DNA of 64,000 bases from Clavibacter sepedonicus. Lineage in GTDB: Bacteria > Actinomycetota > Actinomycetes > Actinomycetales > Microbacteriaceae. The notes below the pieces were generated by a model. That model was given only the letters and a program-made list of their open reading frames with translations. It did no database searches and was not told where the DNA came from. The position numbers were made by a program, and so were the translations under genes. The stretch lies in assembly GCF_000069225.1 (NCBI RefSeq), contig NC_010407.1:930001-994000 (forward strand), read 5' to 3'. This document shows, piece by piece, positions 1-64,000 of this stretch; the stretch's first letter is position 1; the number at the start of each line of letters is the position of its first letter.

Positions 1-564
1 GATCACCGCGACCGCGACCGCGAAGGCGACGTCGATGCCGCGGACGGGTGACACCAGGTGCAGCGTGAGCGAGATGAGCTGAAGGACGAGGAGCAGGCTG
101 ATGGCCAGGACGACCGTCGCGACGAGCGCCGCGAGCCACGGCCAGCCCGGACTCTGCAGCTCCACCGGATAGCTGTCGATCCCGTGGCTGCCGTCGTCCG
201 CCGCGGGCAGGCCGAGAGTCGTGACGTACATCGCGGCCAGCACCACGGGCACGACGGCGAGCGCCCACAGGAGACCGTCCCGGCAGGCGGCGCCGACGGC
301 CCTCATGTAGCTCCCGTGACGGATCAACCTCTGGGCTCCGGTGTCGGCAGGCGCGCGCACGACGAGGGCGACGAGCCACACGGTGAGCACCACGTTCGCG
401 AGGAAGCGGGTGTCGGTGACGTCGTCGAGCATGGCCTTGGTCTGCGTGAGGTGCACGGCTCGACCGGACGTCTCCTCGAAGGCGCGCGCGTAGGAGCCCG
501 ATGCGACGGCGAGGACGGCGATGACGAGCGATGGGACGCTCGCGGACCGGTCGAAGAGGGTTAC
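1..564 (-). CDS. Partial multi-pass membrane protein, start codon apparently lost
   Basis: A minus-strand reading frame of 188 codons runs from about 564 off the window edge without a stop. Hydrophobic segments lie near residues 10-23, 54-70, 97-117, 141-170 and from 177 on, so it is an integral membrane protein. Codon usage is typical of the window, which supports real coding. No ATG, GTG or TTG lies in frame at the expected start. The frame begins with GTA ACC CTC at 564-556, where GTAA overlaps the TAA stop of the preceding gene. A GTGA overlap is the normal coupling elsewhere in this window, so a G-to-A change probably destroyed a GTG start while keeping the upstream stop. Family not recognised. 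It follows another membrane protein and a small secreted protein, so it may belong to an export or immunity system; that is inference. Confidence 0.55.
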
Positions 565-1358
565 GACAGGCGGCCGCTGTGCGGGGCTCGGCGGATGACG
601 ACGGCGGCGATCGCCGAGACCACGAGCGCGAGGACGAGTGTCGGGAGCATCATCTGCAGGTCGGAGTCGTAGGACAGGCCGTACGCGCTCGCCGAGTAGT
701 AGAGAGCGAGTCGCGGCATGCCCACGACGGCGGCGGCGAAGGTCTGTCCGAAGACCAGGAGCATGGGCGCGGCGAGCGCGAGGAGACGATTGCGGATGAG
801 GAGCAGGGCGGTGATGCCCATCACCGCGTAGACGGCTCCGCAGAACCCGGTCCAGGTCGAGAAGACCAGGCCGAAGGGGATGTCGCCGAGCCGCAGCACG
901 GCGCCGAAGCCCGTCTGGTGGCGGCTGTACTCGGCGGCCGCTGCTGCATCCATGTAGGACATCGACGGATCGATGCCGGGGTTCCCGATGAGAGGCAGGA
1001 CGTGGAAGGCCAGGAGATAGGGGACGAAGGACATCAGGAACGCGAGAGCGAAGCCGACCGCGCCGGCCTGTCCCAGGCGCGCCAGGATGAGCGCCCGCAC
1101 CGGGCGACGGAGCCGCTGAGCGCCGATAAAGCGGTGGGCGAGGTCAGAGGAGAAGCGCGTGCACGTCACGACCACGATGGCGAGCGGCAGGAGGATGAGC
1201 CAGGGCGTGAGCATCGCGGATCCGAACGCCTGAAAGTGATCTCGCGAGATGGAGTGCGCGACGACCTTGTTCAAAGACGGGACGGTCGTCGAACAGAGAG
1301 CCACGGCCCCGATGATCTGCACGGCCCCGACCGTCCTGCGTCGATTGGTAATGGTCAT
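561..1358 (-). CDS. Multi-pass membrane protein of unknown function
   Basis: A 265-residue integral membrane protein with about six hydrophobic segments, near residues 10-25, 46-66, 95-123, 160-187, 191-213 and 236-255. The start at 1358 is chosen because AAGGAG lies about 14 bases upstream and the protein then begins with a short basic N-terminus before its first membrane segment. No catalytic motif or ATP-binding site is visible. It is the second gene of a minus-strand set after the small secreted protein at 1824-1429, with a strong hairpin between them, and its stop overlaps the next membrane protein. The arrangement of a small secreted protein followed by two membrane proteins recalls peptide export or immunity clusters, but I do not recognise the family. 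Confidence 0.75.
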   Translation of the reverse strand: MTITNRRRTVGAVQIIGAVALCSTTVPSLNKVVAHSISRDHFQAFGSAMLTPWLILLPLAIVVVTCTRFSSDLAHRFIGAQRLRRPVRALILARLGQAGAVGFALAFLMSFVPYLLAFHVLPLIGNPGIDPSMSYMDAAAAAEYSRHQTGFGAVLRLGDIPFGLVFSTWTGFCGAVYAVMGITALLLIRNRLLALAAPMLLVFGQTFAAAVVGMPRLALYYSASAYGLSYDSDLQMMLPTLVLALVVSAIAAVVIRRAPHSGRLS

Positions 1359-1397
1359 GGTGGGGTCTTCTTCTCCTTCACGCGTACTCGGATGGAG

Positions 1398-1423
1398 GGC
1401 GCGGGCCCCGTGGGGCCCGCGCC
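1398..1423 (-). terminator. Strong GC hairpin between small secreted protein and membrane gene
   Basis: A perfect 12-bp inverted repeat (1398-1409 and 1412-1423) with a two-base gap, centred between the end of the secreted-protein reading frame at 1429 and the membrane-protein start at 1358. There is no T-run on the minus strand, so it is either a GC-type terminator that attenuates transcription into the membrane genes or an mRNA-stabilising stem. Such a device would let the peptide be made in excess over its membrane partners. Confidence 0.55.
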
Positions 1424-1428
1424 TCCGA

Positions 1429-1824
1429 TCAGTTGCTGTGCCAGGACCCGATGGCCTCGACTCGGACGAGGGCGTATTCGCTCGTGTGGAGCTGGAGATG
1501 GACGGTGGTCCCGCCGATGAACGGGGCGTCCAGGGGCGCCGATTCGCCGTCTCCGATGGTGTTCGTATCCGCCCCGCAGGTGCCATTCCCCTGATTTCAG
1601 ATGCGCGCGTTCATGTGGTAATCCGAGCCCACCGAATCGAGGTGGACCGCCGCTGAGGTGCTCGTGAACACCTTGTTCTGCGCTGCGGAGTTCCAGGGCT
1701 GCTGGAGGTTCGGCACGATGGCGTCGAAGTGCGAGTCGCCGGTTCCGGCGTAGGCGGCGCTTCCGGCCCCGACGATGAGGCAGACGAGAGCGGTGGTGGA
1801 GAGGGTTTTCGTGGTGATGCGCAT
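1429..1824 (-). pseudogene. Small secreted protein interrupted by an in-frame TGA
   Basis: Starting at ATG 1824, the frame encodes a clear signal peptide (basic start, hydrophobic core, AYA cleavage site near residue 26) and a small exported domain. A TGA at 1599-1597 (codon 76) interrupts it, but the same frame continues with good coding character for 55 more codons to a TGA at 1431-1429. The part beyond the stop keeps acidic, aromatic and small residues and one cysteine in the sequence NGTCGAD. The intact protein would be 131 residues, about 105 after export. I do not recognise the family. The segment before the stop could still be secreted as a 75-residue precursor. It leads a minus-strand operon with two membrane proteins. 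Confidence 0.6.
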
Positions 1825-2086
1825 GAGGATCCGTTTCTGCGATGAGGTGCGTGGCGGCGTTTCATGGCGACCACGAGGTCATCGGCAGCGTCATCGCGTG
1901 CGTGGATCATGCAGCAGTTCTGGTGTCGAGGGAGGCCTCGAGGTTCGTCATCGGCGCGTCAGGAGCGCCGACGAGGGCGACTCTAGAAGTGCGGCCGCGA
2001 TCGGAGGCCGGTTCTCCACAGGAGCTCCTCGAGGGGGACGTGCGCTGGACCGGTGCCGTGCGCGGCGGCCCGTGTCGCCCGCCGGA
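1825..2086. other. Intergenic region without recognisable gene
   Basis: 262 bases between the start of the small secreted-protein gene and the end of the alpha-galactosidase gene, both on the minus strand. It must hold the promoter of the secreted-protein operon, but I cannot point to convincing -35 and -10 boxes. One CTAG, the tetranucleotide used as insertion target by the IS elements here, lies near 1982 and is unoccupied. Confidence 0.4.
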
Positions 2087-4270
2087 TCAGACCGCCGTCA
2101 CCCGCAGGATCGCGATCGACTCGGGCAGCATCCCCGGGGCGTGCAGGCCGGAGGCCGCGAGCGCCTGGCCCGTCAGCTCGACGCCGTCCCACCAGGCGGG
2201 CGCGGTGAAGCCCGGTTCGGGGGTGTCCACGCGCACGGGCTCCACGCGGTAGCGGCGCGCGGGATCGAGGCCCGGCAGCAGGAAGCGGCCGCGCGGGGAG
2301 ACCTCGGAGCGGCCGACCGACGCGAGGAAGAACAGCGCCGCGTCGGACGACGACGCGACCGCGCCGTAGACGAGGAGCGTCGGGTCGCTCTCGTCGGCGC
2401 GGACGACCGTGCCCGTGTGCATCAGCGCGCGCTCCTCCTTGTAGAGGGCGATCCACGCGGCGAGGTCGGCGTTCTCCTCGTCGGTGGCCTGCGCGAGGTC
2501 CCACTCGATGCCGAGGTGGCCGTACAGCGCCGAGCCCGCGCGGAAGGCGAGGCGGTGCGCGCGGCCGGTGGTGTGGCTGACGCCGGACGCGATGTGGGAG
2601 CCGAGGAGCTCGGGCGGGAGGAGCTGCATGGTCCAGCGCATCATCGTCTGGCGGTCGAGGGGGTCGATGCAGTCGGAGACCCACACGCGGTCGGTGCGCT
2701 CGAGCACGCCGAGGTCGACGCGGGCTCCGCCGGAGGAGCACGACTCGATCTCGAGGCCGGGGAAGCGCGCCCGCAGCTCGTCCATGAGGCGGTACGCCGC
2801 GAGCGTCTGCAGGTGCACGCCCGCCTGGCCGCGCGGGGAGATGCCGGCGTCGACGAGGTCGCGGTTGTGGTCCCACTTGATGTAGGCGATGTCGTTCTCG
2901 GCGAGGATCGCGGTCATCCGCTCGAGCACGTAGGAGTACGCCTCGGGGATCGCGAGGTCGAGCACCTGCTGCTGGCGGGCGCGCACGGGGAGGCGGCCGC
3001 CGGTCTGCATGATCCACTCGGGGTAAGCGCGCGCGAGGTCGGAGTCCTCGTTCACCATCTCGGGCTCGAACCACAGGCCGAACTCCATGCCGAGGCCCGT
3101 GACGTGGTCGATGATCGGGCCGAGGCCGTCGGGCCAGACGCCCTCGTCGAGGTACCAGTCGCCGAGGCCCGCGTGGTCGTCGCGGCGGTGGCGGAACCAG
3201 CCGTCGTCGAGCACGTAGCGCTCCACGCCGAGGGCCGCCGCGCGATCCGCGAGGTCGGTCAGGCGCGCGAGGTCGTGGTCGAAGTAGACGGCCTCCCACA
3301 CGTTGATGGTCATGGGCCGGTCGCGGCGCGGGTGCGTCTCGCGGGCGCGCAGGTGGCGGTGGAAGCGGGCGGCCTGGTCGTCGAGGCCGTGGCCGAACGC
3401 CGCGTAGACCCACGGGCTCGCGTACGACTCGCCCGCGGCCAGCCGCACCTCGCCGGGGAGCAGCAGCTCGCCGCCGCCGATCACCTGCCGGCCGGTGGAG
3501 AGGCGCTCGGCGTAGTGCCGGTGGTTGCCGCTGAACGCGACGTGCACGCCGCGCACGTCGCCGTGGCGGAAGCCGAAGCCGGGCGTGCCGACGGACAGCA
3601 GGGTCGCGGCGTCGGGTCCGGTGCGGCCCTTGCGGCCCTCGCGCTCGTGGATCCCCACCACCAGCTCCCGGCGCTGCGGCGTGCGCTCGAGGCCCCAGCG
3701 TCCGGCGAAGTCGAGGATCTCGCGGGCCTCGGGCGGCAGCGGCAGCGCGAGCGTGACGCCGCCGAGGTCATAGGTCGTGTCGCCGAGGTTCGTGGCCTCC
3801 GCGCGCTTGCGGACGAGGCCGGACGCCAGCAGCTCGACGTCGAGAGCGAGGCCGAGCCCCGCGACCTCGTCGACCGCGTCGACGTGCACGAGCGCGGGGC
3901 CGGTGGACGCGGATCCCGGGCGCCCGTCGACGCCGACGGGGAGCGGATCGCCGTCGACGGTGGCCGAGGTGACGCGGAAGAGCGGCGACCAGTCGGCGCC
4001 GTCGCGGTGGCCCTCGAGGCCGGGCTTGCCCGTCCACGAGGTGTGCGCCTCGGGCAGGATCGCGAGGCGGATGGGATCGTCGGCGACGCTGCCCGCGAAC
4101 GGCGCGAGGTCCGCGCGCACCATGGTCTCGAGGTCGGCCGGGGTGGTGTCGCCGAGGTCGGCGCCCCAGTGCACGACGGCCGGGAGGCGGCCCTCCGTGA
4201 GGTCGAGCACGAGCGAGACGCCGGATGCCCGGAGGTGGAGGAGGGCGGAGGGGACGGCGGTGTCGGGCAT
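2087..4270 (-). CDS. GH36 alpha-galactosidase
   Basis: A 727-residue cytoplasmic glycosidase that would release terminal alpha-galactose from raffinose-type sugars or galactosides. No signal peptide is present. The order is an N-terminal beta-sandwich, a TIM barrel and a C-terminal beta domain, as in GH36. Visible motifs are DDGWF and WFEPEMVNEDSD in the barrel, the nucleophile in YIKWDHNRD (D467), and the acid/base in a CSSGGARVDLG...VSDCID block (D533). Length matches the family (about 700-730). The start at 4270 has GAGGAG upstream. It stands alone, with no adjacent transporter, so its substrate must enter by another system. Assignment to the family is secure; the natural substrate is inferred. 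Confidence 0.93.
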   Translation of the reverse strand: MPDTAVPSALLHLRASGVSLVLDLTEGRLPAVVHWGADLGDTTPADLETMVRADLAPFAGSVADDPIRLAILPEAHTSWTGKPGLEGHRDGADWSPLFRVTSATVDGDPLPVGVDGRPGSASTGPALVHVDAVDEVAGLGLALDVELLASGLVRKRAEATNLGDTTYDLGGVTLALPLPPEAREILDFAGRWGLERTPQRRELVVGIHEREGRKGRTGPDAATLLSVGTPGFGFRHGDVRGVHVAFSGNHRHYAERLSTGRQVIGGGELLLPGEVRLAAGESYASPWVYAAFGHGLDDQAARFHRHLRARETHPRRDRPMTINVWEAVYFDHDLARLTDLADRAAALGVERYVLDDGWFRHRRDDHAGLGDWYLDEGVWPDGLGPIIDHVTGLGMEFGLWFEPEMVNEDSDLARAYPEWIMQTGGRLPVRARQQQVLDLAIPEAYSYVLERMTAILAENDIAYIKWDHNRDLVDAGISPRGQAGVHLQTLAAYRLMDELRARFPGLEIESCSSGGARVDLGVLERTDRVWVSDCIDPLDRQTMMRWTMQLLPPELLGSHIASGVSHTTGRAHRLAFRAGSALYGHLGIEWDLAQATDEENADLAAWIALYKEERALMHTGTVVRADESDPTLLVYGAVASSSDAALFFLASVGRSEVSPRGRFLLPGLDPARRYRVEPVRVDTPEPGFTAPAWWDGVELTGQALAASGLHAPGMLPESIAILRVTAV

Positions 4271-4355
4271 GGTGCTCCTCGCGTCGATGCGGGTGGGGAT
4301 GGATCCATCCTCCCGTGCCGACGCGGATGCGCGCGCTGAGGCGGCGCGCGTGCCG

Positions 4356-4724
4356 TCAGTCCAGGTCCTCCAGCGCCGGCACGGCCGTCCCGTCCTGCCG
4401 GTCGGCGCTGACGCTCGTGCCCGGCTGCGACCGGCGGGCGCGCAGGGTGTGGGCGCGGATCCGCTCGACGGCCTCCGGGTCGCGCAGCTCGTCCTCCGAC
4501 GGCCCCACCGGCTCCGCCACGATCTGGCTGGCCGGGCCGATGAGGAGATCGACCGAGCCCACCCCGCCCTGGGGCAGCCAGACGGGCACCGTCACGGTCG
4601 CCGCCGCCGCGCCCGCGCGCGCGAGCTCCTGGGCGCACTCGACGACCGCCCGGGCGATGTCGTCGCCCGTCAGATAGCGCCCGTCGGCGTAGTGGATGGT
4701 GTGCACGCCTTCAGTGAAGGCCAT
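4356..4724 (-). CDS. Hypothetical 122-residue protein
   Basis: A small soluble protein read from ATG 4724, where a GGCGGGGGTGGG stretch could act as a weak ribosome site. The N-terminal half alternates hydrophobic and charged residues as in a compact alpha/beta fold (AFTEGVHTIHYADGRYLT near the start, then a VTVPVWLPQGG strand). The C-terminal 40 residues are acidic and charged and look disordered. No known motif is seen. It is divergent from the aldo/keto reductase at 4832, about 107 bases away. Codon bias supports a real gene. Confidence 0.6.
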   Translation of the reverse strand: MAFTEGVHTIHYADGRYLTGDDIARAVVECAQELARAGAAAATVTVPVWLPQGGVGSVDLLIGPASQIVAEPVGPSEDELRDPEAVERIRAHTLRARRSQPGTSVSADRQDGTAVPALEDLD

Positions 4725-4831
4725 CCCACCCCCGCCGCCTAGGGCCTTGCCGCCAGCGGACAGGGGGTGGAGGGTCCGCCGCGCGCGGGCGCGCACCCGG
4801 GCCGTCCGCCCGCCGTCGGTACGCTCGGCGG

Positions 4832-5836
4832 ATGACCTACGCCGCTCATCCCGATCGCTACTCCTCCATGCCGTACCGCCGCTCCGGCCGCAGCGGGCTG
4901 AAGCTCCCCGAGCTCTCGCTCGGCCTCTGGCACAACTTCGGCACCGCCCGCCCGATCGACACCCAGCGCGCCATCGTGCGCCGCGCGTTCGACCTCGGCA
5001 TCACGCACTTCGACCTCGCCAACAACTACGGCCCGCCTCCCGGCAGCGCCGAGACCGCGTTCGGCCGGATCCTCGCCGAGGACCTCCGCCCGTACCGCGA
5101 CGAGATCGTCATCTCCTCCAAGGCCGGCTACCTCATGTGGGACGGCCCCTACGGCGAGTGGGGATCCCGGAAGTCGATGCTGGCGTCGCTCGACCAGAGC
5201 CTCGGCCGCATGGGCCTCGAGTACGTCGACGTCTTCTACTCGCACCGGCCGGATCCCGAGACGCCCATCGAGGAGACCATGGGCGCGCTCGCGACCGCGG
5301 TGCACCAGGGCAAGGCGCTGTACGCGGGCATCAGCAACTACTCGCCCGAGCAGACCGAGCGCGCGGTCGCGGCGCTCGCCGAGCACAAGGTGCCGCTGAC
5401 CATCCACCAGCCGAGCTACTCCATGTTCAACCGGCACGTCGAGGGCGGGCTGCTGCCCGTGCTGGAGGAGGCGGGATCCGGCTGCATCGTGTTCTCGCCG
5501 CTCGCCCAGGGGCTGCTCACCGACCGGTACCTGTCGGGATCCATCCCCGCCGACTCGCGCGCCGCCACGAGCGGGTTCCTCGACGAGTCCGCCGTCTCCT
5601 CCGTCTACCTCGAGCGGGCGCGCGGCCTGCAGGCCGTGGCCGAGGGGCGCGGGCAGACGCTCGCGCAGCTCGCGCTGTCGTGGGTGCTGCGGCACCCGGG
5701 GATCACGAGCGCGCTCATCGGCGCGTCGAGCGTGGAGCAGCTGGAGCAGAACGTGGCCGCCGCGGGCGCTCCCGCGCTGACCGACGACGAGCTGGCGGCC
5801 ATCGAGCCGCTCGCGGTCGACGGCACCGGGCGCTGA
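4832..5836 (+). CDS. Aldo/keto reductase (YghZ / AKR14-like)
   Basis: A 334-residue NADPH-dependent oxidoreductase with a TIM barrel. The AKR catalytic tetrad is visible in order: Asp and Tyr in HFDLANNYG, Lys in SSKAGY, and His in YSHRPD. The N-terminal MPYRRSGRSGLKLPELSLG and GLWHNFG segments, together with NNYGPPPGSAE, are characteristic of the YghZ subgroup, which reduces L-glyceraldehyde 3-phosphate and methylglyoxal. The C-terminal IGASSVEQLEQN segment is the usual cofactor-binding end. ATG at 4868 is an alternative start. It is followed after seven bases by the dipeptidase gene, and with the acetyltransferase forms a three-gene operon. The subgroup is likely; the physiological aldehyde is not known. 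Confidence 0.88.
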   Translation: MTYAAHPDRYSSMPYRRSGRSGLKLPELSLGLWHNFGTARPIDTQRAIVRRAFDLGITHFDLANNYGPPPGSAETAFGRILAEDLRPYRDEIVISSKAGYLMWDGPYGEWGSRKSMLASLDQSLGRMGLEYVDVFYSHRPDPETPIEETMGALATAVHQGKALYAGISNYSPEQTERAVAALAEHKVPLTIHQPSYSMFNRHVEGGLLPVLEEAGSGCIVFSPLAQGLLTDRYLSGSIPADSRAATSGFLDESAVSSVYLERARGLQAVAEGRGQTLAQLALSWVLRHPGITSALIGASSVEQLEQNVAAAGAPALTDDELAAIEPLAVDGTGR

Positions 5837-5843
5837 TCCGCGG

Positions 5844-7052
5844 ATGACGGACGCACCCGCCCCCTCGACCGCGCTGGCCGACCGCGTCGCGCGGATCCTC
5901 GACGCGCAGGGGATCGTCGACGGCCACGACGACCTCGTGTGGGCGCTCCGCGAACGCGCGGTGCGGGAGGGCGGGCCGAGCGCGTCCGTCGCCGACGACG
6001 TGATCGCGCGCCTCGCGGTGGAGGATGCCGTGCCCGGCCTGCACACCGACCTGCCGCGGCTCGCCCGCGGCCGGGTGGCTGCCCAGTTCTGGTCGGTGTG
6101 GGTGCCAAACCTGCCCGGGATCGACCCGGTGCGCTCGACCATCGAGCAGATCGACGTCGTGCGCCGCCTCGTCGCCGCGCACCCCGATCGGCTCGCGCTC
6201 GCCGTGACGGCCGACGACGTGGACCGCGTCGTCGCCTCCGGCCGCGTCGCGTCGCTGCTCGGCATGGAGGGCGGCCACTCGATCGGCGGATCCCTCGGCG
6301 CGCTCCGCACGATGCGCGCGCTCGGCGTCCGGTACATGACCCTCACGCACAACGCGAACGTGGCCTGGGCCGACTCGGCCACCGACGCACCCGTGCACCA
6401 CGGCCTGAGCGCATCCGGCGAGCGGGTCGTCGCCGAGATGGAGCGGATCGGCATGCTCGTCGACCTCTCGCACGTGTCGGCCGACGTGATGCGGCACGCG
6501 CTGCGGATCGCCCGCCGGCCGGTGCTGTTCTCGCACTCCGGGGCGCGCGCCGAGTGCGACGTGCCGCGGAACGTGCCCGACGACGTGCTCGCCGCGCTGC
6601 CCGCGAACGGCGGCGTCTGCATGGCCACGTTCGTGCCGCAGTTCGTGTCGCCCGCGGTGGCTGCGTGGCACGACGAGACGCTGGCGCTGGCCGTGTCGGA
6701 GGGCGTGGATCCGCGTGACCACGAGGGCGTGCAGGCCGTCGCCGCCCGCCGGCCCGGGGAGCGGCCGCGCGCGACGCTGGCCGACGTCGTGCGGCACGTG
6801 GAGCGGATCCGCGAGGTCGCCGGGCCCCGGCACGTGGGCCTCGGCGGCGACTACGACGGCGTCGACTGCACGCCCGACGGGCTCGACGACGTGTCGCGCT
6901 ACCCCGCGCTCATCGCGGCGCTCGCCGAGCGCGGCTGGTCGGACGACGACCTCCGCGCGCTCGCGGGCGGCAACGCGTTGCGCGTGCTGCGGGCCGCCGA
7001 CGCGGACGACGACGTGTCGCGCGCGGACGCGGACGCGGGGGCGCTGGCGTGA
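5844..7052 (+). CDS. Membrane dipeptidase-type peptidase (M19)
   Basis: A 402-residue zinc dipeptidase of the renal dipeptidase family, which hydrolyses dipeptides, including some with D-residues. The metal ligands appear in order: the HxD pair in VDGHDDL, Glu in GMEGGHS, and His in LSHVS and FSHSGAR. GLGGDYDG near residue 335 is the conserved late-barrel motif. No signal peptide is present, so the enzyme is cytoplasmic, as in most bacterial M19 proteins. Length is typical (about 350-400). It sits between an aldo/keto reductase and a GNAT acetyltransferase that overlaps its stop by four bases, so the three are co-transcribed. Confidence 0.9.
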   Translation: MTDAPAPSTALADRVARILDAQGIVDGHDDLVWALRERAVREGGPSASVADDVIARLAVEDAVPGLHTDLPRLARGRVAAQFWSVWVPNLPGIDPVRSTIEQIDVVRRLVAAHPDRLALAVTADDVDRVVASGRVASLLGMEGGHSIGGSLGALRTMRALGVRYMTLTHNANVAWADSATDAPVHHGLSASGERVVAEMERIGMLVDLSHVSADVMRHALRIARRPVLFSHSGARAECDVPRNVPDDVLAALPANGGVCMATFVPQFVSPAVAAWHDETLALAVSEGVDPRDHEGVQAVAARRPGERPRATLADVVRHVERIREVAGPRHVGLGGDYDGVDCTPDGLDDVSRYPALIAALAERGWSDDDLRALAGGNALRVLRAADADDDVSRADADAGALA

Positions 7053-7903
7053 GCGCGGGCCCGGCTGCCGGATCCGCCGCTCCGTCCGCCGCCGCCGTGC
7101 GCCGGATGGATCCGCATGCCGCCGCCTCCCTGCTGGACGACCTCGCCGACCGCGGCTGGCCGGCCGAGCACCGCGAGCGGCACGGCGGGTGGATCCTGCG
7201 CGCGGCCGGGGGAGTGACGAAGCGCGCGAACTCGGCGCTGCCGGCCGGTCCCGTGGCGGATCCCGACGCCGCGCTCGACGCGACCGAGGCGTTCGCGCGC
7301 GCCCACGGCATCGACGCGTGCGTGCAGGTGTCGCCCGCCTCCGAGCCGGCGGACCTCGCGGCGCGGCTCGCGGCCCGCGGCTACGCGCCCGACGCCCGCA
7401 CGCTCGTGCAGGTGGCGGACCCGGCCGCGGTCGGCGCCCGGCTCGCGGCGGCGGCGCCGATCGATCCCGCGCTCGAGGTCACGATCGCGGACGCCCCCGA
7501 CGACGCCTGGCTCGACGCGTGGTGGAGCGTCGACGGCCGCGGCGGATCCGCGGAGGCCGCCGTCGCGCGCCGGATCCTCGAGCGCGGCCCGGCCGTCTAC
7601 GCCGCGGTCCGCGAGCGCGCCGCCGCCGACGGATCCGCAGTCCGCGTCCTCGCCACCGCCCGGCTGGCCCTCGTCGACGGCTGGGGCGGCCTCTTCGCCG
7701 TCGCGACCCGGCCCGAGGCGCGACGCCGCGGCCTGTCCCGCGCGGCGATGGCGGCCGCGGTCGACGCCGGACGCGATCGCGGCGTCACCGCGCTCTGGCT
7801 CCAGGTCGTCGAGGAGAACGCGGGCGCCCGGGCGCTCTACGCCGGCCTCGGCTTCGCGCCGGTGTCGCGCTACGAGTACTGGGCCCGCGCGGCGCGCGCC
7901 TGA
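7049..7903 (+). CDS. GNAT-family N-acetyltransferase
   Basis: A 284-residue protein starting with GTG that overlaps the dipeptidase stop as GTGA, which indicates translational coupling. The N-terminal half carries GWILRAAGGVTKRANSALP, a signature seen in a subgroup of actinobacterial GNAT proteins. The C-terminal half has the acetyl-CoA binding A motif (LFAVATRPEARRRGLSRA) and the motif B region (LQVVEENAGARALYAGLGF). The acceptor substrate is unknown. Neighbouring peptidase and aldehyde reductase suggest a small-molecule salvage or detoxification operon, but this is inference. Confidence 0.85.
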   Translation: MSAGPAAGSAAPSAAAVRRMDPHAAASLLDDLADRGWPAEHRERHGGWILRAAGGVTKRANSALPAGPVADPDAALDATEAFARAHGIDACVQVSPASEPADLAARLAARGYAPDARTLVQVADPAAVGARLAAAAPIDPALEVTIADAPDDAWLDAWWSVDGRGGSAEAAVARRILERGPAVYAAVRERAAADGSAVRVLATARLALVDGWGGLFAVATRPEARRRGLSRAAMAAAVDAGRDRGVTALWLQVVEENAGARALYAGLGFAPVSRYEYWARAARA

Positions 7904-7938
7904 CGCGGCGCGCGCCTGACGCGTTGCGCGCCTGACGC
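7891..7938 (+). repeat. Three 16-bp tandem repeats over the acetyltransferase stop codon
   Basis: Units at 7891-7906 and 7907-7922 are identical, and a third at 7923-7938 differs at two positions. Each carries the TGA of the acetyltransferase end, so the stop is triplicated. It lies between convergent genes and probably arose by replication slippage. It may be variable in copy number, with no effect on the protein. Confidence 0.7.
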
Positions 7939-7947
7939 CCGTCGGCC

Positions 7948-9759
7948 TCAGACCCCGCCGCCCCCGCCTCCTCCACCGCCGCCGCCGGAGGTCGTGCCTC
8001 CCGAGGATCCGCCGCTCGAGCTCGAGCCGGAGTACGCGCCGTGCATGCTGGAGGACACCGAGCCGAGGCTCGACGCGAAGGCAGCGGGCGCGAACGGCGT
8101 CTGTCCGGCGTACCAGCCCGGCCGGTCCCGCGCGTGCTCGTAGCGGCGGCCGAGCTCGTCGGCCCACTCGCGCTCCTGGCCGAACATGGCGGCGTACGGC
8201 AGCAGCTCCTCGGTGAGGCGCAGCACGTCGCGGTCGTCGCGCGGGAGGTCCTGCCGCTCGGCGCCATCGGGCGACTGCAGCATGCGGATCCGGTCGGCCT
8301 CGGCCAGCCGGATGAACTCGCGGAGCCCCGCCAGGTGGTCGCGCAGCGCCACGCCGCGCTCGGTGAGCGGGTGCTTCACGAGCGCGACGATCGCCACCGC
8401 CGTCGCGAGCACGCCCACGACGAGGAACGCGATCACGACCGGCCCGCCGTACGCCTGCGTGAGCGACAGCACAGCGAAGGCGATCGCGGCGACCATGCCG
8501 AGCGACGCGGCCACCAGCAGCAGCGTGATCGCGCCCACCGGCAGCGGCTTCCGCAGGCCGTCCGCCACGGTGCGCTTCGTGATCCCGGCCATCAGCTTCT
8601 GGATCCGCGTCGCCACCTTCGTGTCGGTGCGCTTCAGGTCCTTGACGGCGCCGCCCCCCGCGCCGTCGCCGAAGACCGCGGCGACGAAGCGCCGCTCGTC
8701 CGGGTCGGTGACGCGCGACGGATCCACGAGCTCCAGCGAGAACGCCGGCTTCCGGCCGCCGTCCTGCTCCAGGATCCGCATCGCCCCGCGCACCGCGAGG
8801 TCGAGCAGGAGCGCGGTGGTCGCGCGCGCCGCGTTCCCGGAGATCACGGAGGAGACCAGCACGCCGACGCCCGCGGGCGGGTCGTACTGGGCGACGATGG
8901 TGCCGCGGCCGGGCGCGTCGGCGAGGCGCCGGCGACGCAGCACGAGGGCGCCCGCGGCGGCGGCCAGCGCCAGCAGCGCTCCCGCGAGGGAGAGGCCCGG
9001 CCAGGGCGCGGCGAGGAACGACGAGTCGCGCGGCGTGAACGTGCCGGGCGCGAACCCGATGGAGAGGCTGAGGTTCTCGCGCGGCCCGAGGTCGGTCGCG
9101 GTCGCGACGAAGCCGGCGTCGGTGCGGGTGATCTCCGCGGGCCCGTCCGCGCCCGCGGGTCCGGCGGCCGCGTCCGCGCCGCCCGTGAGCCGCGGGACGA
9201 GTTCCGGCGCGATCTCGACGGTCGCCGACACGCGCCCGAACGGCTGCTCCCAGCCGAGGCCGTTGACGTCCCAGTAGAACTCGTCGGCGTCCGTGTCGGC
9301 GTAGGCGCGGGTCACGTCGTGCTGCTCGTACTCGATGACGTAGGCCTGCTCGCCGCGCACGTACGCGTCGTCGTCGGCGATGGTGAGGACCAGCGCGCCG
9401 TCGTCCGAGTCGGTCTCGTACGCGCGCGGCGTGCCGGATCCGTCGGTCACGGAGAGCACCCGGAGGCCGGTCGGGTGGCCGTCGTAGTCCTCCACGAGCT
9501 CGCGGCGGATCCCCCGGTTCTGGTCCCGGTCGGGGAACTCGGCCACGAGCGTCTCGGTGGTGCGGAGCACCGAGCGGCCGTCCGCGTCGGCCGACAGGCG
9601 GTAGTCGGCGTCAAACGAGCGGAAGGAGAAGTCGTCAACGTCGGCGTTCGCCGGGGTGGCGAGGCCGAACGGGATCGCGAGAGCGGCCAGCAGCGCGGCG
9701 ACGACGGCGAGGCGGATCCGGGTGGCTCGGCCGGCGCGGATCCCCGTGCGCTCACCCAC
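7948..9759 (-). CDS. DUF2207 membrane protein
   Basis: A 603-residue protein with a signal peptide (residues about 12-38, ending NADVDDF), an extracellular beta-rich DUF2207 domain to about residue 330, a membrane segment near 345, and further transmembrane pairs around 500-540. The C-terminus is a serine/glycine run ending in at least eleven glycines, typical of this family. The start is GTG 9759, which overlaps the stop of the upstream gene; longer upstream extensions read as out-of-frame sequence. Function of the family is unknown. It is co-transcribed with the 134-residue gene at 10156-9752, and their order resembles the conserved DUF2207 pairs of actinobacteria. Confidence 0.85.
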   Translation of the reverse strand: MGERTGIRAGRATRIRLAVVAALLAALAIPFGLATPANADVDDFSFRSFDADYRLSADADGRSVLRTTETLVAEFPDRDQNRGIRRELVEDYDGHPTGLRVLSVTDGSGTPRAYETDSDDGALVLTIADDDAYVRGEQAYVIEYEQHDVTRAYADTDADEFYWDVNGLGWEQPFGRVSATVEIAPELVPRLTGGADAAAGPAGADGPAEITRTDAGFVATATDLGPRENLSLSIGFAPGTFTPRDSSFLAAPWPGLSLAGALLALAAAAGALVLRRRRLADAPGRGTIVAQYDPPAGVGVLVSSVISGNAARATTALLLDLAVRGAMRILEQDGGRKPAFSLELVDPSRVTDPDERRFVAAVFGDGAGGGAVKDLKRTDTKVATRIQKLMAGITKRTVADGLRKPLPVGAITLLLVAASLGMVAAIAFAVLSLTQAYGGPVVIAFLVVGVLATAVAIVALVKHPLTERGVALRDHLAGLREFIRLAEADRIRMLQSPDGAERQDLPRDDRDVLRLTEELLPYAAMFGQEREWADELGRRYEHARDRPGWYAGQTPFAPAAFASSLGSVSSSMHGAYSGSSSSGGSSGGTTSGGGGGGGGGGGV

Positions 9760-10156
9760 CGGTCGCTCCCGTGCTCGAGCCCGAGCTCGGCCCGGCGTCG
9801 ACCAGCCGCCAGTCCGCGACGAACTCGCGGACGCTGCGGGTCTCGAGGTCGAGCCGCACGCGCTGCAGCAGCCGGTCCGCCTCGTCGAGGTCGCCGGCGT
9901 CCGTGCGCAGGACCTCCCGGCCCGTGTCGATCCGCCGCACGACGAGCTGCGCCTCCCGGCCGAGGCCGCCGACATCCCCGCCGACGACCGCGAGCGCGAT
10001 GGCGCCGATCGCACGCACCGCCCGCCGCACGGGCCGCCGCGGCCCGGGTTCGAGCACGGCCTCGAGGACCTCGGCGGCGACGGCTGGGTCGTCGCCCTGG
10101 TCCCGGCCGCGGTCGCCCTCGTCGTCCCCCGTGCCGGATGCGCCAGCGCTCGTCAT
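9752..10156 (-). CDS. Hypothetical protein upstream of DUF2207 gene
   Basis: A 134-residue protein starting at ATG 10156, with GAGGGGAGCACG as ribosome site. After an acidic, glycine-rich N-terminus come a hydrophobic segment near residues 45-62 (AVRAIGAIALAVVGGD) and a charged C-terminal helical part. Not recognised. The eight-base overlap with the DUF2207 gene means it is translated with it and may act in the same envelope process. Confidence 0.6.
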   Translation of the reverse strand: MTSAGASGTGDDEGDRGRDQGDDPAVAAEVLEAVLEPGPRRPVRRAVRAIGAIALAVVGGDVGGLGREAQLVVRRIDTGREVLRTDAGDLDEADRLLQRVRLDLETRSVREFVADWRLVDAGPSSGSSTGATGG

Positions 10157-10192
10157 CGTGCTCCCCTCGCGCGGCCCCCGCCGCACTCGGAG

Positions 10193-11620
10193 TCAACCAC
10201 GGGATCCGCCCGCCAGCAGGGCCGCGGCGTCGGTGGCCAGGCCCGCGTAGGCCGACTGCCGCTCGAGCCCGGACGCCTCCCGCGCCGCGGCCTGCACGAC
10301 CACGGTCCACGCGTCGTCGCCGTCCTCCACGAGGTACGCGAGCGCGAGCGTGCCCACCGAGCTGCCGCCCTTGAACGCCACGTGGTCGAAGCGCTCCGGC
10401 TCGGGCAGGCCGGGGTTGGCCGCGAGGATCCCGCGCACGGGCTCCCCGGCGGGCGTCTCCGCGAGCTCGGCGAGGCGCAGGTGCGCGCGGGCGATGTCGT
10501 CGGGGGTCGCGAACCAGTCGACGCCGTCGGTCCACACGACGTCCGTGACCGCGGTGACGTGGACGTCGATGAGGCCGCCGGGCAGAGCGTCGAGGAGCGC
10601 GCGCCGCTCGGTCGCGTCGCCGTCCGCCCACTCGGCGCGCAGGGCGCCGTCGTCCTGCCAGCCGACGCGGAAGAGGTCGCGCGTGGTCGGGAGCGGCACG
10701 TTGCGCGGCGGATCCGAGTGGCCGAGGTCCGCGAGCGCCGCCTCCACGCGCTCCCGCCCGACGGCCCGGATGACCATGTCGGTTGCCGTGTTGTCGCTGA
10801 TGGAGATCATCTTCCCCGCGGCCTCGCGCACGCTGACGACGGTGCCGGTCGGGGCGTCCTGCAGCTCGCCGGAGGGGAGGCTGCGGACGTCGTCGGTCAC
10901 GGTGAGCGGGTCGTCCCAGCCGATGCGGTCCTCCTCCACCGCCTGCACGAGCGCGCCCAGGACGTAGAGCTTGAAGATGGATCCGATGGGCCGCGCCTCG
11001 GTCGCCGCGACGCCGTCGGGCAGCACCTCGAGGATCCGCTCGCCGAGCTCCCCGTCGGAGGCCCGCGTGACCGTGAGCGACACGTCGCCGCCGAGCGCCG
11101 CTGCCTGCTCCTCGAGCTCCGCCCAGCTGGTCGCGGGCTCCCGGTCGCCCTCCGGCTCGCCGAAGAACAGGCCCGCGATGAGCCCCGCGTCGTCGACGGC
11201 GACCTGCATGTCGAAGGTCCCGGCCCCCTCGCTCGCGATGGTGGTCACGGACTGCCCGCCCTGCTCCTCGTGCGCGGTCGCGGTCCACGGGCGGCCGCCG
11301 CGCACCTGCTCCAGCACGCCCGCCAGCTCCTCCGCGGGCGCCGCGTCGAGCATCACCTGCGCGAGCCGCTCGCCGGTCTCCTGCACGGGCACCGCGTCGT
11401 CGGCGTTCACCGTGTCGAGCAGCCACTGCGCCTGCTGGCCGACGGGCGACGACGGCAGCACCACGGGCTCGGCGATGGTCGCGGGCGTGGCGGGATCTCC
11501 GGGGGACGCCGAGCACGCGGTCGCCAGCGCGGTCACGGCGGCGAGGGCGATCGCGACGCGGGATCGGCGGGATGGGCGGGTCGGTCGGTGCGGTGACGCG
11601 GGCATGCGTCCATCCGACAC
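10193..11620 (-). CDS. Beta-lactamase-like serine hydrolase lipoprotein
   Basis: A 475-residue lipoprotein: basic N-terminus, hydrophobic segment at residues 22-35 and a lipobox around ALATAC with the lipid-carrying Cys36. An N-terminal domain of about 130 residues resembles the NTF2-like domain found before such hydrolases. The catalytic part has the class A signatures in order: SIFK (S214 to K217), SDN (275-277) and a KGG box in FKGGSS near residue 425. The enzyme probably acts on peptidoglycan or a beta-lactam at the outer face of the membrane. GTG 11620 is used here; ATG 11605 is an alternative start. Resistance cannot be inferred from sequence. Confidence 0.8.
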   Translation of the reverse strand: MSDGRMPASPHRPTRPSRRSRVAIALAAVTALATACSASPGDPATPATIAEPVVLPSSPVGQQAQWLLDTVNADDAVPVQETGERLAQVMLDAAPAEELAGVLEQVRGGRPWTATAHEEQGGQSVTTIASEGAGTFDMQVAVDDAGLIAGLFFGEPEGDREPATSWAELEEQAAALGGDVSLTVTRASDGELGERILEVLPDGVAATEARPIGSIFKLYVLGALVQAVEEDRIGWDDPLTVTDDVRSLPSGELQDAPTGTVVSVREAAGKMISISDNTATDMVIRAVGRERVEAALADLGHSDPPRNVPLPTTRDLFRVGWQDDGALRAEWADGDATERRALLDALPGGLIDVHVTAVTDVVWTDGVDWFATPDDIARAHLRLAELAETPAGEPVRGILAANPGLPEPERFDHVAFKGGSSVGTLALAYLVEDGDDAWTVVVQAAAREASGLERQSAYAGLATDAAALLAGGSRG

Positions 11621-11625
11621 GAATA

Positions 11626-11671
11626 GGGCCGCCCGGGCGTCCCCCAGGAGGGGGAATCGTCCGGGCGGCCC
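11626..11671 (-). terminator. Two-tier hairpin terminator downstream of the Rv2525c-like gene
   Basis: An 11-bp perfect inverted repeat (11626-11636 with 11661-11671) encloses a second small hairpin (TCCCCC AGGA GGGGGA, 11640-11655). It lies just beyond the stop of the minus-strand gene ending at 11699 and before the start of the next minus-strand gene, as expected for a terminator. Confidence 0.7.
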
Positions 11672-11698
11672 CGTGGGTCGCCTCGTGGCGGGGTGGGA

Positions 11699-12961
11699 TC
11701 AGCCGCGCGGCTCGACTCGGCTCTGGCCCGCGTCGCGACCGGAGACGATGTTCGTGTCGATGCCGATCGCCCCGTCGCCCGTGCCGATCGTGTGCTCGAG
11801 GATCTGGTCGAAGGCCCAGTTCTCCGGGATCTTGACGCCGAGGTTCGCGCCCCAGCCGGTGGACATGTCGGCCACGTAGCTGAGCTCGGTGAGGTGCGCG
11901 GCGGCGAGCGTGCGGCAGATGCGGCGGCCGGCGTACACGCCCACGCGGTAGGAGCTGCCGCGGCGGCGGAGCTCGTCGTGGATCCCGCGGAAGTACGGCG
12001 CGAGGTACGTCTCGACCTCGTCGCCCGTCGCGTCGAAGTCGACCGCGTAGTAGATGGGTGTGCCCGGCAGGAAGCCGAGGCGGCGGGCCGCGTCGTCGGC
12101 CCGGCCGGCCGCGCGCACCCCGAGGCCGTACGAGAAGTACGTGGTGTCGGTGCCGCCCTCCTGGAAGATCGGGACGACCTTCAGGCCGCCCGCGAAGATG
12201 GCATCGAGCTCGCCGTCCACGATGCGCTTCTCGAGCGCGTCCGGCCGGTCGGAGTTCGTGAGGTAGCGGCCGACGATCGTGTAGCCGGCGTCCTTCAGGG
12301 TCTTCGCGCGCTCGGGCGTGATGACGGTGATGCCGTCCGCCGCGGTGCCCGGACGCGTGGGGTCGCCGTTGCTGGCGAGGAGCGCGGCCCACGTGCGGTA
12401 GTCGCCGCGACCGGTCTCGGGGAGCGCCACCGTGCGCTGGAACTGGCTGATGCGCACGCCCTGCTCGGCGGAGAAGGTGCCGTCGACCGGCCCGTCCCAC
12501 GTGCTCATGACCACGAGCGACGCCTGGAGCAGGTGCACGAGGTAGCCGGTGGTGTCGGCGGATCCCACGGTGAGCGTCGCCTGCTTCTGCAGCGCTGCGC
12601 GCGTGAGCGGCCCCATGACGCCGTTGGCCGTGGCCTCGTCGATGCCGATCTCGAGCTGGAGCGCGTGGATGAGGACCTTGTGGGAGTCGCCCGTCCACAC
12701 GCCGTCGGTGGTGACGGCGGGGAAGCCCGTGCGGGCGCCGTAGCGCGCGACGAGCTGCTTCTGGATGTCGCGGACGACCGGGCGGCCGTTGGACGCGAGT
12801 GGGACCTCGGGGATCGGGGTCGCGGGGGTGGTGGCGTCGTCGGCGTGCGCGGGACCCGCGGCGACGAGGGCGACGGGGACGGCGGCGAGGGCGCCGCCCA
12901 GGACGGAGCGTCGGGACAGGACGGAGCGTCGGGACAGGACGGAGCGTCGGGACAGGTTCAT
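11699..12961 (-). CDS. Tat-exported Rv2525c-like (DUF1906) glycoside hydrolase-like protein
   Basis: A 420-residue exported protein. The signal peptide contains three SRRSVL units (residues 4-21) followed by a hydrophobic stretch and AHA cleavage near residue 40, so it is a Tat substrate. Residues about 60-200 look like a peptidoglycan-binding region (two GPLTRAALQ-type segments). Residues about 205-415 match the Rv2525c-like DUF1906 domain, a TIM-barrel related to GH25 muramidases: TIVGRYLTNSD, YYAVDFDATGDEV and VGVYAG are visible. Rv2525c of Mycobacterium tuberculosis is also Tat-exported. The start is ATG 12961 with GGGAGG upstream. A role in cell-wall remodelling is likely; the reaction is unproven. 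Confidence 0.88.
   Translation of the reverse strand: MNLSRRSVLSRRSVLSRRSVLGGALAAVPVALVAAGPAHADDATTPATPIPEVPLASNGRPVVRDIQKQLVARYGARTGFPAVTTDGVWTGDSHKVLIHALQLEIGIDEATANGVMGPLTRAALQKQATLTVGSADTTGYLVHLLQASLVVMSTWDGPVDGTFSAEQGVRISQFQRTVALPETGRGDYRTWAALLASNGDPTRPGTAADGITVITPERAKTLKDAGYTIVGRYLTNSDRPDALEKRIVDGELDAIFAGGLKVVPIFQEGGTDTTYFSYGLGVRAAGRADDAARRLGFLPGTPIYYAVDFDATGDEVETYLAPYFRGIHDELRRRGSSYRVGVYAGRRICRTLAAAHLTELSYVADMSTGWGANLGVKIPENWAFDQILEHTIGTGDGAIGIDTNIVSGRDAGQSRVEPRG
12900..12953 (-). repeat. Three 18-bp tandem repeats inside the Tat signal peptide
   Basis: Three identical 18-bp units at 12900-12917, 12918-12935 and 12936-12953 encode SRRSVL three times, triplicating the twin-arginine pair. 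Perfect identity at DNA level points to recent slippage. The reading frame is kept. Confidence 0.9.
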
Positions 12962-13191
12962 CGGTGTGCCTCCCATGCCTGGCCGCCGAGCAGACCGGTC
13001 CGCGGAGCGGCACGGTCGTCCGGAGGACGGCGGTCTGCGGTTGTCCGACGGCCTGATGGCGACGCGTGGTGCCGCCGGGCCGAGCGGGCGTGAACGGACA
13101 CCATACGTGAGGCCCGCGCGCGACGCCGCCCGGCATCCACAGGGGGGGCGGGCGGCGGGCGTGCGGTGGTGCGACGCGGTGGGGGCGGGCG
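12962..13191. other. Intergenic region
   Basis: 230 bases between two minus-strand genes. It must contain the promoter for the Rv2525c-like gene and the end of the envelope-stress operon. I find no convincing gene, terminator or operator in it. Confidence 0.4.
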
Positions 13192-13642
13192 TCAGCTGGC
13201 GGCGGGCGCGGATCCCGCGGGCCCGTCGGATCCGTCGTCGCCCGCGCCGCGGTCGCCCGGGCGCATGCGCTCGCGCGCGTGGTGCATGGTGTCCGACGGC
13301 ACGGGCGGCACCCCGCGGGAGAGCCGCGAGAGGCCGACCCGCACGACGACCGCGGTCGCGATCCCGAACAGCGCCAGCGTGATGAGCGTCGCCGCCCACA
13401 GCGGCAGCGCGAGCAGCAGCGCCACGATCACCGCGGCGAGGAGCCCGAGCGACACGAGCGCGAGCGCGACGCCCGCGCCGAGCATGATGGCGCCCGAGCG
13501 GGCGGACCGGGCGCGCTCGCCGATCTCGCGCTTGGCGGAGTCGATCTCGGCGCGCACCGCGCGGAGCAGGGGGGTCGATGGCCTTCTGGGCGAAGGATCC
13601 GCCCAGCCAGCCGCCGCGGGACGAGCTGTCGTCGTCGGTCAT
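13192..13642 (-). pseudogene. Holin-like (actinobacterial holin-X type) membrane protein, frameshifted
   Basis: Reading from ATG 13642, a sensible start (MTDDDSSSRGGWLGGSFAQ) runs to a run of six C on the coding strand (13570-13575), after which the sensible frame is one base off. With five C the product would read ...AIDPLLRAVRAEIDSAKREIG and continue into two hydrophobic hairpin segments and a charged tail, the pattern of the holin-X / DUF1469 family. The downstream frame alone could start at an internal ATG and give 121 residues. These proteins are usually chromosomal envelope proteins and not phage genes. It is the last gene of the Asp23/AmaP operon, 95 bases after AmaP. Confidence 0.7.
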
Positions 13643-13737
13643 GGTCGTTCTCTTCTCTCGTGCAGGGGAGGGGGCGGGCAGACGGCCGCCCCGGCCCGGA
13701 TCGCGGAGGATCCGTACCGGGGCGGCCGCGGGATGGA

Positions 13738-14343
13738 TCAGGCCAGGCGGGTCTCGCTCGACATGCTCGAGCGGAGGCCGCCGGTGATCTGGATGACGAC
13801 CGGCACCTCGGTGCCGAGCACCGCGTCGAGCCGGCTCACGGCCTCGTCGACCGTGCGGCGGACCGCGACGGGTGAGACGCCGCGACGGGCGACCGCGGTG
13901 ACCCGCAGCGTGGTGCTGCGCGCCACCTCGAACGCCGTGACGTCGACGGAGACGATCGCGGAGTCGTCGCGGAGGGCGTCCCCGAGCAGCTGCTCGGCGA
14001 CCTTCGCGTCGATGACGACGGATCCGCCCGTGGGGGTGGACGCGTCGCGACCGCCCTCGAGCCGGACGAGCGTGCCGGTGCGGCCGTGCCCCTGGCGGAG
14101 CGCGAACCAGGCGAGGACCACGATGAGGACGAGCGCCACGAGGGCGACGACCCAGAGGATCCACTGCTGCCCGCCGGAGAGCGCGTCGGCGACGGGCTGC
14201 TTCGCGTCGGATGCGGCGCCGGAGACCGTCGACTGGACGTCGGGCAGGAGGCTGCCCGCGCCGAGGGCGACGCCCGCGGCGATGAGGACGAGCCCGACCA
14301 CGATGACGAGGAGGCGGTTCAGCGCCCTGTTCGTGCTGGTCAT
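13738..14343 (-). CDS. AmaP-like Asp23-anchoring membrane protein
   Basis: A 201-residue protein with two transmembrane segments (about residues 10-30 and 60-82) separated by a short loop, and a C-terminal cytoplasmic alpha/beta domain of about 100 residues ending in QITGGLRSSMSS. This is the layout of AmaP, which tethers Asp23 family proteins to the membrane in Gram-positive bacteria. The start overlaps the upstream gene by four bases (ATGA). The gene order with two small Asp23-like proteins and a DUF6286-type protein supports an envelope-stress role. Exact family membership should be confirmed with profile searches. Confidence 0.75.
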   Translation of the reverse strand: MTSTNRALNRLLVIVVGLVLIAAGVALGAGSLLPDVQSTVSGAASDAKQPVADALSGGQQWILWVVALVALVLIVVLAWFALRQGHGRTGTLVRLEGGRDASTPTGGSVVIDAKVAEQLLGDALRDDSAIVSVDVTAFEVARSTTLRVTAVARRGVSPVAVRRTVDEAVSRLDAVLGTEVPVVIQITGGLRSSMSSETRLA

Positions 14344-14918
14344 GAGCCCACCTTCCCGTCCTTCGCGAGCGTCACCTTGGCGGTGAGCTTCGGCGTGTAG
14401 TCGTATCCGTCGAGCTCGGCGCGAACGGCCTGCTCGATGGCGGCCTTGTCCGGCGTGTACCCCGAGGAGGGCGTGAGCCGGACGAGCACCTGGCGCTTCG
14501 AGACCGAGACGTCGACCTGGTCGGGCGACACCTCGCCCGCGTAGCTCGCGGTGAGGGCGACGGATCGGGCGATGACGCGGTCGTCGACGACGGCCGCGGT
14601 GCGTCCCACGCTCCCGCCGCGGCGGCCGCGGCTGCCGGGCGTGATGCCCACGATGACGAGGACGAGCCCGACGACCGCCACGGCGACGCCGACCGCGACG
14701 AGGGCGCCGGCCGGGGCCGATGCGGCGTCGAGGGTGGCCGACGCGAGGTCGGCCGGGGCCAGGAGCAGCGGGGCGGAGCCGATGGCCGCGAGGACCGACT
14801 CGGTGCCGAGCCAGGCGAGCACGAGGATCAGCAGCACGGCGAGTGTGATGGCGATCCCGGCGCGCGACGAGTGCGTCTCCCGCCGCACGAGGCGGCGGTA
14901 GGTGCTGTCGGTGCTCAT
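14340..14918 (-). CDS. DUF6286-type membrane protein of the Asp23 operon
   Basis: A 192-residue protein with two transmembrane segments (about residues 20-42 and 68-92) followed by a cytoplasmic domain with a VSVSKRQVLVRLTPSSG strand pair and an acidic helix. This layout matches proteins commonly found in actinobacterial Asp23 operons, annotated as DUF6286. Its start and stop each overlap the neighbours by four bases, so it is translated in step with them. The likely role is a membrane partner of Asp23 proteins; there is no enzymatic motif. Confidence 0.72.
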   Translation of the reverse strand: MSTDSTYRRLVRRETHSSRAGIAITLAVLLILVLAWLGTESVLAAIGSAPLLLAPADLASATLDAASAPAGALVAVGVAVAVVGLVLVIVGITPGSRGRRGGSVGRTAAVVDDRVIARSVALTASYAGEVSPDQVDVSVSKRQVLVRLTPSSGYTPDKAAIEQAVRAELDGYDYTPKLTAKVTLAKDGKVGS

Positions 14919-15289
14919 GAGACCCTCCTGCGTTCCTGGATGCGCGCGCCCGTGATCCGCAGGTCGACCCGGCCCACGGTGGACCCCGTGAGGCCGAGCA
15001 CGCGGTCGCGGACCTCGGTCTGCGCGCGGATGAGGCGCTCCACCAGCGTCCCCTCGCGGACCGGGCGGTCCGAGAGGGCGGGGACGCGGATGGGGGTGCG
15101 CGCCTCGACGGTGAGCTTGCCGCCGGCGTCCGTCAGCGTCACGGAGACGTCGGTCGCGGGCACCTCGAGGGCGTCCGCGGTGACGGCCGAGACGACGCGG
15201 CGCACGGCGCGCGACGTGATCGTGGTGCGGCCGCGGGTCGCCTGCGTCGCGGTGCCGGGCGTCCCGGGGGCCGCGATCGCGGCGCTCAC
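14915..15289 (-). CDS. Asp23-like protein
   Basis: A 124-residue soluble protein. After a low-complexity N-terminus come TITSRAVRRVVSAVTADAL, then VSVTLTDAGGKLTVEART and a helix RLIRAQTEVRDRVLGLTG with a VGRVDLRITGAR strand. This helix-strand-strand-helix-strand arrangement is that of the Asp23 domain. In Gram-positive bacteria Asp23 proteins form a membrane-associated network under the envelope. Four-base overlaps on both sides place it in the five-gene minus-strand operon from 15812 to 13738. Confidence 0.75.
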   Translation of the reverse strand: MSAAIAAPGTPGTATQATRGRTTITSRAVRRVVSAVTADALEVPATDVSVTLTDAGGKLTVEARTPIRVPALSDRPVREGTLVERLIRAQTEVRDRVLGLTGSTVGRVDLRITGARIQERRRVS

Positions 15290-15474
15290 GACGACCGGCG
15301 CCCGCGGAGGGCGTCGGCGAGGCCGCGGACGTCCAGCTTGCCCTCGAGGACGCGGCCGACGCCGAAGCCCGCGGCCATGAAGATCAGGACGAGGAGGAAG
15401 CCGCCGAAGCCGAATGCGAGCCCGGAGAGCGCGAGGACCGCGCCGACGAGGAGGCCCGTGGTCGTGGGGGTCAC
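15286..15474 (-). CDS. Small DUF2273-like membrane protein
   Basis: A 62-residue protein with two adjoining hydrophobic stretches (residues 6-22 and 24-41) and a C-terminal basic amphipathic segment (GKLDVRGLADALRGRR). The length, the two-helix hairpin and the location directly after an Asp23 gene match DUF2273 proteins that anchor Asp23 complexes. The start overlaps the Asp23 gene stop by four bases. Confidence 0.75.
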   Translation of the reverse strand: MTPTTTGLLVGAVLALSGLAFGFGGFLLVLIFMAAGFGVGRVLEGKLDVRGLADALRGRRSS

Positions 15475-15812
15475 TGGACGCGCTTCTCGGCCGCGTCGTC
15501 GTCGGACGACTTGTCAGACGGCAGGTTCACGTCGGTGATCGTGACGTTGACCTCGGTGACCTCCATGCCGACGACCTGGGTCTCGCCGACCTCGACGGAG
15601 ATGCCCTGGCCGCGGTCCTGCTGGCCGATCACGTTGCGGATCGCGCCGACGGCACGGGCCGCGCCGTTGCCGAGGTCGTGGACGCCGGGGACCTGGCGGG
15701 CCGCGATGCCGGCGACCTTCTCCACGACGCCGTCGGCGATGGTGTTCTTGCCGCCGGTGGAGCCGGTGCCGGTGACGCCGGTGGAAGCGGACGTGGGGGT
15801 GATGCTCGACAT
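15471..15812 (-). CDS. Asp23-family protein with internal in-frame deletion
   Basis: A 113-residue protein and the first gene of the envelope-stress operon. It is closely similar to the intact Asp23 protein at 55107-55550 (shared blocks NTIADGVVEKVAGIAARQVP and VHDLGNGAARAVGAIRN) but lacks 32 residues between VEVGE and QVVGM. That missing block is the second strand and amphipathic helix of the fold. The reading frame is kept, so a shortened protein is probably made. ATG 15812 is chosen because GAGAGAG lies upstream and the protein then aligns with its paralogue. Whether the shortened protein still assembles is doubtful. Confidence 0.8.
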   Translation of the reverse strand: MSSITPTSASTGVTGTGSTGGKNTIADGVVEKVAGIAARQVPGVHDLGNGAARAVGAIRNVIGQQDRGQGISVEVGETQVVGMEVTEVNVTITDVNLPSDKSSDDDAAEKRVQ

Positions 15813-16015
15813 GGTGTCTCTCTCGTGGTGTTCGGAAGGTGATGGTGGTGCAGCTGCGTGGCGCGGATCCGAGGGTGCCTCGCGATCCCGCTTCGTCATT
15901 CAGACGCATGGACCGACCGGTTCGGCACGCGGTTCAGGCGACTCCCAGGGAGCGCGCGTGGCGCTTCGCCTGCCGGACACGGATCGGGGCGGGAGCGGAT
16001 ACCGCCCGGCGCCCC
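15813..16015. other. Intergenic region with Asp23-operon promoter
   Basis: 203 bases upstream of the Asp23 operon (minus strand) and downstream of the AraC gene (also minus). It should hold the AraC-gene terminator and the operon promoter. I see no clear sigma-factor boxes. Confidence 0.35.
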
Positions 16016-17197
16016 TCAGCCGCGCAGCGTCGCGCTCGGCAGCTCGCCGAAGCGCTCCGCGTACGAGGCCGCGAACCGGCCGAGGTGGCCGAAGCCCCAC
16101 TGCTCGGCGACGGCGCGCACGGTGGTCGTGGTGGGCGTCGCGTCACGGAGCTCGGCGCGCACGCGGTCGAGCCGGATCCCACGCAGCAACGCGCTCGGGG
16201 TCGTGTCCTCGTAGCGCCGCACGGCGAGCTGGAGCACGCGCGTGCTGATCCCCGCGGCCCGGGCCGCGTCCGCCGGGGTGATCGGCCGGTCGGCGTGGTG
16301 GTGCAGGTACTCGATGGCGGCGCGGACGGCGCTCATGCGCGGCGCGCGCATCTCCGCGCTGAACGGCACGTCGTGCCACGGGAACAGCTGGAGGGTGGCG
16401 CGCGCGACCAGGAGGCCCGCCTGCATCCGCAGCAGCGGGCTCGACGTCGCGTCCTGCAGCACGGGGCTCGCCTCGCCGACGGCGCGCCGCCACGCTGCGG
16501 TCTGCTCGGGCGTCGGCGGGCGGGTGTGGTCGAAGACGAGCGGGCGCGAGCGGCCCTCGTGCAGCTCGGCCGCGGTCTCCTCGAGGAAGGTGGCGTCGAT
16601 GTGCACGAGGTTCTGCACCGAGGGCTCGGAGCGGAAGCTGAAGGAGCGGCCGGAGGGCAGGAGGAAGGGACGGGATCCGCTCGAGCGCACCTCGTGCGAG
16701 CCGAGGTCGACGGCGCCGGATCCCTCGCGCCACCAGGCGACGACGTACTCGGGCAGCACGGGCATCCGGCCCCAGTGCTCGGCGGGGAAGACCGACGAGC
16801 GGAGCGTCACGTTCTCGTCGCCGACGAAGGAGTACCGGTACGAGAAGTCGCCCGGGCCCTTCGCGGCGCGGAAGTCGGTGCCCGGGTACAGGGCGGTGTA
16901 GCGCGCGACGGCCTCGTCGACGTCGGTGCCGGCCATGTGGCCGCGGCGGAGCGCGGGTGCCGGGGCCTCCGCGGCCCAGTCGGCGAGGTCCGCGGTGCGC
17001 TCGTCGGCGCGCGCGCCGCCCTCGTGGGGCGCGATGGTGTCGACGGTCGCGTCGCCGTCGTGCGGGTGGGTGCGGGGGACGGATCGGGTCGTGCCCGGCA
17101 GCATGTCGCCGTCGGCCCGCTCGTCGTCCAGCGCGGGCAGCGCGTGCAGGGGGGTCGCGACGCGGTGGCGCCCGTCGGGCGCGGTTGCGGTGCTCAT
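16016..17197 (-). CDS. AraC-family transcriptional regulator
   Basis: A 393-residue regulator. About 70 disordered N-terminal residues precede an AraC_binding_2-type ligand domain (FSYRYSFVGDENVTLRSS, RPFLLPSGRSFSF). The C-terminal 100 residues carry two helix-turn-helix motifs: ADAARAAGISTRVLQLAVRR and AVAEQWGFGHLGRFAASYAE. ATG 17197 follows GGAGGATCC. The ligand-domain type is common in regulators next to aromatic or alkane genes, but no such genes are adjacent. It is followed by the Asp23 operon and preceded by a ferritin-like protein gene, so its target is unknown. Confidence 0.88.
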   Translation of the reverse strand: MSTATAPDGRHRVATPLHALPALDDERADGDMLPGTTRSVPRTHPHDGDATVDTIAPHEGGARADERTADLADWAAEAPAPALRRGHMAGTDVDEAVARYTALYPGTDFRAAKGPGDFSYRYSFVGDENVTLRSSVFPAEHWGRMPVLPEYVVAWWREGSGAVDLGSHEVRSSGSRPFLLPSGRSFSFRSEPSVQNLVHIDATFLEETAAELHEGRSRPLVFDHTRPPTPEQTAAWRRAVGEASPVLQDATSSPLLRMQAGLLVARATLQLFPWHDVPFSAEMRAPRMSAVRAAIEYLHHHADRPITPADAARAAGISTRVLQLAVRRYEDTTPSALLRGIRLDRVRAELRDATPTTTTVRAVAEQWGFGHLGRFAASYAERFGELPSATLRG

Positions 17198-17291
17198 GGA
17201 TCCTCCGTCCTGCGCGACCGGGATCCGATCGCGTGTCATGGAGTGGACGTTCCCGGCGGGGCGTTCGTCACGCTCCGATGGCGAGATGCCC

Positions 17292-17343
17292 GTCCGGCCG
17301 CCGGGCCGGACGGGACAGGGCGGGGCGCCTCGACGGCGCCCCG
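17292..17343 (-). terminator. Double hairpin terminator after ferritin-like gene
   Basis: Two perfect GC hairpins lie just past the ferritin-like stop: 17321-17329 with 17335-17343 (9 bp, TCGAC loop) and 17292-17299 with 17304-17311 (8 bp). The tandem arrangement immediately after a stop codon indicates transcription termination on the minus strand. Confidence 0.7.
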
Positions 17344-17358
17344 ACCCGCCTGCTGCCG

Positions 17359-18300
17359 CTAGTTCGCGGCGCTCGTGGTGATGCTGCCGTTGATGCCGGC
17401 CGGGTAGAACCCGCCGCGGTTCACGGCCTTGCTGTTCAGGTACACGATGTTGAGGACCTGGCCGGTGGTGCGGCTGAAGGCGATGCCGTTCGCGTCCGTG
17501 GGCACGAGGTTCGCGCCGCCCGAGACCGTGATCCCCTGGTCGAGGTCGGTGCGCCCGTCGAGCGAGTCGCGCGCGTTCGAGATGGCATTCGCGGGTGCCG
17601 CGAGGCCCCGGGCGAACAGCTGCGAGCGGATGATGCCCGCGTGGTACGCCTCGACCGCCAGGATCCCCGCGGCCGCCTCGAGGTAGGTCTTGTTGGTGAT
17701 GAGGGGCGCGGCGCCCTTGTAGGCCGTGACCCCGACGTCCTCGAAGATGAACGAGGCCAGCAGGAAGTTCTCCTGGTTGGCGAACGCGTCGAACTTCTCG
17801 CCCGCCTTGATGAGGCCGGCGGCCTGGGCCGCGGCCGTGAACGTGGCGTCCAGGTCGATCGCGGGACGCGCGACCTTCGCCGAGCCGAGCGCCGCGCGCA
17901 GGAACTTGACGTGCGCCTTCTCGTCCTGCGCGATCTCGTAGGCGTACTGGCGGATCGCGTAGTCCTTGAACTGGACCGCGCGGCCGCCCGTGACGGCCCC
18001 GAGGGTGCCGACGCCCGTGGTGTCGTTCGGGACGAGGCCGTTGCCGGTCACGGCGCGGAGGTAGAACTCGGCCTCGAGGTACTCGAGGTTGAGGGCGAAG
18101 TTGAGGACGGCGGCGTCCGTGACGGCACCTGCGTCGGCCTCGGCCTGCGCGTCGGCGGCCTGGGCGCCGGTCGCGGGGATGAGGGCCGCGGCGCCGACGC
18201 CGAGACCGGCTACTCCCGCTGCGCTGAAGAAGCGGCGACGGTCGAGGGGCGACTGCGCGCTCCTGTCGATGGCCTGGCTGATGAACTTCCTGTCGAACAT
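17359..18300 (-). CDS. Tat-exported ferritin-like (desiccation-related) protein
   Basis: A 313-residue protein with a Tat signal ([12 protein letters not shown] near residues 19-30, hydrophobic core, AQA cleavage) and a ferritin-like four-helix bundle. Helices carry [19 protein letters not shown] and [20 protein letters not shown], with the Glu and His positions typical of the Ferritin_2 / desiccation-related family, and later [16 protein letters not shown]. No heme or PHB motif is seen. ATG 18300 is preferred because GGAG precedes it and the Tat motif then sits at the usual place. Related proteins accompany desiccation or oxidative stress tolerance; metal binding is likely but unproven. Confidence 0.85.
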
Positions 18301-18477
18301 GGCACGCTCCGAGGAGGTCGGCGGTGCGCATGGCTCGTCCATGGGCATCCGCGGTGCTCACGATCCGCCCGTATCCGGTCGTGCGCAATGCCTGAGGGCA
18401 CGCGTGGTGCTGGGATTCGTCCCCGGGCTACCGGTATGCGGGGCCAGGGCCCGCGTCCGGGGGTGGGGCCGGACGGC

Positions 18478-18513
18478 ACGACGGCGGGGCGCCCGTGGGC
18501 ACCCCGCCGTCGT
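18478..18513 (-). terminator. Terminator hairpin displaced from its gene by an IS
   Basis: A perfect 12-bp GC inverted repeat (18478-18489 and 18502-18513). Before insertion of the element at 18532-19584 it lay about 15 bases beyond the stop codon of the minus-strand gene that now ends at 19586. It is therefore most likely the original terminator of that gene, now more than 1 kb away. Confidence 0.65.
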
Positions 18514-18531
18514 CCGTGCGTCGTGGCTAGT

Positions 18532-19584
18532 TGTAGTTCCTCGGGAGGTTGTGAACGCTGGGGCGGATAGCGAAGACCTCCGGGACGATGTGAGTTACCA
18601 AGCACACGTCATCACCGGAGGTCTTCGTGACTCACGCTAACGCCCCGTTCACTCCTGCGGGCAGGCTTCGGCTTGCCCGGTTGATCATCGAGGACGGGTG
18701 GCCGGTCCGGCGTGCGGCGGAGAGGTTCCAGTGCTCGCCGGCGACGGCGTCGAGATGGGCTCGCCGGTATCGGGCCGGGTTGCCGATGACGGACCGCTCA
18801 TCCCGCCCGCACCGGCAACCGACCCGCACGAGTCAGCGTCGGGAGCGGCGGATCGTCGCGCTGAGATTCACTCGCCGGTGGGGCCCGCACCGCATCAGCT
18901 ACCACCTGCGTATCCCCCGTTCCACGGTCGAGCGGGTCCTCCGTCGCTACCGGATGCCGTTGCTCACGCACCTGGATTCCGCGACGGGACTCCCCGTCCG
19001 ACGCTCGCCCGCGCGACGTTACGAGCACTCCTCACCGGGAGATCTGGTCCACGTCGACATCAAGAAGCTCGGCCGTATCCCGGACGGCGGCGGGCACCGA
19101 GTCCTCGGCAGAGCGGCCGGCCGGAGGAACACTCCCCGGACCGGGCGGGGGTACGCGTTCCTGCATCACGCCGTGGATGACCACTCCCGACTCGCGTACT
19201 CCGAGATCCTCACCGACGAGCGCAAGGAGACCGCTGCCGCGTTCTGGGCCCGCGCGAACGCGTTCTTCACCGCCGCGGGCATCACCGTGATCCGTGTCCT
19301 GACGGACAACGGCTCCTGCTACCGCTCCCACGCCTTCACCGAGGCGCTCGGCACCATCGCCCACACACGCACCCGCCCCTACCGGCCCCAGACGAACGGG
19401 AAGGTCGAGCGCTTCAACCGCACCCTCGCCACCGAGTGGGCCTACGCCCATCCCTATCGCACCGACGAGGCCCGCGCCGCGACCTACGACGCCTGGCTGC
19501 ATCACTACAACCACCACCGCCCCCACACCGGCATCGGCGGACTCACGCCCGCCGAACGCGTTCACAACCTCACTGGGAACTACA
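18532..19584 (+). mobile_element. IS481-family insertion sequence, element A copy 1
   Basis: A 1053-bp element bounded by inverted repeats starting TGTAGTTCC (24 of 27 bases match between ends). It is flanked by a perfect 6-bp target duplication GCTAGT (18526-18531 and 19585-19590). IS481 itself duplicates 6 bp at NCTAGN, so target and family agree. A 13-bp inverted repeat (18571-18583 and 18615-18627) covers the ribosome site of the transposase. A nearly identical copy in the opposite orientation lies at 47182-48234. The element separates a membrane-protein gene from its terminator. It may correspond to IS1121 of Clavibacter; an ISfinder comparison would decide. Confidence 0.93.
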
Positions 19585-19589
19585 GCTAG
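18627..19589 (+). CDS. IS481-family DDE transposase (copy 1)
   Basis: A 320-residue transposase. Two helix-turn-helix regions lie in the first 110 residues (WPVRRAAERFQCSPATASRW and PHRISYHLRIPRSTVERVLRR). The rve-type DDE core shows the first Asp in LVHVDIKKLG, the second in VLTDNGSCYR and Glu in TNGKVERFNRTL. GTG 18627 follows GGAGG. The element contains no stop in this frame: the last codons are AAC TAC AGC TAG, where only the A of AGC belongs to the element and GC TAG comes from the duplicated target. The frame is intact, so the copy may be active. Confidence 0.93.
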   Translation: MTHANAPFTPAGRLRLARLIIEDGWPVRRAAERFQCSPATASRWARRYRAGLPMTDRSSRPHRQPTRTSQRRERRIVALRFTRRWGPHRISYHLRIPRSTVERVLRRYRMPLLTHLDSATGLPVRRSPARRYEHSSPGDLVHVDIKKLGRIPDGGGHRVLGRAAGRRNTPRTGRGYAFLHHAVDDHSRLAYSEILTDERKETAAAFWARANAFFTAAGITVIRVLTDNGSCYRSHAFTEALGTIAHTRTRPYRPQTNGKVERFNRTLATEWAYAHPYRTDEARAATYDAWLHHYNHHRPHTGIGGLTPAERVHNLTGNYS

Positions 19590-20128
19590 TTCTTGAAGCG
19601 GTCGATCCAGCCGGCGACGGGGCGCTGCTGCTCGCCCTGCTGGGCGGCGAGGACCACGAGCACCGCGGTGAGCGCGGGGATCGCCCACTGCAGGAGCTTC
19701 TGCTGCTTCTGGGCGCTGGCCAGCTCGTCCGAGACGCCGGCGCCGGGCTCGGTCGTGCCCTGAGGGGCCTCGTCCGCGTGCTTGGCCATGCGTCCGCCGA
19801 CGAGCGCCGAGTAGAGCGTCGTGCCGGCTGCGGCGATGGTCAGGACGGCCTTGACCTTCGTGTTGCTGCGGGCCTCGCCCTGGGCAGCGAGGCGGCCCTT
19901 GTTCGCGTAGATCAGGCCGAGCCCGCCGACGGCGTGCGCGCCGAGGGCGGCGAGCTGCACGGGCGCCCACTTCGCCCAGCCGATGGACGAGAGGCGCAGG
20001 CGCTCCTGCGGCTGCTTCGCGGCGGCCGCGGCGCCGTTGAGGCCGACCGCGCCCATGAGGGATCCGCCGAACCAGGCCGCGAGGCCGAGGTCGTGCATGC
20101 TCCGGATGACGGTGTTGCGTTCTGACAT
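19586..20128 (-). CDS. Four-helix membrane protein of unknown function
   Basis: A 180-residue protein with hydrophobic segments near residues 14-36, 55-75, 92-110 and 148-163 and a soluble loop at about 115-145. Its stop TAG lies inside the CTAG of the target duplication next to the IS, so the insertion left the protein intact. The N-terminal sequence (MHDLGLAAWFGGSLMGAVGL) is typical of an actinobacterial family without known function. Its former terminator is now beyond the element at 18478-18513. Confidence 0.7.
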   Translation of the reverse strand: MSERNTVIRSMHDLGLAAWFGGSLMGAVGLNGAAAAAKQPQERLRLSSIGWAKWAPVQLAALGAHAVGGLGLIYANKGRLAAQGEARSNTKVKAVLTIAAAGTTLYSALVGGRMAKHADEAPQGTTEPGAGVSDELASAQKQQKLLQWAIPALTAVLVVLAAQQGEQQRPVAGWIDRFKN

Positions 20129-20377
20129 GTGCTCCTCCGAGTCGTCGAGGTCGGCTCGTGGGCCGGCCGATGTCGTGTCCGTCGGACGCTACGCCGGGGA
20201 TCGAGCAGTGTGTGGGTGGTCGGCGGATGTCCAGGGTCCCCGGCGGGCCGGCCGGTCGGCGGGACCTCAACGGAGGCTGGGAGTCCCGGTGCCCGCCCTT
20301 GGCACGCCCCGCCGAGCCCGGTTCTCTGGAGAAGAGGACCGTCGAGCGGCGCGTCCCGCATCGAGGGGAACCGGATC
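20129..20377. other. Divergent intergenic region
   Basis: 249 bases between two divergent membrane-protein genes. It must carry promoters for both. No clear operator or small gene is seen. Confidence 0.35.
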
Positions 20378-20770
20378 ATGGGCAAGGCGTGGATGGTGAT
20401 GGTCGCGGCCGTGCTCGGCGGCCACGGGTTCGTGGGGCTCTTCATCGAGGGGTCGCACATGCTCGGCGTCCTCAACGTCGACTTCTTCGTCGACGTCCTC
20501 TACCTGCTGAGCGCGGGCGTGCTGCTGTTCGTCGGCACCCGGCAGGCCCCGCCGGGGATGATCCGCGCCACGCTCGTGGCGTTCGGCGGCCTCTACACGC
20601 TCATGGGCGTACTCAGCCTCCTCGACCCCGAGCTCGGCGGCCTCACGCCCACCGGCTTCACGATCGTCGACGACTTCCTGTTCTTCGGCATCGGCCTCTC
20701 GGGCCTCGCCCTCGCGCTGACCCCCAGTTCGGCCGAGCCGCTCACCACGGGCGGCGAGGCGCTCAACTAG
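20378..20770 (+). CDS. Small four-helix membrane protein
   Basis: A 130-residue protein with four hydrophobic segments (about residues 3-20, 31-52, 62-85 and 96-116). The start at ATG 20378 follows GAGGGGAA, and the protein then begins at its first membrane helix. It resembles DUF4383-type actinobacterial membrane proteins in size and topology, but I cannot assign the family with confidence. It is convergent with the DasR-like gene. Confidence 0.65.
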   Translation: MGKAWMVMVAAVLGGHGFVGLFIEGSHMLGVLNVDFFVDVLYLLSAGVLLFVGTRQAPPGMIRATLVAFGGLYTLMGVLSLLDPELGGLTPTGFTIVDDFLFFGIGLSGLALALTPSSAEPLTTGGEALN

Positions 20771-20796
20771 GGTAGGCGCAACCGCGCAACCGCGGG

Positions 20797-21549
20797 TCAG
20801 TCGCCCGTGAGCGCCATGTGCACCTGGTAGCGGTCGCCGCGGTACCACGACGTCACGTGCTCGACGGGCGTCCCGCCCGCGCGGGATGTGCGGCGGAACA
20901 CCAGGGTCGACGCCCCCGGGGTCACCTCCAGTGCCTCGGCGGTGTCTGCATCCGCGGCGTCGGCCCACACCGTCTGCTCGGCGCCGTCGATGTGCACGCC
21001 GTACCGCTCGGCGAGCACGCCGTACAGCGAGGCGCTGAGGTCGTGGTCGCCGAGGTCCGGCGCCACGCGCGCGGAGTACCAGCCGACCTCGAGGGCCATG
21101 GGGGTGCCGTTGGCCAGCCGCAGCCGCTCGATCGACCACGCGGGCTCGCCCTCGTCGAGGCCCAGGGCGGCGCGGGCCTCGAGCGGCGGGACGCCCATCC
21201 GGGCATGGCGCACGAGGGTGGTCGCCACCATCCCGCGCCGCCGCATGTCCTCGGTGAACGAGGCGAGGTGCAGCTGCGACTGGATCCGCTCCCCGGCCAC
21301 GAACGTGCCCTTCCCCTGGACCGTGTGCAGCCGCTGTTCCTCGATGAGCTGACGGATTGCCTGGCGCACGGTCGCGCGGCTCACGTCATGGGTCATCGCG
21401 AGCTCCCGCTCCGACGGGATGGCGGTGTGGGCGGGCCACGCGCTGCCGATGTCGGCGAGGAGGATCGCCCGCAGCTGGGCGTGCTTGGGGACCGGACCCG
21501 GCGTGACGATGGCGGTCCGGGCGGCGGCGGCGTCGCGGGGTCGGGGCAT
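20797..21549 (-). CDS. DasR/NagR-type GntR (HutC subfamily) regulator of amino-sugar uptake
   Basis: A 250-residue regulator with an N-terminal winged helix (residues about 20-90: IPSERELAMTHDVSRATVRQ, LHTVQGKGTFVA) and a C-terminal UTRA ligand domain. DasR and NagR proteins sense glucosamine-6-phosphate or N-acetylglucosamine-6-phosphate and repress amino-sugar uptake. It lies divergent from the PTS genes, and two dre-like palindromes occur in the intergenic region, which supports the assignment. ATG 21549 is chosen because upstream extensions run through the promoter. The gene appears intact, unlike the operon it should control. Confidence 0.88.
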   Translation of the reverse strand: MPRPRDAAAARTAIVTPGPVPKHAQLRAILLADIGSAWPAHTAIPSERELAMTHDVSRATVRQAIRQLIEEQRLHTVQGKGTFVAGERIQSQLHLASFTEDMRRRGMVATTLVRHARMGVPPLEARAALGLDEGEPAWSIERLRLANGTPMALEVGWYSARVAPDLGDHDLSASLYGVLAERYGVHIDGAEQTVWADAADADTAEALEVTPGASTLVFRRTSRAGGTPVEHVTSWYRGDRYQVHMALTGD

Positions 21550-21566
21550 GGGCGCGCCTCTCGTCG

Positions 21567-21612
21567 TTGACACGACGGGGCGGCACGACGTACCTTCACC
21601 GGTACGTACCAG
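21567..21612 (+). promoter_or_regulatory. Promoter and first dre-like operator of the PTS operon
   Basis: TTGACA at 21567-21572 and TACCTT at 21591-21596 (18-bp spacer) make a plausible plus-strand promoter. Overlapping its start region, CCGGTACGTACCAG (21599-21612) contains the perfect 10-bp palindrome GGTACGTACC and resembles the DasR operator core TGGTCTAGACCA. Repressor binding here would block transcription of the PTS genes. Confidence 0.6.
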
Positions 21613-21673
21613 TTCCAGCCGTGCGTCCCGTCGTGTGGGGGATCTCCGTCGCACCGACTCTAGATGCACGGCT

Positions 21674-21687
21674 CTGGTGCATACCAG
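21674..21687 (+). promoter_or_regulatory. Second dre-like operator
   Basis: CTGGTGCATACCAG has perfect CTGGT and ACCAG half-sites around a 4-bp centre, matching the half-sites of the DasR/NagR dre element. It lies 75 bp from the first site and about 27 bp before the EIIA start codon. Confidence 0.65.
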
Positions 21688-21713
21688 TGATCCATCCCCT
21701 GCGAGGAGTCCCC

Positions 21714-22163
21714 GTGGTCCATGTCCTGTCCCCGCTCGTGGGGGTCGCCCTGCCCCTGCCGTCCGTGCCCGATGCGCTCTTCGCCGCGGGGGCGATGGGC
21801 CCCGGGGTGGCGATCACGCCGCCCGTCGAGCTCGTCGACGTGGTCGCCCCCATCGAGGGCACCCTCCTGCAGGTCTTCCCGCACGCCTTCGTCGTCGTGG
21901 CCGACGACGGCCTCGCCGTGCTCGTCCACCTCGGCATCGAGACCGTCGGCCTCGCGGGTGCGGGCTTCACGGCCTTCGCCGCGAAGGGCGACCGCGTCGC
22001 CGCGGGTGCCCCCGTCATCGCCTACGACGTCCCCGCGATCCTCGCCGCCGGCCTCTCCAGCGTCGTCCCCGTCATCGTGCTCGAGCGTCCGGCGGAGGAC
22101 GTCCGCGTGCTCGTGGACGAGGGGGCCGCCCTGCTCCCCGGCTCGCCCCTGCTCTCCGTCTGA
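21714..22163 (+). CDS. crr: PTS glucose-type EIIA component
   Basis: A 149-residue EIIA(Glc)-type protein that passes phosphate from HPr to the EIIB domain. VDVVAPIEGTLLQV and the active-site segment VLVHLGIETVGLAG are present; the phosphorylated histidine is H72. GTG 21714 follows GAGGAG and gives the normal length of about 150 residues. It is the first gene of the GlcNAc PTS operon. It looks intact, but its EIICB partner is broken, so it may now serve only other permeases. Confidence 0.88.
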   Translation: MVHVLSPLVGVALPLPSVPDALFAAGAMGPGVAITPPVELVDVVAPIEGTLLQVFPHAFVVVADDGLAVLVHLGIETVGLAGAGFTAFAAKGDRVAAGAPVIAYDVPAILAAGLSSVVPVIVLERPAEDVRVLVDEGAALLPGSPLLSV

Positions 22164-22245
22164 CCCGCCCGAGACGGCCGCCCGCCCGGTCGGCCCGCAG
22201 ATCCGCCGTCCCACCCATCACCGGAGCCCCCGCGAAAGAGGACCC

Positions 22246-23802
22246 ATGACCGCCACCGCACCGCCGCGTCGTCGACGCACCATCCCGGGCTTCGCCCAGA
22301 TGCAGCGCCTCGGCAAGAGCCTGATGCTCCCGATCGCGGTGCTGCCCGCCGCCGGGATCCTGCTCAGGGTCGGGCAGCCGACCTGCTCGGCCGCATCGAC
22401 CTGCCCGTCATCGGCCCGTTCTTCCAGGCCATGAGCGCCGCGGGCGGCGCGCTGTTCGACAACCTGGCGCTCCTCTTCGCCGTGGGCGTCGCCATCGGGT
22501 TCGCCAAGAAGGCCGACGGCTCGACCGCGCTCTCGGCGGTCGTCGGCTACCTCGTGCTCTCCAACGTCTTCACGGTCATGTCGCCGGTGGTGCTCGCCGG
22601 CCAGACCACGGTCGCCGGCGCGCAGGTGGAGATCGACTACAGCGTCTTCGGCGGGATCGTCGTGGGCCTCGTCACCGCCTGGCTGTTCGACCGGTACCAC
22701 ACCATCCAGCTGCCCTCCTACCTGGGCTTCTTCGGCGGCCGCCGGTTCGTGCCGATCATCGTCTCGCTCGTGAGCCTCGTCATCGGGTTCGGCCTGAGCT
22801 ACGCGTACCCGGTCTTCGACCTGGGCCTCGCGGGGCTCGGCGCCTTCATCGGCGGCACCGGCGCGCTCGGCGCGTTCGTGTACGGCTTCACCAACCGGAT
22901 GCTGATCCCCGTGGGCCTGCACCACATCCTCAACTCCTACGTGTGGTTCCTCCAGGGCTCCTACACGAAGGGCGACGGCAGCGTCGTCACGGGCGAGCTG
23001 ACGCGCTTCGCCGCGGGGGATCCGACGGCCGGCGCGCTCACCTCGGGCTTCTACCCGGTGCTCATGTTCGGGCTCCCCGCCGCGGCGCTGGCGATGATCC
23101 ACCTGTCGAACCCGGCGCAGCGCAAGGCGGCCATCGGGATCCTCGGCGCGGCGGGTCTCACGGCCTTCCTCACCGGCGTCACCGAGCCCTTGGAGTTCGC
23201 GTTCATGTTCGCGGCCTTCCCGCTGTACGTCGTGCACGCCCTGCTCACCGGGCTCTCGCTCGCGATCGCGAACCTGCTCGACATCCACCTCGGGTTCTCG
23301 TTCTCGGCGGGCCTGTTCGACCTGCTGCTCTACGGCACCGCCCCCGCGGCCAAGAACATCGGGCTGCTCGTCATCATGGGCGTGGTGTACTTCGCGGTCT
23401 ACTACGTGCTCTTCCGCCTCGTCATCAAGCGGTGGAACCTGCGCACGCCGGGCCGGGAGGACGTGGCGGCGCCCGTCGACGGGGCCGCCCCCCGCCCCTG
23501 CCGAGGCGGACGCGGATGCCGCGGGCGCTGCATCCGCCCCTCCGGCCGCGGCCCCCGACGCCGCCGCGTCGGTGCCCACCGCCGAGCGGCTGATCCAGGC
23601 CTTCGGTGGGCGCGACAACCTCGTCCTCGTCGACGCGTGCATCACGCGCCTGCGCGTCGAGGTCGCGGACCGCACGCTCGTCGACCACGCGCGCCTCAAG
23701 GAGCTCGGCGCCGCCGGCGTGATCGAGGTCGGCGACAACGTCCAGGCCGTCTTCGGCCCGCGCGCGGAGTCGCTGAAGGACGCGATGCGCGAGGCCATCT
23801 GA
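22246..23802 (+). pseudogene. nagE: PTS EIICB N-acetylglucosamine permease, two frameshifts
   Basis: The gene starts at ATG 22246 and would encode about 520 residues: EIIC membrane domain (to about 23450), an Ala/Pro linker, and EIIB with the phospho-cysteine in DACITRLRV (Cys codon 23638-23640). One base is missing near 22378-22384: the expected QPDLLG reads QPTCSA, and the first frame stops at 22434. The sensible frame resumes one base over and encodes the rest of EIIC. A six-C run at 23488-23493 then has one base too many, so EIIC runs out of frame past the linker and EIIB lies in another frame ending at 23802. The two changes are independent. No functional permease is expected unless frameshifting restores it. 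Confidence 0.9.
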
Positions 23803-24587
23803 TGGAGGTCGTCGTCGTCCCGACCGCGGAGGACGCCGCCCCGCTCGTCGCCGACGCCTACCGCGCGCTGCTCGAGCGCCGGCCGGACGCGGTGCTCGGC
23901 CTCGCGACCGGCTCGACGCCCCTGCCGCTCTACTGGGAGCTCATCCGCCGCCACCGGGAGGAGGGGCTGAGCTTCGCGCGGGCACGGGCCTTCCTCCTCG
24001 ACGAGTACGTGGGGCTGCCCGACGGGCACCCCGAGCGGTACCGCGCCTTCATCGCGGAGGAGCTCGAGCGGCACGTCGACTTCGCCCCCGACGCGATCCT
24101 CGGGCCGGGCGACGCCGGATCCGACCCCCTGGATGCGGGCCCCGCCTACGAGCGCGCCATCCGGGAGGCCGGCGGGATCGACCTGCAGATCCTCGGCATC
24201 GGCACCGACGGGCACCTGGCCTTCAACATGCCGATGTCGAGCCTCGGCAGCCGCACGCGTCTCAAGACCCTCACGCCCCGGACCCGCCGGGACAACGCGC
24301 GCTTCTTCGGCGGCGACGTCGATCGCGTGCCCACGCAGTGCCTCACCCAGGGGCTCGCGACGATCCTCGACAGCCGGCACGCGATCCTGCTCGGCTTCGG
24401 TCGGGCCAAGGCGCCTGCCGTGCGCGCGGCCGTCGAGGGGGCGCTGTCGGCGCGCTGGCCCGCGTCGGTCCTCCAGCTGCATCCGCACGCCACGGTGGTC
24501 GTCGACGAGGAGGCCGCGGCCGAGCTCGAATTCGTCGACCACTACCGCGACACCTTCGCGGGCAAGCCGGCCGGGCAGGGCCTCTGA
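23802..24587 (+). CDS. nagB: Glucosamine-6-phosphate deaminase, catalytic Glu replaced by Met
   Basis: A 261-residue NagB-family protein; NagB converts glucosamine-6-phosphate to fructose-6-phosphate and ammonia. LATGSTPLPLY, LDEYVG and GIGTDGHLAFN are present. Asp136 and His138 match E. coli Asp141 and His143, but the position of the catalytic Glu148 is Met143 (FNMP instead of FNEP). Start ATG overlaps the EIIB stop as TGATG, and the stop overlaps nagA the same way. Because of the extra C in the EIICB gene, the preceding EIIC frame also runs through this gene, giving a potential fusion. The substitution suggests reduced or lost activity; a second NagB with normal residues is at 35709-36473. 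Confidence 0.85.
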   Translation: MEVVVVPTAEDAAPLVADAYRALLERRPDAVLGLATGSTPLPLYWELIRRHREEGLSFARARAFLLDEYVGLPDGHPERYRAFIAEELERHVDFAPDAILGPGDAGSDPLDAGPAYERAIREAGGIDLQILGIGTDGHLAFNMPMSSLGSRTRLKTLTPRTRRDNARFFGGDVDRVPTQCLTQGLATILDSRHAILLGFGRAKAPAVRAAVEGALSARWPASVLQLHPHATVVVDEEAAAELEFVDHYRDTFAGKPAGQGL

Positions 24588-25744
24588 TGCGGCTGCGCGC
24601 CGCCCGGGCCCTCGTCGACGGCGCGTTCACGGGGCCGGTCGTCGTCGACGTCGCGGCGGGGCGGATCACGGCCGTCCACCCGGCGACGGGGGACGAGGTC
24701 GTCGACCACGACCTGGTCGACGGGACGCTCAGCGCGGGCCTGCTGGATCTCCAGGTCAACGGCTCGTTCGGCGTCGACGTCGCGTCCGCGGACAGCGCGG
24801 GCTGACGGACGCTCCTCGCCGGGCTCGCCTCGCGCGGCGTCACGGGGGTCGAGCCGACCGTGATCACCGCGCCGCTGCCCGAGATCGTGACCGCCCTCAC
24901 CCGCGTCGGGCGGGCCCAGGGCGACTTCGCCGGCGAGCCGATGGCCCGGATCCTCGGCGCCCACCTCGAGGGCCCCTTCATCTCGCCCGCGCGCAAGGGC
25001 GCGCATCGCGTGGAGCGCATGCTCCTCCCGACCCCCGCCCACGTCGACGCGCTGCTCGCGGACCCGGCGGCTCGCGCCGCGCTGCGCACGGTCACGCTCG
25101 CCCCCGAGCTGCCGGGCGCCGTGGAGGCGACGCGGCGGCTGGTCGGGGAGGGCTGCGTCGTGTCCGTCGGCCACAGCGACGCCACCGCGGCCCAGGTGCG
25201 CGCCGCTGGCGATGCGGGCGCGACCATGACCACGCACGTGTTCAACGCGCAGCGCCCCCTCAAGCACCGGGAACCCGGCGTGCCGGGCGCGGTCCTCACC
25301 GACGAGCGCTTCTTCGTCGGGACGATCATCGACGGCCAGCACCTCGACCCCCGCGTCGTGTCGCTCGTGATGAGCGCGGCCGGCCGGCGCATGGTCGGGG
25401 TGACCGACGCCATCGTGACCGCCGGGCGGGAGCCCGGGGAGTGGCACGAGTTCGGCGGTCAGCCCGTCGCCAACGACGACTCCGGCCTGGGCCGCCGGCG
25501 CGACGGCACGATCGCGGGAGCGGGCGTGGTGCTCGACGAGGGGGTGCGGCGCATGATCGCCGCGGGACTGGATCCGGCGCGCATCCTCGGCGCGTGCACC
25601 GAGAACGCCGCGCGCTCGCTCGGGCGCGCCGACATCGGCCACGTCGCCGCGGGAGCGGCCGCCGACCTGGTGTGGTGGGACGCCGCGTGGCAGCCGTCGG
25701 CGGTGTGGATCGCGGGAGAGGCGATCCGCCCTCCCGTCGGCTGA
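24587..25744 (+). pseudogene. nagA: N-acetylglucosamine-6-phosphate deacetylase with premature stop
   Basis: The full frame has 386 codons from ATG 24587 (overlapping the nagB stop). NagA removes acetate from GlcNAc-6-phosphate. Family motifs are all present: DLQVNGSFG, AHLEGPF with the metal-binding Glu, VGHSDA, HVFNA and the catalytic Asp in VGVTDAIV. A TGA at 24803-24805 (codon 73) interrupts it in a position where related proteins usually have Trp or another residue before RTLL, consistent with TGG to TGA. Restart at a later codon would lose the first strand of the barrel. No other nagA is seen in the window. Confidence 0.88.
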
Positions 25745-25753
25745 GCCGCAGCG

Positions 25754-25800
25754 ACCGGCGGGCCGGCAGCCGCCGGTGGGAGGGCGGGCGTCGTCGCCCG
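25754..25800. terminator. Paired hairpins between convergent genes
   Basis: Two perfect hairpins (25754-25761 with 25770-25777, and 25785-25790 with 25795-25800) fill the 61-bp gap between nagA on the plus strand and the GH38 gene on the minus strand. They can serve as terminators in both directions. Confidence 0.65.
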
Positions 25801-25805
25801 TCGGA

Positions 25806-28800
25806 TCAGGCCCGGTGGATCCGCACCGTGATCACCTGGAACGCCCGCAGCACGAGTCGCACCCCGCGGCCGTCGGCCTCGGGCTCGAACGCGATCGACC
25901 GCGGGAAGCCCTCGCCGAGCGGGCGCTCGAGCACGTCCACCTCGGTGGAGCGGTCGGCGTCGAGGTGCGCCTCGAGCCGGGTCGCGGCGCGCGCGCCCGT
26001 GGACTCGTAGAGCCGCACGATCACGTCGCCCGAGCCGTCGTCGGCGAGCTTGAGCGCCTCGATCCGCACCGTCCCGCCGTGCACAGAGACGAGGCCGGAT
26101 GCGGTGGGCAGCGAGGACGGGACGACCTCGGCGGCGTCCGCGGGGGCGGCCACGACGGCGGGCGGCGCCACGACGGCGGGCGCCGCCTCGGTCGCGTCGC
26201 CGGGCCGCACGACGCGCACGGGCAGGTTCTGCTCGAGCCCCGCGTCCACCGCGCCCTCGATGCCGACGCCCGGCACGAGCGCGTACTCGAACAGGTGGTG
26301 GCCGATGTCCTGCACGGGGTCGGGGGAGCGCGCCGCCCGGACCAGGCTGATCCGCAGCTCGGTCTCGACCTCGCCCGTCCCGCCGACCGTGCGCGTGATG
26401 TCGTGGCCGTAGCTGCCCGCGTTGGTGAGGGCCACGCCGTAGCCGGGCTCCTCCACGTGCACGAAGCGGTGCGCCATGACCTCGAAGCGCGCCTCGTCCC
26501 ACGACGTGTTCGTGTGCGTGGGGCGGCGGACGTGCCCGAACTGGATCTCCGCGCTGTGGTGCTGCGCGTGGATCGTGAGCGGGAAGGTCACCTTGAGCAG
26601 CTTCTCGTCCTCGAGCCAGTCGAGATCGGCGGTGGCGTGGATCCGGGCGTCGTCGGCGTGCAGCGACACCCGCTGCACGACGCGCGAGCGCCCGAACTGG
26701 CGGACCACCTCGACGGTCGCGCGCAGCGGCGAGTCCTCCACGAGCTCGACCGACGCGGCCTCGACGAGGTCGGTGCGGCTCGCGCGGTAGTGCGCGTCGA
26801 CGTCCCACGCGTCCCACGCGGTCGGGATGTCCTCGTGCAGCTGCAGCAGGTTCGCGAAGCGGCCGGCGGGCACGAGCTCGCGGTCCGCGAAACGGCGATC
26901 GACGATCGAGGTGATGAGGCCGCGCGCGTCGAGCGTCACGCGCAGCAGCCCGTTGTCGAGCACGGTGCCGCCATCGGCGCGCGTCGTGACGACGGGGGAG
27001 GCGGGATCCACCGCGACGAGCGGCGCGATCCCGCTGCCGGGCACCGCGACGAGTGCGAGCGCGGATCCGTCTGCCGCCTCCACGAGCGCGGTGCGCGCGT
27101 GGCCGGTCGAGTTCACCGCGAACGCTCCGGATCCGTCGCCCTCGCCTTCGCCCGTGGCCTGCGCCGTGACCCGCGCGATCGCGTCGGCCACGAGCGCGTC
27201 GAGCTCGGCGAGGCTGCGGGCGTAGTCCTCCTCGTTCTCGCGGTGCACCCACGTGATGGAGGAGCCGGGGAGGATGTCGTGGAACTGCTGCAGCAGCGTC
27301 TGCTTCCAGAGCCGGTCGAGCGCCGCGTACGGGTAGTCGGCGCCCGTGCGGACGGCCGCGATCGTCCACCACAGCTCCGCCTCGCGCAGGCGGTGCTCGG
27401 CCTGGCGGTTGCCGCGCTTCTCGCGGGCGTGCGACGTGAACGTGCCGCGGTGCAGCTCGAGGTACAGCTCGCCGACCCACACGGGCGCGTCCGGGTACTC
27501 GGCCTCGGCCTTGCGGAAGAACTCGTCCGGGTGCTCGACGACCACCTTCGGCGACCCCTCAAGGTCGGCGGTGCGGCGCTGGCGCTCCATCATGTCGCGC
27601 GTGGGACCGCCGCCGCCGTCGCCGTAGCCGAAGGGCGCGAGCGACATCGTGGCGCGGCCCTTCTCGCGGAACTGCCGCACCGCGTGGTGCGTCTCCTCCG
27701 CCTCGAGCGTGGAGTTGTAGGTGTCGATGGGCGGGAAGTGGGTGAAGATGCGCGACCCGTCGATGCCCTCCCAGAAGAAGGTGTGGTGCGGGAACGTGTT
27801 GGTCTGGTTCCAGGAGAGCTTCTGCGTGAGGAACCAGTCGAGGCCCGCGAGCTTCGCGATCTGCGGGAACGACGCCGTGTAGCCGAACGAGTCCGGCAGC
27901 CACACGCCGTGGGTCTCGACGCCGAGCTCCTCCTGGAAGAAGCGCATGCCGTGGGTGAGCTGGCGGATCATCGCCTCGCCGCCCGGGAGGTTGCCGTCGG
28001 GCTCGATCCACATGGATCCGACCGGGTACCAGGTGCCGTCCGCGATGGCCTGCTTGATGCCCTCGAACACCGTCGGGTAGTTCTCCTTCACCCAGACGTA
28101 CTGCTGCGCCTGCGAGCACGCGAAGCGGAAGTCGGGGTACTGCTCGGCGAGCCGGAGCACGTTGGAGAAGGTGCGCGCGGTCTTCCGCTTCGTCTCGCGG
28201 ATGGGCCAGAGCCACGCGCTGTCGATGTGGGCGTGGCCGACGCCGCTCAGCGTGTGGGCGCTCGTCCCGGCGGGGCGCGAGAGCACGTCGGCGAGCTCGG
28301 CGCGGGCGGCGGCCGCGGTGCCGACGATGTCGTCCATCGCGAGCACGTCGAGCGCGCGCTCGATCGCCCGCAGCACCTCGTGGCGGCGCGGCTCGGTCTC
28401 GGGCAGCTCCATCAGCAGCTGGTACAGCACCTCGACGTCGAAGCGCAGCGCCCACACCTCGGGCTCGAACACGGCGAGCTCGGCCTGGCGGAAGCGGTAG
28501 ATGGGCTCGGCGGGCGCGGTGGCCTTGTCGCCGTAGGGCGTCGGCACGAACTCGTTGACGAGGATGTTCGGGTTGCCCGCCGCCTCCACGAGGAAGCGCA
28601 CCTGCTCGCCGCCCGCGGCCTCGTCGGCGAGGCGCACGTAGGTGTTGCGCGGGTGGATCCCCTTGACCGGCACGCCGTCCATCGTGTGCACGAGGCACTC
28701 GGCCTGGTTGCCCGGCCAGTCGCCGATGAAGCCCGGGTCGATGAGCAGCTCGACCGTGCGTCCCGCCCACTCCGCGGGGATCTCGCCGGTCACCTCGAAC

Positions 28801-29009
28801 CACCACGTGGACCACGCACGGCCCCACGGCTCACCGAGCGCGAACGGCGCGTACTCCTGCCGCATCGCCTCGGCGACGGGCACGGGCTCGTCGGGCGCCA
28901 TCCACGCGCGGAGCGCGACGGGCGTCTTCGACGAGTAGACGGCGGGCGTGATCCGCTCGTCGAGCGCGCGGAGGATGCGCTCCTGGACGAGCTTCTGGTT
29001 CTGGTGCAT
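25806..29009 (-). CDS. GH38 alpha-mannosidase
   Basis: A 1067-residue cytoplasmic alpha-mannosidase. An N-terminal beta domain of about 260 residues precedes the catalytic barrel with GVGHAHIDSAWLWPIRE (metal-binding His and Asp), SMWIEPDGNLPGGE and the nucleophile in WLPDSFGY. A middle three-helix region and a large beta-sandwich domain ending near VITVRIHRA follow. Length is typical for the long GH38 class. ATG 29009 follows GAAGGACT. It is the last gene of the DeoR-GH4-GH38 operon. It would remove alpha-mannose from imported oligosaccharides; with the nearby beta-galactosidase and NagB this suggests use of mannose-containing glycans. Confidence 0.92.
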   Translation of the reverse strand: MHQNQKLVQERILRALDERITPAVYSSKTPVALRAWMAPDEPVPVAEAMRQEYAPFALGEPWGRAWSTWWFEVTGEIPAEWAGRTVELLIDPGFIGDWPGNQAECLVHTMDGVPVKGIHPRNTYVRLADEAAGGEQVRFLVEAAGNPNILVNEFVPTPYGDKATAPAEPIYRFRQAELAVFEPEVWALRFDVEVLYQLLMELPETEPRRHEVLRAIERALDVLAMDDIVGTAAAARAELADVLSRPAGTSAHTLSGVGHAHIDSAWLWPIRETKRKTARTFSNVLRLAEQYPDFRFACSQAQQYVWVKENYPTVFEGIKQAIADGTWYPVGSMWIEPDGNLPGGEAMIRQLTHGMRFFQEELGVETHGVWLPDSFGYTASFPQIAKLAGLDWFLTQKLSWNQTNTFPHHTFFWEGIDGSRIFTHFPPIDTYNSTLEAEETHHAVRQFREKGRATMSLAPFGYGDGGGGPTRDMMERQRRTADLEGSPKVVVEHPDEFFRKAEAEYPDAPVWVGELYLELHRGTFTSHAREKRGNRQAEHRLREAELWWTIAAVRTGADYPYAALDRLWKQTLLQQFHDILPGSSITWVHRENEEDYARSLAELDALVADAIARVTAQATGEGEGDGSGAFAVNSTGHARTALVEAADGSALALVAVPGSGIAPLVAVDPASPVVTTRADGGTVLDNGLLRVTLDARGLITSIVDRRFADRELVPAGRFANLLQLHEDIPTAWDAWDVDAHYRASRTDLVEAASVELVEDSPLRATVEVVRQFGRSRVVQRVSLHADDARIHATADLDWLEDEKLLKVTFPLTIHAQHHSAEIQFGHVRRPTHTNTSWDEARFEVMAHRFVHVEEPGYGVALTNAGSYGHDITRTVGGTGEVETELRISLVRAARSPDPVQDIGHHLFEYALVPGVGIEGAVDAGLEQNLPVRVVRPGDATEAAPAVVAPPAVVAAPADAAEVVPSSLPTASGLVSVHGGTVRIEALKLADDGSGDVIVRLYESTGARAATRLEAHLDADRSTEVDVLERPLGEGFPRSIAFEPEADGRGVRLVLRAFQVITVRIHRA

Positions 29010-29075
29010 GGGGAGTCCTTCGGGAGGTCGGGATGCAGGCAGGCGGTGGGCGCCGCGGGTCCGGGAGGGCCGCGG

Positions 29076-30419
29076 TCAGCGCAGGTAGGAGAGCGCCGGG
29101 AACGCGTGCATCGCGTCCTCCAGCAGGGAGCGCGCGACGGTCACGGAGTCGACGAGCGGGTGGTGCGCGAGGGCGCGTACCGCGGCAGCGCGGGATCCGC
29201 CGACGCCGGCCTCGATGGTCTGCCGCTCGACGTACTTGGCGTTGGTGACGAGGCCCACGCCGAAGTCGGGCAGCTCGGTGCCGGCGACCGGATGCGCGCC
29301 CGAGGCGTCGACGACGCACGGCACCTCGACCACGGCGTCCGCGTCGAGCGCCGCGAGCGTGCCGCGGTTGCGCACGTTGAGGATCAGCCGCGCGCTCTGG
29401 TCGTACGCGATGCCGCGCATGAGCGCGATCGCGACGTCCTCGTAGCCGCCCGAGACGAGGTCGTTCTCGTCGCGGTCGCCCATGCCGGCCGACTGGCGGT
29501 TCGTGGCCATGTACGTGGTCTCGCGGTCGAGCCGCGTGCGCTCCCAGAGCGCGAGCGCGGACACGTCGTGCCGGTGCTCGAGCTGCTCGTAGAACCGGCC
29601 CTGCTGCTCCACGAGGAAGGCGCCGCGCGTCTGCGCGGCCAGCTGGTCGGCGTGCCGCACCTCGCGCTGGAAGTAGTAGTAGTGCAGGTACTCGTTCGGC
29701 ACGGCGCCGAGCTCGGTGACCCATTCGGCGCCGAAGAGCCGGCCCTCCTCGAACGTGCCGATGAGGTCGGGGCGGGCCATGAGGTCTGGCAGCACGTCGC
29801 GGCCGTCGACGCGGAGGCCGCGCAGCCAGCCGAGGTGGTTGAGCCCGGCGTAGTCGATGACCACGTCGTCGCCCTGCACCCCGAGCGCGCCGAGCACGCG
29901 GCGGGCGAGCCCGATGGGGGAGTCGCAGATCCCGATGACGCGGTCGCCGAGCACGCGGGACATGGCCTCGGTGACGACGCCGGCCGGGTTCGTGAAGTTG
30001 ATGACCCAGGCGTCGGGGGCCTGCGCGCGGATCCGCTCGGCGAGGTCCATGACGACCGGCAGCGTCCGCAGCGCGTACGAGATGCCGCCATAGCCGACGG
30101 TCTCCTGCCCGATGACGCCGTGCGCCATGCCGAGGCGCTCGTCGCACGAGCGCCCCGCCATGCCGCCCACCCGGATCGCGGAGAACACGAACGAGGCGCC
30201 CGCCAGCGCCTCGTCGAGATCGGTGTGCAGCGTGATCACCGGGGCGTCGGCGTACGCGGCCGCCTGCTCGGCGAGCACGCGCGCGACGGCCGTGAGGCGC
30301 ACCTCGTCGGTGTCGTAGAGGGCCACGTGGTCGACGCGGCCGGCCTCGTGGTCGCGCAGCAGCGCCGAGTAGACGAGCGGGACGCGGAAGCCGCCCCCGC
30401 CCAGGATCGTGAGCCTCAT
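29076..30419 (-). CDS. GH4 family glycosidase (NAD-dependent, 6-phospho-glycosidase type)
   Basis: A 447-residue GH4 enzyme, which cleaves alpha- or beta-glycosides by an NAD-linked redox mechanism and needs a divalent metal. The N-terminal Rossmann segment is LTILGGGGFRVPL. WVINFTNPAG, the metal-binding Cys in GICDSPIG and the His in GLNHLGW follow in the family order. GH4 enzymes of this type often act on 6-phospho-beta-glucosides, but the phosphate-binding signature cannot be judged by eye and an unphosphorylated substrate is possible. ATG 30419 overlaps the DeoR stop by four bases; the GH38 gene follows after 66 bases. Confidence 0.87.
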   Translation of the reverse strand: MRLTILGGGGFRVPLVYSALLRDHEAGRVDHVALYDTDEVRLTAVARVLAEQAAAYADAPVITLHTDLDEALAGASFVFSAIRVGGMAGRSCDERLGMAHGVIGQETVGYGGISYALRTLPVVMDLAERIRAQAPDAWVINFTNPAGVVTEAMSRVLGDRVIGICDSPIGLARRVLGALGVQGDDVVIDYAGLNHLGWLRGLRVDGRDVLPDLMARPDLIGTFEEGRLFGAEWVTELGAVPNEYLHYYYFQREVRHADQLAAQTRGAFLVEQQGRFYEQLEHRHDVSALALWERTRLDRETTYMATNRQSAGMGDRDENDLVSGGYEDVAIALMRGIAYDQSARLILNVRNRGTLAALDADAVVEVPCVVDASGAHPVAGTELPDFGVGLVTNAKYVERQTIEAGVGGSRAAAVRALAHHPLVDSVTVARSLLEDAMHAFPALSYLR

Positions 30420-31162
30420 GCGACGGTCACCGACACTCCCTTGTCCGCGAGGCCCTGCGACACCCGCTCGTGCGGGGCGGCCTCGGTGATCAGCTGCGTC
30501 AACGACGCGGTGGGGGCGACACGGCCGGCGCCGGTGCCCGGGAACTTGGAGGAGTCGGCGAGCACCGTGACCCGGTCGCTCACCTCCGCCATCGCGCGCT
30601 TGATGGGCACCTGGGCCATCGTCGTGTCGCGCAGGTCGCCGTTGTCGGCGATGCCGCTCACGCCCACGAACGCGTGGTCGGCGTGCAGCATCCGCAGGCT
30701 CTCGGCCGTGAGGGGGCCGGACACCGAGCGGTAGACCGGATCCCAGTCGCCCGGCAGCAGGATGAGCCGCACGGTCCGGTCGTCGCGCAGCACGTCGAAC
30801 GCGGCGACGTTCGCGGTGATCACCGTGAGGGAGCGGCCGCGCAGCTGCTCGGCGAGGTGCAGCGTGGTGGTGCCGATGTCGAGCACGACCGACTGGCCGT
30901 CCTGGATCTGCGCCGCCGCGGCCCGCGCGATGCGCTCCTTGGCCTCGCGGTTCACCTGCTCCACCTCGGCGAACGGCGCGTCGACCTCGACGAGCACCGC
31001 GCCGCCGTGGGTGCGCCGGAGCGCGCCCTGCTCGTCGAGGCGGGCCAGGTCGCGGCGGATGGTCGCGTCGCTCGTCCCGGCGGCCTCGGCGAGCTCGGCG
31101 ACCGTGGCGCTGCGGGTGGCGCGCAGCCGGTCGAGGATCACGAACTCTCGGGCGTCTCTCAT
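30416..31162 (-). CDS. DeoR-family transcriptional regulator
   Basis: A 248-residue regulator with an N-terminal winged helix (LRATRSATVAELAEAAGTSD, ATIRRDLARLDEQGALRRTH with GGA after it) and a DeoR C-terminal sensor domain with the VVLDIGTTTLHLAEQL signature, which binds phosphorylated sugars. It is the first gene of a minus-strand operon with GH4 and GH38 and is divergent from the PfkB kinase-ABC-nagB-lacZ operon. It probably controls both sides, with a sugar phosphate made by the kinase as inducer. That link is inference. Confidence 0.9.
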   Translation of the reverse strand: MRDAREFVILDRLRATRSATVAELAEAAGTSDATIRRDLARLDEQGALRRTHGGAVLVEVDAPFAEVEQVNREAKERIARAAAAQIQDGQSVVLDIGTTTLHLAEQLRGRSLTVITANVAAFDVLRDDRTVRLILLPGDWDPVYRSVSGPLTAESLRMLHADHAFVGVSGIADNGDLRDTTMAQVPIKRAMAEVSDRVTVLADSSKFPGTGAGRVAPTASLTQLITEAAPHERVSQGLADKGVSVTVA

Positions 31163-31169
31163 GATGTGA

Positions 31170-31240
31170 ACATTAGCGCGCAGGATCAGTCAGAAACAAT
31201 CTCGTAATGAACAAGGTCTTCCATCCATGTGCTCACATGG
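31170..31240. promoter_or_regulatory. Divergent promoter/operator region of the glycan locus
   Basis: On the minus strand TTGTTT (31199-31194) and TAATGT (31175-31170) with an 18-bp spacer form a plausible promoter for the DeoR operon. The 10-bp palindrome ATGTGAACAT (31164-31173) overlaps its -10. On the plus-strand side, CCATGTGCTCACATGG (31225-31240) is an inverted repeat with 7-bp arms and a likely repressor site. The region is clearly AT-richer than its surroundings, as expected of a divergent promoter. Confidence 0.5.
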
Positions 31241-31368
31241 GCTAGAAACGTCACTACCGGTCGGCGGGCACCCGTCGACCTCGTCCCGCCGGCAGCGTCG
31301 CCGTCGGCGGACCCGCACCGCTTCCCGCCTGGGCCGCGTCGCGGCCCACCCGAAGGAATGAGGTCCCC

Positions 31369-32391
31369 GTGTCCGCAGCCCCGCGTCCCGACCAGGCCGC
31401 CGCCGACCAGGCCCCCGCCGGGCTGCTCGTCGTCGGCCAGCTGTTCGCGGACGTCGTGTTCGGCGAGCTGCCGGGCGGACCGCGACCGGGCCACGAGATC
31501 TGGACGTCGTCCTTCGGCCACGGCCCGGGCGGCATCGCGAACTTCGCCATCGCCGGCGCGCGCCTCGGGGTGCCGACCACCATCGCGGCGGCCGTGGGCA
31601 CGGATCCCTTCTCCCTCCTGGTGCGCGCCGCGCTCGCCGCCGAGGGCGTGGTGCTCGACCACCTGGTGACCCTCGACGACTGGGCGCTGCCCGTCACCGC
31701 GTCGCTCGGCTACGACGACGACCGCGCGCTCGTCACGGGCGGCGTGCCCTGCCCGCTCGGATCCGACGAGCTCGTGCCGGGCGAGGTGCCGGCCGCCGCC
31801 GCGGCGCTCGTGCACCTGGATCCGCACCGCAGCTCCTGGATCGGGCGCGCCGCCGCAGCAGGCACCGACGTCTACGCCGACGTGGGCTGGGACCCGTCCG
31901 AGCGCTGGGATCCCGCCATCCTCGACCAGCTCGACGACTGCCACGCGTTCATCCCGAACGAGCTCGAGGCCTCCGCGTACACGGGCACCGACTCGGCCGT
32001 GCAGGCCGCCCGGGCGCTCGCCGCGCGCGTGCCGCTCAGCGTCGTGACCTCCGGATCCCGCGGCGTCGTCGCCGTGGACGCGGCCCGCGGCGAGGAGGTC
32101 GTGCGGCCTCCGCTCGCCGTGCGCGCGATCGACGCGACCGGCGCGGGCGACGTGTTCGGCGCGTCCCTCGCCGCGTCCGCCCGGGCGCCGTGGACCCTGA
32201 CCCAGCGCATCGACTTCGCCTGCCTCGTCGCGGGGATCACGGTCACCCGCCCCGGCGGCGCGTCCGGGGCCCCGCGCCTCGACGAGCTCGTGCCCTGGCT
32301 GCGCGCGCATCCCGAGGCAGCGGAGCCCGGCCGCTACGACTACCTCGCTGACTCCCTCGACCACCCCGACGGCGCGCGCCTGCTCGCCTGA
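31369..32391 (+). CDS. PfkB-family carbohydrate kinase
   Basis: A 340-residue ribokinase-fold sugar kinase. GHGPGGIANFAIAGARLG near residue 45 is the family's N-terminal signature, and AIDATGAGDVFGASL near residue 258 carries the catalytic Asp and anion hole. The sugar is not deducible from sequence; location in an operon with a sugar importer, NagB and LacZ suggests an amino sugar, mannose or galactose. It starts with GTG after GAATGAGG. It opens the plus-strand operon, divergent from the DeoR regulator. Confidence 0.85.
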   Translation: MSAAPRPDQAAADQAPAGLLVVGQLFADVVFGELPGGPRPGHEIWTSSFGHGPGGIANFAIAGARLGVPTTIAAAVGTDPFSLLVRAALAAEGVVLDHLVTLDDWALPVTASLGYDDDRALVTGGVPCPLGSDELVPGEVPAAAAALVHLDPHRSSWIGRAAAAGTDVYADVGWDPSERWDPAILDQLDDCHAFIPNELEASAYTGTDSAVQAARALAARVPLSVVTSGSRGVVAVDAARGEEVVRPPLAVRAIDATGAGDVFGASLAASARAPWTLTQRIDFACLVAGITVTRPGGASGAPRLDELVPWLRAHPEAAEPGRYDYLADSLDHPDGARLLA

Positions 32392-32474
32392 CGCGAGCCG
32401 CCGCACGCGACCCGCGATCCCTCCCCGCATCTCCGCCCCGACCCGCCCGTCCCCCCACCGAATCGAGAACCACC

Positions 32475-33761
32475 ATGTCCCACCACCCCGCCCGCCGGTC
32501 CCGCGCCCGGCGCATCGTCGTCGGCGTCGCGACCCTCGCGCTCCTCGCGCCGGTCCTCGCCTCCTGCTCGTCGTCGTCGGGATCCTCGGCAGGCGGCCAG
32601 CTCGACCTCTGGATCTGGCCGGACGGCCTCAGCCAGACGGTGCTCGACAAGGTGCCGGCCGAGGTGCCGGGCACGACGCTCAACGTCTCGACCATCGGCG
32701 GCGACTTCAAGCAGAAGCTCGTCACCACCTTCACCGGCCGCTCGGGCCTGCCGTCCGTCACGGGCGTCAAGGGCGAGGACATGCCGTACTTCCTCAGCGA
32801 GGACGGCCTCTTCGAGGACCTCGACCAGCTCGGCGCGAAGGACGTCACCGACCAGTACCCGGCATGGAAGCTGAAGGAGGCGACCACGAAGGACGGCCAG
32901 CTCATCGGCCTCCCCATCGACATCGGCCCCACCGCCCTCTACTACCGGGCGGACGTGTTCAAGAAGGCGGGCCTCCCCAGCGAGCCGGCCGACGTCGCCG
33001 CGGCGACGGCCACGTGGGACGACTACTTCGCGTTCGGCAAGAAGCTCAAGGCGGCGACCGGCGGCGCGATCTTCGTCGACGCCTCGGACGTGTTCACCAA
33101 GTCCATCGGCCAGGGCACCACGCGGTTCGTGGACGAGGACGGCGACTTCACGGGCGACAGCCCCGAGATCAAGACCGCGTGGGACCGCGCGGTGCTCGCG
33201 TACAAGGACGGCCTGACGGCGAACGTCACCGACGGCAGCCCGGACTGGGCCTCGGCCATCAGCAACGGATCCCTCCCCGCCCTCCTCGGCGCGTCCTGGT
33301 ACCAGGCCGACATCAAGAGCGCGACCGCCGACACCTCGGGCGACTGGCGCGTGGCGCCCATGCCCGGCGGACCCGCGAACATCGGCGGCTCGTTCCTCTC
33401 CATCCCCGCCGGCACGAAGGACCCCCAGGCCGCGTTCGCGGTGATCAAGGACGTGCTCAGCGAGGACAACCAGGTGACCGCGTACGCCGACAAGGGCATC
33501 TTCCCGTCGGCCACCGCCGCCTACGACTCCCCGGAGCTGCAGAAGGGCGACGACTTCTTCGGCGGCCAGTCGACCGTCGGGATCTTCGCCGACGCGGCCG
33601 CCAAGATGCCCACCGCCTACACGAGCCCCTACGACAGCCAGGTGCAGGCCGCGTTCGTCACCGAGCTGCAGAACGTCACGTCGCTCGGCAAGGACCCGGA
33701 CCAGGCCTGGGACGACGCCGTCGCCGCCGGCGAGGCCGCGCTGAAGACCGCGAAGCAGTGA
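32475..33761 (+). CDS. CUT1 sugar ABC transporter, substrate-binding lipoprotein
   Basis: A 428-residue extracellular solute-binding protein of family 1. The signal peptide ends in a lipobox around APVLASC, and the mature protein starts with a Ser/Gly linker. LDLWIWPDGLSQTVLDK, FYTGRSG-like and GLPIDIGPTALYYRADVFKK segments are family-typical. It captures an oligosaccharide and delivers it to the two permeases downstream. The first permease starts inside its stop codon. No ATPase gene is present; actinobacterial CUT1 importers commonly share an MsiK-type ATPase encoded elsewhere. Confidence 0.92.
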   Translation: MSHHPARRSRARRIVVGVATLALLAPVLASCSSSSGSSAGGQLDLWIWPDGLSQTVLDKVPAEVPGTTLNVSTIGGDFKQKLVTTFTGRSGLPSVTGVKGEDMPYFLSEDGLFEDLDQLGAKDVTDQYPAWKLKEATTKDGQLIGLPIDIGPTALYYRADVFKKAGLPSEPADVAAATATWDDYFAFGKKLKAATGGAIFVDASDVFTKSIGQGTTRFVDEDGDFTGDSPEIKTAWDRAVLAYKDGLTANVTDGSPDWASAISNGSLPALLGASWYQADIKSATADTSGDWRVAPMPGGPANIGGSFLSIPAGTKDPQAAFAVIKDVLSEDNQVTAYADKGIFPSATAAYDSPELQKGDDFFGGQSTVGIFADAAAKMPTAYTSPYDSQVQAAFVTELQNVTSLGKDPDQAWDDAVAAGEAALKTAKQ

Positions 33762-34792
33762 TCCCCGTCGCCGTCCGCCCAGGAGGGCGCCCGCCCGCGC
33801 CCTCCCGGGCGGGCGCGGGTCCCTCGGGCTCCGCGCCGTCCCGGGCGGGCGCGGGCACGCGGGGCCTCCGCCGCACGTGGCCGTACTACGTCGCCATCGC
33901 GCCGTTCTTCGTGCTGTTCGCGATCTTCGGCCTGTTCCCCGCCGTCTACTCGCTCGTGCTCTCGTTCCAGGACTGGAACGGGCTCGGCACGGCCAAGTGG
34001 GTGGGCCTCGCGAACTTCCAGGCCCTCGCGGCCGACGCCACCTTCTGGCTGTCGATCAAGAACACGCTCATCATCTTCGCGCTGTCCACGTTCCCGATGA
34101 TGGTGATCGCGGTCGTCGTCGCGGCCATGCTCAACTCGGCGAAGCGGCTCAGCACCTTCTACAAGATCAGCTACTTCGTGCCGAACGTGACGAGCGTGGT
34201 GGCGATGGCGGTGCTGTTCGGATCCATCTTCGGCGACAGCTTCGGGCTCGTGAACGCGGGCCTCCGCGCGATCGGGCTCGACGGCGTGGCCTGGCTCTCG
34301 ACGCCGTGGGCGATCCAGGTGACCATCGCGATCCTCATCACGTACCAGTGGACCGGCTACAACGCGATCATCTTCCTCGCGGGCATGCAGGCCATCGGCA
34401 CCGAGGTCTACGAGGCCGCCAAGCTCGACGGCGCCGGCGCCATCCGCACGTTCTGGTCGGTGACGCTGCCGCTGCTGCGCCCCACGATCCTGTTCGTGCT
34501 CGTGGTCTCGACCATCACGGGCCTGCAGAGCTTCACCGAGGCGCAGGTGCTCACGGCCTCGTCCAGCACGACGAACCCGAACTCGGGCGGCGCGGGCCAG
34601 GCCGGCCTCACGACCGTCCTGTACTTCTACCAGCAGGCCTTCAACTACAACCGCTTCGGCTACGGCGCCGCCATCGCGTGGGGCGTGTTCCTGCTCGTGG
34701 TGATCTTCTCCATCATCAGCTTCCGGCTCGGGTCGGAGAAGAAGGAGAAGGTCGTGCGGGCGGCCGGCACGAGGAAGGGGCACCGCGCATGA
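33758..34792 (+). CDS. CUT1 sugar ABC transporter permease (first)
   Basis: A 344-residue permease (MalF/UgpA-like) starting with GTG that overlaps the binding-protein stop (GTGA). The first 45 residues are Pro/Arg/Gly/Ala-rich and include a repeated PSRAGAG. Six hydrophobic segments follow, with the ABC-contact EAA loop (EAAKLDGAGAIRTFWSVTLP) near residue 220. It forms the channel with the next gene product. Confidence 0.92.
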   Translation: MIPVAVRPGGRPPAPSRAGAGPSGSAPSRAGAGTRGLRRTWPYYVAIAPFFVLFAIFGLFPAVYSLVLSFQDWNGLGTAKWVGLANFQALAADATFWLSIKNTLIIFALSTFPMMVIAVVVAAMLNSAKRLSTFYKISYFVPNVTSVVAMAVLFGSIFGDSFGLVNAGLRAIGLDGVAWLSTPWAIQVTIAILITYQWTGYNAIIFLAGMQAIGTEVYEAAKLDGAGAIRTFWSVTLPLLRPTILFVLVVSTITGLQSFTEAQVLTASSSTTNPNSGGAGQAGLTTVLYFYQQAFNYNRFGYGAAIAWGVFLLVVIFSIISFRLGSEKKEKVVRAAGTRKGHRA

Positions 34793-35712
34793 GCACGACC
34801 GTCCACGCCGCGGGATCCGCCGCGGCCCGTGTCGCCGACCGGGCATCGGGCCGGCCGCGCGACGAGCGCACCGGCCGTCCCGCCGGCCGTCGGCAGCTGC
34901 CGCCCGGACGCGTGATCCTGCACGGGATCCTCTTCGCGGGATCCATCGTGAGCCTCTTCCCGCTCTACTGGCTCGTCGTGATGGCGAGCAACACCACGAG
35001 CGACATCTACAAGTCGCCGCCCGTGCTCGTGCCGGGGCCGCACCTGTGGGACAACATCCAGGCCGTGTTCCGCACGATCGACTTCGGCGGATCGCTCATG
35101 AACACCGTCATCGTCGCGGTCTCCGTGACGGTGCTCGTGCTGTTCTTCGACTCGATCGCGGCGTTCACGTTCGCGAAGTACGAGTTCCCCGGCCGCCGCG
35201 TGCTCTTCGGGCTGCTGCTCGTGACGTTCATGCTGCCCGCGCAGCTGTCGGTGATCCCGCAGTTCGTGACGATGATCAACCTCGGCTGGGTCGGCCAGCT
35301 GCAGGCGCTCATCGTGCCGGCCGCCGCGAACGCGTTCGGCATCTTCTGGCTGCGGCAGTTCATCATCTCGAGCGTGCCGGACGAGCTCATCGACGCGGCG
35401 CGCATCGACGGCGCCGGGTTCTTCCGGCAGTACCTCACCGTGTGCCTGCCGCTCATCCGGCCGGGCCTCGGGTTCCTCGGGATCTTCACCTTCATCGCCG
35501 CGTGGAACGACTACCTCTGGCCGCTCATCGTGCTGAACGACCCGGGCACGCTCACGCTGCAGGTCGCGATGAGCCAGCTCAACAGCGCCCACGGCAAGGA
35601 CTACGGCATGGTCATGGCGGGCGCGCTGCTCGCGGTGATCCCGCTCATCGTCGTGTTCCTCGTGGGGGCGAAGCAGTTCATCGGCGACATCGCGAAGGGC
35701 GCGCTGAAGTGA
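34789..35712 (+). CDS. CUT1 sugar ABC transporter permease (second)
   Basis: A 307-residue permease (MalG/UgpE-like) with six hydrophobic segments after a basic 40-residue N-terminus. The EAA loop reads DAARIDGAGFFRQYLTVCLP near residue 200. It overlaps the first permease by four bases, and its stop overlaps the GTG of nagB, so transport and amino-sugar catabolism are translated together. Confidence 0.92.
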   Translation: MSTTVHAAGSAAARVADRASGRPRDERTGRPAGRRQLPPGRVILHGILFAGSIVSLFPLYWLVVMASNTTSDIYKSPPVLVPGPHLWDNIQAVFRTIDFGGSLMNTVIVAVSVTVLVLFFDSIAAFTFAKYEFPGRRVLFGLLLVTFMLPAQLSVIPQFVTMINLGWVGQLQALIVPAAANAFGIFWLRQFIISSVPDELIDAARIDGAGFFRQYLTVCLPLIRPGLGFLGIFTFIAAWNDYLWPLIVLNDPGTLTLQVAMSQLNSAHGKDYGMVMAGALLAVIPLIVVFLVGAKQFIGDIAKGALK

Positions 35713-36473
35713 CGGACGTCTCGACGCGACCGCCGCGCATCACGGCCGTGGACGACGCGGCTGCCCTCGGGATGGCGGCGGCCGACGTGGTGCAGGCGTT
35801 CATCGGCGAGGACCCAGCCGGCGTGCTCGGTGTCGCGACCGGATCCAGCCCCGAGCCGCTCTACGCCGAGCTCGCCCGGCGGCACCGGGAACGCGGCCTC
35901 GTCACCGACGGCCTCTCGCTCGTGGCGCTCGACGAGTACGTGGGGCTCCCGGCCGGGCACCCGCAGTCGTACCTCGCGTTCGTGCGGGACCGCATCGCCG
36001 AGCCGCTCGGCGTGCCGAGCGCGCGCGTCATCGTGCCCGACGGCACGGCGGGCGACCCGCGCGCGGCGGCGCACGAGCACGAGCGGCGGATCCGACGGCT
36101 CGGCGGCGCGGGCCTCCAGATCGTGGGCATCGGCGCCAACGGGCACCTCGGCTTCAACGAGCCGGGCTCGCCCTTCGACGGGATCAGCCGCGTGGTGCGC
36201 CTCGCCGAGGGCACGCGGCGCGACAACGCGCGGTACTTCGGCGGGGATCCCCGGCGAGTGCCGACGCACGCCATCACGCAGGGCATCGCGACGATCATGA
36301 CGGCCGAGCGGATCCTGCTCGTCGCCTCCGGCGCGCGGAAGGCCGACGCGCTCGCCGCGGCGCTCGCCGGACCGGTCGCGGAGGCGGTGCCCGCGTCGAT
36401 CCTGCAGCGGCACCCGCGCGTGACCGTCGTCGCCGACCGGGCCGCGCTCGCGGGGCTCGCGGCGCTCGCCTGA
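35709..36473 (+). CDS. nagB: Glucosamine-6-phosphate deaminase (second copy)
   Basis: A 254-residue NagB with VATGSSPEPLY, ALDEYVG and GIGANGHLGFNEPG. The catalytic Glu is present (E151), in contrast to the NagB at 23802-24587. His146 is also present, and Asn144 occupies the position that is Asn in many Gram-positive NagB proteins. GTG start overlaps the permease stop. Its presence inside the ABC operon implies that the imported glycan yields glucosamine-6-phosphate. No nagA is in this operon, and the one in the PTS operon is broken, so how the acetyl group is removed is unclear. Confidence 0.9.
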   Translation: MTDVSTRPPRITAVDDAAALGMAAADVVQAFIGEDPAGVLGVATGSSPEPLYAELARRHRERGLVTDGLSLVALDEYVGLPAGHPQSYLAFVRDRIAEPLGVPSARVIVPDGTAGDPRAAAHEHERRIRRLGGAGLQIVGIGANGHLGFNEPGSPFDGISRVVRLAEGTRRDNARYFGGDPRRVPTHAITQGIATIMTAERILLVASGARKADALAAALAGPVAEAVPASILQRHPRVTVVADRAALAGLAALA

Positions 36474-36569
36474 TCGGCGCGGTCGCCTGACCGACGCGGG
36501 CGCGGCGGCCGCCGCCCCGCATCCGCCCTCACCGCGCCCCGGCGCACCGACCAGCACGGGAGTCCCCGC

Positions 36570-39560
36570 ATGTCCCACCTCGACGACGTCGCCCCCGGAT
36601 CCGCCTCGAGGCTCCGCCCGCGCGCCCGCTTCGCGACGGACGCGCCCGTCCTCTCCCTCGACGGCGACTGGCGGTTCCGCCTGCTGCCGGAGGCGCCGGT
36701 CGACCGGGCCGGAGCGACGCCCGAGGTCGCGGATCCGGCCCTCGACGCCGCCGCCCTCGACGCGGCCGGCTGGACGACGCTTCCCGTGCCGAGCCACTGG
36801 GTGCTGCACGGCCACGGATCGCCCGCGTACACGAACCTCCAGTACCTGTTCCCCATCGACCCGCCGCACGTGCCCGACGCGAACCCGACGGGCGAGCACC
36901 GGCGCGTGTTCTCGCTGCCCGCCTCCCTCGCGGGCGCCGACCGCGTGCTGCTGCGCACCGACGGGATCGAGGGGCTCGCGACGTTCTGGGTCAACGGCGT
37001 CGAGGCGGGCTGGACGACCGGCAGCCGCCTCACGACCGAGCTCGACGTGACGGAGCTGCTCGTGCCGGGGGAGAACGTGCTCGGGATCCGCGTGCACCAG
37101 TGGTCGGCCGCCTCCTACCTCGAGGACCAGGACCAGTGGTGGCTGCCCGGGATCTTCCGCTCGATCGAGCTGCTCGCCCGGCCCGTCGGCGCCCTCGACG
37201 ACGTGCGGGTGCGGGCCGACCGCGACCCGGCCGACGGATCCGGCCGCCTCGACGTGCAGGTCGACGGCGCGTTCCCCGTGGTGGTGCGCGTGCCCGAGCT
37301 GGGGATCCACGCGACCTGGGAGACCGCGGCCGACGTCGCGCCCGTCTCCCTCCCCGCGGTCGAGGCGTGGAACGCCGAGCGGCCGCGCCTCTACGACGCG
37401 ACCGTGTCGTCGCCCGGCGAGACGGCGACGCTGCGCATCGGCTTCCGCACGGTGCGCATCGACGGCGACGCGCTCCTCGTCGACGGCCGCCGCCTCACCT
37501 TCCGCGGCGTCAACCGGCACGAGTCGCACCCCGAGCGCGGCCGCGTGTTCGACGAGGCCGAGGCGCGCGCCGACCTCGAGCTGATGAAGCGGAGCGGCGT
37601 GAACGCGATCCGCACTTCCCACTACCCGCCGCATCCGCGCCTCATCGACATCGCCGACGAGCTCGGCTTCTGGGTCGTGCTCGAGTGCGACCTCGAGACG
37701 CACGGCTTCTGGGACGTCGAGTGGCGGGACAACCCCTCCGACGACCCGCGCTGGCGCGATGCCTACCTCGACCGCATCGCCCGCACGGTCGGCCGCGACC
37801 GCAACCACCCGTCGATCGTGATGTGGTCACTCGGCAACGAGTCCGGCACCGGGCGCAACATCGCCGCGATGTCGGCGTGGGTGCGGCGCGCGGATCCGAC
37901 CCGTCCCGTGCACTACGAGGGCGACCTCACGGGCGAGCACACCGACGTGTACTCGCGCATGTACCCGACGCTCGAGGAGATCGACTCGGTGTGCGGCACG
38001 CCCGTGGCGAGCATCCACGAGACCACGGGCGCGGCGGGCGCGAAGCAGCGCGCGAAGCCCTTCATCCTGTGCGAGTACGGGCACGCGATGGGCAACGGCC
38101 CTGGATCCCTCGCCGACTACGAGGACGCCATCGACCGCTGGCCGCGCCTGCACGGCGGCTTCGTGTGGGAGTGGCGCGACCACGGGCTGCTCGCGCGCAC
38201 CGCGGACGGCCGGCCCTTCCACGCGTACGGCGGCGACTTCGGCGAGCCCGTGCACGACGGGTCGTTCGTGATGGACGGCCTGCTGCTCTCCGACGGCACG
38301 CCCACCCCGGGCCTCGCCGAGCTCGCGGCGGTCATCGCGCCCGTGCGGGTGCGGGTCGCGGCCGACGGATCCGGCGTGCGGGTGGAGAACCGGCGGCACA
38401 GCGCATCCACCGACGACGTCGACCTCGTCTGGATCCTCGCCCACGACGGCCGACCCGTCGCCCGCGGGATCCTCGAGCACGCGCCCCTCGTGGCGGGCTC
38501 CACGGCGACGCTCCCGCTGCCCGCCGAGGCGCGCGCCGCCGGCCACGCCGAGGAGGCGCACGTGACGGTGCAGGTGGTGACGCGGCACGACGCGCCGTGG
38601 GCCGAGGCCGGTCACGTCGTGTCGTCGCACCAGGCGCTCGTGCGCGACCGGCCCGCACCGAGGCCGCGTCCGGCCGGGCGTTGGTACGGGGACGCGCTCG
38701 GCGTCGGGACCTTTGACGCGCGCGGCGACCTCGTCTCCTGGGGCGGCGTGCCCGTGCGCGGCCCGCGGCTGGAACTGTGGCGCGCCCCGACCGAGAACGA
38801 CCGCGGGGCTGGCCAGGGATCGTACGAGCTGGCCGAGCCCGAGCTGACCCGCGGCCGCGGCGCCGAGGAGTCCCCGCCGTCGGCCGACCGGTGGAGGGGG
38901 CGCGGGCTGCACCGGCTCACGCACCGGCTCCTCGGATCCACCCGCACCGCCGACGGAGTGGAGACGCGGATGCGCGTGCAGGCCGCGCACTCCGGCGCAG
39001 GCGTCGACGTGGCCTTCCGCTGGACCGCGACCGACCGCGGCCTCCTGCTCGCGACCGAGGCCGTGCCCTTCGGTGTGTGGGACTGCACCTGGCCGCGCGT
39101 CGGTGTGCGCATCGCCCTGCCCGCCGCGCTCGCGGACCACCCGGTCACCTGGCACGGCACCGGCCCCGGGGAGTCGTACGCGGACAGCCGCGCCGCCGCC
39201 CGCGTCGGCCGCTTCGCGTCGAGCGTCGACGGCCTCGCGGTCACCTACGCGCGCCCGCAGGAGACGGGCCACCGGCCGGAGCTGCGCTCGCTCGTGGTCG
39301 GCGACGGATCCGCGACCCCGCTCACCGTGACGACCGTGCCCGACGGATCCGGCCACCGCGCCGGCTTCCAGCTCTCCCGCTGGACCCCGCAGCAGATGAC
39401 CGACGTCGGCCACCCGCACGAGCTGCCCGACCCCGACGGGCTCCATCTGCTCCTCGACGACGCCCAGCACGGCCTCGGATCCCGCGCGTGCGGCCCCGAC
39501 GTGCTCCCGCGCCACGCGCTCTGGCCGTCGCTGCGCACGTGGGAGGTGCTGCTGGGGTAG
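36570..39560 (+). CDS. lacZ: GH2 beta-galactosidase (LacZ type)
   Basis: A 996-residue five-domain enzyme that hydrolyses beta-galactosides. The sugar-binding jelly-roll domain shows PVPSHWVLHG and ENVLGIRVHQWS. The barrel has FRGVNRHESHPERGR, the acid/base in SLGNESGTG (E424) and the nucleophile in ILCEYGHAMGN (E502). The C-terminal Bgal_small_N domain begins near residue 700 (WGGVPVRGPRLELWRAPTEN). Length is close to E. coli LacZ. No signal peptide, so it acts on imported sugars. It is the last gene of the PfkB-ABC-nagB operon, 96 bases after nagB. Confidence 0.93.
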   Translation: MSHLDDVAPGSASRLRPRARFATDAPVLSLDGDWRFRLLPEAPVDRAGATPEVADPALDAAALDAAGWTTLPVPSHWVLHGHGSPAYTNLQYLFPIDPPHVPDANPTGEHRRVFSLPASLAGADRVLLRTDGIEGLATFWVNGVEAGWTTGSRLTTELDVTELLVPGENVLGIRVHQWSAASYLEDQDQWWLPGIFRSIELLARPVGALDDVRVRADRDPADGSGRLDVQVDGAFPVVVRVPELGIHATWETAADVAPVSLPAVEAWNAERPRLYDATVSSPGETATLRIGFRTVRIDGDALLVDGRRLTFRGVNRHESHPERGRVFDEAEARADLELMKRSGVNAIRTSHYPPHPRLIDIADELGFWVVLECDLETHGFWDVEWRDNPSDDPRWRDAYLDRIARTVGRDRNHPSIVMWSLGNESGTGRNIAAMSAWVRRADPTRPVHYEGDLTGEHTDVYSRMYPTLEEIDSVCGTPVASIHETTGAAGAKQRAKPFILCEYGHAMGNGPGSLADYEDAIDRWPRLHGGFVWEWRDHGLLARTADGRPFHAYGGDFGEPVHDGSFVMDGLLLSDGTPTPGLAELAAVIAPVRVRVAADGSGVRVENRRHSASTDDVDLVWILAHDGRPVARGILEHAPLVAGSTATLPLPAEARAAGHAEEAHVTVQVVTRHDAPWAEAGHVVSSHQALVRDRPAPRPRPAGRWYGDALGVGTFDARGDLVSWGGVPVRGPRLELWRAPTENDRGAGQGSYELAEPELTRGRGAEESPPSADRWRGRGLHRLTHRLLGSTRTADGVETRMRVQAAHSGAGVDVAFRWTATDRGLLLATEAVPFGVWDCTWPRVGVRIALPAALADHPVTWHGTGPGESYADSRAAARVGRFASSVDGLAVTYARPQETGHRPELRSLVVGDGSATPLTVTTVPDGSGHRAGFQLSRWTPQQMTDVGHPHELPDPDGLHLLLDDAQHGLGSRACGPDVLPRHALWPSLRTWEVLLG

Positions 39561-39602
39561 CCCGGCGAGCCGCCGTGTCCGCCCCGAGCCGTGCGTGCCG
39601 CG

Positions 39603-40118
39603 TCAGATCGTGCGCGTGGAGCTCGTCCAGCCGACGACCCAGTCCGGCATCCGCATGTCGTCGGGGGCCGGGCCGACGAGCTCGTCCAGCTCCGACGCGG
39701 ACACCGTCCCGCCGCCCTCCTGGAGGAAGCGGTTGCGGACGACGGCGTGCGCCGCGACCTGATCCCCGACGAGGAAGGTCTGCTCGACGTACGACCACCT
39801 GTCGTGCGTGCCGAGGACCCGGCTCTCGACGACGAACCGCTCCCCGAGGGTGAGGGAGCGGCGGTAGGTGACGGTCTGCCCCGCGACGACCGGGTACCAG
39901 CCGCGCGCGCGGACCCGGGCCCAGAGGCCGGAGCGCACGAGGAGGTCCAGGCGGGCGACGTCCATGATCGTGAGGTACCGGCCGTTGTTCATGTGGCCGA
40001 ACAGGTCGAGGTCGTTCGGGAGCACCCGGAAGGCCGTCCGCGCGGTGTCCCATATGCTGAGGCGCCCCCGGCGGCGTGCGGTGAGGCGCATGAGCAGCAG
40101 GCGGAAGTAGAGGTTCAC
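39603..40118 (-). CDS. Hotdog-fold thioesterase-like protein
   Basis: A 171-residue protein with a hotdog thioesterase fold: LPNDLDLFGHMNNGRYLTIM contains the Asp/His/Asn pattern of the 4-hydroxybenzoyl-CoA thioesterase family, followed by the long helix and strands with VVAGQTVTYRRSLTLGERF. The N-terminal 30 residues are hydrophobic and basic, as in THEM6-like proteins, and may associate with the membrane. The acyl-CoA substrate is unknown. It is convergent with lacZ. Confidence 0.82.
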   Translation of the reverse strand: MNLYFRLLLMRLTARRRGRLSIWDTARTAFRVLPNDLDLFGHMNNGRYLTIMDVARLDLLVRSGLWARVRARGWYPVVAGQTVTYRRSLTLGERFVVESRVLGTHDRWSYVEQTFLVGDQVAAHAVVRNRFLQEGGGTVSASELDELVGPAPDDMRMPDWVVGWTSSTRTI

Positions 40119-40374
40119 GGTTCTCCGTTCGAGGGTAGGGCGCCGCTACCGCCCTCCGAGGGGGTGGGGCGGGCGCTGGGCACGACGCTACGGATCCGGT
40201 CGGCCGATCGCGTCGGCAGTCCACATGGCGTGGGCCGCGTCCCGCTCCCGGAGCGCTCGTGCGCGGTCCCCGCGTCGACGGATCCGTTCCGCGACGGCAC
40301 CGGGATCCGCCCACCCGCTGGCGCTAGGCTCCATGCGCGCGCATGGAACTGATCCGTGCGGGAAGGAACACACC
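40119..40374. other. Divergent intergenic region
   Basis: 256 bases between the thioesterase gene (minus) and the flavin reductase gene (plus). It must carry both promoters. I see no other gene or clear operator here. Confidence 0.35.
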
Positions 40375-40947
40375 ATGAGCACCACGTACCGCGTCGGCTA
40401 CCTCGTCGGCAGCCTGTCGTCCACCTCCATCAACCGGGCCCTGTCGCTCGCCCTGAAGCGCCTCGGCGCGCAGGCCGGACTCGAGCTCACCGAGATCCCG
40501 ATCCAGCCGCTGCCCTTCTGCAGCGCCGACATGGACGGCGACTACCCCGCGGTCGCGAACGACTTCAAGGCCGCGATCGCCGACGCGGACGCGATCATGA
40601 TCGTCACGCCCGAGTACAACCGCTCGGTCCCCGGCGTCCTCAAGAACGCGCTCGACTTCGCGAGCCGCCCCTACGGCGAGAACGCGTTCCAGGGCAAGCC
40701 CAGCGCGGTCATCGGCACGTCCATCGGCGCGGTCGGCACGGCGGTCGCGCAGCAGCACCTGCGCAGCATCCTGTCGTTCCTCGCGTCGCCCGAGCTGTCG
40801 CAGCCCGAGGCGTACATCCAGAACACCGAGGGCCTCATCTCGCCCGAGGGCGCGATCTCGAACGCGGGCACCGATGAGTTCCTCGTCGGCTGGCTGCAGG
40901 CGTTCCACGCGCACATCGAGAAGAACCTGGCGAGCGTCTCGGCGTAG
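40375..40947 (+). CDS. NADPH-dependent FMN reductase
   Basis: A 190-residue flavodoxin-like oxidoreductase. GSLSSTSINRAL near residue 12 binds the FMN phosphate, and IMIVTPEYNRSVPGVLKNAL is the signature of the FMN_red / chromate reductase family. It reduces flavins or quinones with NADPH, which protects against redox stress or frees iron. ATG 40375 follows GGAAGGAA. A strong terminator lies directly after it, so it is transcribed alone. Confidence 0.9.
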   Translation: MSTTYRVGYLVGSLSSTSINRALSLALKRLGAQAGLELTEIPIQPLPFCSADMDGDYPAVANDFKAAIADADAIMIVTPEYNRSVPGVLKNALDFASRPYGENAFQGKPSAVIGTSIGAVGTAVAQQHLRSILSFLASPELSQPEAYIQNTEGLISPEGAISNAGTDEFLVGWLQAFHAHIEKNLASVSA

Positions 40948-40963
40948 TCGCCGACGCACGACG

Positions 40964-40997
40964 CGAGGGGCCCGGGCGGGAACGTCCGGGCCCCTCG
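40964..40997 (+). terminator. Strong hairpin terminator after the FMN reductase gene
   Basis: A perfect 12-bp stem (40964-40975 with 40986-40997) with a 10-base loop, starting 17 bases after the stop codon. Confidence 0.75.
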
Positions 40998-41064
40998 TGT
41001 GGGCGCGGGTCGTGTGGCGGCTCCGTCGCCCGTCCCCGGGACCCGGCATGCGATGCTTCCGGGC

Positions 41065-41229
41065 ATGCGCAAGCCCATCCCCACCTGGATCGCGGTTCTC
41101 ATCACGTTCCTCCTCGGCGTGATCTCCTTCTCCCTCCTCCGATCGGCGTGGTCGATCGTGCTCTTCGGTGTCCTCGTCCTCGGCACCGCGGTCATCCACC
41201 GGGTCGTGTCCCGGCGCCTCCGGAGGTAG
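41065..41229 (+). CDS. Small membrane protein (54 residues)
   Basis: Begins MRKPIPTWIAV at ATG 41065. Residues 8-26 and 29-45 form two adjoining hydrophobic stretches, and the C-terminus is basic (HRVVSRRLRR). No family recognised. Codon use fits the genome, but the ribosome site is weak. It lies between a terminator and the iron-transport operon and appears independent of both. Confidence 0.55.
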   Translation: MRKPIPTWIAVLITFLLGVISFSLLRSAWSIVLFGVLVLGTAVIHRVVSRRLRR

Positions 41230-41280
41230 TCCGCGGCCGGGTCGGGCGGCGCGTGGGAACGAGGGTCGAAGCGGCGGGTG

Positions 41281-41300
41281 GGGTAAGGCTATGCTTACCC
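41281..41300 (+). promoter_or_regulatory. Iron-box-like palindrome upstream of siderophore ABC genes
   Basis: GGGTAAG and CTTACCC surround GCTATG, giving a 20-bp inverted repeat that contains TAAGGCTATGCTTA. It resembles the DtxR/IdeR operator (TTAGGTTAGGCTAACCTAA type). It lies 52 bp before the start of the iron-siderophore binding protein, the right place for iron-dependent repression. Confidence 0.55.
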
Positions 41301-41352
41301 GCGGCTCGGGCTCCCCGCCGGGCCGCCCGCCGGCCGCGACCCCAGGAGACCC

Positions 41353-42408
41353 ATGCCCCGCGCTCGCGCCCTCGCCCGCCTCACCGCCACCGCCGTGACG
41401 GGCCTCGTGCTCGTCGCCCTCACCGGATGCGGCGCCTCGGAGGAGGTGCCCGCCGCATCCGTCGCCGAGGCGGGGGAGGGGTCCACGACGTACCCGCTGA
41501 CGCTGTCGAACTGCGGTCACGACGTGACGATCGACCAGGCGCCGTCGCGCGTGGTGTCGCTCGACCAGGACTCCACCGAGATCCTGCTGTCGCTCGGGCT
41601 CCAGGACCGCATGGTCGGGACCGCGTCGTGGACGGATCCCGTGCTCGACTCCCTGGCCGACGCGAACGCGCAGGTGCCCCGACTCGCCGACAACGCGCCC
41701 ACCTACGAGGTGCTCATGGGCGCGGATCCCGACTTCGTCACCGCGTCCTTCGGCCGCCACTACGGCACCGGCGGCGTCGTCACGCGCGACCGGCTGGCCG
41801 AGACGGGGATCTCCTCGTACCTCTCTCCCACGGACTGCGACTCCGACGTCAGCATCAACGGCGGCGGGCAGCGCACCACCCCGCTCACGGTCGACGCGCT
41901 GTACCAGGAGATCCGCGAGATGGCCGAGGTCTTCGACGTGGAGGACCGCGGCGAGGCGCTCGTGTCGTCGCTCCTGCAGCGCGCGGCGGCGGCCACCGAC
42001 GGCATGGACCTCGGTGGCGCCCAGGTCATGTACTGGTTCGCGGACACGAAGACGCCGTACATGGGCGGCGGCTTCGGCGCCACCGCGCTCCTGTCGCGTC
42101 AGACGGGCCTCACCGACACGTTCCCCGAGGTGCGCGACGACTTCATCGCCACCGGATGGGAGACCGTGGTCGACCGCGACCCGGACATCCTCGTGCTCGG
42201 CGACCTCCAGCGGAACCGCTTCCCCGGCGACAAGCTGCAGGACAAGGTCGACTTCCTGAAGTCGGACCCGCTCACGCGCGACCTCACGGCCGTCAAGGAG
42301 GACCGGATGGTGGCGCTGCACGGCGCGGAGCTGAACCCGTCCATCCGCTTCGTCGACGGGCTCGAGAAGATCCGGGCCTGGTGGGACGCGCGCGGGGACC
42401 GGCTCTGA
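41353..42408 (+). CDS. Iron-siderophore ABC transporter, substrate-binding lipoprotein
   Basis: A 351-residue FecB/FepB-type protein. The lipobox is VALTGC, with the lipidated Cys near residue 26. The fold markers are VTIDQAPSRVVSLDQDSTEILLS-like start (SRVVSLDQDSTEILLSLGL) and the TGWETVVDRDPDILVLGD segment. It binds a ferric siderophore outside the membrane. AGGAG precedes ATG. The iron-box-like palindrome upstream suggests repression when iron is plentiful. The permease and ATPase follow. Confidence 0.9.
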   Translation: MPRARALARLTATAVTGLVLVALTGCGASEEVPAASVAEAGEGSTTYPLTLSNCGHDVTIDQAPSRVVSLDQDSTEILLSLGLQDRMVGTASWTDPVLDSLADANAQVPRLADNAPTYEVLMGADPDFVTASFGRHYGTGGVVTRDRLAETGISSYLSPTDCDSDVSINGGGQRTTPLTVDALYQEIREMAEVFDVEDRGEALVSSLLQRAAAATDGMDLGGAQVMYWFADTKTPYMGGGFGATALLSRQTGLTDTFPEVRDDFIATGWETVVDRDPDILVLGDLQRNRFPGDKLQDKVDFLKSDPLTRDLTAVKEDRMVALHGAELNPSIRFVDGLEKIRAWWDARGDRL

Positions 42409-43504
42409 GCGCGGCGGCCCCGGGGGCCTCGGACGCGCAGGGTGCCCCGCGGGCTCCGATCGCGACGGTCGCCCGGCGGGTCATGGGGCTCCCGCACGCG
42501 CTCCGCGTCGCGGTGCTCCTCGCGCTCGGGATCGTCGCCCTCGCGCTCTCGGTCGGCGTCGCCGTGACCCTCGGCCCGGCCGACGTGTCGCTCGTGAACG
42601 TGCGCGACATCCTGCTCAACCACGCGGGGCTCGCGAGCATCCCGGTGCGGGTCTCCGAGGACGCCATCGTGTGGCAGGAGCGCCTGCCGCGGGCGCTCGT
42701 CGCGGCCGCGTGCGGCGCGGGGCTCGGCCTCTGCGGCGTCGTGCTCCAGTCGCTGCTGCGGAACCCGCTCGCCGATCCCTTCGTGCTCGGCGTCTCCTCG
42801 GGCGCGTCCACCGGGGCCGTGCTCATCGGCGTGCTGGGTCTCGGCGGCGGCGCGATCGGCATGTCCGGCGGCGCGTTCATCGGCGCGCTGGTGGCGTTCG
42901 GCTTCGTGCTGCTGCTCGCGCGCTTCTCCTCGGGCGGCACGGCGGGCGTGATCCTCGCGGGCGTCGCCGGAACGCAGCTCTTCTCCGCGCTCACGTCGCT
43001 CGTGGTCTTCGCGTTCGCGGACTCCGACGAGACGCGTGGCATCATGTTCTGGCTCCTCGGATCCCTCGAGGGCATGCGCTGGGACGAGGTCGGCCTCAGC
43101 GTCGGCGTGGTCGCGGTCGGCGCGGTCGTGTGCCTCGCCTCCGCCCGCTCCCTCGACGCGTTCGCGTTCGGGGAGGAGGTGGCGTCGTCGCTCGGGATCC
43201 ACGTGGGCCGCACCCGCACGATCCTCCTGGTCGTCACGGCGCTCCTCACCGCCACGCTCGTGAGCATCGCGGGGGCCATCGGCTTCGTCGGCCTGGTGCT
43301 CCCGCACGCGGCGCGCCTCATGTTCGGCCAGCGGCACGCGCGCGTCGTCCCCGCGACGATCGTGCTCGGCGCGGTGTTCATGGTGTGGGTCGACGCGGTC
43401 TCCCGGCTCGCGTTCGCGCCCACGCCGCTGCCCGTGGGCGTCGGCACCGCACTCGTCGGCGTGCCCGTGTTCATGCTGCTGCTGATGCGGAACCGGGGCC
43501 GGGC

Positions 43505-43508
<4 letters not shown>
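42381..43508 (+). CDS. Iron-siderophore ABC transporter permease (FecCD family)
   Basis: A FecCD/BtuC-type permease of 375 residues if read from GTG 42381, which overlaps the binding-protein gene, or 341 from ATG 42483. About ten hydrophobic segments are seen. Family motifs include WQERLPRALVAAACGAGLGL, LRNPLADPFVLGVSSGAS and GFVGLVLPHAARLM. Neither start has a strong ribosome site; translation coupling favours the earlier one. It makes a homodimeric channel, since only one permease gene is present. Confidence 0.9.
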
Positions 43509-44275
<767 letters not shown>

Positions 44276-44276
44276 G

Positions 44277-45344
44277 TGTACTCGGCCATGACGTTGGTGA
44301 CACTTCGGGGCGTGTGAAGAGGCCTCCTGGCTTGATGGAGCTGTTCAGTTCAACCATCGCCAGGAGGCCTCGATGTCCCACGGTAATGCTCGTCTGACGG
44401 TTCACGGGAGGGTTCTCCTCGTGCGGCGGGTGGTGGAGGATCGTCGGCCGGTCGCGCACGTCGCGCGGGAGCTGGGGGTGTCGCGGCAGTGCGCGCATCG
44501 ATGGGTGAACCGGTTCCGTGCCGAGGGGCTGCGAGGGCTGACGGATCGGTCATCGCGGCCCCGGTCAGTACCGAGGCGAACGAGCCCGGAGCGGGAACGG
44601 GCCGTGCTGGAAGCGCGGGCCCAGTTGCGGGCGGGTCCTGCGCGGCTGGCGCCGGTGACAGGTGTTCCATCCCGTACGATCTCCCGCATCCTGCGCCGGC
44701 ACGGGGCGCCGCCGTTGGCATGGTTGGACCCCGTCACCGGGGCCGTGATCCGGGCATCCCGGTCAACGGCGCACCGGTATGAGCACGAGCATCCGGGTGA
44801 TCTGATCCACGTGGACGTGAAGAAGCTCGGGAGGATCCCGGACGGAGGCGGCTGGCGGGTCCACGGGCGCAGCGAGCAGGTCCGCGGCCGCGGGATCGGG
44901 TTCGATTACGTCCATGCCGCGGTCGATGACCACACCCGTCTCGCCTACGCGGAGATCCATCCCGATGAGAAAGGCGCGACCGCGGCCGGGTTCCTGACCC
45001 GCGCAGCGGCGTACTTCGCCGGGCGCGGGATCACCCGGATCGAGCGGGTCATCACGGACAACGCGTTCGCCTACCGGCACTCGACCGCGTTCAAGAACGC
45101 CGTCCAGGACCTGGGCGCGCGGCAGAAGTTCATCCGCCCGCACTGCCCCTGGCAGAACGGCAAGGTCGAGCGCTTCAACCGGACCCTCGCGACCGAGTGG
45201 GCCTACCGGCAACCCTTCACCAGCAACCAACACCGGGCCGACGCGCTTGACCCCTTCATCGAGCACTACAACACTGAACGAATCCACTCAAGCCACGGGC
45301 TCACGCCCGCGGCCCGAGTGTCACCAACGTCATGACCCAGTACA
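44277..45344 (+). mobile_element. IS481-family insertion sequence, element B
   Basis: A 1068-bp element with inverted repeats starting TGTACT (26 of 28 bases match between ends, 44277-44304 and 45317-45344). Flanks are TCTAGG and GCTAGG, a 6-bp target duplication that now differs at its first base. It differs from element A in ends and transposase sequence but shares the CTAG target. A 13-bp inverted repeat (44319-44331 and 44359-44371) covers the transposase ribosome site. It lies exactly between the convergent stops of the ATPase gene and the NudK-like gene. Confidence 0.92.
44373..45335 (+). CDS. IS481-family DDE transposase (element B)
   Basis: A 320-residue transposase with an N-terminal helix-turn-helix (PVAHVARELGVSRQCAHRWV), a second DNA-binding part (RTISRILRRHGAPP), and the DDE core: Asp in LIHVDVKKLG, Asp in RVITDNAFAY, Glu in QNGKVERFNRTL. 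Unlike element A it has its own TGA stop inside the element at 45333-45335. ATG 44373 directly follows the right arm of the 13-bp stem that holds AGGAGG. The frame is intact. Confidence 0.92.
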   Translation: MSHGNARLTVHGRVLLVRRVVEDRRPVAHVARELGVSRQCAHRWVNRFRAEGLRGLTDRSSRPRSVPRRTSPERERAVLEARAQLRAGPARLAPVTGVPSRTISRILRRHGAPPLAWLDPVTGAVIRASRSTAHRYEHEHPGDLIHVDVKKLGRIPDGGGWRVHGRSEQVRGRGIGFDYVHAAVDDHTRLAYAEIHPDEKGATAAGFLTRAAAYFAGRGITRIERVITDNAFAYRHSTAFKNAVQDLGARQKFIRPHCPWQNGKVERFNRTLATEWAYRQPFTSNQHRADALDPFIEHYNTERIHSSHGLTPAARVSPTS

Positions 45345-45345
45345 G

Positions 45346-46002
45346 CTAGGCGGGGAACCCGTGCAGCGCCACGTGCTGCAGCAGGATCACCGTCTTGCCG
45401 TCGGCGATGCGGCCGTCGGCGACCATCGCGAGGGCCTCGTCGAGCGACACCTCGATGCGCTCGATGTCCTCGCCCTCCTCGGCCACGCCGCCGCCCGCGC
45501 CCACGACGTCGGCCGGCGTGTACGACGCGAGGTAGTGGTGCACGCGCTCGGTCACGGATCCGGGGCTCATGAACAGGTCGAACAGGTGCGTGAGCGCGAC
45601 GATCTCGACGCCGAGCTCCTCGCGGGCCTCGCGACGGATCGCGCCATCGGGGGAGTCCTCGTCGAGCAGGCCGGCCGCCGCCTCGATCAGCATGCCGTCG
45701 GGGTGCCCGTTGACGTAGGCGGGGTAGCGGAACTGGCGCGTGAGCAGGATCCGGTGGGTGTCGGCCGCGTAGAGGAGCACGGTCGCGCCGTCGCCCCGGT
45801 CGTAGGTCTCGCGCTGCTGCTCCTGCCACGACCCGTCGCGGAGGCGCAGGTCGAGCGTCGTCCGGCGGAGCACGTGCCAGCCGTCGGAGGTGACCTCGAC
45901 GCGCTTCACGACCACGTCGGGGTTCCGGTCGAGGTCCGTGCCGCGCAGGTGGAGGCCCGTGCGGCCGCGGGAGTCGGGGGCGGTCTCGCCGGGGCGCGTC
46001 AT
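45346..46002 (-). CDS. nudK: NudK-like Nudix hydrolase (GDP-mannose pyrophosphatase type)
   Basis: A 218-residue Nudix enzyme. The Nudix helix reads GLLDEDSPDGAIRREAREEL, with the shorter spacing seen in E. coli NudK, and the surrounding blocks (RETYDRGDGATVLLY, RQFRYPAYVNG, LFDLFMSPGSVTE, DGKTVILLQ) follow NudK closely. NudK hydrolyses GDP-mannose and related sugar nucleotides. ATG 46002 is chosen over upstream extensions that read into the lacI promoter. Its stop codon lies in the CTAG next to element B and was restored by the target duplication. Confidence 0.87.
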   Translation of the reverse strand: MTRPGETAPDSRGRTGLHLRGTDLDRNPDVVVKRVEVTSDGWHVLRRTTLDLRLRDGSWQEQQRETYDRGDGATVLLYAADTHRILLTRQFRYPAYVNGHPDGMLIEAAAGLLDEDSPDGAIRREAREELGVEIVALTHLFDLFMSPGSVTERVHHYLASYTPADVVGAGGGVAEEGEDIERIEVSLDEALAMVADGRIADGKTVILLQHVALHGFPA

Positions 46003-46079
46003 GGATCCATGCTGGCTGCCGGAACGGGGCCCGCGGATCCCCCGCGAGGTGGAGGCGGGGCGGCTCATCGACGCCCGTG

Positions 46080-46135
46080 TTGACTCCCGGGAAGCGGGCG
46101 CGTACTGTCAGTTCCACGCAGGACAAAAACGTTTT
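46080..46135 (+). promoter_or_regulatory. Promoter and LacI-type operator of the fructan regulator
   Basis: TTGACT (46080-46085) and TACTGT (46103-46108) with a 17-bp spacer form a good promoter. Eighteen bases further, AAAACGTTTT (46126-46135) is a perfect palindrome with a central CG, as LacI-family proteins prefer. This suggests autorepression of the regulator. Confidence 0.65.
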
Positions 46136-46148
46136 GGGAAGCAGTTCG

Positions 46149-47180
46149 ATGATGAGCAGGCGAGTAGGCATCCGCGATGTCGCGGAGGCCGCGGGGGTCT
46201 CCCTGACGACCGTCTCGCACTCGCTCAGCGGGGCGGGGCAGGTGAGCGAGGCCACCCGCGAACGCGTCAAGGCCGTCGCCGCGCGGCTCAACTACGCGCC
46301 CAACCGCCAGGCCAGCGGGTTGCGCAGCCGGCGGTCGCAGATCATCGGGTTCGTCAGCGACGAGATCACCACCACGCCGTATGCGGGCCGGGTGCTGCTC
46401 GGCGCGCAGGAGGCGGCCGCGCGACAGGGCTGGGTGCTCATGATCGTGAACACCAGCGCCGACGCCGACGCGGAGGCGCGCAGCATCGAGGCGCTCCTGC
46501 AGCACAACGTCGACGGCATCGTCTACGCCCGGATGTACCACCAGCGGGTCGTCGTGCCGGAAGCGCTCGCCGCTGTCCCGACCGTGCTGCTGGATGCGAC
46601 CACCGGCAACGACCACGTCTCCTCCGTCGTGCCGGACGAGCAGGGCGCAGCGGCCAGCGCGGTCGCGCACCTCATCGCCGCCGGGCACCGCCGCATCGGC
46701 TACCTCTCCAACGTGGAGGACATCCCGGCCACCCGCGGCCGCATCCGCGGCTACCGGCAGGCGCTCCATGAGCACGGCATCGCGGTGGACGAGTCGCTCC
46801 TCGTGCCGAGCGGATCCACCACGGGCCCGGGCCGCGAGGCCGCGGGCCGTCTGCTCGACCGGCCCGACCGGCCCACGGCCCTGTTCTGCTTCAACGACCG
46901 GATCGCGATGGGCGCCTACCAGGCGGCCCAGGCGCGGGGCCTGCGCATCCCCGAGGACCTGTCGGTCGTGAGCATCGACAACTTCGAGGTCATCGCCGCC
47001 GCGCTGGATCCCGGCCTCACGACCATCGCCCTGCCGCACCACGAGATGGGACGGTGGGCCATCGAGCGCCTGGCGCTCGAGCTCGAGTCGGCCAGGGACG
47101 ACGAGCCCCTCGAGCCCGAGCAGGTGCGGATGCGCTGCCCGCTCATCGAGAGGCAGTCGGTCGGCCCGCCACCGCCCTAG
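46149..47180 (+). CDS. LacI-family transcriptional regulator of the fructan locus
   Basis: A 343-residue regulator. The helix-turn-helix is GIRDVAEAAGVSLTTVSHSL, with the hinge helix LNYAPNRQASGLRS. The C-terminal periplasmic-binding-like domain shows IGFVSDEIT at its start and the RPTALFCFNDRIAMGAYQA segment. The first of two adjacent ATG codons (46149, 46152) is used. It precedes an importer and two GH32-type genes, so its likely inducer is a fructose-containing sugar. Element A copy 2 is inserted exactly at its stop codon and separates it from those genes. Confidence 0.9.
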   Translation: MMSRRVGIRDVAEAAGVSLTTVSHSLSGAGQVSEATRERVKAVAARLNYAPNRQASGLRSRRSQIIGFVSDEITTTPYAGRVLLGAQEAAARQGWVLMIVNTSADADAEARSIEALLQHNVDGIVYARMYHQRVVVPEALAAVPTVLLDATTGNDHVSSVVPDEQGAAASAVAHLIAAGHRRIGYLSNVEDIPATRGRIRGYRQALHEHGIAVDESLLVPSGSTTGPGREAAGRLLDRPDRPTALFCFNDRIAMGAYQAAQARGLRIPEDLSVVSIDNFEVIAAALDPGLTTIALPHHEMGRWAIERLALELESARDDEPLEPEQVRMRCPLIERQSVGPPPP

Positions 47181-48139
47181 GTGTAGTTCCCAGTGAGGTT
47201 GTGAACGCGTTCGGCGGGCGTGAGTCCGCCGATGCCGGTGTGGGGGCGGTGGTGGTTGTAGTGATGCAGCCAGGCGTCGTAGGTCGCGGCGCGGGCCTCG
47301 TCGGTGCGATAGGGATGGGCGTAGGCCCACTCGGTGGCGAGGGTGCGGTTGAAGCGCTCGACCTTCCCGTTCGTCTGGGGCCGGTACGGGCGGGTGCGTG
47401 TGTGGGCGATGGTGCCGAGCGCCTCGGTGAAGGCGTGGGAGCGGTAGCAGGAGCCGTTGTCCGTCAGGACACGGATCACGGTGATGCCCGCGGCGGTGAA
47501 GAACGCGTTCGCGCGGGCCCAGAACGCGGCAGCGGTCTCCTTGCGCTCGTCGGTGAGGATCTCGGAGTACGCCAGTCGGGAGTGGTCATCCACGGCGTGA
47601 TGCAGGAACGCGTACCCCCGCCCGGTCCGGGGGTTGTTCTTCCGGCCGGCCTGTCGGCCGAGGACTCGGTGCCCGCCGCCGTCCGGGATACGGCCGAGCT
47701 TCTTGATGTCGACGTGGACCAGATCTCCCGGCGAGGAGTGCTCGTAACGTCGCGCGGGCGAGCGTCGGACGGGGAGTCCCGTCGCGGAATCCAGGTGCGT
47801 GAGCAACGGCATCCGGTAGCGACGGAGGACCCGCTCGACCGTGGAACGGGGGATACGCAGGTGGTAGCTGATGCGGTGCGGGCCCCACCGGCGAGTGAAT
47901 CTCAGCGCGACGATCCGCCGCTCCCGACGCCGACTCGTGCGGGTCGGTTGCCGGTGCGGGCGGGATGACCGGTCCGTCATCGGCAACCCGGCCCGATACC
48001 GGCGAGCCCATCTCGACGCCGTCGCCGGCGAGCACTGGAACCTCTCCGCCGCACGCCGGACCGGCCACCCGTCCTCGATGATCAACCGGGCAAGCCGAAC
48101 CCTGCCCACGGGAGTGAACGGGGCATTAGCGTGAGTCAC
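47177..48139 (-). CDS. IS481-family DDE transposase (copy 2)
   Basis: A 320-residue transposase that differs from copy 1 at about nine residues (for example RTSRRRER instead of RTSQRRER, and QAGRKNNPRTG instead of AAGRRNTPRTG). All three DDE residues are present. The final codons are AAC TAC ACC TAG: the TAG and two bases of ACC come from the CCTAGG target, so the last residue is Thr here and Ser in copy 1. Its stop overlaps the lacI stop on the opposite strand. The frame is intact. Confidence 0.92.
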   Translation of the reverse strand: MTHANAPFTPVGRVRLARLIIEDGWPVRRAAERFQCSPATASRWARRYRAGLPMTDRSSRPHRQPTRTSRRRERRIVALRFTRRWGPHRISYHLRIPRSTVERVLRRYRMPLLTHLDSATGLPVRRSPARRYEHSSPGDLVHVDIKKLGRIPDGGGHRVLGRQAGRKNNPRTGRGYAFLHHAVDDHSRLAYSEILTDERKETAAAFWARANAFFTAAGITVIRVLTDNGSCYRSHAFTEALGTIAHTRTRPYRPQTNGKVERFNRTLATEWAYAHPYRTDEARAATYDAWLHHYNHHRPHTGIGGLTPAERVHNLTGNYT

Positions 48140-48234
48140 GAAGACCTCCGGTGATGACGTGTGCTTGGTAACTCACATCGTCCCGGAGGTCTTCGCTATC
48201 CGCCCCAGCGTTCACAACCTCCCGAGGAACTACA
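47182..48234 (-). mobile_element. IS481-family insertion sequence, element A copy 2
   Basis: A 1053-bp copy nearly identical to the element at 18532-19584 but in the opposite orientation, with a perfect 6-bp target duplication CCTAGG (47176-47181 and 48235-48240). It sits between the lacI stop and the fructan importer, which starts 102 bases after the element. The 13-bp inverted repeat around the transposase start is conserved. Matching duplications at both copies show that they have not exchanged flanks by recombination. Confidence 0.93.
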
Positions 48235-48336
48235 CCTAGGCGAGGACGGACCCACCTCCCGCGCCGAGGCCGCTGCAACGGCCCCGCGAATCAGCGCGAC
48301 ACCGCTGGCCCCCACCCGACCCACTCAGGAGGACGA

Positions 48337-49635
48337 ATGATGAGACACGCGAAGAGACGACTGACCGGGGTGAGCCTACTGGCCGCGGCCCTGCTCGTCA
48401 CCCAGACCGCCTGCGCCTCCGGCACCGCCGGCGGCACCGACGGAAAGGACGGCCAGCTCACGCTCTGGACTCACAACGGCGGCAACACCGAGGAGCTGGC
48501 TGCCGTGCAGTCGGTCGTCGACGCCTACAACGCGAGCCAGGACACGACGACCGTCGAGCTCAAGTCGTTCCCGCAGGCTTCCTACAACGACTCGGTCGTC
48601 GCGGCTGCCGCGGCGGGCAAGCTGCCCTGCCTCGTCGACATCGACGGCCCGAACGTGCCCAACTGGGCGTGGGCGAAGTACGTCGTGCCACTCGACCTCA
48701 GCGTCGATCTCGGCGAGAACCTGCCCAGCACCATCGGGACGTGGAACGACCAGACCTACGCGGTGGGCCAATACGACGTGTCGCTCGCGATGTTCGCGCG
48801 GCGGTCCGTGCTGGAGAGGGCCGGGATCCGCATCGCCACGGTCGATGAGCCCTGGACGCGTGACGAGACCGACCAGGCGCTGGCGGCCCTCAAGGCCGAG
48901 GGCACGTGGAGCGCGCCGCTCGACATTGGCACCGCCGACGTGGGCGAGTGGTACCCGTACGCGTACTCGCCGCTGTTGCAGTCCGCGGGCGGGGACCTGC
49001 TCGACCGCTCCTCGCTGCAGTCGGCCGAGGGCGAGCTCGACGGCCCGGCCGCGGTCGACTGGGCCACATGGATGCAGAGCCTCGTGGAGGACGGGTACGT
49101 CAGCGCCAAGAGCGGCGCGGATCCCGCCCTCGACCTCATCAACGACCAGACCGCCGTAATGTACGGCGGCAGCTGGGCCTCCGCCCAGCTCAGCGAGGCC
49201 ATCGGCGACGACCTCGCCGTCATGCCGCCGCCGGACCTCGGTCAGGGCGTCACGGTCGGCGGCGGATCCTGGCAGTGGGGCGTGACCACCGGCTGCGCCG
49301 ATCCCGCCGCCGCGATGGACTACCTCTCCTTCTCGCTCTCCCCGGAGAGCATCGCCACGGTCGCGAAGGCCGCGGGCACCATCCCCGCCACCGACGCCGC
49401 CGCAGCGCTGGTGCCCGGATTCGAGGAGGGCGGCGACCTCGCTCTCTTCCGCGAGTTCTCGAAGCGCTTCGCCGAGCTCCGGCCCGCCACGCCCGCGTAC
49501 CCGTTCATCTCGAGCACGTTCACGAAGAGTATGCAGGACATCCTCGACGGCGCGGACCCCCAGGCCGCCCTCACCGACGCCGTGGAGGACATCGACGGGA
49601 ACATCGAGTCCAACGGCGGATACACGCAGAAGTAG
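48337..49635 (+). CDS. CUT1 sugar ABC transporter, substrate-binding lipoprotein (fructan locus)
   Basis: A 432-residue solute-binding lipoprotein with lipobox LVTQTAC. QLTLWTHNGGNTEELAAVQS opens the first lobe, and LPCLVDIDGPNVPNWAWAKY and VGQYDVSLAMFARRSVLE are family-typical. It precedes two permeases and two GH32-type genes, so it probably binds fructo-oligosaccharides or sucrose. AGGAGG precedes the start. Only 102 bases of its upstream region remain next to the IS, without a clear promoter or LacI-type operator. Confidence 0.9.
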   Translation: MMRHAKRRLTGVSLLAAALLVTQTACASGTAGGTDGKDGQLTLWTHNGGNTEELAAVQSVVDAYNASQDTTTVELKSFPQASYNDSVVAAAAAGKLPCLVDIDGPNVPNWAWAKYVVPLDLSVDLGENLPSTIGTWNDQTYAVGQYDVSLAMFARRSVLERAGIRIATVDEPWTRDETDQALAALKAEGTWSAPLDIGTADVGEWYPYAYSPLLQSAGGDLLDRSSLQSAEGELDGPAAVDWATWMQSLVEDGYVSAKSGADPALDLINDQTAVMYGGSWASAQLSEAIGDDLAVMPPPDLGQGVTVGGGSWQWGVTTGCADPAAAMDYLSFSLSPESIATVAKAAGTIPATDAAAALVPGFEEGGDLALFREFSKRFAELRPATPAYPFISSTFTKSMQDILDGADPQAALTDAVEDIDGNIESNGGYTQK

Positions 49636-49704
49636 TCGCGGCGAGCGCTGCCGGCACGACGGGGTCGTCGTGCCGGCAGCGCCCTCCCCACGGAAGGAAC
49701 TGCC

Positions 49705-50721
49705 ATGACCACCATCACTCGATCCCGCCCCTCGGGCGCGGGCGGGTCGGCTCCGGGCTCCGGCGCCGACGAGGGCTCGGGACCGGGATCCCCGTCCGGT
49801 CCGGGCCGCGCGCCCGCCGGACGCACGACCCGCCCGAGGCGACCGCGCGCCCACGCCCACGAGCAGCGCGCCGGCTGGGCGATGCTCGGCCCGGGCATGA
49901 TCCTCCTCGGCCTGTTCGTGCTCGTGCCCGCGGTGCTCGCGTTCGTGCTCGCCTTCACGAACGCGCGCCTCATCTCGCCCTATCCGGCCACGTTCGTGGG
50001 CCTCGACAACCTCACGCGGCTGCTCGCCGACGACACCTTCTGGCACGCGCTGCGGAACGTCGCGTTCTTCGCCGTGGTGGTCGTGCCCGTGCAGGCGGGG
50101 CTGGCGCTCGGGCTCGCGCTGCTCATCGACGCGAAGGTGAAGGGCACCACGTTCTTCCGCACGGTCTACTTCCTGCCCGTGGTCACCTCGATGGTGGTCG
50201 TCTCGCTGCTGTGGCTGTTCATGTACCGGCCGGACGGCCTCATCAACGTGCTCATCTCGCGCGTGACGGGCGGCGCGGTGCAGGGGCCGGACTGGCTCGG
50301 CGACCCGACGACCGCGATGCCCGCGATCATCCTCATGTCGGTGTGGCAGGGCGTCGGGTTCCACATGGTCATCTGGCTCTCGGGCCTGCAGACCATCCCG
50401 CCGGATCTGCACGAGGCCGCCGGGCTCGACGGCGTCACGCGGTGGCAGCGCTTCCGCTACATCACGTGGCCGGGGCTCGCGGCGACGCGCAGCCTCATCC
50501 TCGTGACCATCACCATCCAGGCGCTCAGCCTCTTCACGCAGATCAGCGTGATGACGCAGGGCGGGCCGCTCGACTCCACGACCACGGTCGTCTACGAGGC
50601 CGTGCGCTCCGGATTCGCGCAGCAGCAGACCGGGTACGCCTCGGCCATCTCGCTCGTCTTCTTCGTCATCGTGCTCGCGATCTCGGCCGTGCAGCGCTTC
50701 ATCACCCGAGAGAGGGACTGA
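49705..50721 (+). CDS. CUT1 sugar ABC transporter permease (fructan locus, first)
   Basis: A 338-residue permease with six hydrophobic segments after a 55-residue disordered N-terminus rich in Gly, Ser, Pro and Arg. The EAA loop (HEAAGLDGVTRWQRFRYITW) lies near residue 240. ATG 49705 follows GGAAGGAA. It pairs with the next gene product; no ATPase is encoded, as in the other sugar importer here. Confidence 0.91.
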   Translation: MTTITRSRPSGAGGSAPGSGADEGSGPGSPSGPGRAPAGRTTRPRRPRAHAHEQRAGWAMLGPGMILLGLFVLVPAVLAFVLAFTNARLISPYPATFVGLDNLTRLLADDTFWHALRNVAFFAVVVVPVQAGLALGLALLIDAKVKGTTFFRTVYFLPVVTSMVVVSLLWLFMYRPDGLINVLISRVTGGAVQGPDWLGDPTTAMPAIILMSVWQGVGFHMVIWLSGLQTIPPDLHEAAGLDGVTRWQRFRYITWPGLAATRSLILVTITIQALSLFTQISVMTQGGPLDSTTTVVYEAVRSGFAQQQTGYASAISLVFFVIVLAISAVQRFITRERD

Positions 50722-50723
50722 CC

Positions 50724-51707
50724 ATGGCCTCCACCCCGATCCTGGGCGCACCGCGCGCGGTCGACGTCGACCGCGCGCGGCTCGACGGGCCCGCGCACCC
50801 GCCGCGCGCCCCACGCGACCGCCGGGCGGTCCGCCGTCGCGCGGCGCCCGTCGCGGCGGCCGGCTGGATCGTGCGCATCGCGCTCGCTGCGGTGTTCGCG
50901 TTCCCACTCGTGTTCATGCTCGTGTCGTCGCTCAAGCCCGACCGGCAGATATTCTCCGACCTCTCCTCGTTCGCGGCGTTCCTGCCCACGGGCGATCTGT
51001 CGTTCGCGAACTACGCCGCGGTGTTCGAGCGCGTGCCCGCGGCGCGGTTCCTGCTCAACTCCATCGGCATCTCGGCCATCACGGTGGTGCTGGGGATCCT
51101 CGTGAACAGCCTGGCGGCGTTCGCGCTCTCGCGGATGCGGATCCCCGGCAAGGGCCTCATCCTCACGCTCGTCATCGCGACCCTCGTGGTGCCGTTCGAG
51201 ACGCTCGCGCTGCCGCTCGTGTGGTGGGTGAACCAGCTGCCGTCGTTCGTGGTCGACGGCTTCGCGATCGGCTTCAGCAGGGGCTGGATCGACACGTACC
51301 AGGTGCAGATCATCCCGTTCGTGGCGAACGCGTTCTCCATCTACCTCTTCCACCAGTACTTCGAGTCGATCCCGAAGGAGCTCGACGAGGCGGCGCGCGT
51401 GGACGGGGCAGGCTGGTTCCGCATCTACCGGCAGCTGATCATGCCGCTGTCGGGGCCCGCCATCGCGACCGTCGCGATCCTCACCTTCCTGCCCGCCTGG
51501 AACTCGTACCTGTGGCCGCTCATGGTCGTGCAGAGCGAGGAGCTGCGGCCCGTGATGGTGGGCGTGCAGTACTTCTTCCAGCTCAACGTGCCGTGGGGCG
51601 AGGTGATGGCGTACGCGTCGCTCATCACGCTGCCCGTCGTGGTGCTGTTCATCGCCTTCCAGCGCTCCTTCGTGAGCAGCATCGCCGCCAGCGGCGTGAA
51701 GGGATAG
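50724..51707 (+). CDS. CUT1 sugar ABC transporter permease (fructan locus, second)
   Basis: A 327-residue permease with six hydrophobic segments and an EAA loop DEAARVDGAGWFRIYRQLIM near residue 220. The basic 45-residue N-terminus precedes the first helix. It begins two bases after the first permease stop. It is followed by the intracellular GH32-like gene six bases further. Confidence 0.92.
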   Translation: MASTPILGAPRAVDVDRARLDGPAHPPRAPRDRRAVRRRAAPVAAAGWIVRIALAAVFAFPLVFMLVSSLKPDRQIFSDLSSFAAFLPTGDLSFANYAAVFERVPAARFLLNSIGISAITVVLGILVNSLAAFALSRMRIPGKGLILTLVIATLVVPFETLALPLVWWVNQLPSFVVDGFAIGFSRGWIDTYQVQIIPFVANAFSIYLFHQYFESIPKELDEAARVDGAGWFRIYRQLIMPLSGPAIATVAILTFLPAWNSYLWPLMVVQSEELRPVMVGVQYFFQLNVPWGEVMAYASLITLPVVVLFIAFQRSFVSSIAASGVKG

Positions 51708-51712
51708 GCGCC

Positions 51713-52717
51713 GTGGCACTTCGACTGCCCGACAAGTGGATCTGGGACTCCTGGTACGTGCAGGAGGGTGGCGTCACGCACGCGTTCTACCTGCACGCCA
51801 GCCGCGCCCTCGGCGATCCCGACCGCCGGCACCACCACCCCATCGTCGGCCACGCGGTGAGCCGTGACCTCGTGAGCTGGACGGTGCTCGAGGACGCGAT
51901 CATCGTGTCCGAGCCGGGTGCGTTCGACGACGGCACGACCTGGACGGGCTCCGTCGTGCGCGCTGATGATGGCCTGTGGTGGATGTTCTACACGGGCACC
52001 ACGCTGGCCGAGGGGATGCTCGTGCAGCGCATCGGCGCCGCCACCTCGACCGACCTGGTGACCTGGGCGAAGGTGTCGCGCGAGCCGCTCGTGGAGGCGG
52101 ATCCGCGCTGGTACGAGCAGCTCGACCTCGACGCCTGGCACGACCAGGCGTGGCGGGACCCCTGGGTGCAGCGGCTCCCGGGCGCGTCGACGTGGCACAT
52201 GCTCGTCACGGCGCGCGCGGCGACGGGGGATCCGCGGGAGCGCGGCGTACTGGGCCACGCGACGAGCGAGGACCTCGTCGACTGGACCGTGCATCCGCCG
52301 CTCAGTGCGCCCGGCCAGGGCTTCGGCCAGCTCGAGGTGTTCCAGCACGAGGTGGTGGACGGCGTGCCCGTGCTCCTCTTCTGCTGCGCGCGCTCCGAGC
52401 TGGGCCACGAGCGGCAGGCGGCGGGGGAGGCGGGAGGCGTGTACAGCGTCGTCGTCGACGCCCGGCTGACCGATGTCGACTTCCGTCGCGCGCGCCTGTT
52501 CCCGCGCACGGATCTGTACGCGTCGCGCCTCGTGCGCGACACCGCGGGCGGCTGGGTGCTGCTCGCGTTCGTGAATGAGGTCGACGGCAGGTTCATCGGG
52601 GAGCTCAGCGACCCGGTGCCGGTGACGGCGGATCCGCGCGAGGGCCTCGTGCCCCGGGGCGCGCATCCGATCGCCGTGAGCGCCGACACGCGGGAGGAGG
52701 CGGGGGTCCCGAGCTGA
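51713..52717 (+). CDS. Intracellular GH32-like beta-fructosidase / glycosidase
   Basis: A 334-residue five-bladed beta-propeller enzyme without signal peptide. The likely catalytic residues are Asp12 in WIWDSWY, Asp149 in the RDP motif (AWRDPWV) and Glu208 in GQLEVFQH, the order of clan GH-J (GH32/GH68). The usual WMNDPNG start is absent, so a related GH43-type family is possible. The GTG start is five bases after the permease gene, so it acts on the sugar the importer delivers. Confidence 0.75.
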   Translation: MALRLPDKWIWDSWYVQEGGVTHAFYLHASRALGDPDRRHHHPIVGHAVSRDLVSWTVLEDAIIVSEPGAFDDGTTWTGSVVRADDGLWWMFYTGTTLAEGMLVQRIGAATSTDLVTWAKVSREPLVEADPRWYEQLDLDAWHDQAWRDPWVQRLPGASTWHMLVTARAATGDPRERGVLGHATSEDLVDWTVHPPLSAPGQGFGQLEVFQHEVVDGVPVLLFCCARSELGHERQAAGEAGGVYSVVVDARLTDVDFRRARLFPRTDLYASRLVRDTAGGWVLLAFVNEVDGRFIGELSDPVPVTADPREGLVPRGAHPIAVSADTREEAGVPS

Positions 52718-52778
52718 GGCCGGCCGGGCGGCGGAACCCGGCACCGCACGACGCAGGTGAACGACGAAGGAGTCGATC

Positions 52779-54848
52779 ATGGAATCCGCACGCCCGCCTC
52801 TGGCCCCCCGCACCGCGCATCCGCGCGGACGGATGGCCGCTCTCGCCGCAGCCGCCGCACTCGTGTGCGCGCTCGCGGTGCCCGCCTCATCCGCCACGGC
52901 AGAGCCGACTGTTCCCGCGGACGGATTCGCGGACGGATTCGCGGCCGACGCCGACCGGTACCGCGCGCAGTACCACTTCACGGTCCCCGACCACTGGAAG
53001 AACGACCCCCAGCGGCCGGTCGTGATCGACGGCGTGACGCACTACTACTACCTCTACAACGCCGACTACGACCAGGAGGTCGGCACGTCGTGGCGCCTCG
53101 CGACGACCACCGACGGCGTCGCGTGGGCCGACCAGGGCATCGCGGCCGAGAAGAAGACGAACCCGAACTTCGACCTGTGGTCGGGGTCCGCGGTCGTGGA
53201 TCCCGAGGGCACCGCCGGGTTCGGCCGCGGCGCCGTGGTGATGCTCGTGACGCAGATGGACCACCCGACGCCGCAGCAGATCGTCGACGCGTCGGGCCCG
53301 CAGGCGCAGTTCCTCTGGTACTCCACCGACGGCGGGCGCACCTTCACACCCTCGGGCGAGGAGGCCGTGCTCCCCAACCCGGGCGTTCGCGACTTCCGCG
53401 ACCCGAAGGTGGTGTGGGACGACGAGCGCGGCAGTTGGGTCATGCTGATCGCCGAGGGCGCGACCCTCAGCTTCTCCACGTCGCCCGACCTCCGCTCCTG
53501 GACGCGCGTCTCCACGTTCGCGGCCGACGGCCTCGGGGTGCTGGAGTGCCCGGACCTGTTCCGCATCACGGCCGACGACGGCACCTCGAAGTGGGTGCTC
53601 GGCGCGAGCGCCAACGGGTATGCGACGGGCGAGCCGAACACCTACGCGTACTGGACGGGATCCTTCGACGGCCGCGCCTTCGTGCCCGACCCGGGAACGG
53701 GCCACCGCTGGCTCGACCAGGGCTTCGATTGGTATGGCGCCGTGACGTGGGCGGATCCGACCGCGCAGCACGAGGAGCGCCGCCTGGCCGTCGGGTGGAT
53801 GAACAACTGGTCGTACCCGAAGGCGGGCCCGACCTGGGAGTCCGACGGCTTCACCGGCACCGACTCCATCACGCGCGAGATCCGCCTCGCCCGCGCGGAT
53901 GGCGGCTACCGGCTCCTCTCCCAGCCGATCGCCGCGCTCGCCGGCCACGCCACGAGCGTGCGCGAGCTCGGCCCGGTACGGGTCGATGGCAGCGTCGTGC
54001 TCCCGTACGCGGGCACGGCGTACCAGCTGGAGACCGAGATCGCGTGGGATCGGCTCGACAACGTCGGCCTGCAGCTGCGGCGCTCCGCCGACGGATCCCG
54101 GCACGCCGACGTGGGCGTATTCCGCGACACCCTGTACGCGAACCGCGGCGGGACCGGCAACCCGGATCCGACGGGGAACAAGCTCGAGAGCCGGAGCCCG
54201 TTCGATGCGTCCGCGAAGGAGGTGAAGCTGCGGATCCTCGTGGACCGCACCACGGTCGAGGTCTTCGTCGACTACGGCGAGGTCGTGCACTCGAGCCAGG
54301 TGTTCGCGGAGCCGGCCGATGCGGGCATCGCCCTGTTCACGCAGGGCGGCGCGGCGACCTTCTCGAACCTGCGCATCACCGAGTTCGCGGATCTCGCGCA
54401 GCGGCCGGCGCACGTGCTGGCCGACTTCGAGGGCACCACCGCGGGCGTGGGCTGGACCGGGACGGGGGATCTGGTCGGGCTCGCGCCGAACGGCTCGCCG
54501 CTGGTCGGTCGGGTGGGCCGTCAGGCGCTCGACACGTACGTGCCCGGCCGGGGAGACGCGGCGACGGGCACGCTCACGTCGCCGCCGTTCACCATCGACC
54601 GCGACGCCATCCACCTGCTCATTGCGGGTGGGGATCACGGGCTCGGCGCGGAGCCGGCCACGAGCGTGAACCTGCTCGTGGACGGCGAGCCGGTGCGTAC
54701 GGCTACGGGCGACGACTCGGCGAAGCTACGTCCGGTCGCATGGGACGTGTCCGATCTCGCGGGGCGGACCGCGCGGATCCAGGTGCTCGACGACGCGACC
54801 GGAGCGTGGGGCCACCTCATGGTGGATCAGGTGATGCTCGCCGACTGA
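52779..54848 (+). CDS. Secreted GH32 levanase / exo-inulinase
   Basis: A 689-residue exported enzyme that releases fructose from fructans. The signal peptide covers about residues 1-42. The GH32 propeller has the nucleophile in HWKNDPQRP (Asp76), RDP (207-209) and the acid/base in ECPDLF (Glu256). The GH32 C-terminal beta-sandwich follows to about residue 540, and an additional domain of about 145 residues (from VLADFEGTT on) has the character of a carbohydrate-binding beta-sandwich. No wall anchor is seen. It supplies fructose or short fructans to the importer upstream. Confidence 0.92.
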   Translation: MESARPPLAPRTAHPRGRMAALAAAAALVCALAVPASSATAEPTVPADGFADGFAADADRYRAQYHFTVPDHWKNDPQRPVVIDGVTHYYYLYNADYDQEVGTSWRLATTTDGVAWADQGIAAEKKTNPNFDLWSGSAVVDPEGTAGFGRGAVVMLVTQMDHPTPQQIVDASGPQAQFLWYSTDGGRTFTPSGEEAVLPNPGVRDFRDPKVVWDDERGSWVMLIAEGATLSFSTSPDLRSWTRVSTFAADGLGVLECPDLFRITADDGTSKWVLGASANGYATGEPNTYAYWTGSFDGRAFVPDPGTGHRWLDQGFDWYGAVTWADPTAQHEERRLAVGWMNNWSYPKAGPTWESDGFTGTDSITREIRLARADGGYRLLSQPIAALAGHATSVRELGPVRVDGSVVLPYAGTAYQLETEIAWDRLDNVGLQLRRSADGSRHADVGVFRDTLYANRGGTGNPDPTGNKLESRSPFDASAKEVKLRILVDRTTVEVFVDYGEVVHSSQVFAEPADAGIALFTQGGAATFSNLRITEFADLAQRPAHVLADFEGTTAGVGWTGTGDLVGLAPNGSPLVGRVGRQALDTYVPGRGDAATGTLTSPPFTIDRDAIHLLIAGGDHGLGAEPATSVNLLVDGEPVRTATGDDSAKLRPVAWDVSDLAGRTARIQVLDDATGAWGHLMVDQVMLAD

Positions 54849-55106
54849 GCGCCCGGCCCCGCCCGGTCCTGCCCGGCCTGCCCGGCCTGCCCGGCCCGGC
54901 TTGCTCGGCCGGGCCCCGTCTGGCCGCTCAGCGCACGCGGAGGTCGCGGGGGTGGCCGTCCAGCGAAGGGCGGCCGCTCCTGCCTGAGCGGAGGCTGAGG
55001 GTCGAGGACGAGCGGGGCTACCACGCCGTCTCCTTGGTGTGCCGGACATGATCCGGCATCGCGATCCGCATCGGGCTCGCGTCACCTCATCTCACAGGAG
55101 CACCAC
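54849..55106. other. Intergenic region with a perfect palindrome
   Basis: 258 bases between the levanase and the Asp23 gene. Besides the terminator it holds TGCCGGA-CATGA-TCCGGCA (55037-55055), a perfect 7-bp inverted repeat 52 bases before the Asp23 start, either an operator or a small hairpin. Confidence 0.4.
54871..54915 (+). terminator. Tandem 9-bp repeats and hairpin after the levanase gene
   Basis: Three units of GCCCGGCCT (54871-54897, the last with one change) run into a hairpin with 8-bp arms (54893-54900 and 54908-54915). It lies 22 bases after the stop and probably ends the fructan operon. Confidence 0.55.
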
Positions 55107-55550
55107 ATGACCGACGTCACCCCCGCCACCGCATCCAGCCGCGCCGCCGCCAAGCACACGCCCGCCGACTCCGCCTCGGGCAAGAACACCATCGCCGACG
55201 GCGTCGTGGAGAAGGTCGCCGGCATCGCGGCCCGCCAGGTCCCCGGCGTCCACGACCTCGGCAACGGCGCGGCCCGTGCCGTCGGCGCGATCCGCAACGT
55301 CATCGGCCAGCAGGACCGCGGCCAGGGCATCTCCGTCGAGGTCGGCGAGAAGCAGGTCGCCGCCGACATCGTCGTCGTCGCCGAGTACCCCGTCGCGCTG
55401 CAGGACCTCGCCGACCGGATCCGCGAGGCCGTCACCGACGCCATCTCGCAGGTCGTCGGCATGGACGTCACCGAGGTCAACGTCACCGTCTCCGACGTGC
55501 ACATCCCCTCGGACGACAAGGACGACGACTCGCAGAGCCGCGTCCAGTAG
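55107..55550 (+). CDS. Asp23-family envelope stress protein (intact)
   Basis: A 147-residue Asp23 protein: NTIADGVVEKVAGIAARQVP helix, ISVEVGEKQVAADIVVVAEY strands, LQDLADRIREAVTDAISQVV helix and a VTEVNVTVSDVHI strand. The N- and C-termini are disordered. Asp23 proteins form a membrane-associated layer in Gram-positive bacteria under alkaline or envelope stress. Compared with its paralogue at 15471-15812 it has the full core. ATG 55107 follows CAGGAGC. Two hairpin terminators follow. Confidence 0.88.
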   Translation: MTDVTPATASSRAAAKHTPADSASGKNTIADGVVEKVAGIAARQVPGVHDLGNGAARAVGAIRNVIGQQDRGQGISVEVGEKQVAADIVVVAEYPVALQDLADRIREAVTDAISQVVGMDVTEVNVTVSDVHIPSDDKDDDSQSRVQ

Positions 55551-55561
55551 CACCGCCCGCT

Positions 55562-55624
55562 GACGGGACCGGGCGCGCCCCGGTCCCGTCGCCGCGCGCG
55601 GGCCGGTCCCGAGACGGCCCGCGC
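55562..55624 (+). terminator. Two hairpin terminators after the Asp23 gene
   Basis: A perfect 12-bp stem (55562-55573 with 55579-55590) is followed by a 10-bp stem (55596-55605 with 55615-55624). They separate the Asp23 gene from the aquaporin gene. Confidence 0.72.
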
Positions 55625-55773
55625 CACCCGCATCGCACAGCTCACTGCACCAGGCATCGAGCACCGAGCACGCAGCACCTTCCGGAGCATCCCCCGCACC
55701 GACGGGAGCGCCACCCGGCTCCCCCACCTGCACCCACGCACGATCCCCGCTCCAGACAAGAGGACACGAACCG

Positions 55774-56592
55774 ATGAGCAAGTCGACCACCGCCACGACG
55801 GCACCCCGCGACACCCCGGCCCAGGGCCGTGGTCAGAAGGCGGCATCCGCCGGCGACCGCCCATCCACCGCCGCCCGCTGGGGCGCCGAGGCGTTCGGCA
55901 CGTTCCTCCTCGTCTTCGGCGGCGTCGGCACCGCGCTCTACGCGTCCGCTTTCCCCGACGACGGCAACGCCACGGGCGTCGGCTTCCTCGGCGTCGCGCT
56001 CGCGTTCGGCCTCACCGTCATGGCGGGCATCGCCGCGGTCGGCGGCATCTCCGGCGGCCACTTCAACCCCGCCGTCAGCGTCGGACTCGCGTTCGCGGGC
56101 CGCATCGGCTGGCGCGAGGTGCCCGGCTACGTGGTCGCGCAGCTCGTCGGCGGGATCCTTGCCTCCAGCGCCCTCGCGCTCATCGCCGCGGACGGCCCCA
56201 CCGGCTACCTCGCCTCGAAGCAGGACGCGGGCTTCGCGTCGAACGGCTTCGGCGACGCGTCGCCCGGCGGCTTCGGCCTCGGCGCGGTGCTGCTCGTCGA
56301 GGTCATCCTTACGGCCGTCTTCGTGACCGTGATCCTCGCCGTCACCGCCCAGAAGGCCTACGCGGCCGTCGCGCCGATCGTCATCGGGCTGACGCTCACC
56401 CTGATCCACCTCATCAGCATCCCGGTCAGCAACACGTCCGTGAACCCGGCCCGCTCCATCGCCGCCGCGATCTACGGCGGGCCCGAGGCGCTCGGGCAGG
56501 TGTGGGCGTTCATCGTCGCGCCGCTCGTGGGTGCCGCGATCGCCGGGCTCGCGCACCGCGCGCTGACCCGTGCCGCCGACGTCCCCGCCTGA
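55774..56592 (+). CDS. aqpZ: Aquaporin (MIP family)
   Basis: A 272-residue water channel with six membrane helices and the two NPA half-helices: GGHFNPAVSVG near residue 103 and NTSVNPARSIA near residue 220. The sequence between them and the narrow filter residues resemble AqpZ more than glycerol channels, which usually carry NPARD in the second motif. The first 35 residues are disordered. It lies between two Asp23-type genes, which fits an osmotic-stress role. Confidence 0.9.
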   Translation: MSKSTTATTAPRDTPAQGRGQKAASAGDRPSTAARWGAEAFGTFLLVFGGVGTALYASAFPDDGNATGVGFLGVALAFGLTVMAGIAAVGGISGGHFNPAVSVGLAFAGRIGWREVPGYVVAQLVGGILASSALALIAADGPTGYLASKQDAGFASNGFGDASPGGFGLGAVLLVEVILTAVFVTVILAVTAQKAYAAVAPIVIGLTLTLIHLISIPVSNTSVNPARSIAAAIYGGPEALGQVWAFIVAPLVGAAIAGLAHRALTRAADVPA

Positions 56593-56682
56593 TCCACCCC
56601 ACCCCGCCGCTGCGCCCTCACCGGGCGCGGCGGCCGGGTGCATGAACCCATCCCGCATCCGCACCACCGAAGGAGCACCGCC

Positions 56683-57855
56683 GTGAACGACGCCGCACCC
56701 GCCATCCGTCCCATCGACCTGACCGGCATCGACGCCGCGCACCCGGAGGGGGAGACGGTCGCGCATCGCGTGGGCGTCGCCGCGGCCGAGACCGCCGCGG
56801 GCGTCACGGGTGTGCACCACCTCGGCGGATCCGCCGCGCGGGCGCTCGACGCGGCGTCGCGGGCGATCCGCGGCACGAGCACCGGGCCGGGCGTCACGGT
56901 CTCCGAGGAGGCCGGCGGCACCGTGATCGACATCGACCTCGTGGTCGAGTACCCGACGCCCGTGCAGGACGTGGTCGACGAGACGCGCGAGCAGGTCGCC
57001 CGCGCGGCCCGGCAGATCGCGCCGGGCGCCGTCCGCGTGAACATCCGCGTGACCGACGTGCACGGTCCGTTCGACGACGTGCAGTCGCCCGCGGGTGCCG
57101 CGCTCGAGAAGGCGAAGGACGCCGGATCCGACGCGCTCGAGAAGGCGAAGGACGCCGGATCCGACGCGCTCGAGAAGGCGAAGGACGCCGGATCCGACGC
57201 GCTCGAGAAGGCGAAGGACGCCGGATCCGACGCGCTCGAGAAGGCGAAGGACGCCGGATCCGACGCGCTCGAGAAGGCGAAGGACGCCGGATCCGACGCG
57301 CTCGAGAAGGCGAAGGACGCCGGATCCGACGCGCTCGAGAAGGCCAAGGCGGCCGGGGCCGATGGGCTCGACAAGGCGAAGGCCGCGGGGTCCGAGGGGC
57401 TCGAGAAGGCCAAGGCCGCGGGAGCTGAAGCGGCCGATCGCGCCCGCGAGGCCGGCGACCGGATCCAGGACGCGTCCGCCGACGCCGCCACCCGCGCGCA
57501 TGGCGCCGGATCGCGCGCCGCGGACACGGCGAAGGAGATCGGCTCCGAGGTCGCCGACCGGGCGAAGGCCGCGGGCGCCGTGCTCGCCGACTCCGCGAAG
57601 GCGGACGTCGAGGAGACCCGCGAGGCGGCAGAGGAGCGCGACGAGCGCGCCGCCGCCGACGCGGCCGACTTCGACACCTACGCGGAGCCCGCCGGATCCG
57701 CGCCCGAGGTCACCGTGATCGTCGACGGGCACGGCGAGCAGCCGACCCGCATCGAGGTCGACGGCCCCGCCACCGTGGAGGTGCAGGGCGACCGCGTCGA
57801 GGTCGACGGATCCGACGCATCCCGCACCGAGGCCGAGGACGCCGACCGCTCCTAA
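56683..57855 (+). CDS. Asp23-like domain fused to LEA-like 11-residue repeats
   Basis: A 390-residue protein. Residues 1-135 form an Asp23-like domain (TVAHRVGVAAAETAAGVTGV, IDIDLVVEYPTPVQDVVDET, VRVNIRVTDVHG). Residues 140-249 contain ten 11-residue units: seven identical ALEKAKDAGSD, then ALEKAKAAGAD, GLDKAKAAGSE and GLEKAKAAGAE. Weaker repeats continue to about residue 315, and an acidic domain with VTVIVDGHGEQPTRIEVDG ends the protein. The 11-residue amphipathic period is that of group 3 LEA proteins, which protect membranes and proteins during drying. GTG 56683 follows AAGGAG. The function is inferred. Confidence 0.82.
   Translation: MNDAAPAIRPIDLTGIDAAHPEGETVAHRVGVAAAETAAGVTGVHHLGGSAARALDAASRAIRGTSTGPGVTVSEEAGGTVIDIDLVVEYPTPVQDVVDETREQVARAARQIAPGAVRVNIRVTDVHGPFDDVQSPAGAALEKAKDAGSDALEKAKDAGSDALEKAKDAGSDALEKAKDAGSDALEKAKDAGSDALEKAKDAGSDALEKAKDAGSDALEKAKAAGADGLDKAKAAGSEGLEKAKAAGAEAADRAREAGDRIQDASADAATRAHGAGSRAADTAKEIGSEVADRAKAAGAVLADSAKADVEETREAAEERDERAAADAADFDTYAEPAGSAPEVTVIVDGHGEQPTRIEVDGPATVEVQGDRVEVDGSDASRTEAEDADRS
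57100..57429 (+). repeat. 33-bp coding tandem repeat (7 perfect and 3 degenerate units)
   Basis: Seven identical 33-bp units occupy 57100-57330, followed by three degenerate units to 57429. Each perfect unit contains GGATCC. Identity at every base, including silent positions, indicates recent expansion, so copy number is likely to differ between strains. Confidence 0.95.
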
Positions 57856-57883
57856 CGGTCGACGGGGCGTCCGTCCCGCGCCA

Positions 57884-58455
57884 CTATCGTCCGACGCCTG
57901 CGAGCGAGCCGACGGTCTTGCCGGCGGGATCCCCGATGATGCAGTCGACGGTGCGGTCGCCCGTGCTCCAGCTGTCGCTCGTCGGCTTGTACCCCTGGTA
58001 GTCGTAGATCGAGTCCTGGTAGTCGAAGCCGACGAAGGGCCCGAACGCCGCGCCGCACAGGTCGTCGGCCTGCGCGTCCACCGCGTCGTCGCCGGGGAAG
58101 TCGTCGCCCGTCAGCGTGGGGGCCGCGTACACCTCGAAGTCGTGCGGGTCGGAGCACGGCACGGTGCTCACGTCGCCCACTGGTGCGAGTGCGGGGAGCC
58201 GTCGTCGCTCGCGGGGTGCGCATCAGCCGTGTCCTGCTCGTCCACGGCGGCCGATGCCGCGTCGTCGAGGCAGTCGCCCTGGCGCAGCGCGAAGACGTCG
58301 GTCGTGCCGCCGGCAGTGATGGATCCGTCGTCGCCGCGCGTCTCGGCGTACGGCACGAGGTCCGCCCGCTGCTGCAGCGAGCACCCGCTGAGCGCGGCGA
58401 CGAAGAGGACGGCAGCGAACGCGGTGGGCAGGATGCGGCGGGCGGCGACGGCCAT
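57884..58455 (-). pseudogene. Septum-formation-type lipoprotein, frameshifted
   Basis: From ATG 58455 a lipoprotein signal (lipobox ALSGC) is followed by TTDVFALRQGDCLDD, then the frame ends at 58168 in an unrelated stop. The other frame carries VSTVPCSDPHDFEVYAAPTL and continues to 57884 with the second conserved cysteine in RTVDCIIGDP. The two halves join if one G is added near 58178-58180 (HQ-VGDVSTV). The Cys-x4-His pattern and length fit the septum-formation domain often found with DUF4190. About 189 residues if intact. It is followed on the plus strand by the convergent LEA-like protein gene. Confidence 0.75.
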
Positions 58456-58546
58456 GGGGGTCCTCGGGTTCGGGGAGCGGATCGGGCTCACCGTAGCGGG
58501 GCCCCTCGCCTGCGCGCGCGAGTTGCCCGGTGGCGGATCCGCGGCG

Positions 58547-58990
58547 TCAGTCGAAGCGCGCGCCGCCGGGTCGCGACCGGCTCGCGGTCATGACCACGTA
58601 GACGATCGTCCCGAGGATCGGGATGAAGTTGATGAAGGTCCACGTGCCGCTGCGGTCGACGTCGTGCAGCCGCCGCCACGAGACGGCGAACGACGGGATG
58701 AACACGGCGAGCTGGAACACGCCGAGGACGGCGCCCCACGAGTCCGTGATGGTCACCGCGTCGAAGGCGCCGAGCGCCTGGCGGCCGTCGGTGTCCAGGT
58801 CGCTCAGGGTCCGCAGCACGGACGACACGACGAAGCCCGTGAGCGCCCACCACCAGAACTCGCTGCGGCTCGCGCGCCCGCGGAAGGTCGCGTACTTGAG
58901 GAAGAACCGCCGCATCGCCTCGGCCCAGGACGCGCCGTACAGCGGCAGGTCGAGGGACGGCGTGGATCCGGGCGGCGTCGCGGCGGTCAT
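58547..58990 (-). CDS. DUF805 membrane protein
   Basis: A 147-residue protein with the DUF805 hallmarks: YATFRGRASRSEFWWWAL near residue 35, and FAVSWRRLHDVDRSGTWTFI near residue 105, with four hydrophobic segments. Function unknown; related proteins are common single genes in many bacteria. ATG 58990 gives the normal length. Confidence 0.88.
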   Translation of the reverse strand: MTAATPPGSTPSLDLPLYGASWAEAMRRFFLKYATFRGRASRSEFWWWALTGFVVSSVLRTLSDLDTDGRQALGAFDAVTITDSWGAVLGVFQLAVFIPSFAVSWRRLHDVDRSGTWTFINFIPILGTIVYVVMTASRSRPGGARFD

Positions 58991-59066
58991 GCGTCGACCG
59001 TATCGGAGCCCGGCCGCACCCGCGGGGGAGCGGATGCGGCCGGGCGGTACGCGGGCCGGGACGGCA

Positions 59067-59534
59067 TCACACCACCGCGAGCCCCAGCACCGCGAACGCC
59101 CCGAAGGCGACGCCCCAGACGGCGATCGCGATCGTCTCCCAGATGAGCACCGCGCGCGGGCGGGCGCCGAAGGACACCATCGCCGCCGACGTGAAGTGCG
59201 TCGGCACCAGGAGCGGGCCGAGGAGGCTGACGCCGGGCACGCCGTAGCGGTCGAACGTGCGGCGGATCTTGGCCCGCCGCGGCGTCTCCTCCTTCGCGCT
59301 GTCGCGGGTCAGCCGGGAGCGCGTGCGCGAGGCGACGAGCACGATCAGCGCCACGATGGCGACGTTGCCGACGACTGCCGCTAGCACCGCCACCGCCACG
59401 TGCTGGCCGCTGAGCACGCCCAACACGGCGGCGAGCTCGACCTCGAGGAACGGGATCATCGCGGTGACCATGATCCCGAACCACCGGAGCAGCTCTGGCA
59501 GGCCGTTCGTGAAGTCCTGCAGCGCGTCGATCAT
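59067..59534 (-). CDS. Small multidrug-export-family membrane protein
   Basis: A 155-residue protein with four hydrophobic regions. MVTAMIPFLEVELAAVLGVL near residue 22 matches the start of the small multi-drug export (Sm_multidrug_ex) family, and VPGVSLLGPLLVPTHFTSA near residue 100 is the second conserved block. Transport activity is unproven despite the family name. ATG 59534 overlaps the upstream ABC permease stop by four bases. Confidence 0.68.
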   Translation of the reverse strand: MIDALQDFTNGLPELLRWFGIMVTAMIPFLEVELAAVLGVLSGQHVAVAVLAAVVGNVAIVALIVLVASRTRSRLTRDSAKEETPRRAKIRRTFDRYGVPGVSLLGPLLVPTHFTSAAMVSFGARPRAVLIWETIAIAVWGVAFGAFAVLGLAVV

Positions 59535-60661
59535 CCCTTCAGCGCCTCCCGCAGCTTCACGCGGCTGCCGGTGCGGAGCAGCGAGTTGCTGTAGATGCGG
59601 GATCCGAGGGCGACCACCACGGCCGTCGTGGCGATGAGCACGGCGAGCGACACGAGCGGCTCCCACCACTGGGCCTCGCCGAGGAACAGGCGCATCGGCA
59701 TCCCGACCGGGGCCGAGAAGGGCACGTACGACATGACCGTCATCACCACGGGGTTGTCGTTGAAGAAGATGACCGCGAAGTACGGGATCATCACGAGGTA
59801 CGTGACCGGGGCCGTGACGGCGCCCACGTCCTCCTGGCGGGAGACGAGCGAAGCCGCGGCCGCGAAGAGCGACGCGAGCAGCACGAACCCGAACAGGAAG
59901 AACACGACGAACCAGATCACGGCCGGGCCGATGATCGCGAGCAGCGCCGTCTGCTCCGTCACGAGCAGGCCGACGCCGGTCATCAGCGCGATGAGCGCGA
60001 TCTGCGCGAACGCGAGGATGCTGTTGCCGAGCACCTTGCCGGCGAGCAGCGCGCGCACGGGGATGGTCGACATGAGCAGCTCCACCACCCGGGTCTGCTT
60101 CTCCTCGACGACGCTCTGGGCGATGATCTGCCCGAACGTCAGCGCCGAGATGAAGAACACGACGCCGAACGCGAGCGCCACGAGGTAGGCGATGGCGGGG
60201 TTCGTGGCCGGCTCGTCGAGCAGCTCCACGCGCGGGGTGTCGGTGAGGGCGCTGACGACGCCATCGGGCGCCGAGGTGTCGCCGATCACGAGCACGGCGC
60301 CGTCGGCGTCCGCCTGGGTGTCGGGGACGACCGCCGCGTCCACCTCGCCGTCGCGCACCATCGCCCGCGCGTCCTCGACGCTGTCGGCGGGCACGCCCTC
60401 CAGCGACGCGGCGGCGGACACGGTCTGCTGGGCGGCGCCGACCACGGCGACACGGGTGCGCTCGCCGTCGCCGGAGCCGGCGTTCGCGGTGAGGAAGCCG
60501 CTGACGATGATGGAGGCGAGGATCCCGACGAGCAGGATCCCGGTGCTGATGAGGAAGGACTTGCTGCGCAGGCGCATGCGCACCTCGCGACCCGTCACGA
60601 GCATCGTGGACTGGACGAACGTCGGGGCCGTGCCCCGTCGGGTGGCGCTGGTGGTGCTCAC
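59531..60661 (-). CDS. natB: ABC-2 type export permease (NatB-like)
   Basis: A 376-residue permease. A first helix lies near residues 36-58, a large extracytoplasmic loop at about 60-165, then five helices beginning with LVALAFGVVFFISALTFGQI. The EEKQTRVVELLMSTI segment after the second helix is characteristic of NatB/YhaP exporters. GTG 60661 overlaps the ATPase stop. In Bacillus NatAB exports sodium; the substrate here is unknown. Confidence 0.85.
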   Translation of the reverse strand: MSTTSATRRGTAPTFVQSTMLVTGREVRMRLRSKSFLISTGILLVGILASIIVSGFLTANAGSGDGERTRVAVVGAAQQTVSAAASLEGVPADSVEDARAMVRDGEVDAAVVPDTQADADGAVLVIGDTSAPDGVVSALTDTPRVELLDEPATNPAIAYLVALAFGVVFFISALTFGQIIAQSVVEEKQTRVVELLMSTIPVRALLAGKVLGNSILAFAQIALIALMTGVGLLVTEQTALLAIIGPAVIWFVVFFLFGFVLLASLFAAAASLVSRQEDVGAVTAPVTYLVMIPYFAVIFFNDNPVVMTVMSYVPFSAPVGMPMRLFLGEAQWWEPLVSLAVLIATTAVVVALGSRIYSNSLLRTGSRVKLREALKG

Positions 60662-61539
60662 TGGACGACCTCCTGGAAGATCTCGCTGAGGGTGGGGCGG
60701 CGGCGGGTGAACCCGGTGACGGATCCGCGGGAGACGGCCTCGGCGAGCACGCGCTGGCGCGCCTCCTCGTCGGCCTCGAAGAGCACGTAGCCGCCGTCGA
60801 ACTCGACGACCTCGACGCCGGGCACGTCGCGCACCCAGCCGCCGTCGCCCGCGATCTGCAGCTCCGTGAGCGGGCGGCTGTGCTGGTCGCGCAGCTCCTC
60901 GCGGTCGCCGGACGCGCGGATCCGGCCCTCGGCGATGACGACCACGTCGTCGCAGAGGCGCTCGACGATGTCGAGCTGGTGCGAGGAGAAGAGCACGGGC
61001 ACGCCCTGCGCGGCCCGCTCGGTGAGGACGCCGAGGACGGTCTCGACCGCGATCGGGTCGAGGCCCGAGAACGGCTCGTCGAGCACGAGCACCTCGGGAT
61101 CGTGCACGAGGCTCGCGGCGATCTGCGCGCGCTGCTGGTTGCCGAGCGACAGCGACTCGATGGGGTCGTCGCGACGCTCGCCGAGGCTCAGCCGCTCGAG
61201 CAGCCGTTCGGTGCTGGTGGTCGCGTCGGCCGCGGTCATGCCGTGCAGGCGGCCGAGGTAGACGATCTGCTCCTGCAGCTTCATCTTCGGGTAGAGGCCG
61301 CGCTCCTCGGGCATGTAGCCGAAGGTGCGGCGGCTCGAGGTGCCGAGGTCGCTGCCGTCCAGCGAGACGGTGCCGGAGTCGGCGGTGAGCACGCCGAGCA
61401 TGATCCGCATGGTGGTGGTCTTGCCGGCGCCGTTGCCGCCGACGAAGCCGGTCAGCCTCCCCGGTCGCACGGTGAAGGACACGTCGTCGAGGACACGGCG
61501 GTCCCCGAACGATCGCGTGACGTTCTGGACTTCGAGCAC
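60658..61539 (-). CDS. natA: ABC export ATPase (NatA-like)
   Basis: A 293-residue ATPase: Walker A GGNGAGKTT, Q-loop in FGYMPEERGLYPKM, signature LSLGNQQRAQ and Walker B VLVLDEPFSGLDP, then the switch His in SSHQLD. PEERGLYPKM is typical of the NatA/YhaQ group. The C-terminal 80 residues form the usual accessory domain. It is the first gene of a three-gene export operon. Confidence 0.88.
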   Translation of the reverse strand: MLEVQNVTRSFGDRRVLDDVSFTVRPGRLTGFVGGNGAGKTTTMRIMLGVLTADSGTVSLDGSDLGTSSRRTFGYMPEERGLYPKMKLQEQIVYLGRLHGMTAADATTSTERLLERLSLGERRDDPIESLSLGNQQRAQIAASLVHDPEVLVLDEPFSGLDPIAVETVLGVLTERAAQGVPVLFSSHQLDIVERLCDDVVVIAEGRIRASGDREELRDQHSRPLTELQIAGDGGWVRDVPGVEVVEFDGGYVLFEADEEARQRVLAEAVSRGSVTGFTRRRPTLSEIFQEVVQ

Positions 61540-61716
61540 GGAAGGGCCTCCTCGGTGGGCGTGGGTGATCCGTGCTGCTCACGCTAGGTGCGGGGTGCGC
61601 GGGGCGAGTCCGCCGTGTGGGGGAACCGGGTGGGGGACGGGCGCGGGGGCGCGCGGGCAGCGGATGGGGGCGTGGCCGACGGTGATCCGTGGCCCGGCTC
61701 CTCCTAGGGTCGGAGC
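61540..61716. other. Divergent intergenic region
   Basis: 177 bases between the exporter operon (minus) and a membrane-protein gene (plus). It must contain both promoters. A CTAG near 61582 is unoccupied. No gene is seen. Confidence 0.35.
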
Positions 61717-62139
61717 ATGCGCTTCCCCACCCTCATCCAAGCCGTCGCCGACGGAGCCTCCGCGGCGGGACTCGTGCTCTTCGCGTTGATCGCCACAGGC
61801 ATCGGCACCGCGCCGCTCGCGATCGGCGGGATCGTGCTGCTGGGGCTGTCGGCGATCGTGCGCGTCGTCGCGATCGTGTGGGCGCGGCGCCGGCTCGCGG
61901 TCGTCGGCCGGGGTCGCGGATCGTGGCAGCGGTGGATCCACGTGCTCTGGGCCCTGGAGTGCCTCGCCTTCGTCGCGGGACTCCTGCTCGCGCACTCGTC
62001 CGTCGGCGCCGTCGCGACCGCGGCGATCGTCGGCGTGCTCGTGGGCGTCGCGTCCGCCGCGCTCGCCGGGGGCGCCGCCCGACGCGCCGGACGCGGATCC
62101 GGCTTCGTCGACTCCGCCTCGATCACCGCCTACGCGTAG
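61717..62139 (+). CDS. Four-helix membrane protein of unknown function
   Basis: A 140-residue protein with hydrophobic segments near residues 8-28, 32-56, 75-93 and 95-116. Not recognised. Its end overlaps the convergent lactonase gene by ten bases; both end in -AYA within the palindrome GCCTACGCGTAGGC (62129-62142). Confidence 0.65.
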   Translation: MRFPTLIQAVADGASAAGLVLFALIATGIGTAPLAIGGIVLLGLSAIVRVVAIVWARRRLAVVGRGRGSWQRWIHVLWALECLAFVAGLLLAHSSVGAVATAAIVGVLVGVASAALAGGAARRAGRGSGFVDSASITAYA

Positions 62140-63020
62140 GCGCTCGCGGCGGGCCCCGTGACGCCCGGCCGCACCGCGAACAGCATCCCCGCGCGCGGAT
62201 GCCGGGCCGAGTCCTCCTCGGAGTAGCCCTCCTGCGAGGTCGTGATCACGAGCACGTCGCGGGCGGGCCCGACGAGGGCGCAACTGGAGACCTGGGGCGC
62301 ATCCACCCGCACGGATCCCACGTGCTCGCCCGCGGGGGAGTAGCGCCGGACCTCGCTGCCGCCCCAGAGCGCGACCCAGAGGAAGCCCTCGTCGTCGACG
62401 CACATGCCGTCGGGGTGGCCGTCGGCGGGGTCGATCTCGACCACCACCTCGGGATCCGCGAGGCCGCCCTCCTCGGTGACCCGGAAGCGGCGCACCTGCT
62501 GCGTGGTCGTGTCGATGTAGAGCATCTCCGTGCCGTCCGAGGAGAACGCCGTGCCGTTGGAGATGGTGACGCCCTCGAGCACGGTCGTCGCCCGGCCGCG
62601 GTCGAGCAGGTAGAGCGCGCCCGCGCCGAGGGTCTTGTCGAAGGCCATGGATCCCGCCCAGAGCCGGCCGCGCGGATCCACCTCGCCGTCGTTCATGCGC
62701 CGCCGGATGCCGTCGGCCGGCAGCACGTCGACCACCGGGATGAGCGCGCCCTCCGCCGTGAGGCGCACGAAGCCGTCGCGCGCGGCGAGCACGTGGCCGC
62801 CGTCGGCGTGCCGGACGACCGCGCCGACCGGGCCGCCCACGTGCGTCTCGGTGACAGGCCCGACGGCGAAGGTCACCGTGTCGAACGCGGCCTCGCGCAC
62901 GATGCCGACGTACTGGTCGGCCCAGAGCAGGGTGCCGCGCGCCTCGTCCCAGAGCGGCGCCTCGGCGTGCTCGGAGCGGACCGTGTCGAGCGGGACGGCG
63001 TCCCACGTGGTGACGCTCAT
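62130..63020 (-). CDS. SMP-30 / gluconolactonase-type lactonase
   Basis: A 296-residue six-bladed beta-propeller enzyme of the SMP-30/gluconolactonase/LRE family. EAPLWDEARGTLLWAD carries the first metal-binding Glu, NDGEVDPRGRLWAGSM the next ligand region, ISNGTAFSSDG the Asn ligand and HPDGMCVDDEG the Asp ligand. It hydrolyses sugar lactones. The ATG overlaps the stop of the SDR gene by four bases, so the pair is a dehydrogenase-lactonase unit of an oxidative sugar pathway. Confidence 0.9.
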   Translation of the reverse strand: MSVTTWDAVPLDTVRSEHAEAPLWDEARGTLLWADQYVGIVREAAFDTVTFAVGPVTETHVGGPVGAVVRHADGGHVLAARDGFVRLTAEGALIPVVDVLPADGIRRRMNDGEVDPRGRLWAGSMAFDKTLGAGALYLLDRGRATTVLEGVTISNGTAFSSDGTEMLYIDTTTQQVRRFRVTEEGGLADPEVVVEIDPADGHPDGMCVDDEGFLWVALWGGSEVRRYSPAGEHVGSVRVDAPQVSSCALVGPARDVLVITTSQEGYSEEDSARHPRAGMLFAVRPGVTGPAASAYA

Positions 63021-63811
63021 CGGGTGCCGTCCCGCGGACCGCGCTCCGGCGCGCCCTCGCCCTCGTACGCGCGCTGCGGCATCTGCGTCGCGAGCTTGCC
63101 GCCGCTCACGTCGACGAGCGTGCCGGTGATGTACCCGGCGCGGTCGCTCGCGAGGAACACGAGGAGGTCGGCCACGTCGTCGGGCCGCTCCCACCTGCGG
63201 ATGCTGAGGGTGTCGAGCAGGCGATCCTGCGCGGGCTCCGGCATCTCGGCGAAGCCGTTCATGGCGGTGGGGATCATGCCCGGCGCGTACGCGTTGACGG
63301 TGATGCCCCACGGCCCCAGCTCGCTCGCGAGCACGCGCGTGAACTGCACGACCGCGGCCTTCGAGGCGCCGTAGGCGGCCGCGCCGACGCTCGGGATGAC
63401 GGCCGCGAACGACGCCGCGTTGATGATCCGCCCGCCGCCGCCCGCCTTCATGACCGGGATGACGGCCTGCGACAGCAGGAACACGCCGCCCACGTTCACG
63501 TCGAACGCGGCTTGGAAGCGCGCGGGATCCAGCGTCTCGACCGGCCCCTCGACGTTGATCCCCGCGTTGTTCACGAGCACGTCGATGCGGTCGGCCGCAT
63601 CGACCACCTGCGCGATGGCCGCCTGGACGGAGGCCTGGTCGGTGACGTCGGCGACGATCGCCGTGATGCCCTCGGGCAGTGCGTCGCGGAAGCGGAGGTC
63701 GAGTCCGAAGACCCGGCACCCCTCCTCGAGGAAGCGCTCAGCGATGGCGCGGCCGATGCCCTGCGCGGCACCGGAGATGACGACGACCCTGTCGTGGAGA
63801 TCGATGAGCAT
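63017..63811 (-). CDS. SDR-family dehydrogenase (sugar dehydrogenase type)
   Basis: A 264-residue short-chain dehydrogenase: cofactor motif SGAAQGIGRAI, LVNNAGIN, catalytic Ser in AASFAA, and YGASKAAV with Tyr and Lys. Asp near residue 38 (GLDLRF) after the second strand suggests NAD preference. With the lactonase downstream it likely oxidises an aldose to its lactone, similar to the fucose or galactose pathways; the sugar is not known. Confidence 0.87.
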   Translation of the reverse strand: MLIDLHDRVVVISGAAQGIGRAIAERFLEEGCRVFGLDLRFRDALPEGITAIVADVTDQASVQAAIAQVVDAADRIDVLVNNAGINVEGPVETLDPARFQAAFDVNVGGVFLLSQAVIPVMKAGGGGRIINAASFAAVIPSVGAAAYGASKAAVVQFTRVLASELGPWGITVNAYAPGMIPTAMNGFAEMPEPAQDRLLDTLSIRRWERPDDVADLLVFLASDRAGYITGTLVDVSGGKLATQMPQRAYEGEGAPERGPRDGTR

Positions 63812-63870
63812 GCGTGTTCCCTGCGGTCGAATAGCGTTTCCCTCAACGTAGATGACCGAGGGAGACCGCC

Positions 63871-64000
63871 ATGTCCGGAAGCCGGACGCACGACGACGAC
63901 CACGACGGCGCTGCGCCTGGGGAGGGATCGGCGGGCCCGCGGACCCTGTGGGTGAGCGGCGCGGGATCCGGCGTCGGCCGCGCGACCGCCGTCGCCGCGG
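63871..64000 (+). CDS. Partial SDR-family oxidoreductase
   Basis: The first 43 residues of a gene cut by the window edge. After a 25-residue acidic and His/Gly-rich N-terminus comes LWVSGAGSGVGRATAVAA, the nucleotide-binding start of a short-chain dehydrogenase. GAGGGAG precedes the ATG at 63871. It is divergent from the other SDR gene, 59 bases away, and probably belongs to the same sugar pathway. Confidence 0.75.
   Translation, partial: MSGSRTHDDDHDGAAPGEGSAGPRTLWVSGAGSGVGRATAVAA

What the first reader, a model, noticed from the sequence alone, without database searches (positions are those of the whole stretch)
56683..57855. Fusion of an Asp23-like domain with LEA-like 11-residue repeats
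Asp23 proteins form membrane-associated layers, and LEA group 3 repeats stabilise membranes and proteins during drying. One protein with both, beside an aquaporin and another Asp23 gene, suggests an undescribed desiccation or osmotic-stress scaffold on the inner membrane face.
Basis: partly seen in the sequence, partly recalled or inferred. Interest (0 to 1): 0.75.

Follow-up and report, generated by a model that had tools for sequence, protein, structure and literature searches.

The report
Asp23 envelope protein with amphipathic-helix tail
A bacterial stress protein that is expected to coat the inside of the cell membrane carries a long tail built from 11-residue units of the kind found in drought-protection (LEA) proteins, and the same combination recurs in related soil and plant bacteria, so it may be a membrane-tethered drying shield that can now be tested.

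Summary
The gene at 56683-57855 (GTG start, 390 aa) joins an Asp23 domain (39.6 bits, cut-off 28) to 11-residue repeats with the spacing and charge layout of a class A amphipathic helix, modelled as one long helix, plus an acidic C-terminus. It is not a one-off: of 23 Microbacteriaceae genomes found with this Asp23 subtype, 18 have such a tail and 5 do not. Tails that differ greatly between genera keep the 11/3 periodicity, charge layout and group-3 LEA pattern. In 19 of the 20 genomes outside Clavibacter the gene stands at the end of an AmaP-type Asp23 operon, usually behind an AraC-type regulator; an aquaporin sits just before it in 3 of those 20 and in 13 of 16 Clavibacter genomes. In Clavibacter the anchor genes lie apart (window 13738-15899). 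Two Asp23 genes rise during drying in Curtobacterium aetherium (PMC12029717). My best reading: an Asp23 layer carrying conditional, membrane-lying helices. My searches found no paper on the fusion.

The parts
56683..57855 (+). Asp23 + 11-mer-tail gene, 390 aa, GTG start
   Evidence: most homologues shown start at the same residue
56779..57060 (+). Asp23 domain (PF03780), residues 33-126
   Evidence: 39.6 bits, cut-off 28; modelled with block pLDDT 81-93 at residues 31-50 and 71-130, 54-58 at 51-70
57088..57663 (+). Predicted long amphipathic helix, residues 136-327, with 11-residue periodicity
57099..57423 (+). 33-bp tandem array, 9.8 copies; seven identical copies at 57099-57329
57664..57852 (+). 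Acidic C-terminus with a valine-rich strand-like segment; low-confidence in the model
55774..56592 (+). Aquaporin Z-type gene, 90 bp upstream
55107..55550 (+). Canonical Asp23 gene (Asp23_1), 147 aa
   Evidence: 86.4 bits
13738..14343 (-). AmaP-like membrane protein, 201 aa
   Evidence: NCBIfam anchor_AmaP E 2.1e-6 over nearly the whole model, 27.6 bits, below the cut-off of 55; no Pfam family; homology to the gene in relatives
14340..14918 (-). DUF6286-like membrane protein
   Evidence: 29.7 bits, cut-off 35; homology
14915..15289 (-). Short Asp23-operon protein (Asp23s), no Pfam match
15286..15474 (-). DUF2273-like small membrane protein
   Evidence: homology to the relatives' gene; Pfam only 18.7 bits, cut-off 25.4, and the genome scan with the family found nothing at E <= 0.001
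15471..15899 (-). Asp23 gene of the anchor operon; matches only profile positions 3-60 of 108 in this genome
16022..16954 (-). AraC-type regulator region, conserved upstream of the operon in most relatives
   Evidence: tblastn with the Rathayibacter gene, which matches HTH_AraC and HTH_18

Best explanation
The protein is one subunit of an Asp23 envelope layer. Shown here: an Asp23 domain followed by about 190 residues whose 11/3 periodicity and charge order are those of a class A amphipathic helix, kept across genera while the sequence changes, and encoded at the end of an AmaP-type Asp23 operon in relatives. Inferred: the Asp23 domain joins the Asp23/AmaP layer on the inner face of the membrane; the tail is disordered or loosely helical when the cell is wet and lies on the inner leaflet as a helix when water is lost or the membrane is disturbed, because its apolar face (Ala, Gly, Leu) is weak and its net charge negative; tail length tunes how much membrane each subunit covers. 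In this way the layer would keep the membrane intact during drying or osmotic shock, with water flow adjusted by the neighbouring aquaporin where present.
For: Asp23 domain: (23 of 23 orthologues scanned). Best period 3.58-3.70 in 37 of 39 tail rows; its power reached by no more than 5% of shuffles in 32 of 39 (three rows duplicate others). K/R nearer the apolar face than D/E in 20 of 20 tails picked from the 39, permutation <= 0.02 in 17 of 20; differences +0.22 to +0.82, against means of +0.12 and +0.14 (sd 0.50, 0.46) for amphipathic windows in 336 other open frames of these loci. Group-3 LEA pattern z >= 3 in 36 of 39 rows. Purifying selection on the non-repeat helix in 12 of 12 Clavibacter pairs tested, omega 0.16-0.46. 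Operon: all four anchor genes beside it in 19 of 20 non-Clavibacter genomes; AmaP-like gene in 18 of 18 genomes of the genus; three AmaP-like proteins match the AmaP model at E 2.1e-6 to 2e-10. Two Asp23/Gls24 genes and CsbD genes rise in drying Curtobacterium aetherium; two Curtobacterium genomes have three full Asp23 genes, two of them in this operon. S. aureus Asp23 binds the membrane through AmaP and forms filaments (passages).
Against: No experiment on this protein. LEA_4 does not match it. Tail net charge -28, acidic on a probably acidic membrane. Five of 23 genomes keep this Asp23 gene without such a tail (G108, G120, G175, G192, G153), Clavibacter G200 has almost no helix left, and 2 of 18 genomes of the genus lack the gene, so the tail is not essential. 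The period alone is not significant in G034 and G007 either. The charge order is not unique: among the 8 baseline frames with enough windows, two that are not tailed Asp23 genes reach +0.58 and +0.40 at the looser threshold, none of 6 reaches +0.40 at the stricter one. The AmaP matches are below the curated cut-off of 55 bits (27.6-40.7). The window's copy is not next to the anchor genes. No sigma-B-like promoter upstream of any of 28 starts looked at. The helix model is middling (mean pLDDT 65, pTM 0.34), and AlphaFold readily makes long helices from Ala-rich sequence (recalled).
Confidence: 0.48

Rival explanations
1. The tail is a soluble LEA-like shield that protects cytosolic or membrane-near proteins from aggregation when dry; the Asp23 part only places or oligomerises it.
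For: The group-3 LEA pattern is met; 11-mers alone raise desiccation survival of E. coli in PMC8670023 (passages); the apolar face is weak (mean hydrophobicity about -0.1).
Against: The class A charge order and the apolipoprotein-type profile matches point to lipid surfaces, though neither excludes protein shielding.
Confidence: 0.2
2. The tail is a spacer or acidic brush that sets distance or crowding in the Asp23 layer, without lipid contact.
For: Length varies widely (12 to 350 residues among the rows); repeat number differs between near-identical proteins (or an assembly effect); the C-terminus evolves fast (omega 0.44-0.77).
Against: A spacer need not keep 11/3 periodicity or charge order; both are kept in tails that differ greatly between genera.
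Confidence: 0.18
3. The helices pair with each other (11-residue coiled coil) and cross-link Asp23 units into a wider scaffold.
For: Coiled coil has been suggested for the LEA 11-mer; weak profile matches to designed helical bundles (best E 0.00069).
Against: The apolar face is nearly all Ala/Gly with one Leu per unit, poor for a stable core (sequence).
Confidence: 0.09
4. The protein coats intracellular lipid or polymer granules, like perilipins or phasins, rather than the cell membrane.
For: Weak Perilipin, ApoLp-III and Apolipoprotein matches.
Against: Its operon partners in relatives are membrane proteins of the AmaP type.
Confidence: 0.05

Closest known systems
Staphylococcus aureus Asp23-AmaP system (PMC6954212, passages read)
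   Same: Asp23 domain and AmaP-type anchor genes; expected place on the inner membrane face.
   Different: No such tail is mentioned in the passages read; here one of several Asp23 proteins carries a long amphipathic tail, and an AraC-type regulator usually precedes the operon.
Group-3 LEA proteins (LEA_4), including bacterial DosH (PMC10295645) and Arabidopsis LEA_4 (PMC7215670), passages read
   Same: 11-residue units, pattern match 0.78 in the window's best 44 residues and up to 0.89 in relatives, no Cys, few aromatics.
   Different: Fused to an Asp23 domain; no LEA_4 profile match to this protein; net acidic.
Exchangeable apolipoproteins (PF01442), apolipophorin-III, perilipin; alpha-synuclein (recalled)
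   Same: 11-residue class A amphipathic repeats; Apolipoprotein profile E <= 0.1 in 12 of 23 orthologues, best 1.5e-12.
   Different: In a scan of 10 genomes no match passes the curated cut-off of 90 bits, and the profile also rings in 7 of 14 control genomes; weaker apolar face; bacterial and joined to Asp23.
PRC-barrel proteins with a similar tail (P0073, P0074)
   Same: Tail of the same type.
   Different: Folded part is PF05239, with an apparent signal sequence (by eye), so probably another compartment.

Membership tests
Asp23 (PF03780) | Profile match above Pfam's gathering score | tested here: met
   39.6 bits against 28, residues 33-126
Asp23-AmaP envelope system | AmaP-type anchor gene in the same operon | tested here: inconclusive
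   Adjacent in 19 of 20 non-Clavibacter genomes; in the window about 41 kb away. The AmaP model matches three of these proteins (window, Rathayibacter, Curtobacterium) at E 2.1e-6, 2e-10, 1.2e-8, but below its cut-off of 55 bits
Asp23-AmaP envelope system | Membrane localisation and filament formation | not testable with these tools
   needs microscopy and purified protein
Group-3 LEA (LEA_4, PF02987) | Profile match above the cut-off | tested here: not met
   No match in the window's genome at E <= 10; 1 of 23 orthologues at E 0.047
Group-3 LEA (LEA_4, PF02987) | 11-mer pattern of hydrophobic, acidic/amide and basic positions (as given in PMC10295645) | tested here: met
   0.78 of specified positions, shuffles 0.51; single-unit permutation P = 0.033; position 8 (basic) is Ala and position 9 is Gly in the window unit
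Group-3 LEA (LEA_4, PF02987) | Net charge near zero (Arabidopsis LEA_4, PMC7215670) | tested here: not met
   Net -28 over a 259-residue tail, which includes the acidic C-terminus
Group-3 LEA (LEA_4, PF02987) | Gains helix on drying and protects membranes or proteins | not testable with these tools
   needs circular dichroism and drying assays
Apolipoprotein A1/A4/E (PF01442) | Profile match above the cut-off of 90 bits | tested here: not met
   No match over the cut-off in any of 10 genomes scanned; the window's gene is not among the matches
Class A amphipathic helix | Basic residues at the polar/apolar border, acidic residues in the middle of the polar face (definition recalled) | tested here: met
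   Mean cosine -0.18 for K/R, -0.86 for D/E; permutation 0 of 500, with the caveat that repeat copies are not independent

The most novel reading that the evidence does not exclude
A tethered LEA system: bacteria fix a conditional, drought-type amphipathic helix to a protein layer under the membrane, so that on drying the helices lie down on the inner leaflet and hold it together; relatives tune the dose by adding or losing 11-residue units, and some have placed an aquaporin in the same unit.
Probability: 0.28. Interest if true: 0.82.

Novelty: new variant of a known kind. Interest (0 to 1): 0.58.

Why it matters
What Asp23 proteins do is unsettled (the S. aureus paper PMC6954212 says the molecular function is still unclear). 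A subtype whose tail has a readable physical signature gives a direct, testable hint: the layer may act on the lipid bilayer itself. It would also show LEA-type protection fixed to one cell surface rather than free in the cytosol, in a family with many soil and plant-surface bacteria that dry out.

Tried and rejected
Looked for a sigma-B-like promoter (GTTT...GGGTA) upstream of 28 starts in 25 sources: none. Rfam on 54800-58200: nothing at the gathering threshold. Solved relatives by sequence: only weak hits to designed helical bundles, apolipophorin-III and an engineered SNARE for the profile (6 in all), and one at E 0.87 for the canonical Asp23. Fold search of the model: nothing at E <= 0.001; best matches are the MamM C-terminal domain at 3.3e-3. 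NCBIfam Ag473 lipoprotein match to the repeats (25.3 bits, cut-off 100): rejected. Simple repeat artefact: rejected because the non-repeat helix is under purifying selection and other genera keep the pattern with other units. An assembly effect on the repeat number cannot be excluded: P0002 is the same protein with exactly six units fewer, its longest contig 46 kb, which could be a collapsed short-read assembly or a true copy-number difference. The first baseline for charge order had few windows and gave about -0.1; it was enlarged, where one frame left in (L049, G050's own tailed Asp23) had escaped my filter. Dropped rows: G031 (masked run) from all tail statistics; tails under 40 aa (G108, G120, G192); one search used 20 of the 39 tails; one search left out the short or cut orthologues G034, G200 and G201. 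Searches used only the first 160-170 residues of each tail. Hits weaker than about 1e-15 were not all inspected for the subtype.

Full report
What is there. The window lies in a 3.4 Mb genome (G000, contig C2, 930001-994000). The genus is Clavibacter by inference: the closest named homologues are Clavibacter, and G203, same genus by the tool's label, carries the same protein as C. michiganensis CFBP8019. The species was not determined. The gene 56683-57855 encodes 390 residues. Pfam finds Asp23 at residues 33-126 with 39.6 bits against a cut-off of 28. A 33-bp array follows at 57099-57423, its first seven copies identical in DNA, coding DALEKAKDAGS units. In the AlphaFold2 model the Asp23 part has ten-residue blocks at pLDDT 81-93 (residues 31-50 and 71-130) with a dip to 54-58 at 51-70, then helices at 136-224 and 226-327 with block pLDDT 50-83; mean pLDDT is 65 and pTM 0.34, and the C-terminus is not modelled with confidence.

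Is the tail more than low-complexity sequence? Laid on an 11/3 helix, the unit puts Ala, Ala, Ala, Gly and Leu on one face, the two Lys at its two borders, and Asp/Glu in the middle of the other face (direct from the sequence). Across 39 tails of at least 40 aa (three are duplicates of others), the best hydrophobic period lies between 3.58 and 3.70 residues in 37 of 39, and its power is reached by no more than 5% of 1000 shuffles in 32 of 39; the seven others are Clavibacter G034 and G200, Rathayibacter 2856 and its duplicate G171, and G007, G153 and G175. In 20 of those tails chosen to span genera, K/R sit closer to the apolar face than D/E in 20 of 20, and permuting the charges does as well in at most 2% of cases in 17 of 20; the three others are Clavibacter G210, G011 and G050. 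The differences are +0.22 to +0.82. Weakly hydrophobic amphipathic windows of 336 other open frames from 33 sources, taken mechanically, give means of +0.12 (773 windows, sd 0.50) and +0.14 (470 windows, sd 0.46), and about 30% of such windows exceed +0.4. Of 8 frames with 15 or more such windows at the looser threshold, 3 reach +0.40: one is G050's own tailed Asp23 that my filter missed, two are other proteins (+0.58, +0.40); at the stricter threshold 0 of 6 do. So the layout is unusual, not unique. Repeat copies within one protein are not independent, so single-protein values overstate the case; the weight lies in the agreement between genera whose units differ, such as DAVKQAAETTS, ALDSAREKGGA, ATDRVKDVASD and KAGELKDKAGD.

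LEA or not? Using the group-3 LEA 11-mer rule quoted in PMC10295645, the best 44 residues of the window tail fit 0.78 of specified positions against 0.51 in shuffles; z is at least 3 in 36 of 39 rows, not in G200, G153 and G175. One window unit against permutations of itself gives P = 0.033. Against LEA membership: Pfam LEA_4 finds nothing in the genome even at E 10 and matches 1 of 23 orthologues at 0.047, while Apolipoprotein matches 12 of 23 (best 1.5e-12), YtxH 4, apolipophorin-III 3 and perilipin 1. In a genome scan Apolipoprotein passes its cut-off in 0 of 10 genomes and also rings in 7 of 14 control genomes, so it is a statement about helix type, not kinship. The tail's net charge is -28; Arabidopsis LEA_4 proteins are near zero (PMC7215670). 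So it works like this class of helix, and is not filed as a LEA_4 or apolipoprotein family member.

Selection. Between the window gene and 12 Clavibacter orthologues, dN/dS is 0.06-0.16 in the Asp23 part, 0.16-0.46 in the non-repeat helix (residues 247-327) and 0.44-0.77 in the C-terminus; G034, G200 and G201, short or cut, were left out. The helix is therefore maintained. The C-terminus holds a [VIF]x[VIF]x[VIF] segment in 14 of the 15 Clavibacter tails other than the CFBP8019 duplicate (not G212), in the Rathayibacter rows, and in G007, G110, G167 and G185, but not in the five Curtobacterium rows nor in G004, G011, G035, G050, G150, G153, G165 and G175; in G007 47% of shuffles have one too. 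Its role is unexplained.

Distribution. In 199 Microbacteriaceae genomes, 73 have an Asp23 match at E <= 1e-5; by score and inspection 23 hold this subtype. Of these 23, 18 have the tail (G031's tail is partly masked and judged by eye; G105's is the same as that of Curtobacterium JUb65) and 5 do not: G108, G120, G192, G175 (63 residues, no pattern) and G153 (93 residues, weak). In 297 genomes of the order the best match outside this genome is 60.0 bits, in a frame of 187 residues. Close relatives were thus not seen outside the family in that draw, but subtype genes inside the family score as low as 59.9 bits (G165), so divergent tailed members elsewhere are not excluded. In the genus, 16 of 18 genomes have the gene (G166 and G199 lack it; G201's runs off a contig).

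Operon. In 19 of 20 genomes outside Clavibacter, the gene stands behind Asp23_1, DUF2273, a short Asp23-operon protein, DUF6286 and an AmaP-like membrane protein; the exception is G192. A further small membrane protein follows in 18 of 20. An aquaporin lies between AmaP and this gene in 3 of 20 (G004, G007, G150, two genera). NCBIfam's AmaP model matches the AmaP-like proteins of the window, Rathayibacter and Curtobacterium at E 2.1e-6, 2e-10 and 1.2e-8 over most of its length, though below its cut-off of 55 bits. A gene matching HTH_AraC (the Rathayibacter one) lies upstream in the same direction in 16 of the 19 operon regions, within about 450 bp in 15 and 2 kb off in L048; it was not found in those of G007, G011 and G116. 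It also stands before the anchor operon in the window and in L077, L082 and L083. In Clavibacter the set is split: AmaP-like, DUF6286-like, Asp23s, DUF2273-like and an Asp23 gene on the minus strand at window 13738-15899, and Asp23_1, aquaporin and the tailed Asp23 at 55107-57855. The window's DUF2273-like and DUF6286-like proteins are below their Pfam cut-offs and DUF2273 is not found by a genome scan. An AmaP-like gene is in 18 of 18 genomes of the genus. The aquaporin stands between the Asp23 pair in 13 of the 16 that have the tailed gene, not in G034, G207 and G211. P0071 of Subtercola boreus starts with what looks like a piece of aquaporin sequence read in frame, which fits the same neighbourhood.

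Function. S. aureus Asp23 is held at the inner membrane face by AmaP, forms filaments, and its molecular function is unclear (PMC6954212, passages). In Curtobacterium aetherium L6-1, one Asp23/Gls24 gene is up at all four drying time points, and another, with two CsbD genes, at or below 50% water (PMC12029717, passages and one section). Two Curtobacterium genomes here have three full-length Asp23 genes plus one partial match, two of the three in this operon; if L6-1 is alike, at least one induced gene is from this operon. That is inference: its genome and the supplement were not seen. In Streptomyces venezuelae an Asp23/Gls24 gene goes down on ethanol shock (PMC9769785, passages), so Asp23 genes are not uniformly induced by membrane stress. 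11-mer LEA motifs alone raise desiccation survival of E. coli (PMC8670023, passages).

Verdict. I give 0.48 to a membrane-lying conditional helix in an Asp23 layer, with desiccation or osmotic protection as its likely use. Literature searches with Asp23 plus AmaP, late embryogenesis abundant, Gls24 and Actinobacteria, desiccation, amphipathic, apolipoprotein and Clavibacter showed no description of the fusion among the titles and abstracts listed; several lists were cut (15 of 18, 15 of 77, 8 of 70), and most subscription journals and preprints are not covered.

Noticed in passing
window 15471-15899 (-): The Asp23 gene of the anchor operon reads as a shorter protein than its relatives: it matches only profile positions 3-60 of 108, where G109's copy matches 3-107. 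Described only.
   Followed up: partly
window 16022-16954 (-) and 16 of 19 operon regions outside Clavibacter: An AraC-type regulator sits upstream of the Asp23 operon in the same direction across genera.
   Followed up: partly
window 17359-18345 (-): Ferritin-like gene (PF13668, 151.6 bits) near the regulator; related plant proteins are called desiccation-related (recalled).
   Followed up: no
window 57099-57423; P0002: Seven identical 33-bp copies here; P0002 is the same protein with exactly six units fewer: copy-number change or assembly collapse.
   Followed up: partly
P0073, P0074: PRC-barrel proteins with an apparent signal sequence and the same type of 11-residue tail.
   Followed up: no
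window 57664-57852: Valine-rich strand-like segment at the C-terminus, present in several genera but absent in the Curtobacterium rows; role unknown.
   Followed up: partly
window 55554-55598: 20-nt inverted repeat (85% complementary) with 5 nt between the arms right after the canonical Asp23 gene, perhaps a terminator or attenuator.
   Followed up: no
G000:C2:1207691-1208110 (-), outside the window: Another apolipoprotein-type helical stretch, E 1.8e-15, 58 bits (cut-off 90), in a 336-residue open frame.
   Followed up: no
window 57884-58491 (-): A Septum_form-type gene (PF13845) appears spread over two overlapping frames. Described only.
   Followed up: no
P0071 (Subtercola boreus): Its first residues look like a remnant of aquaporin sequence read in frame with the Asp23 protein.
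   Followed up: no
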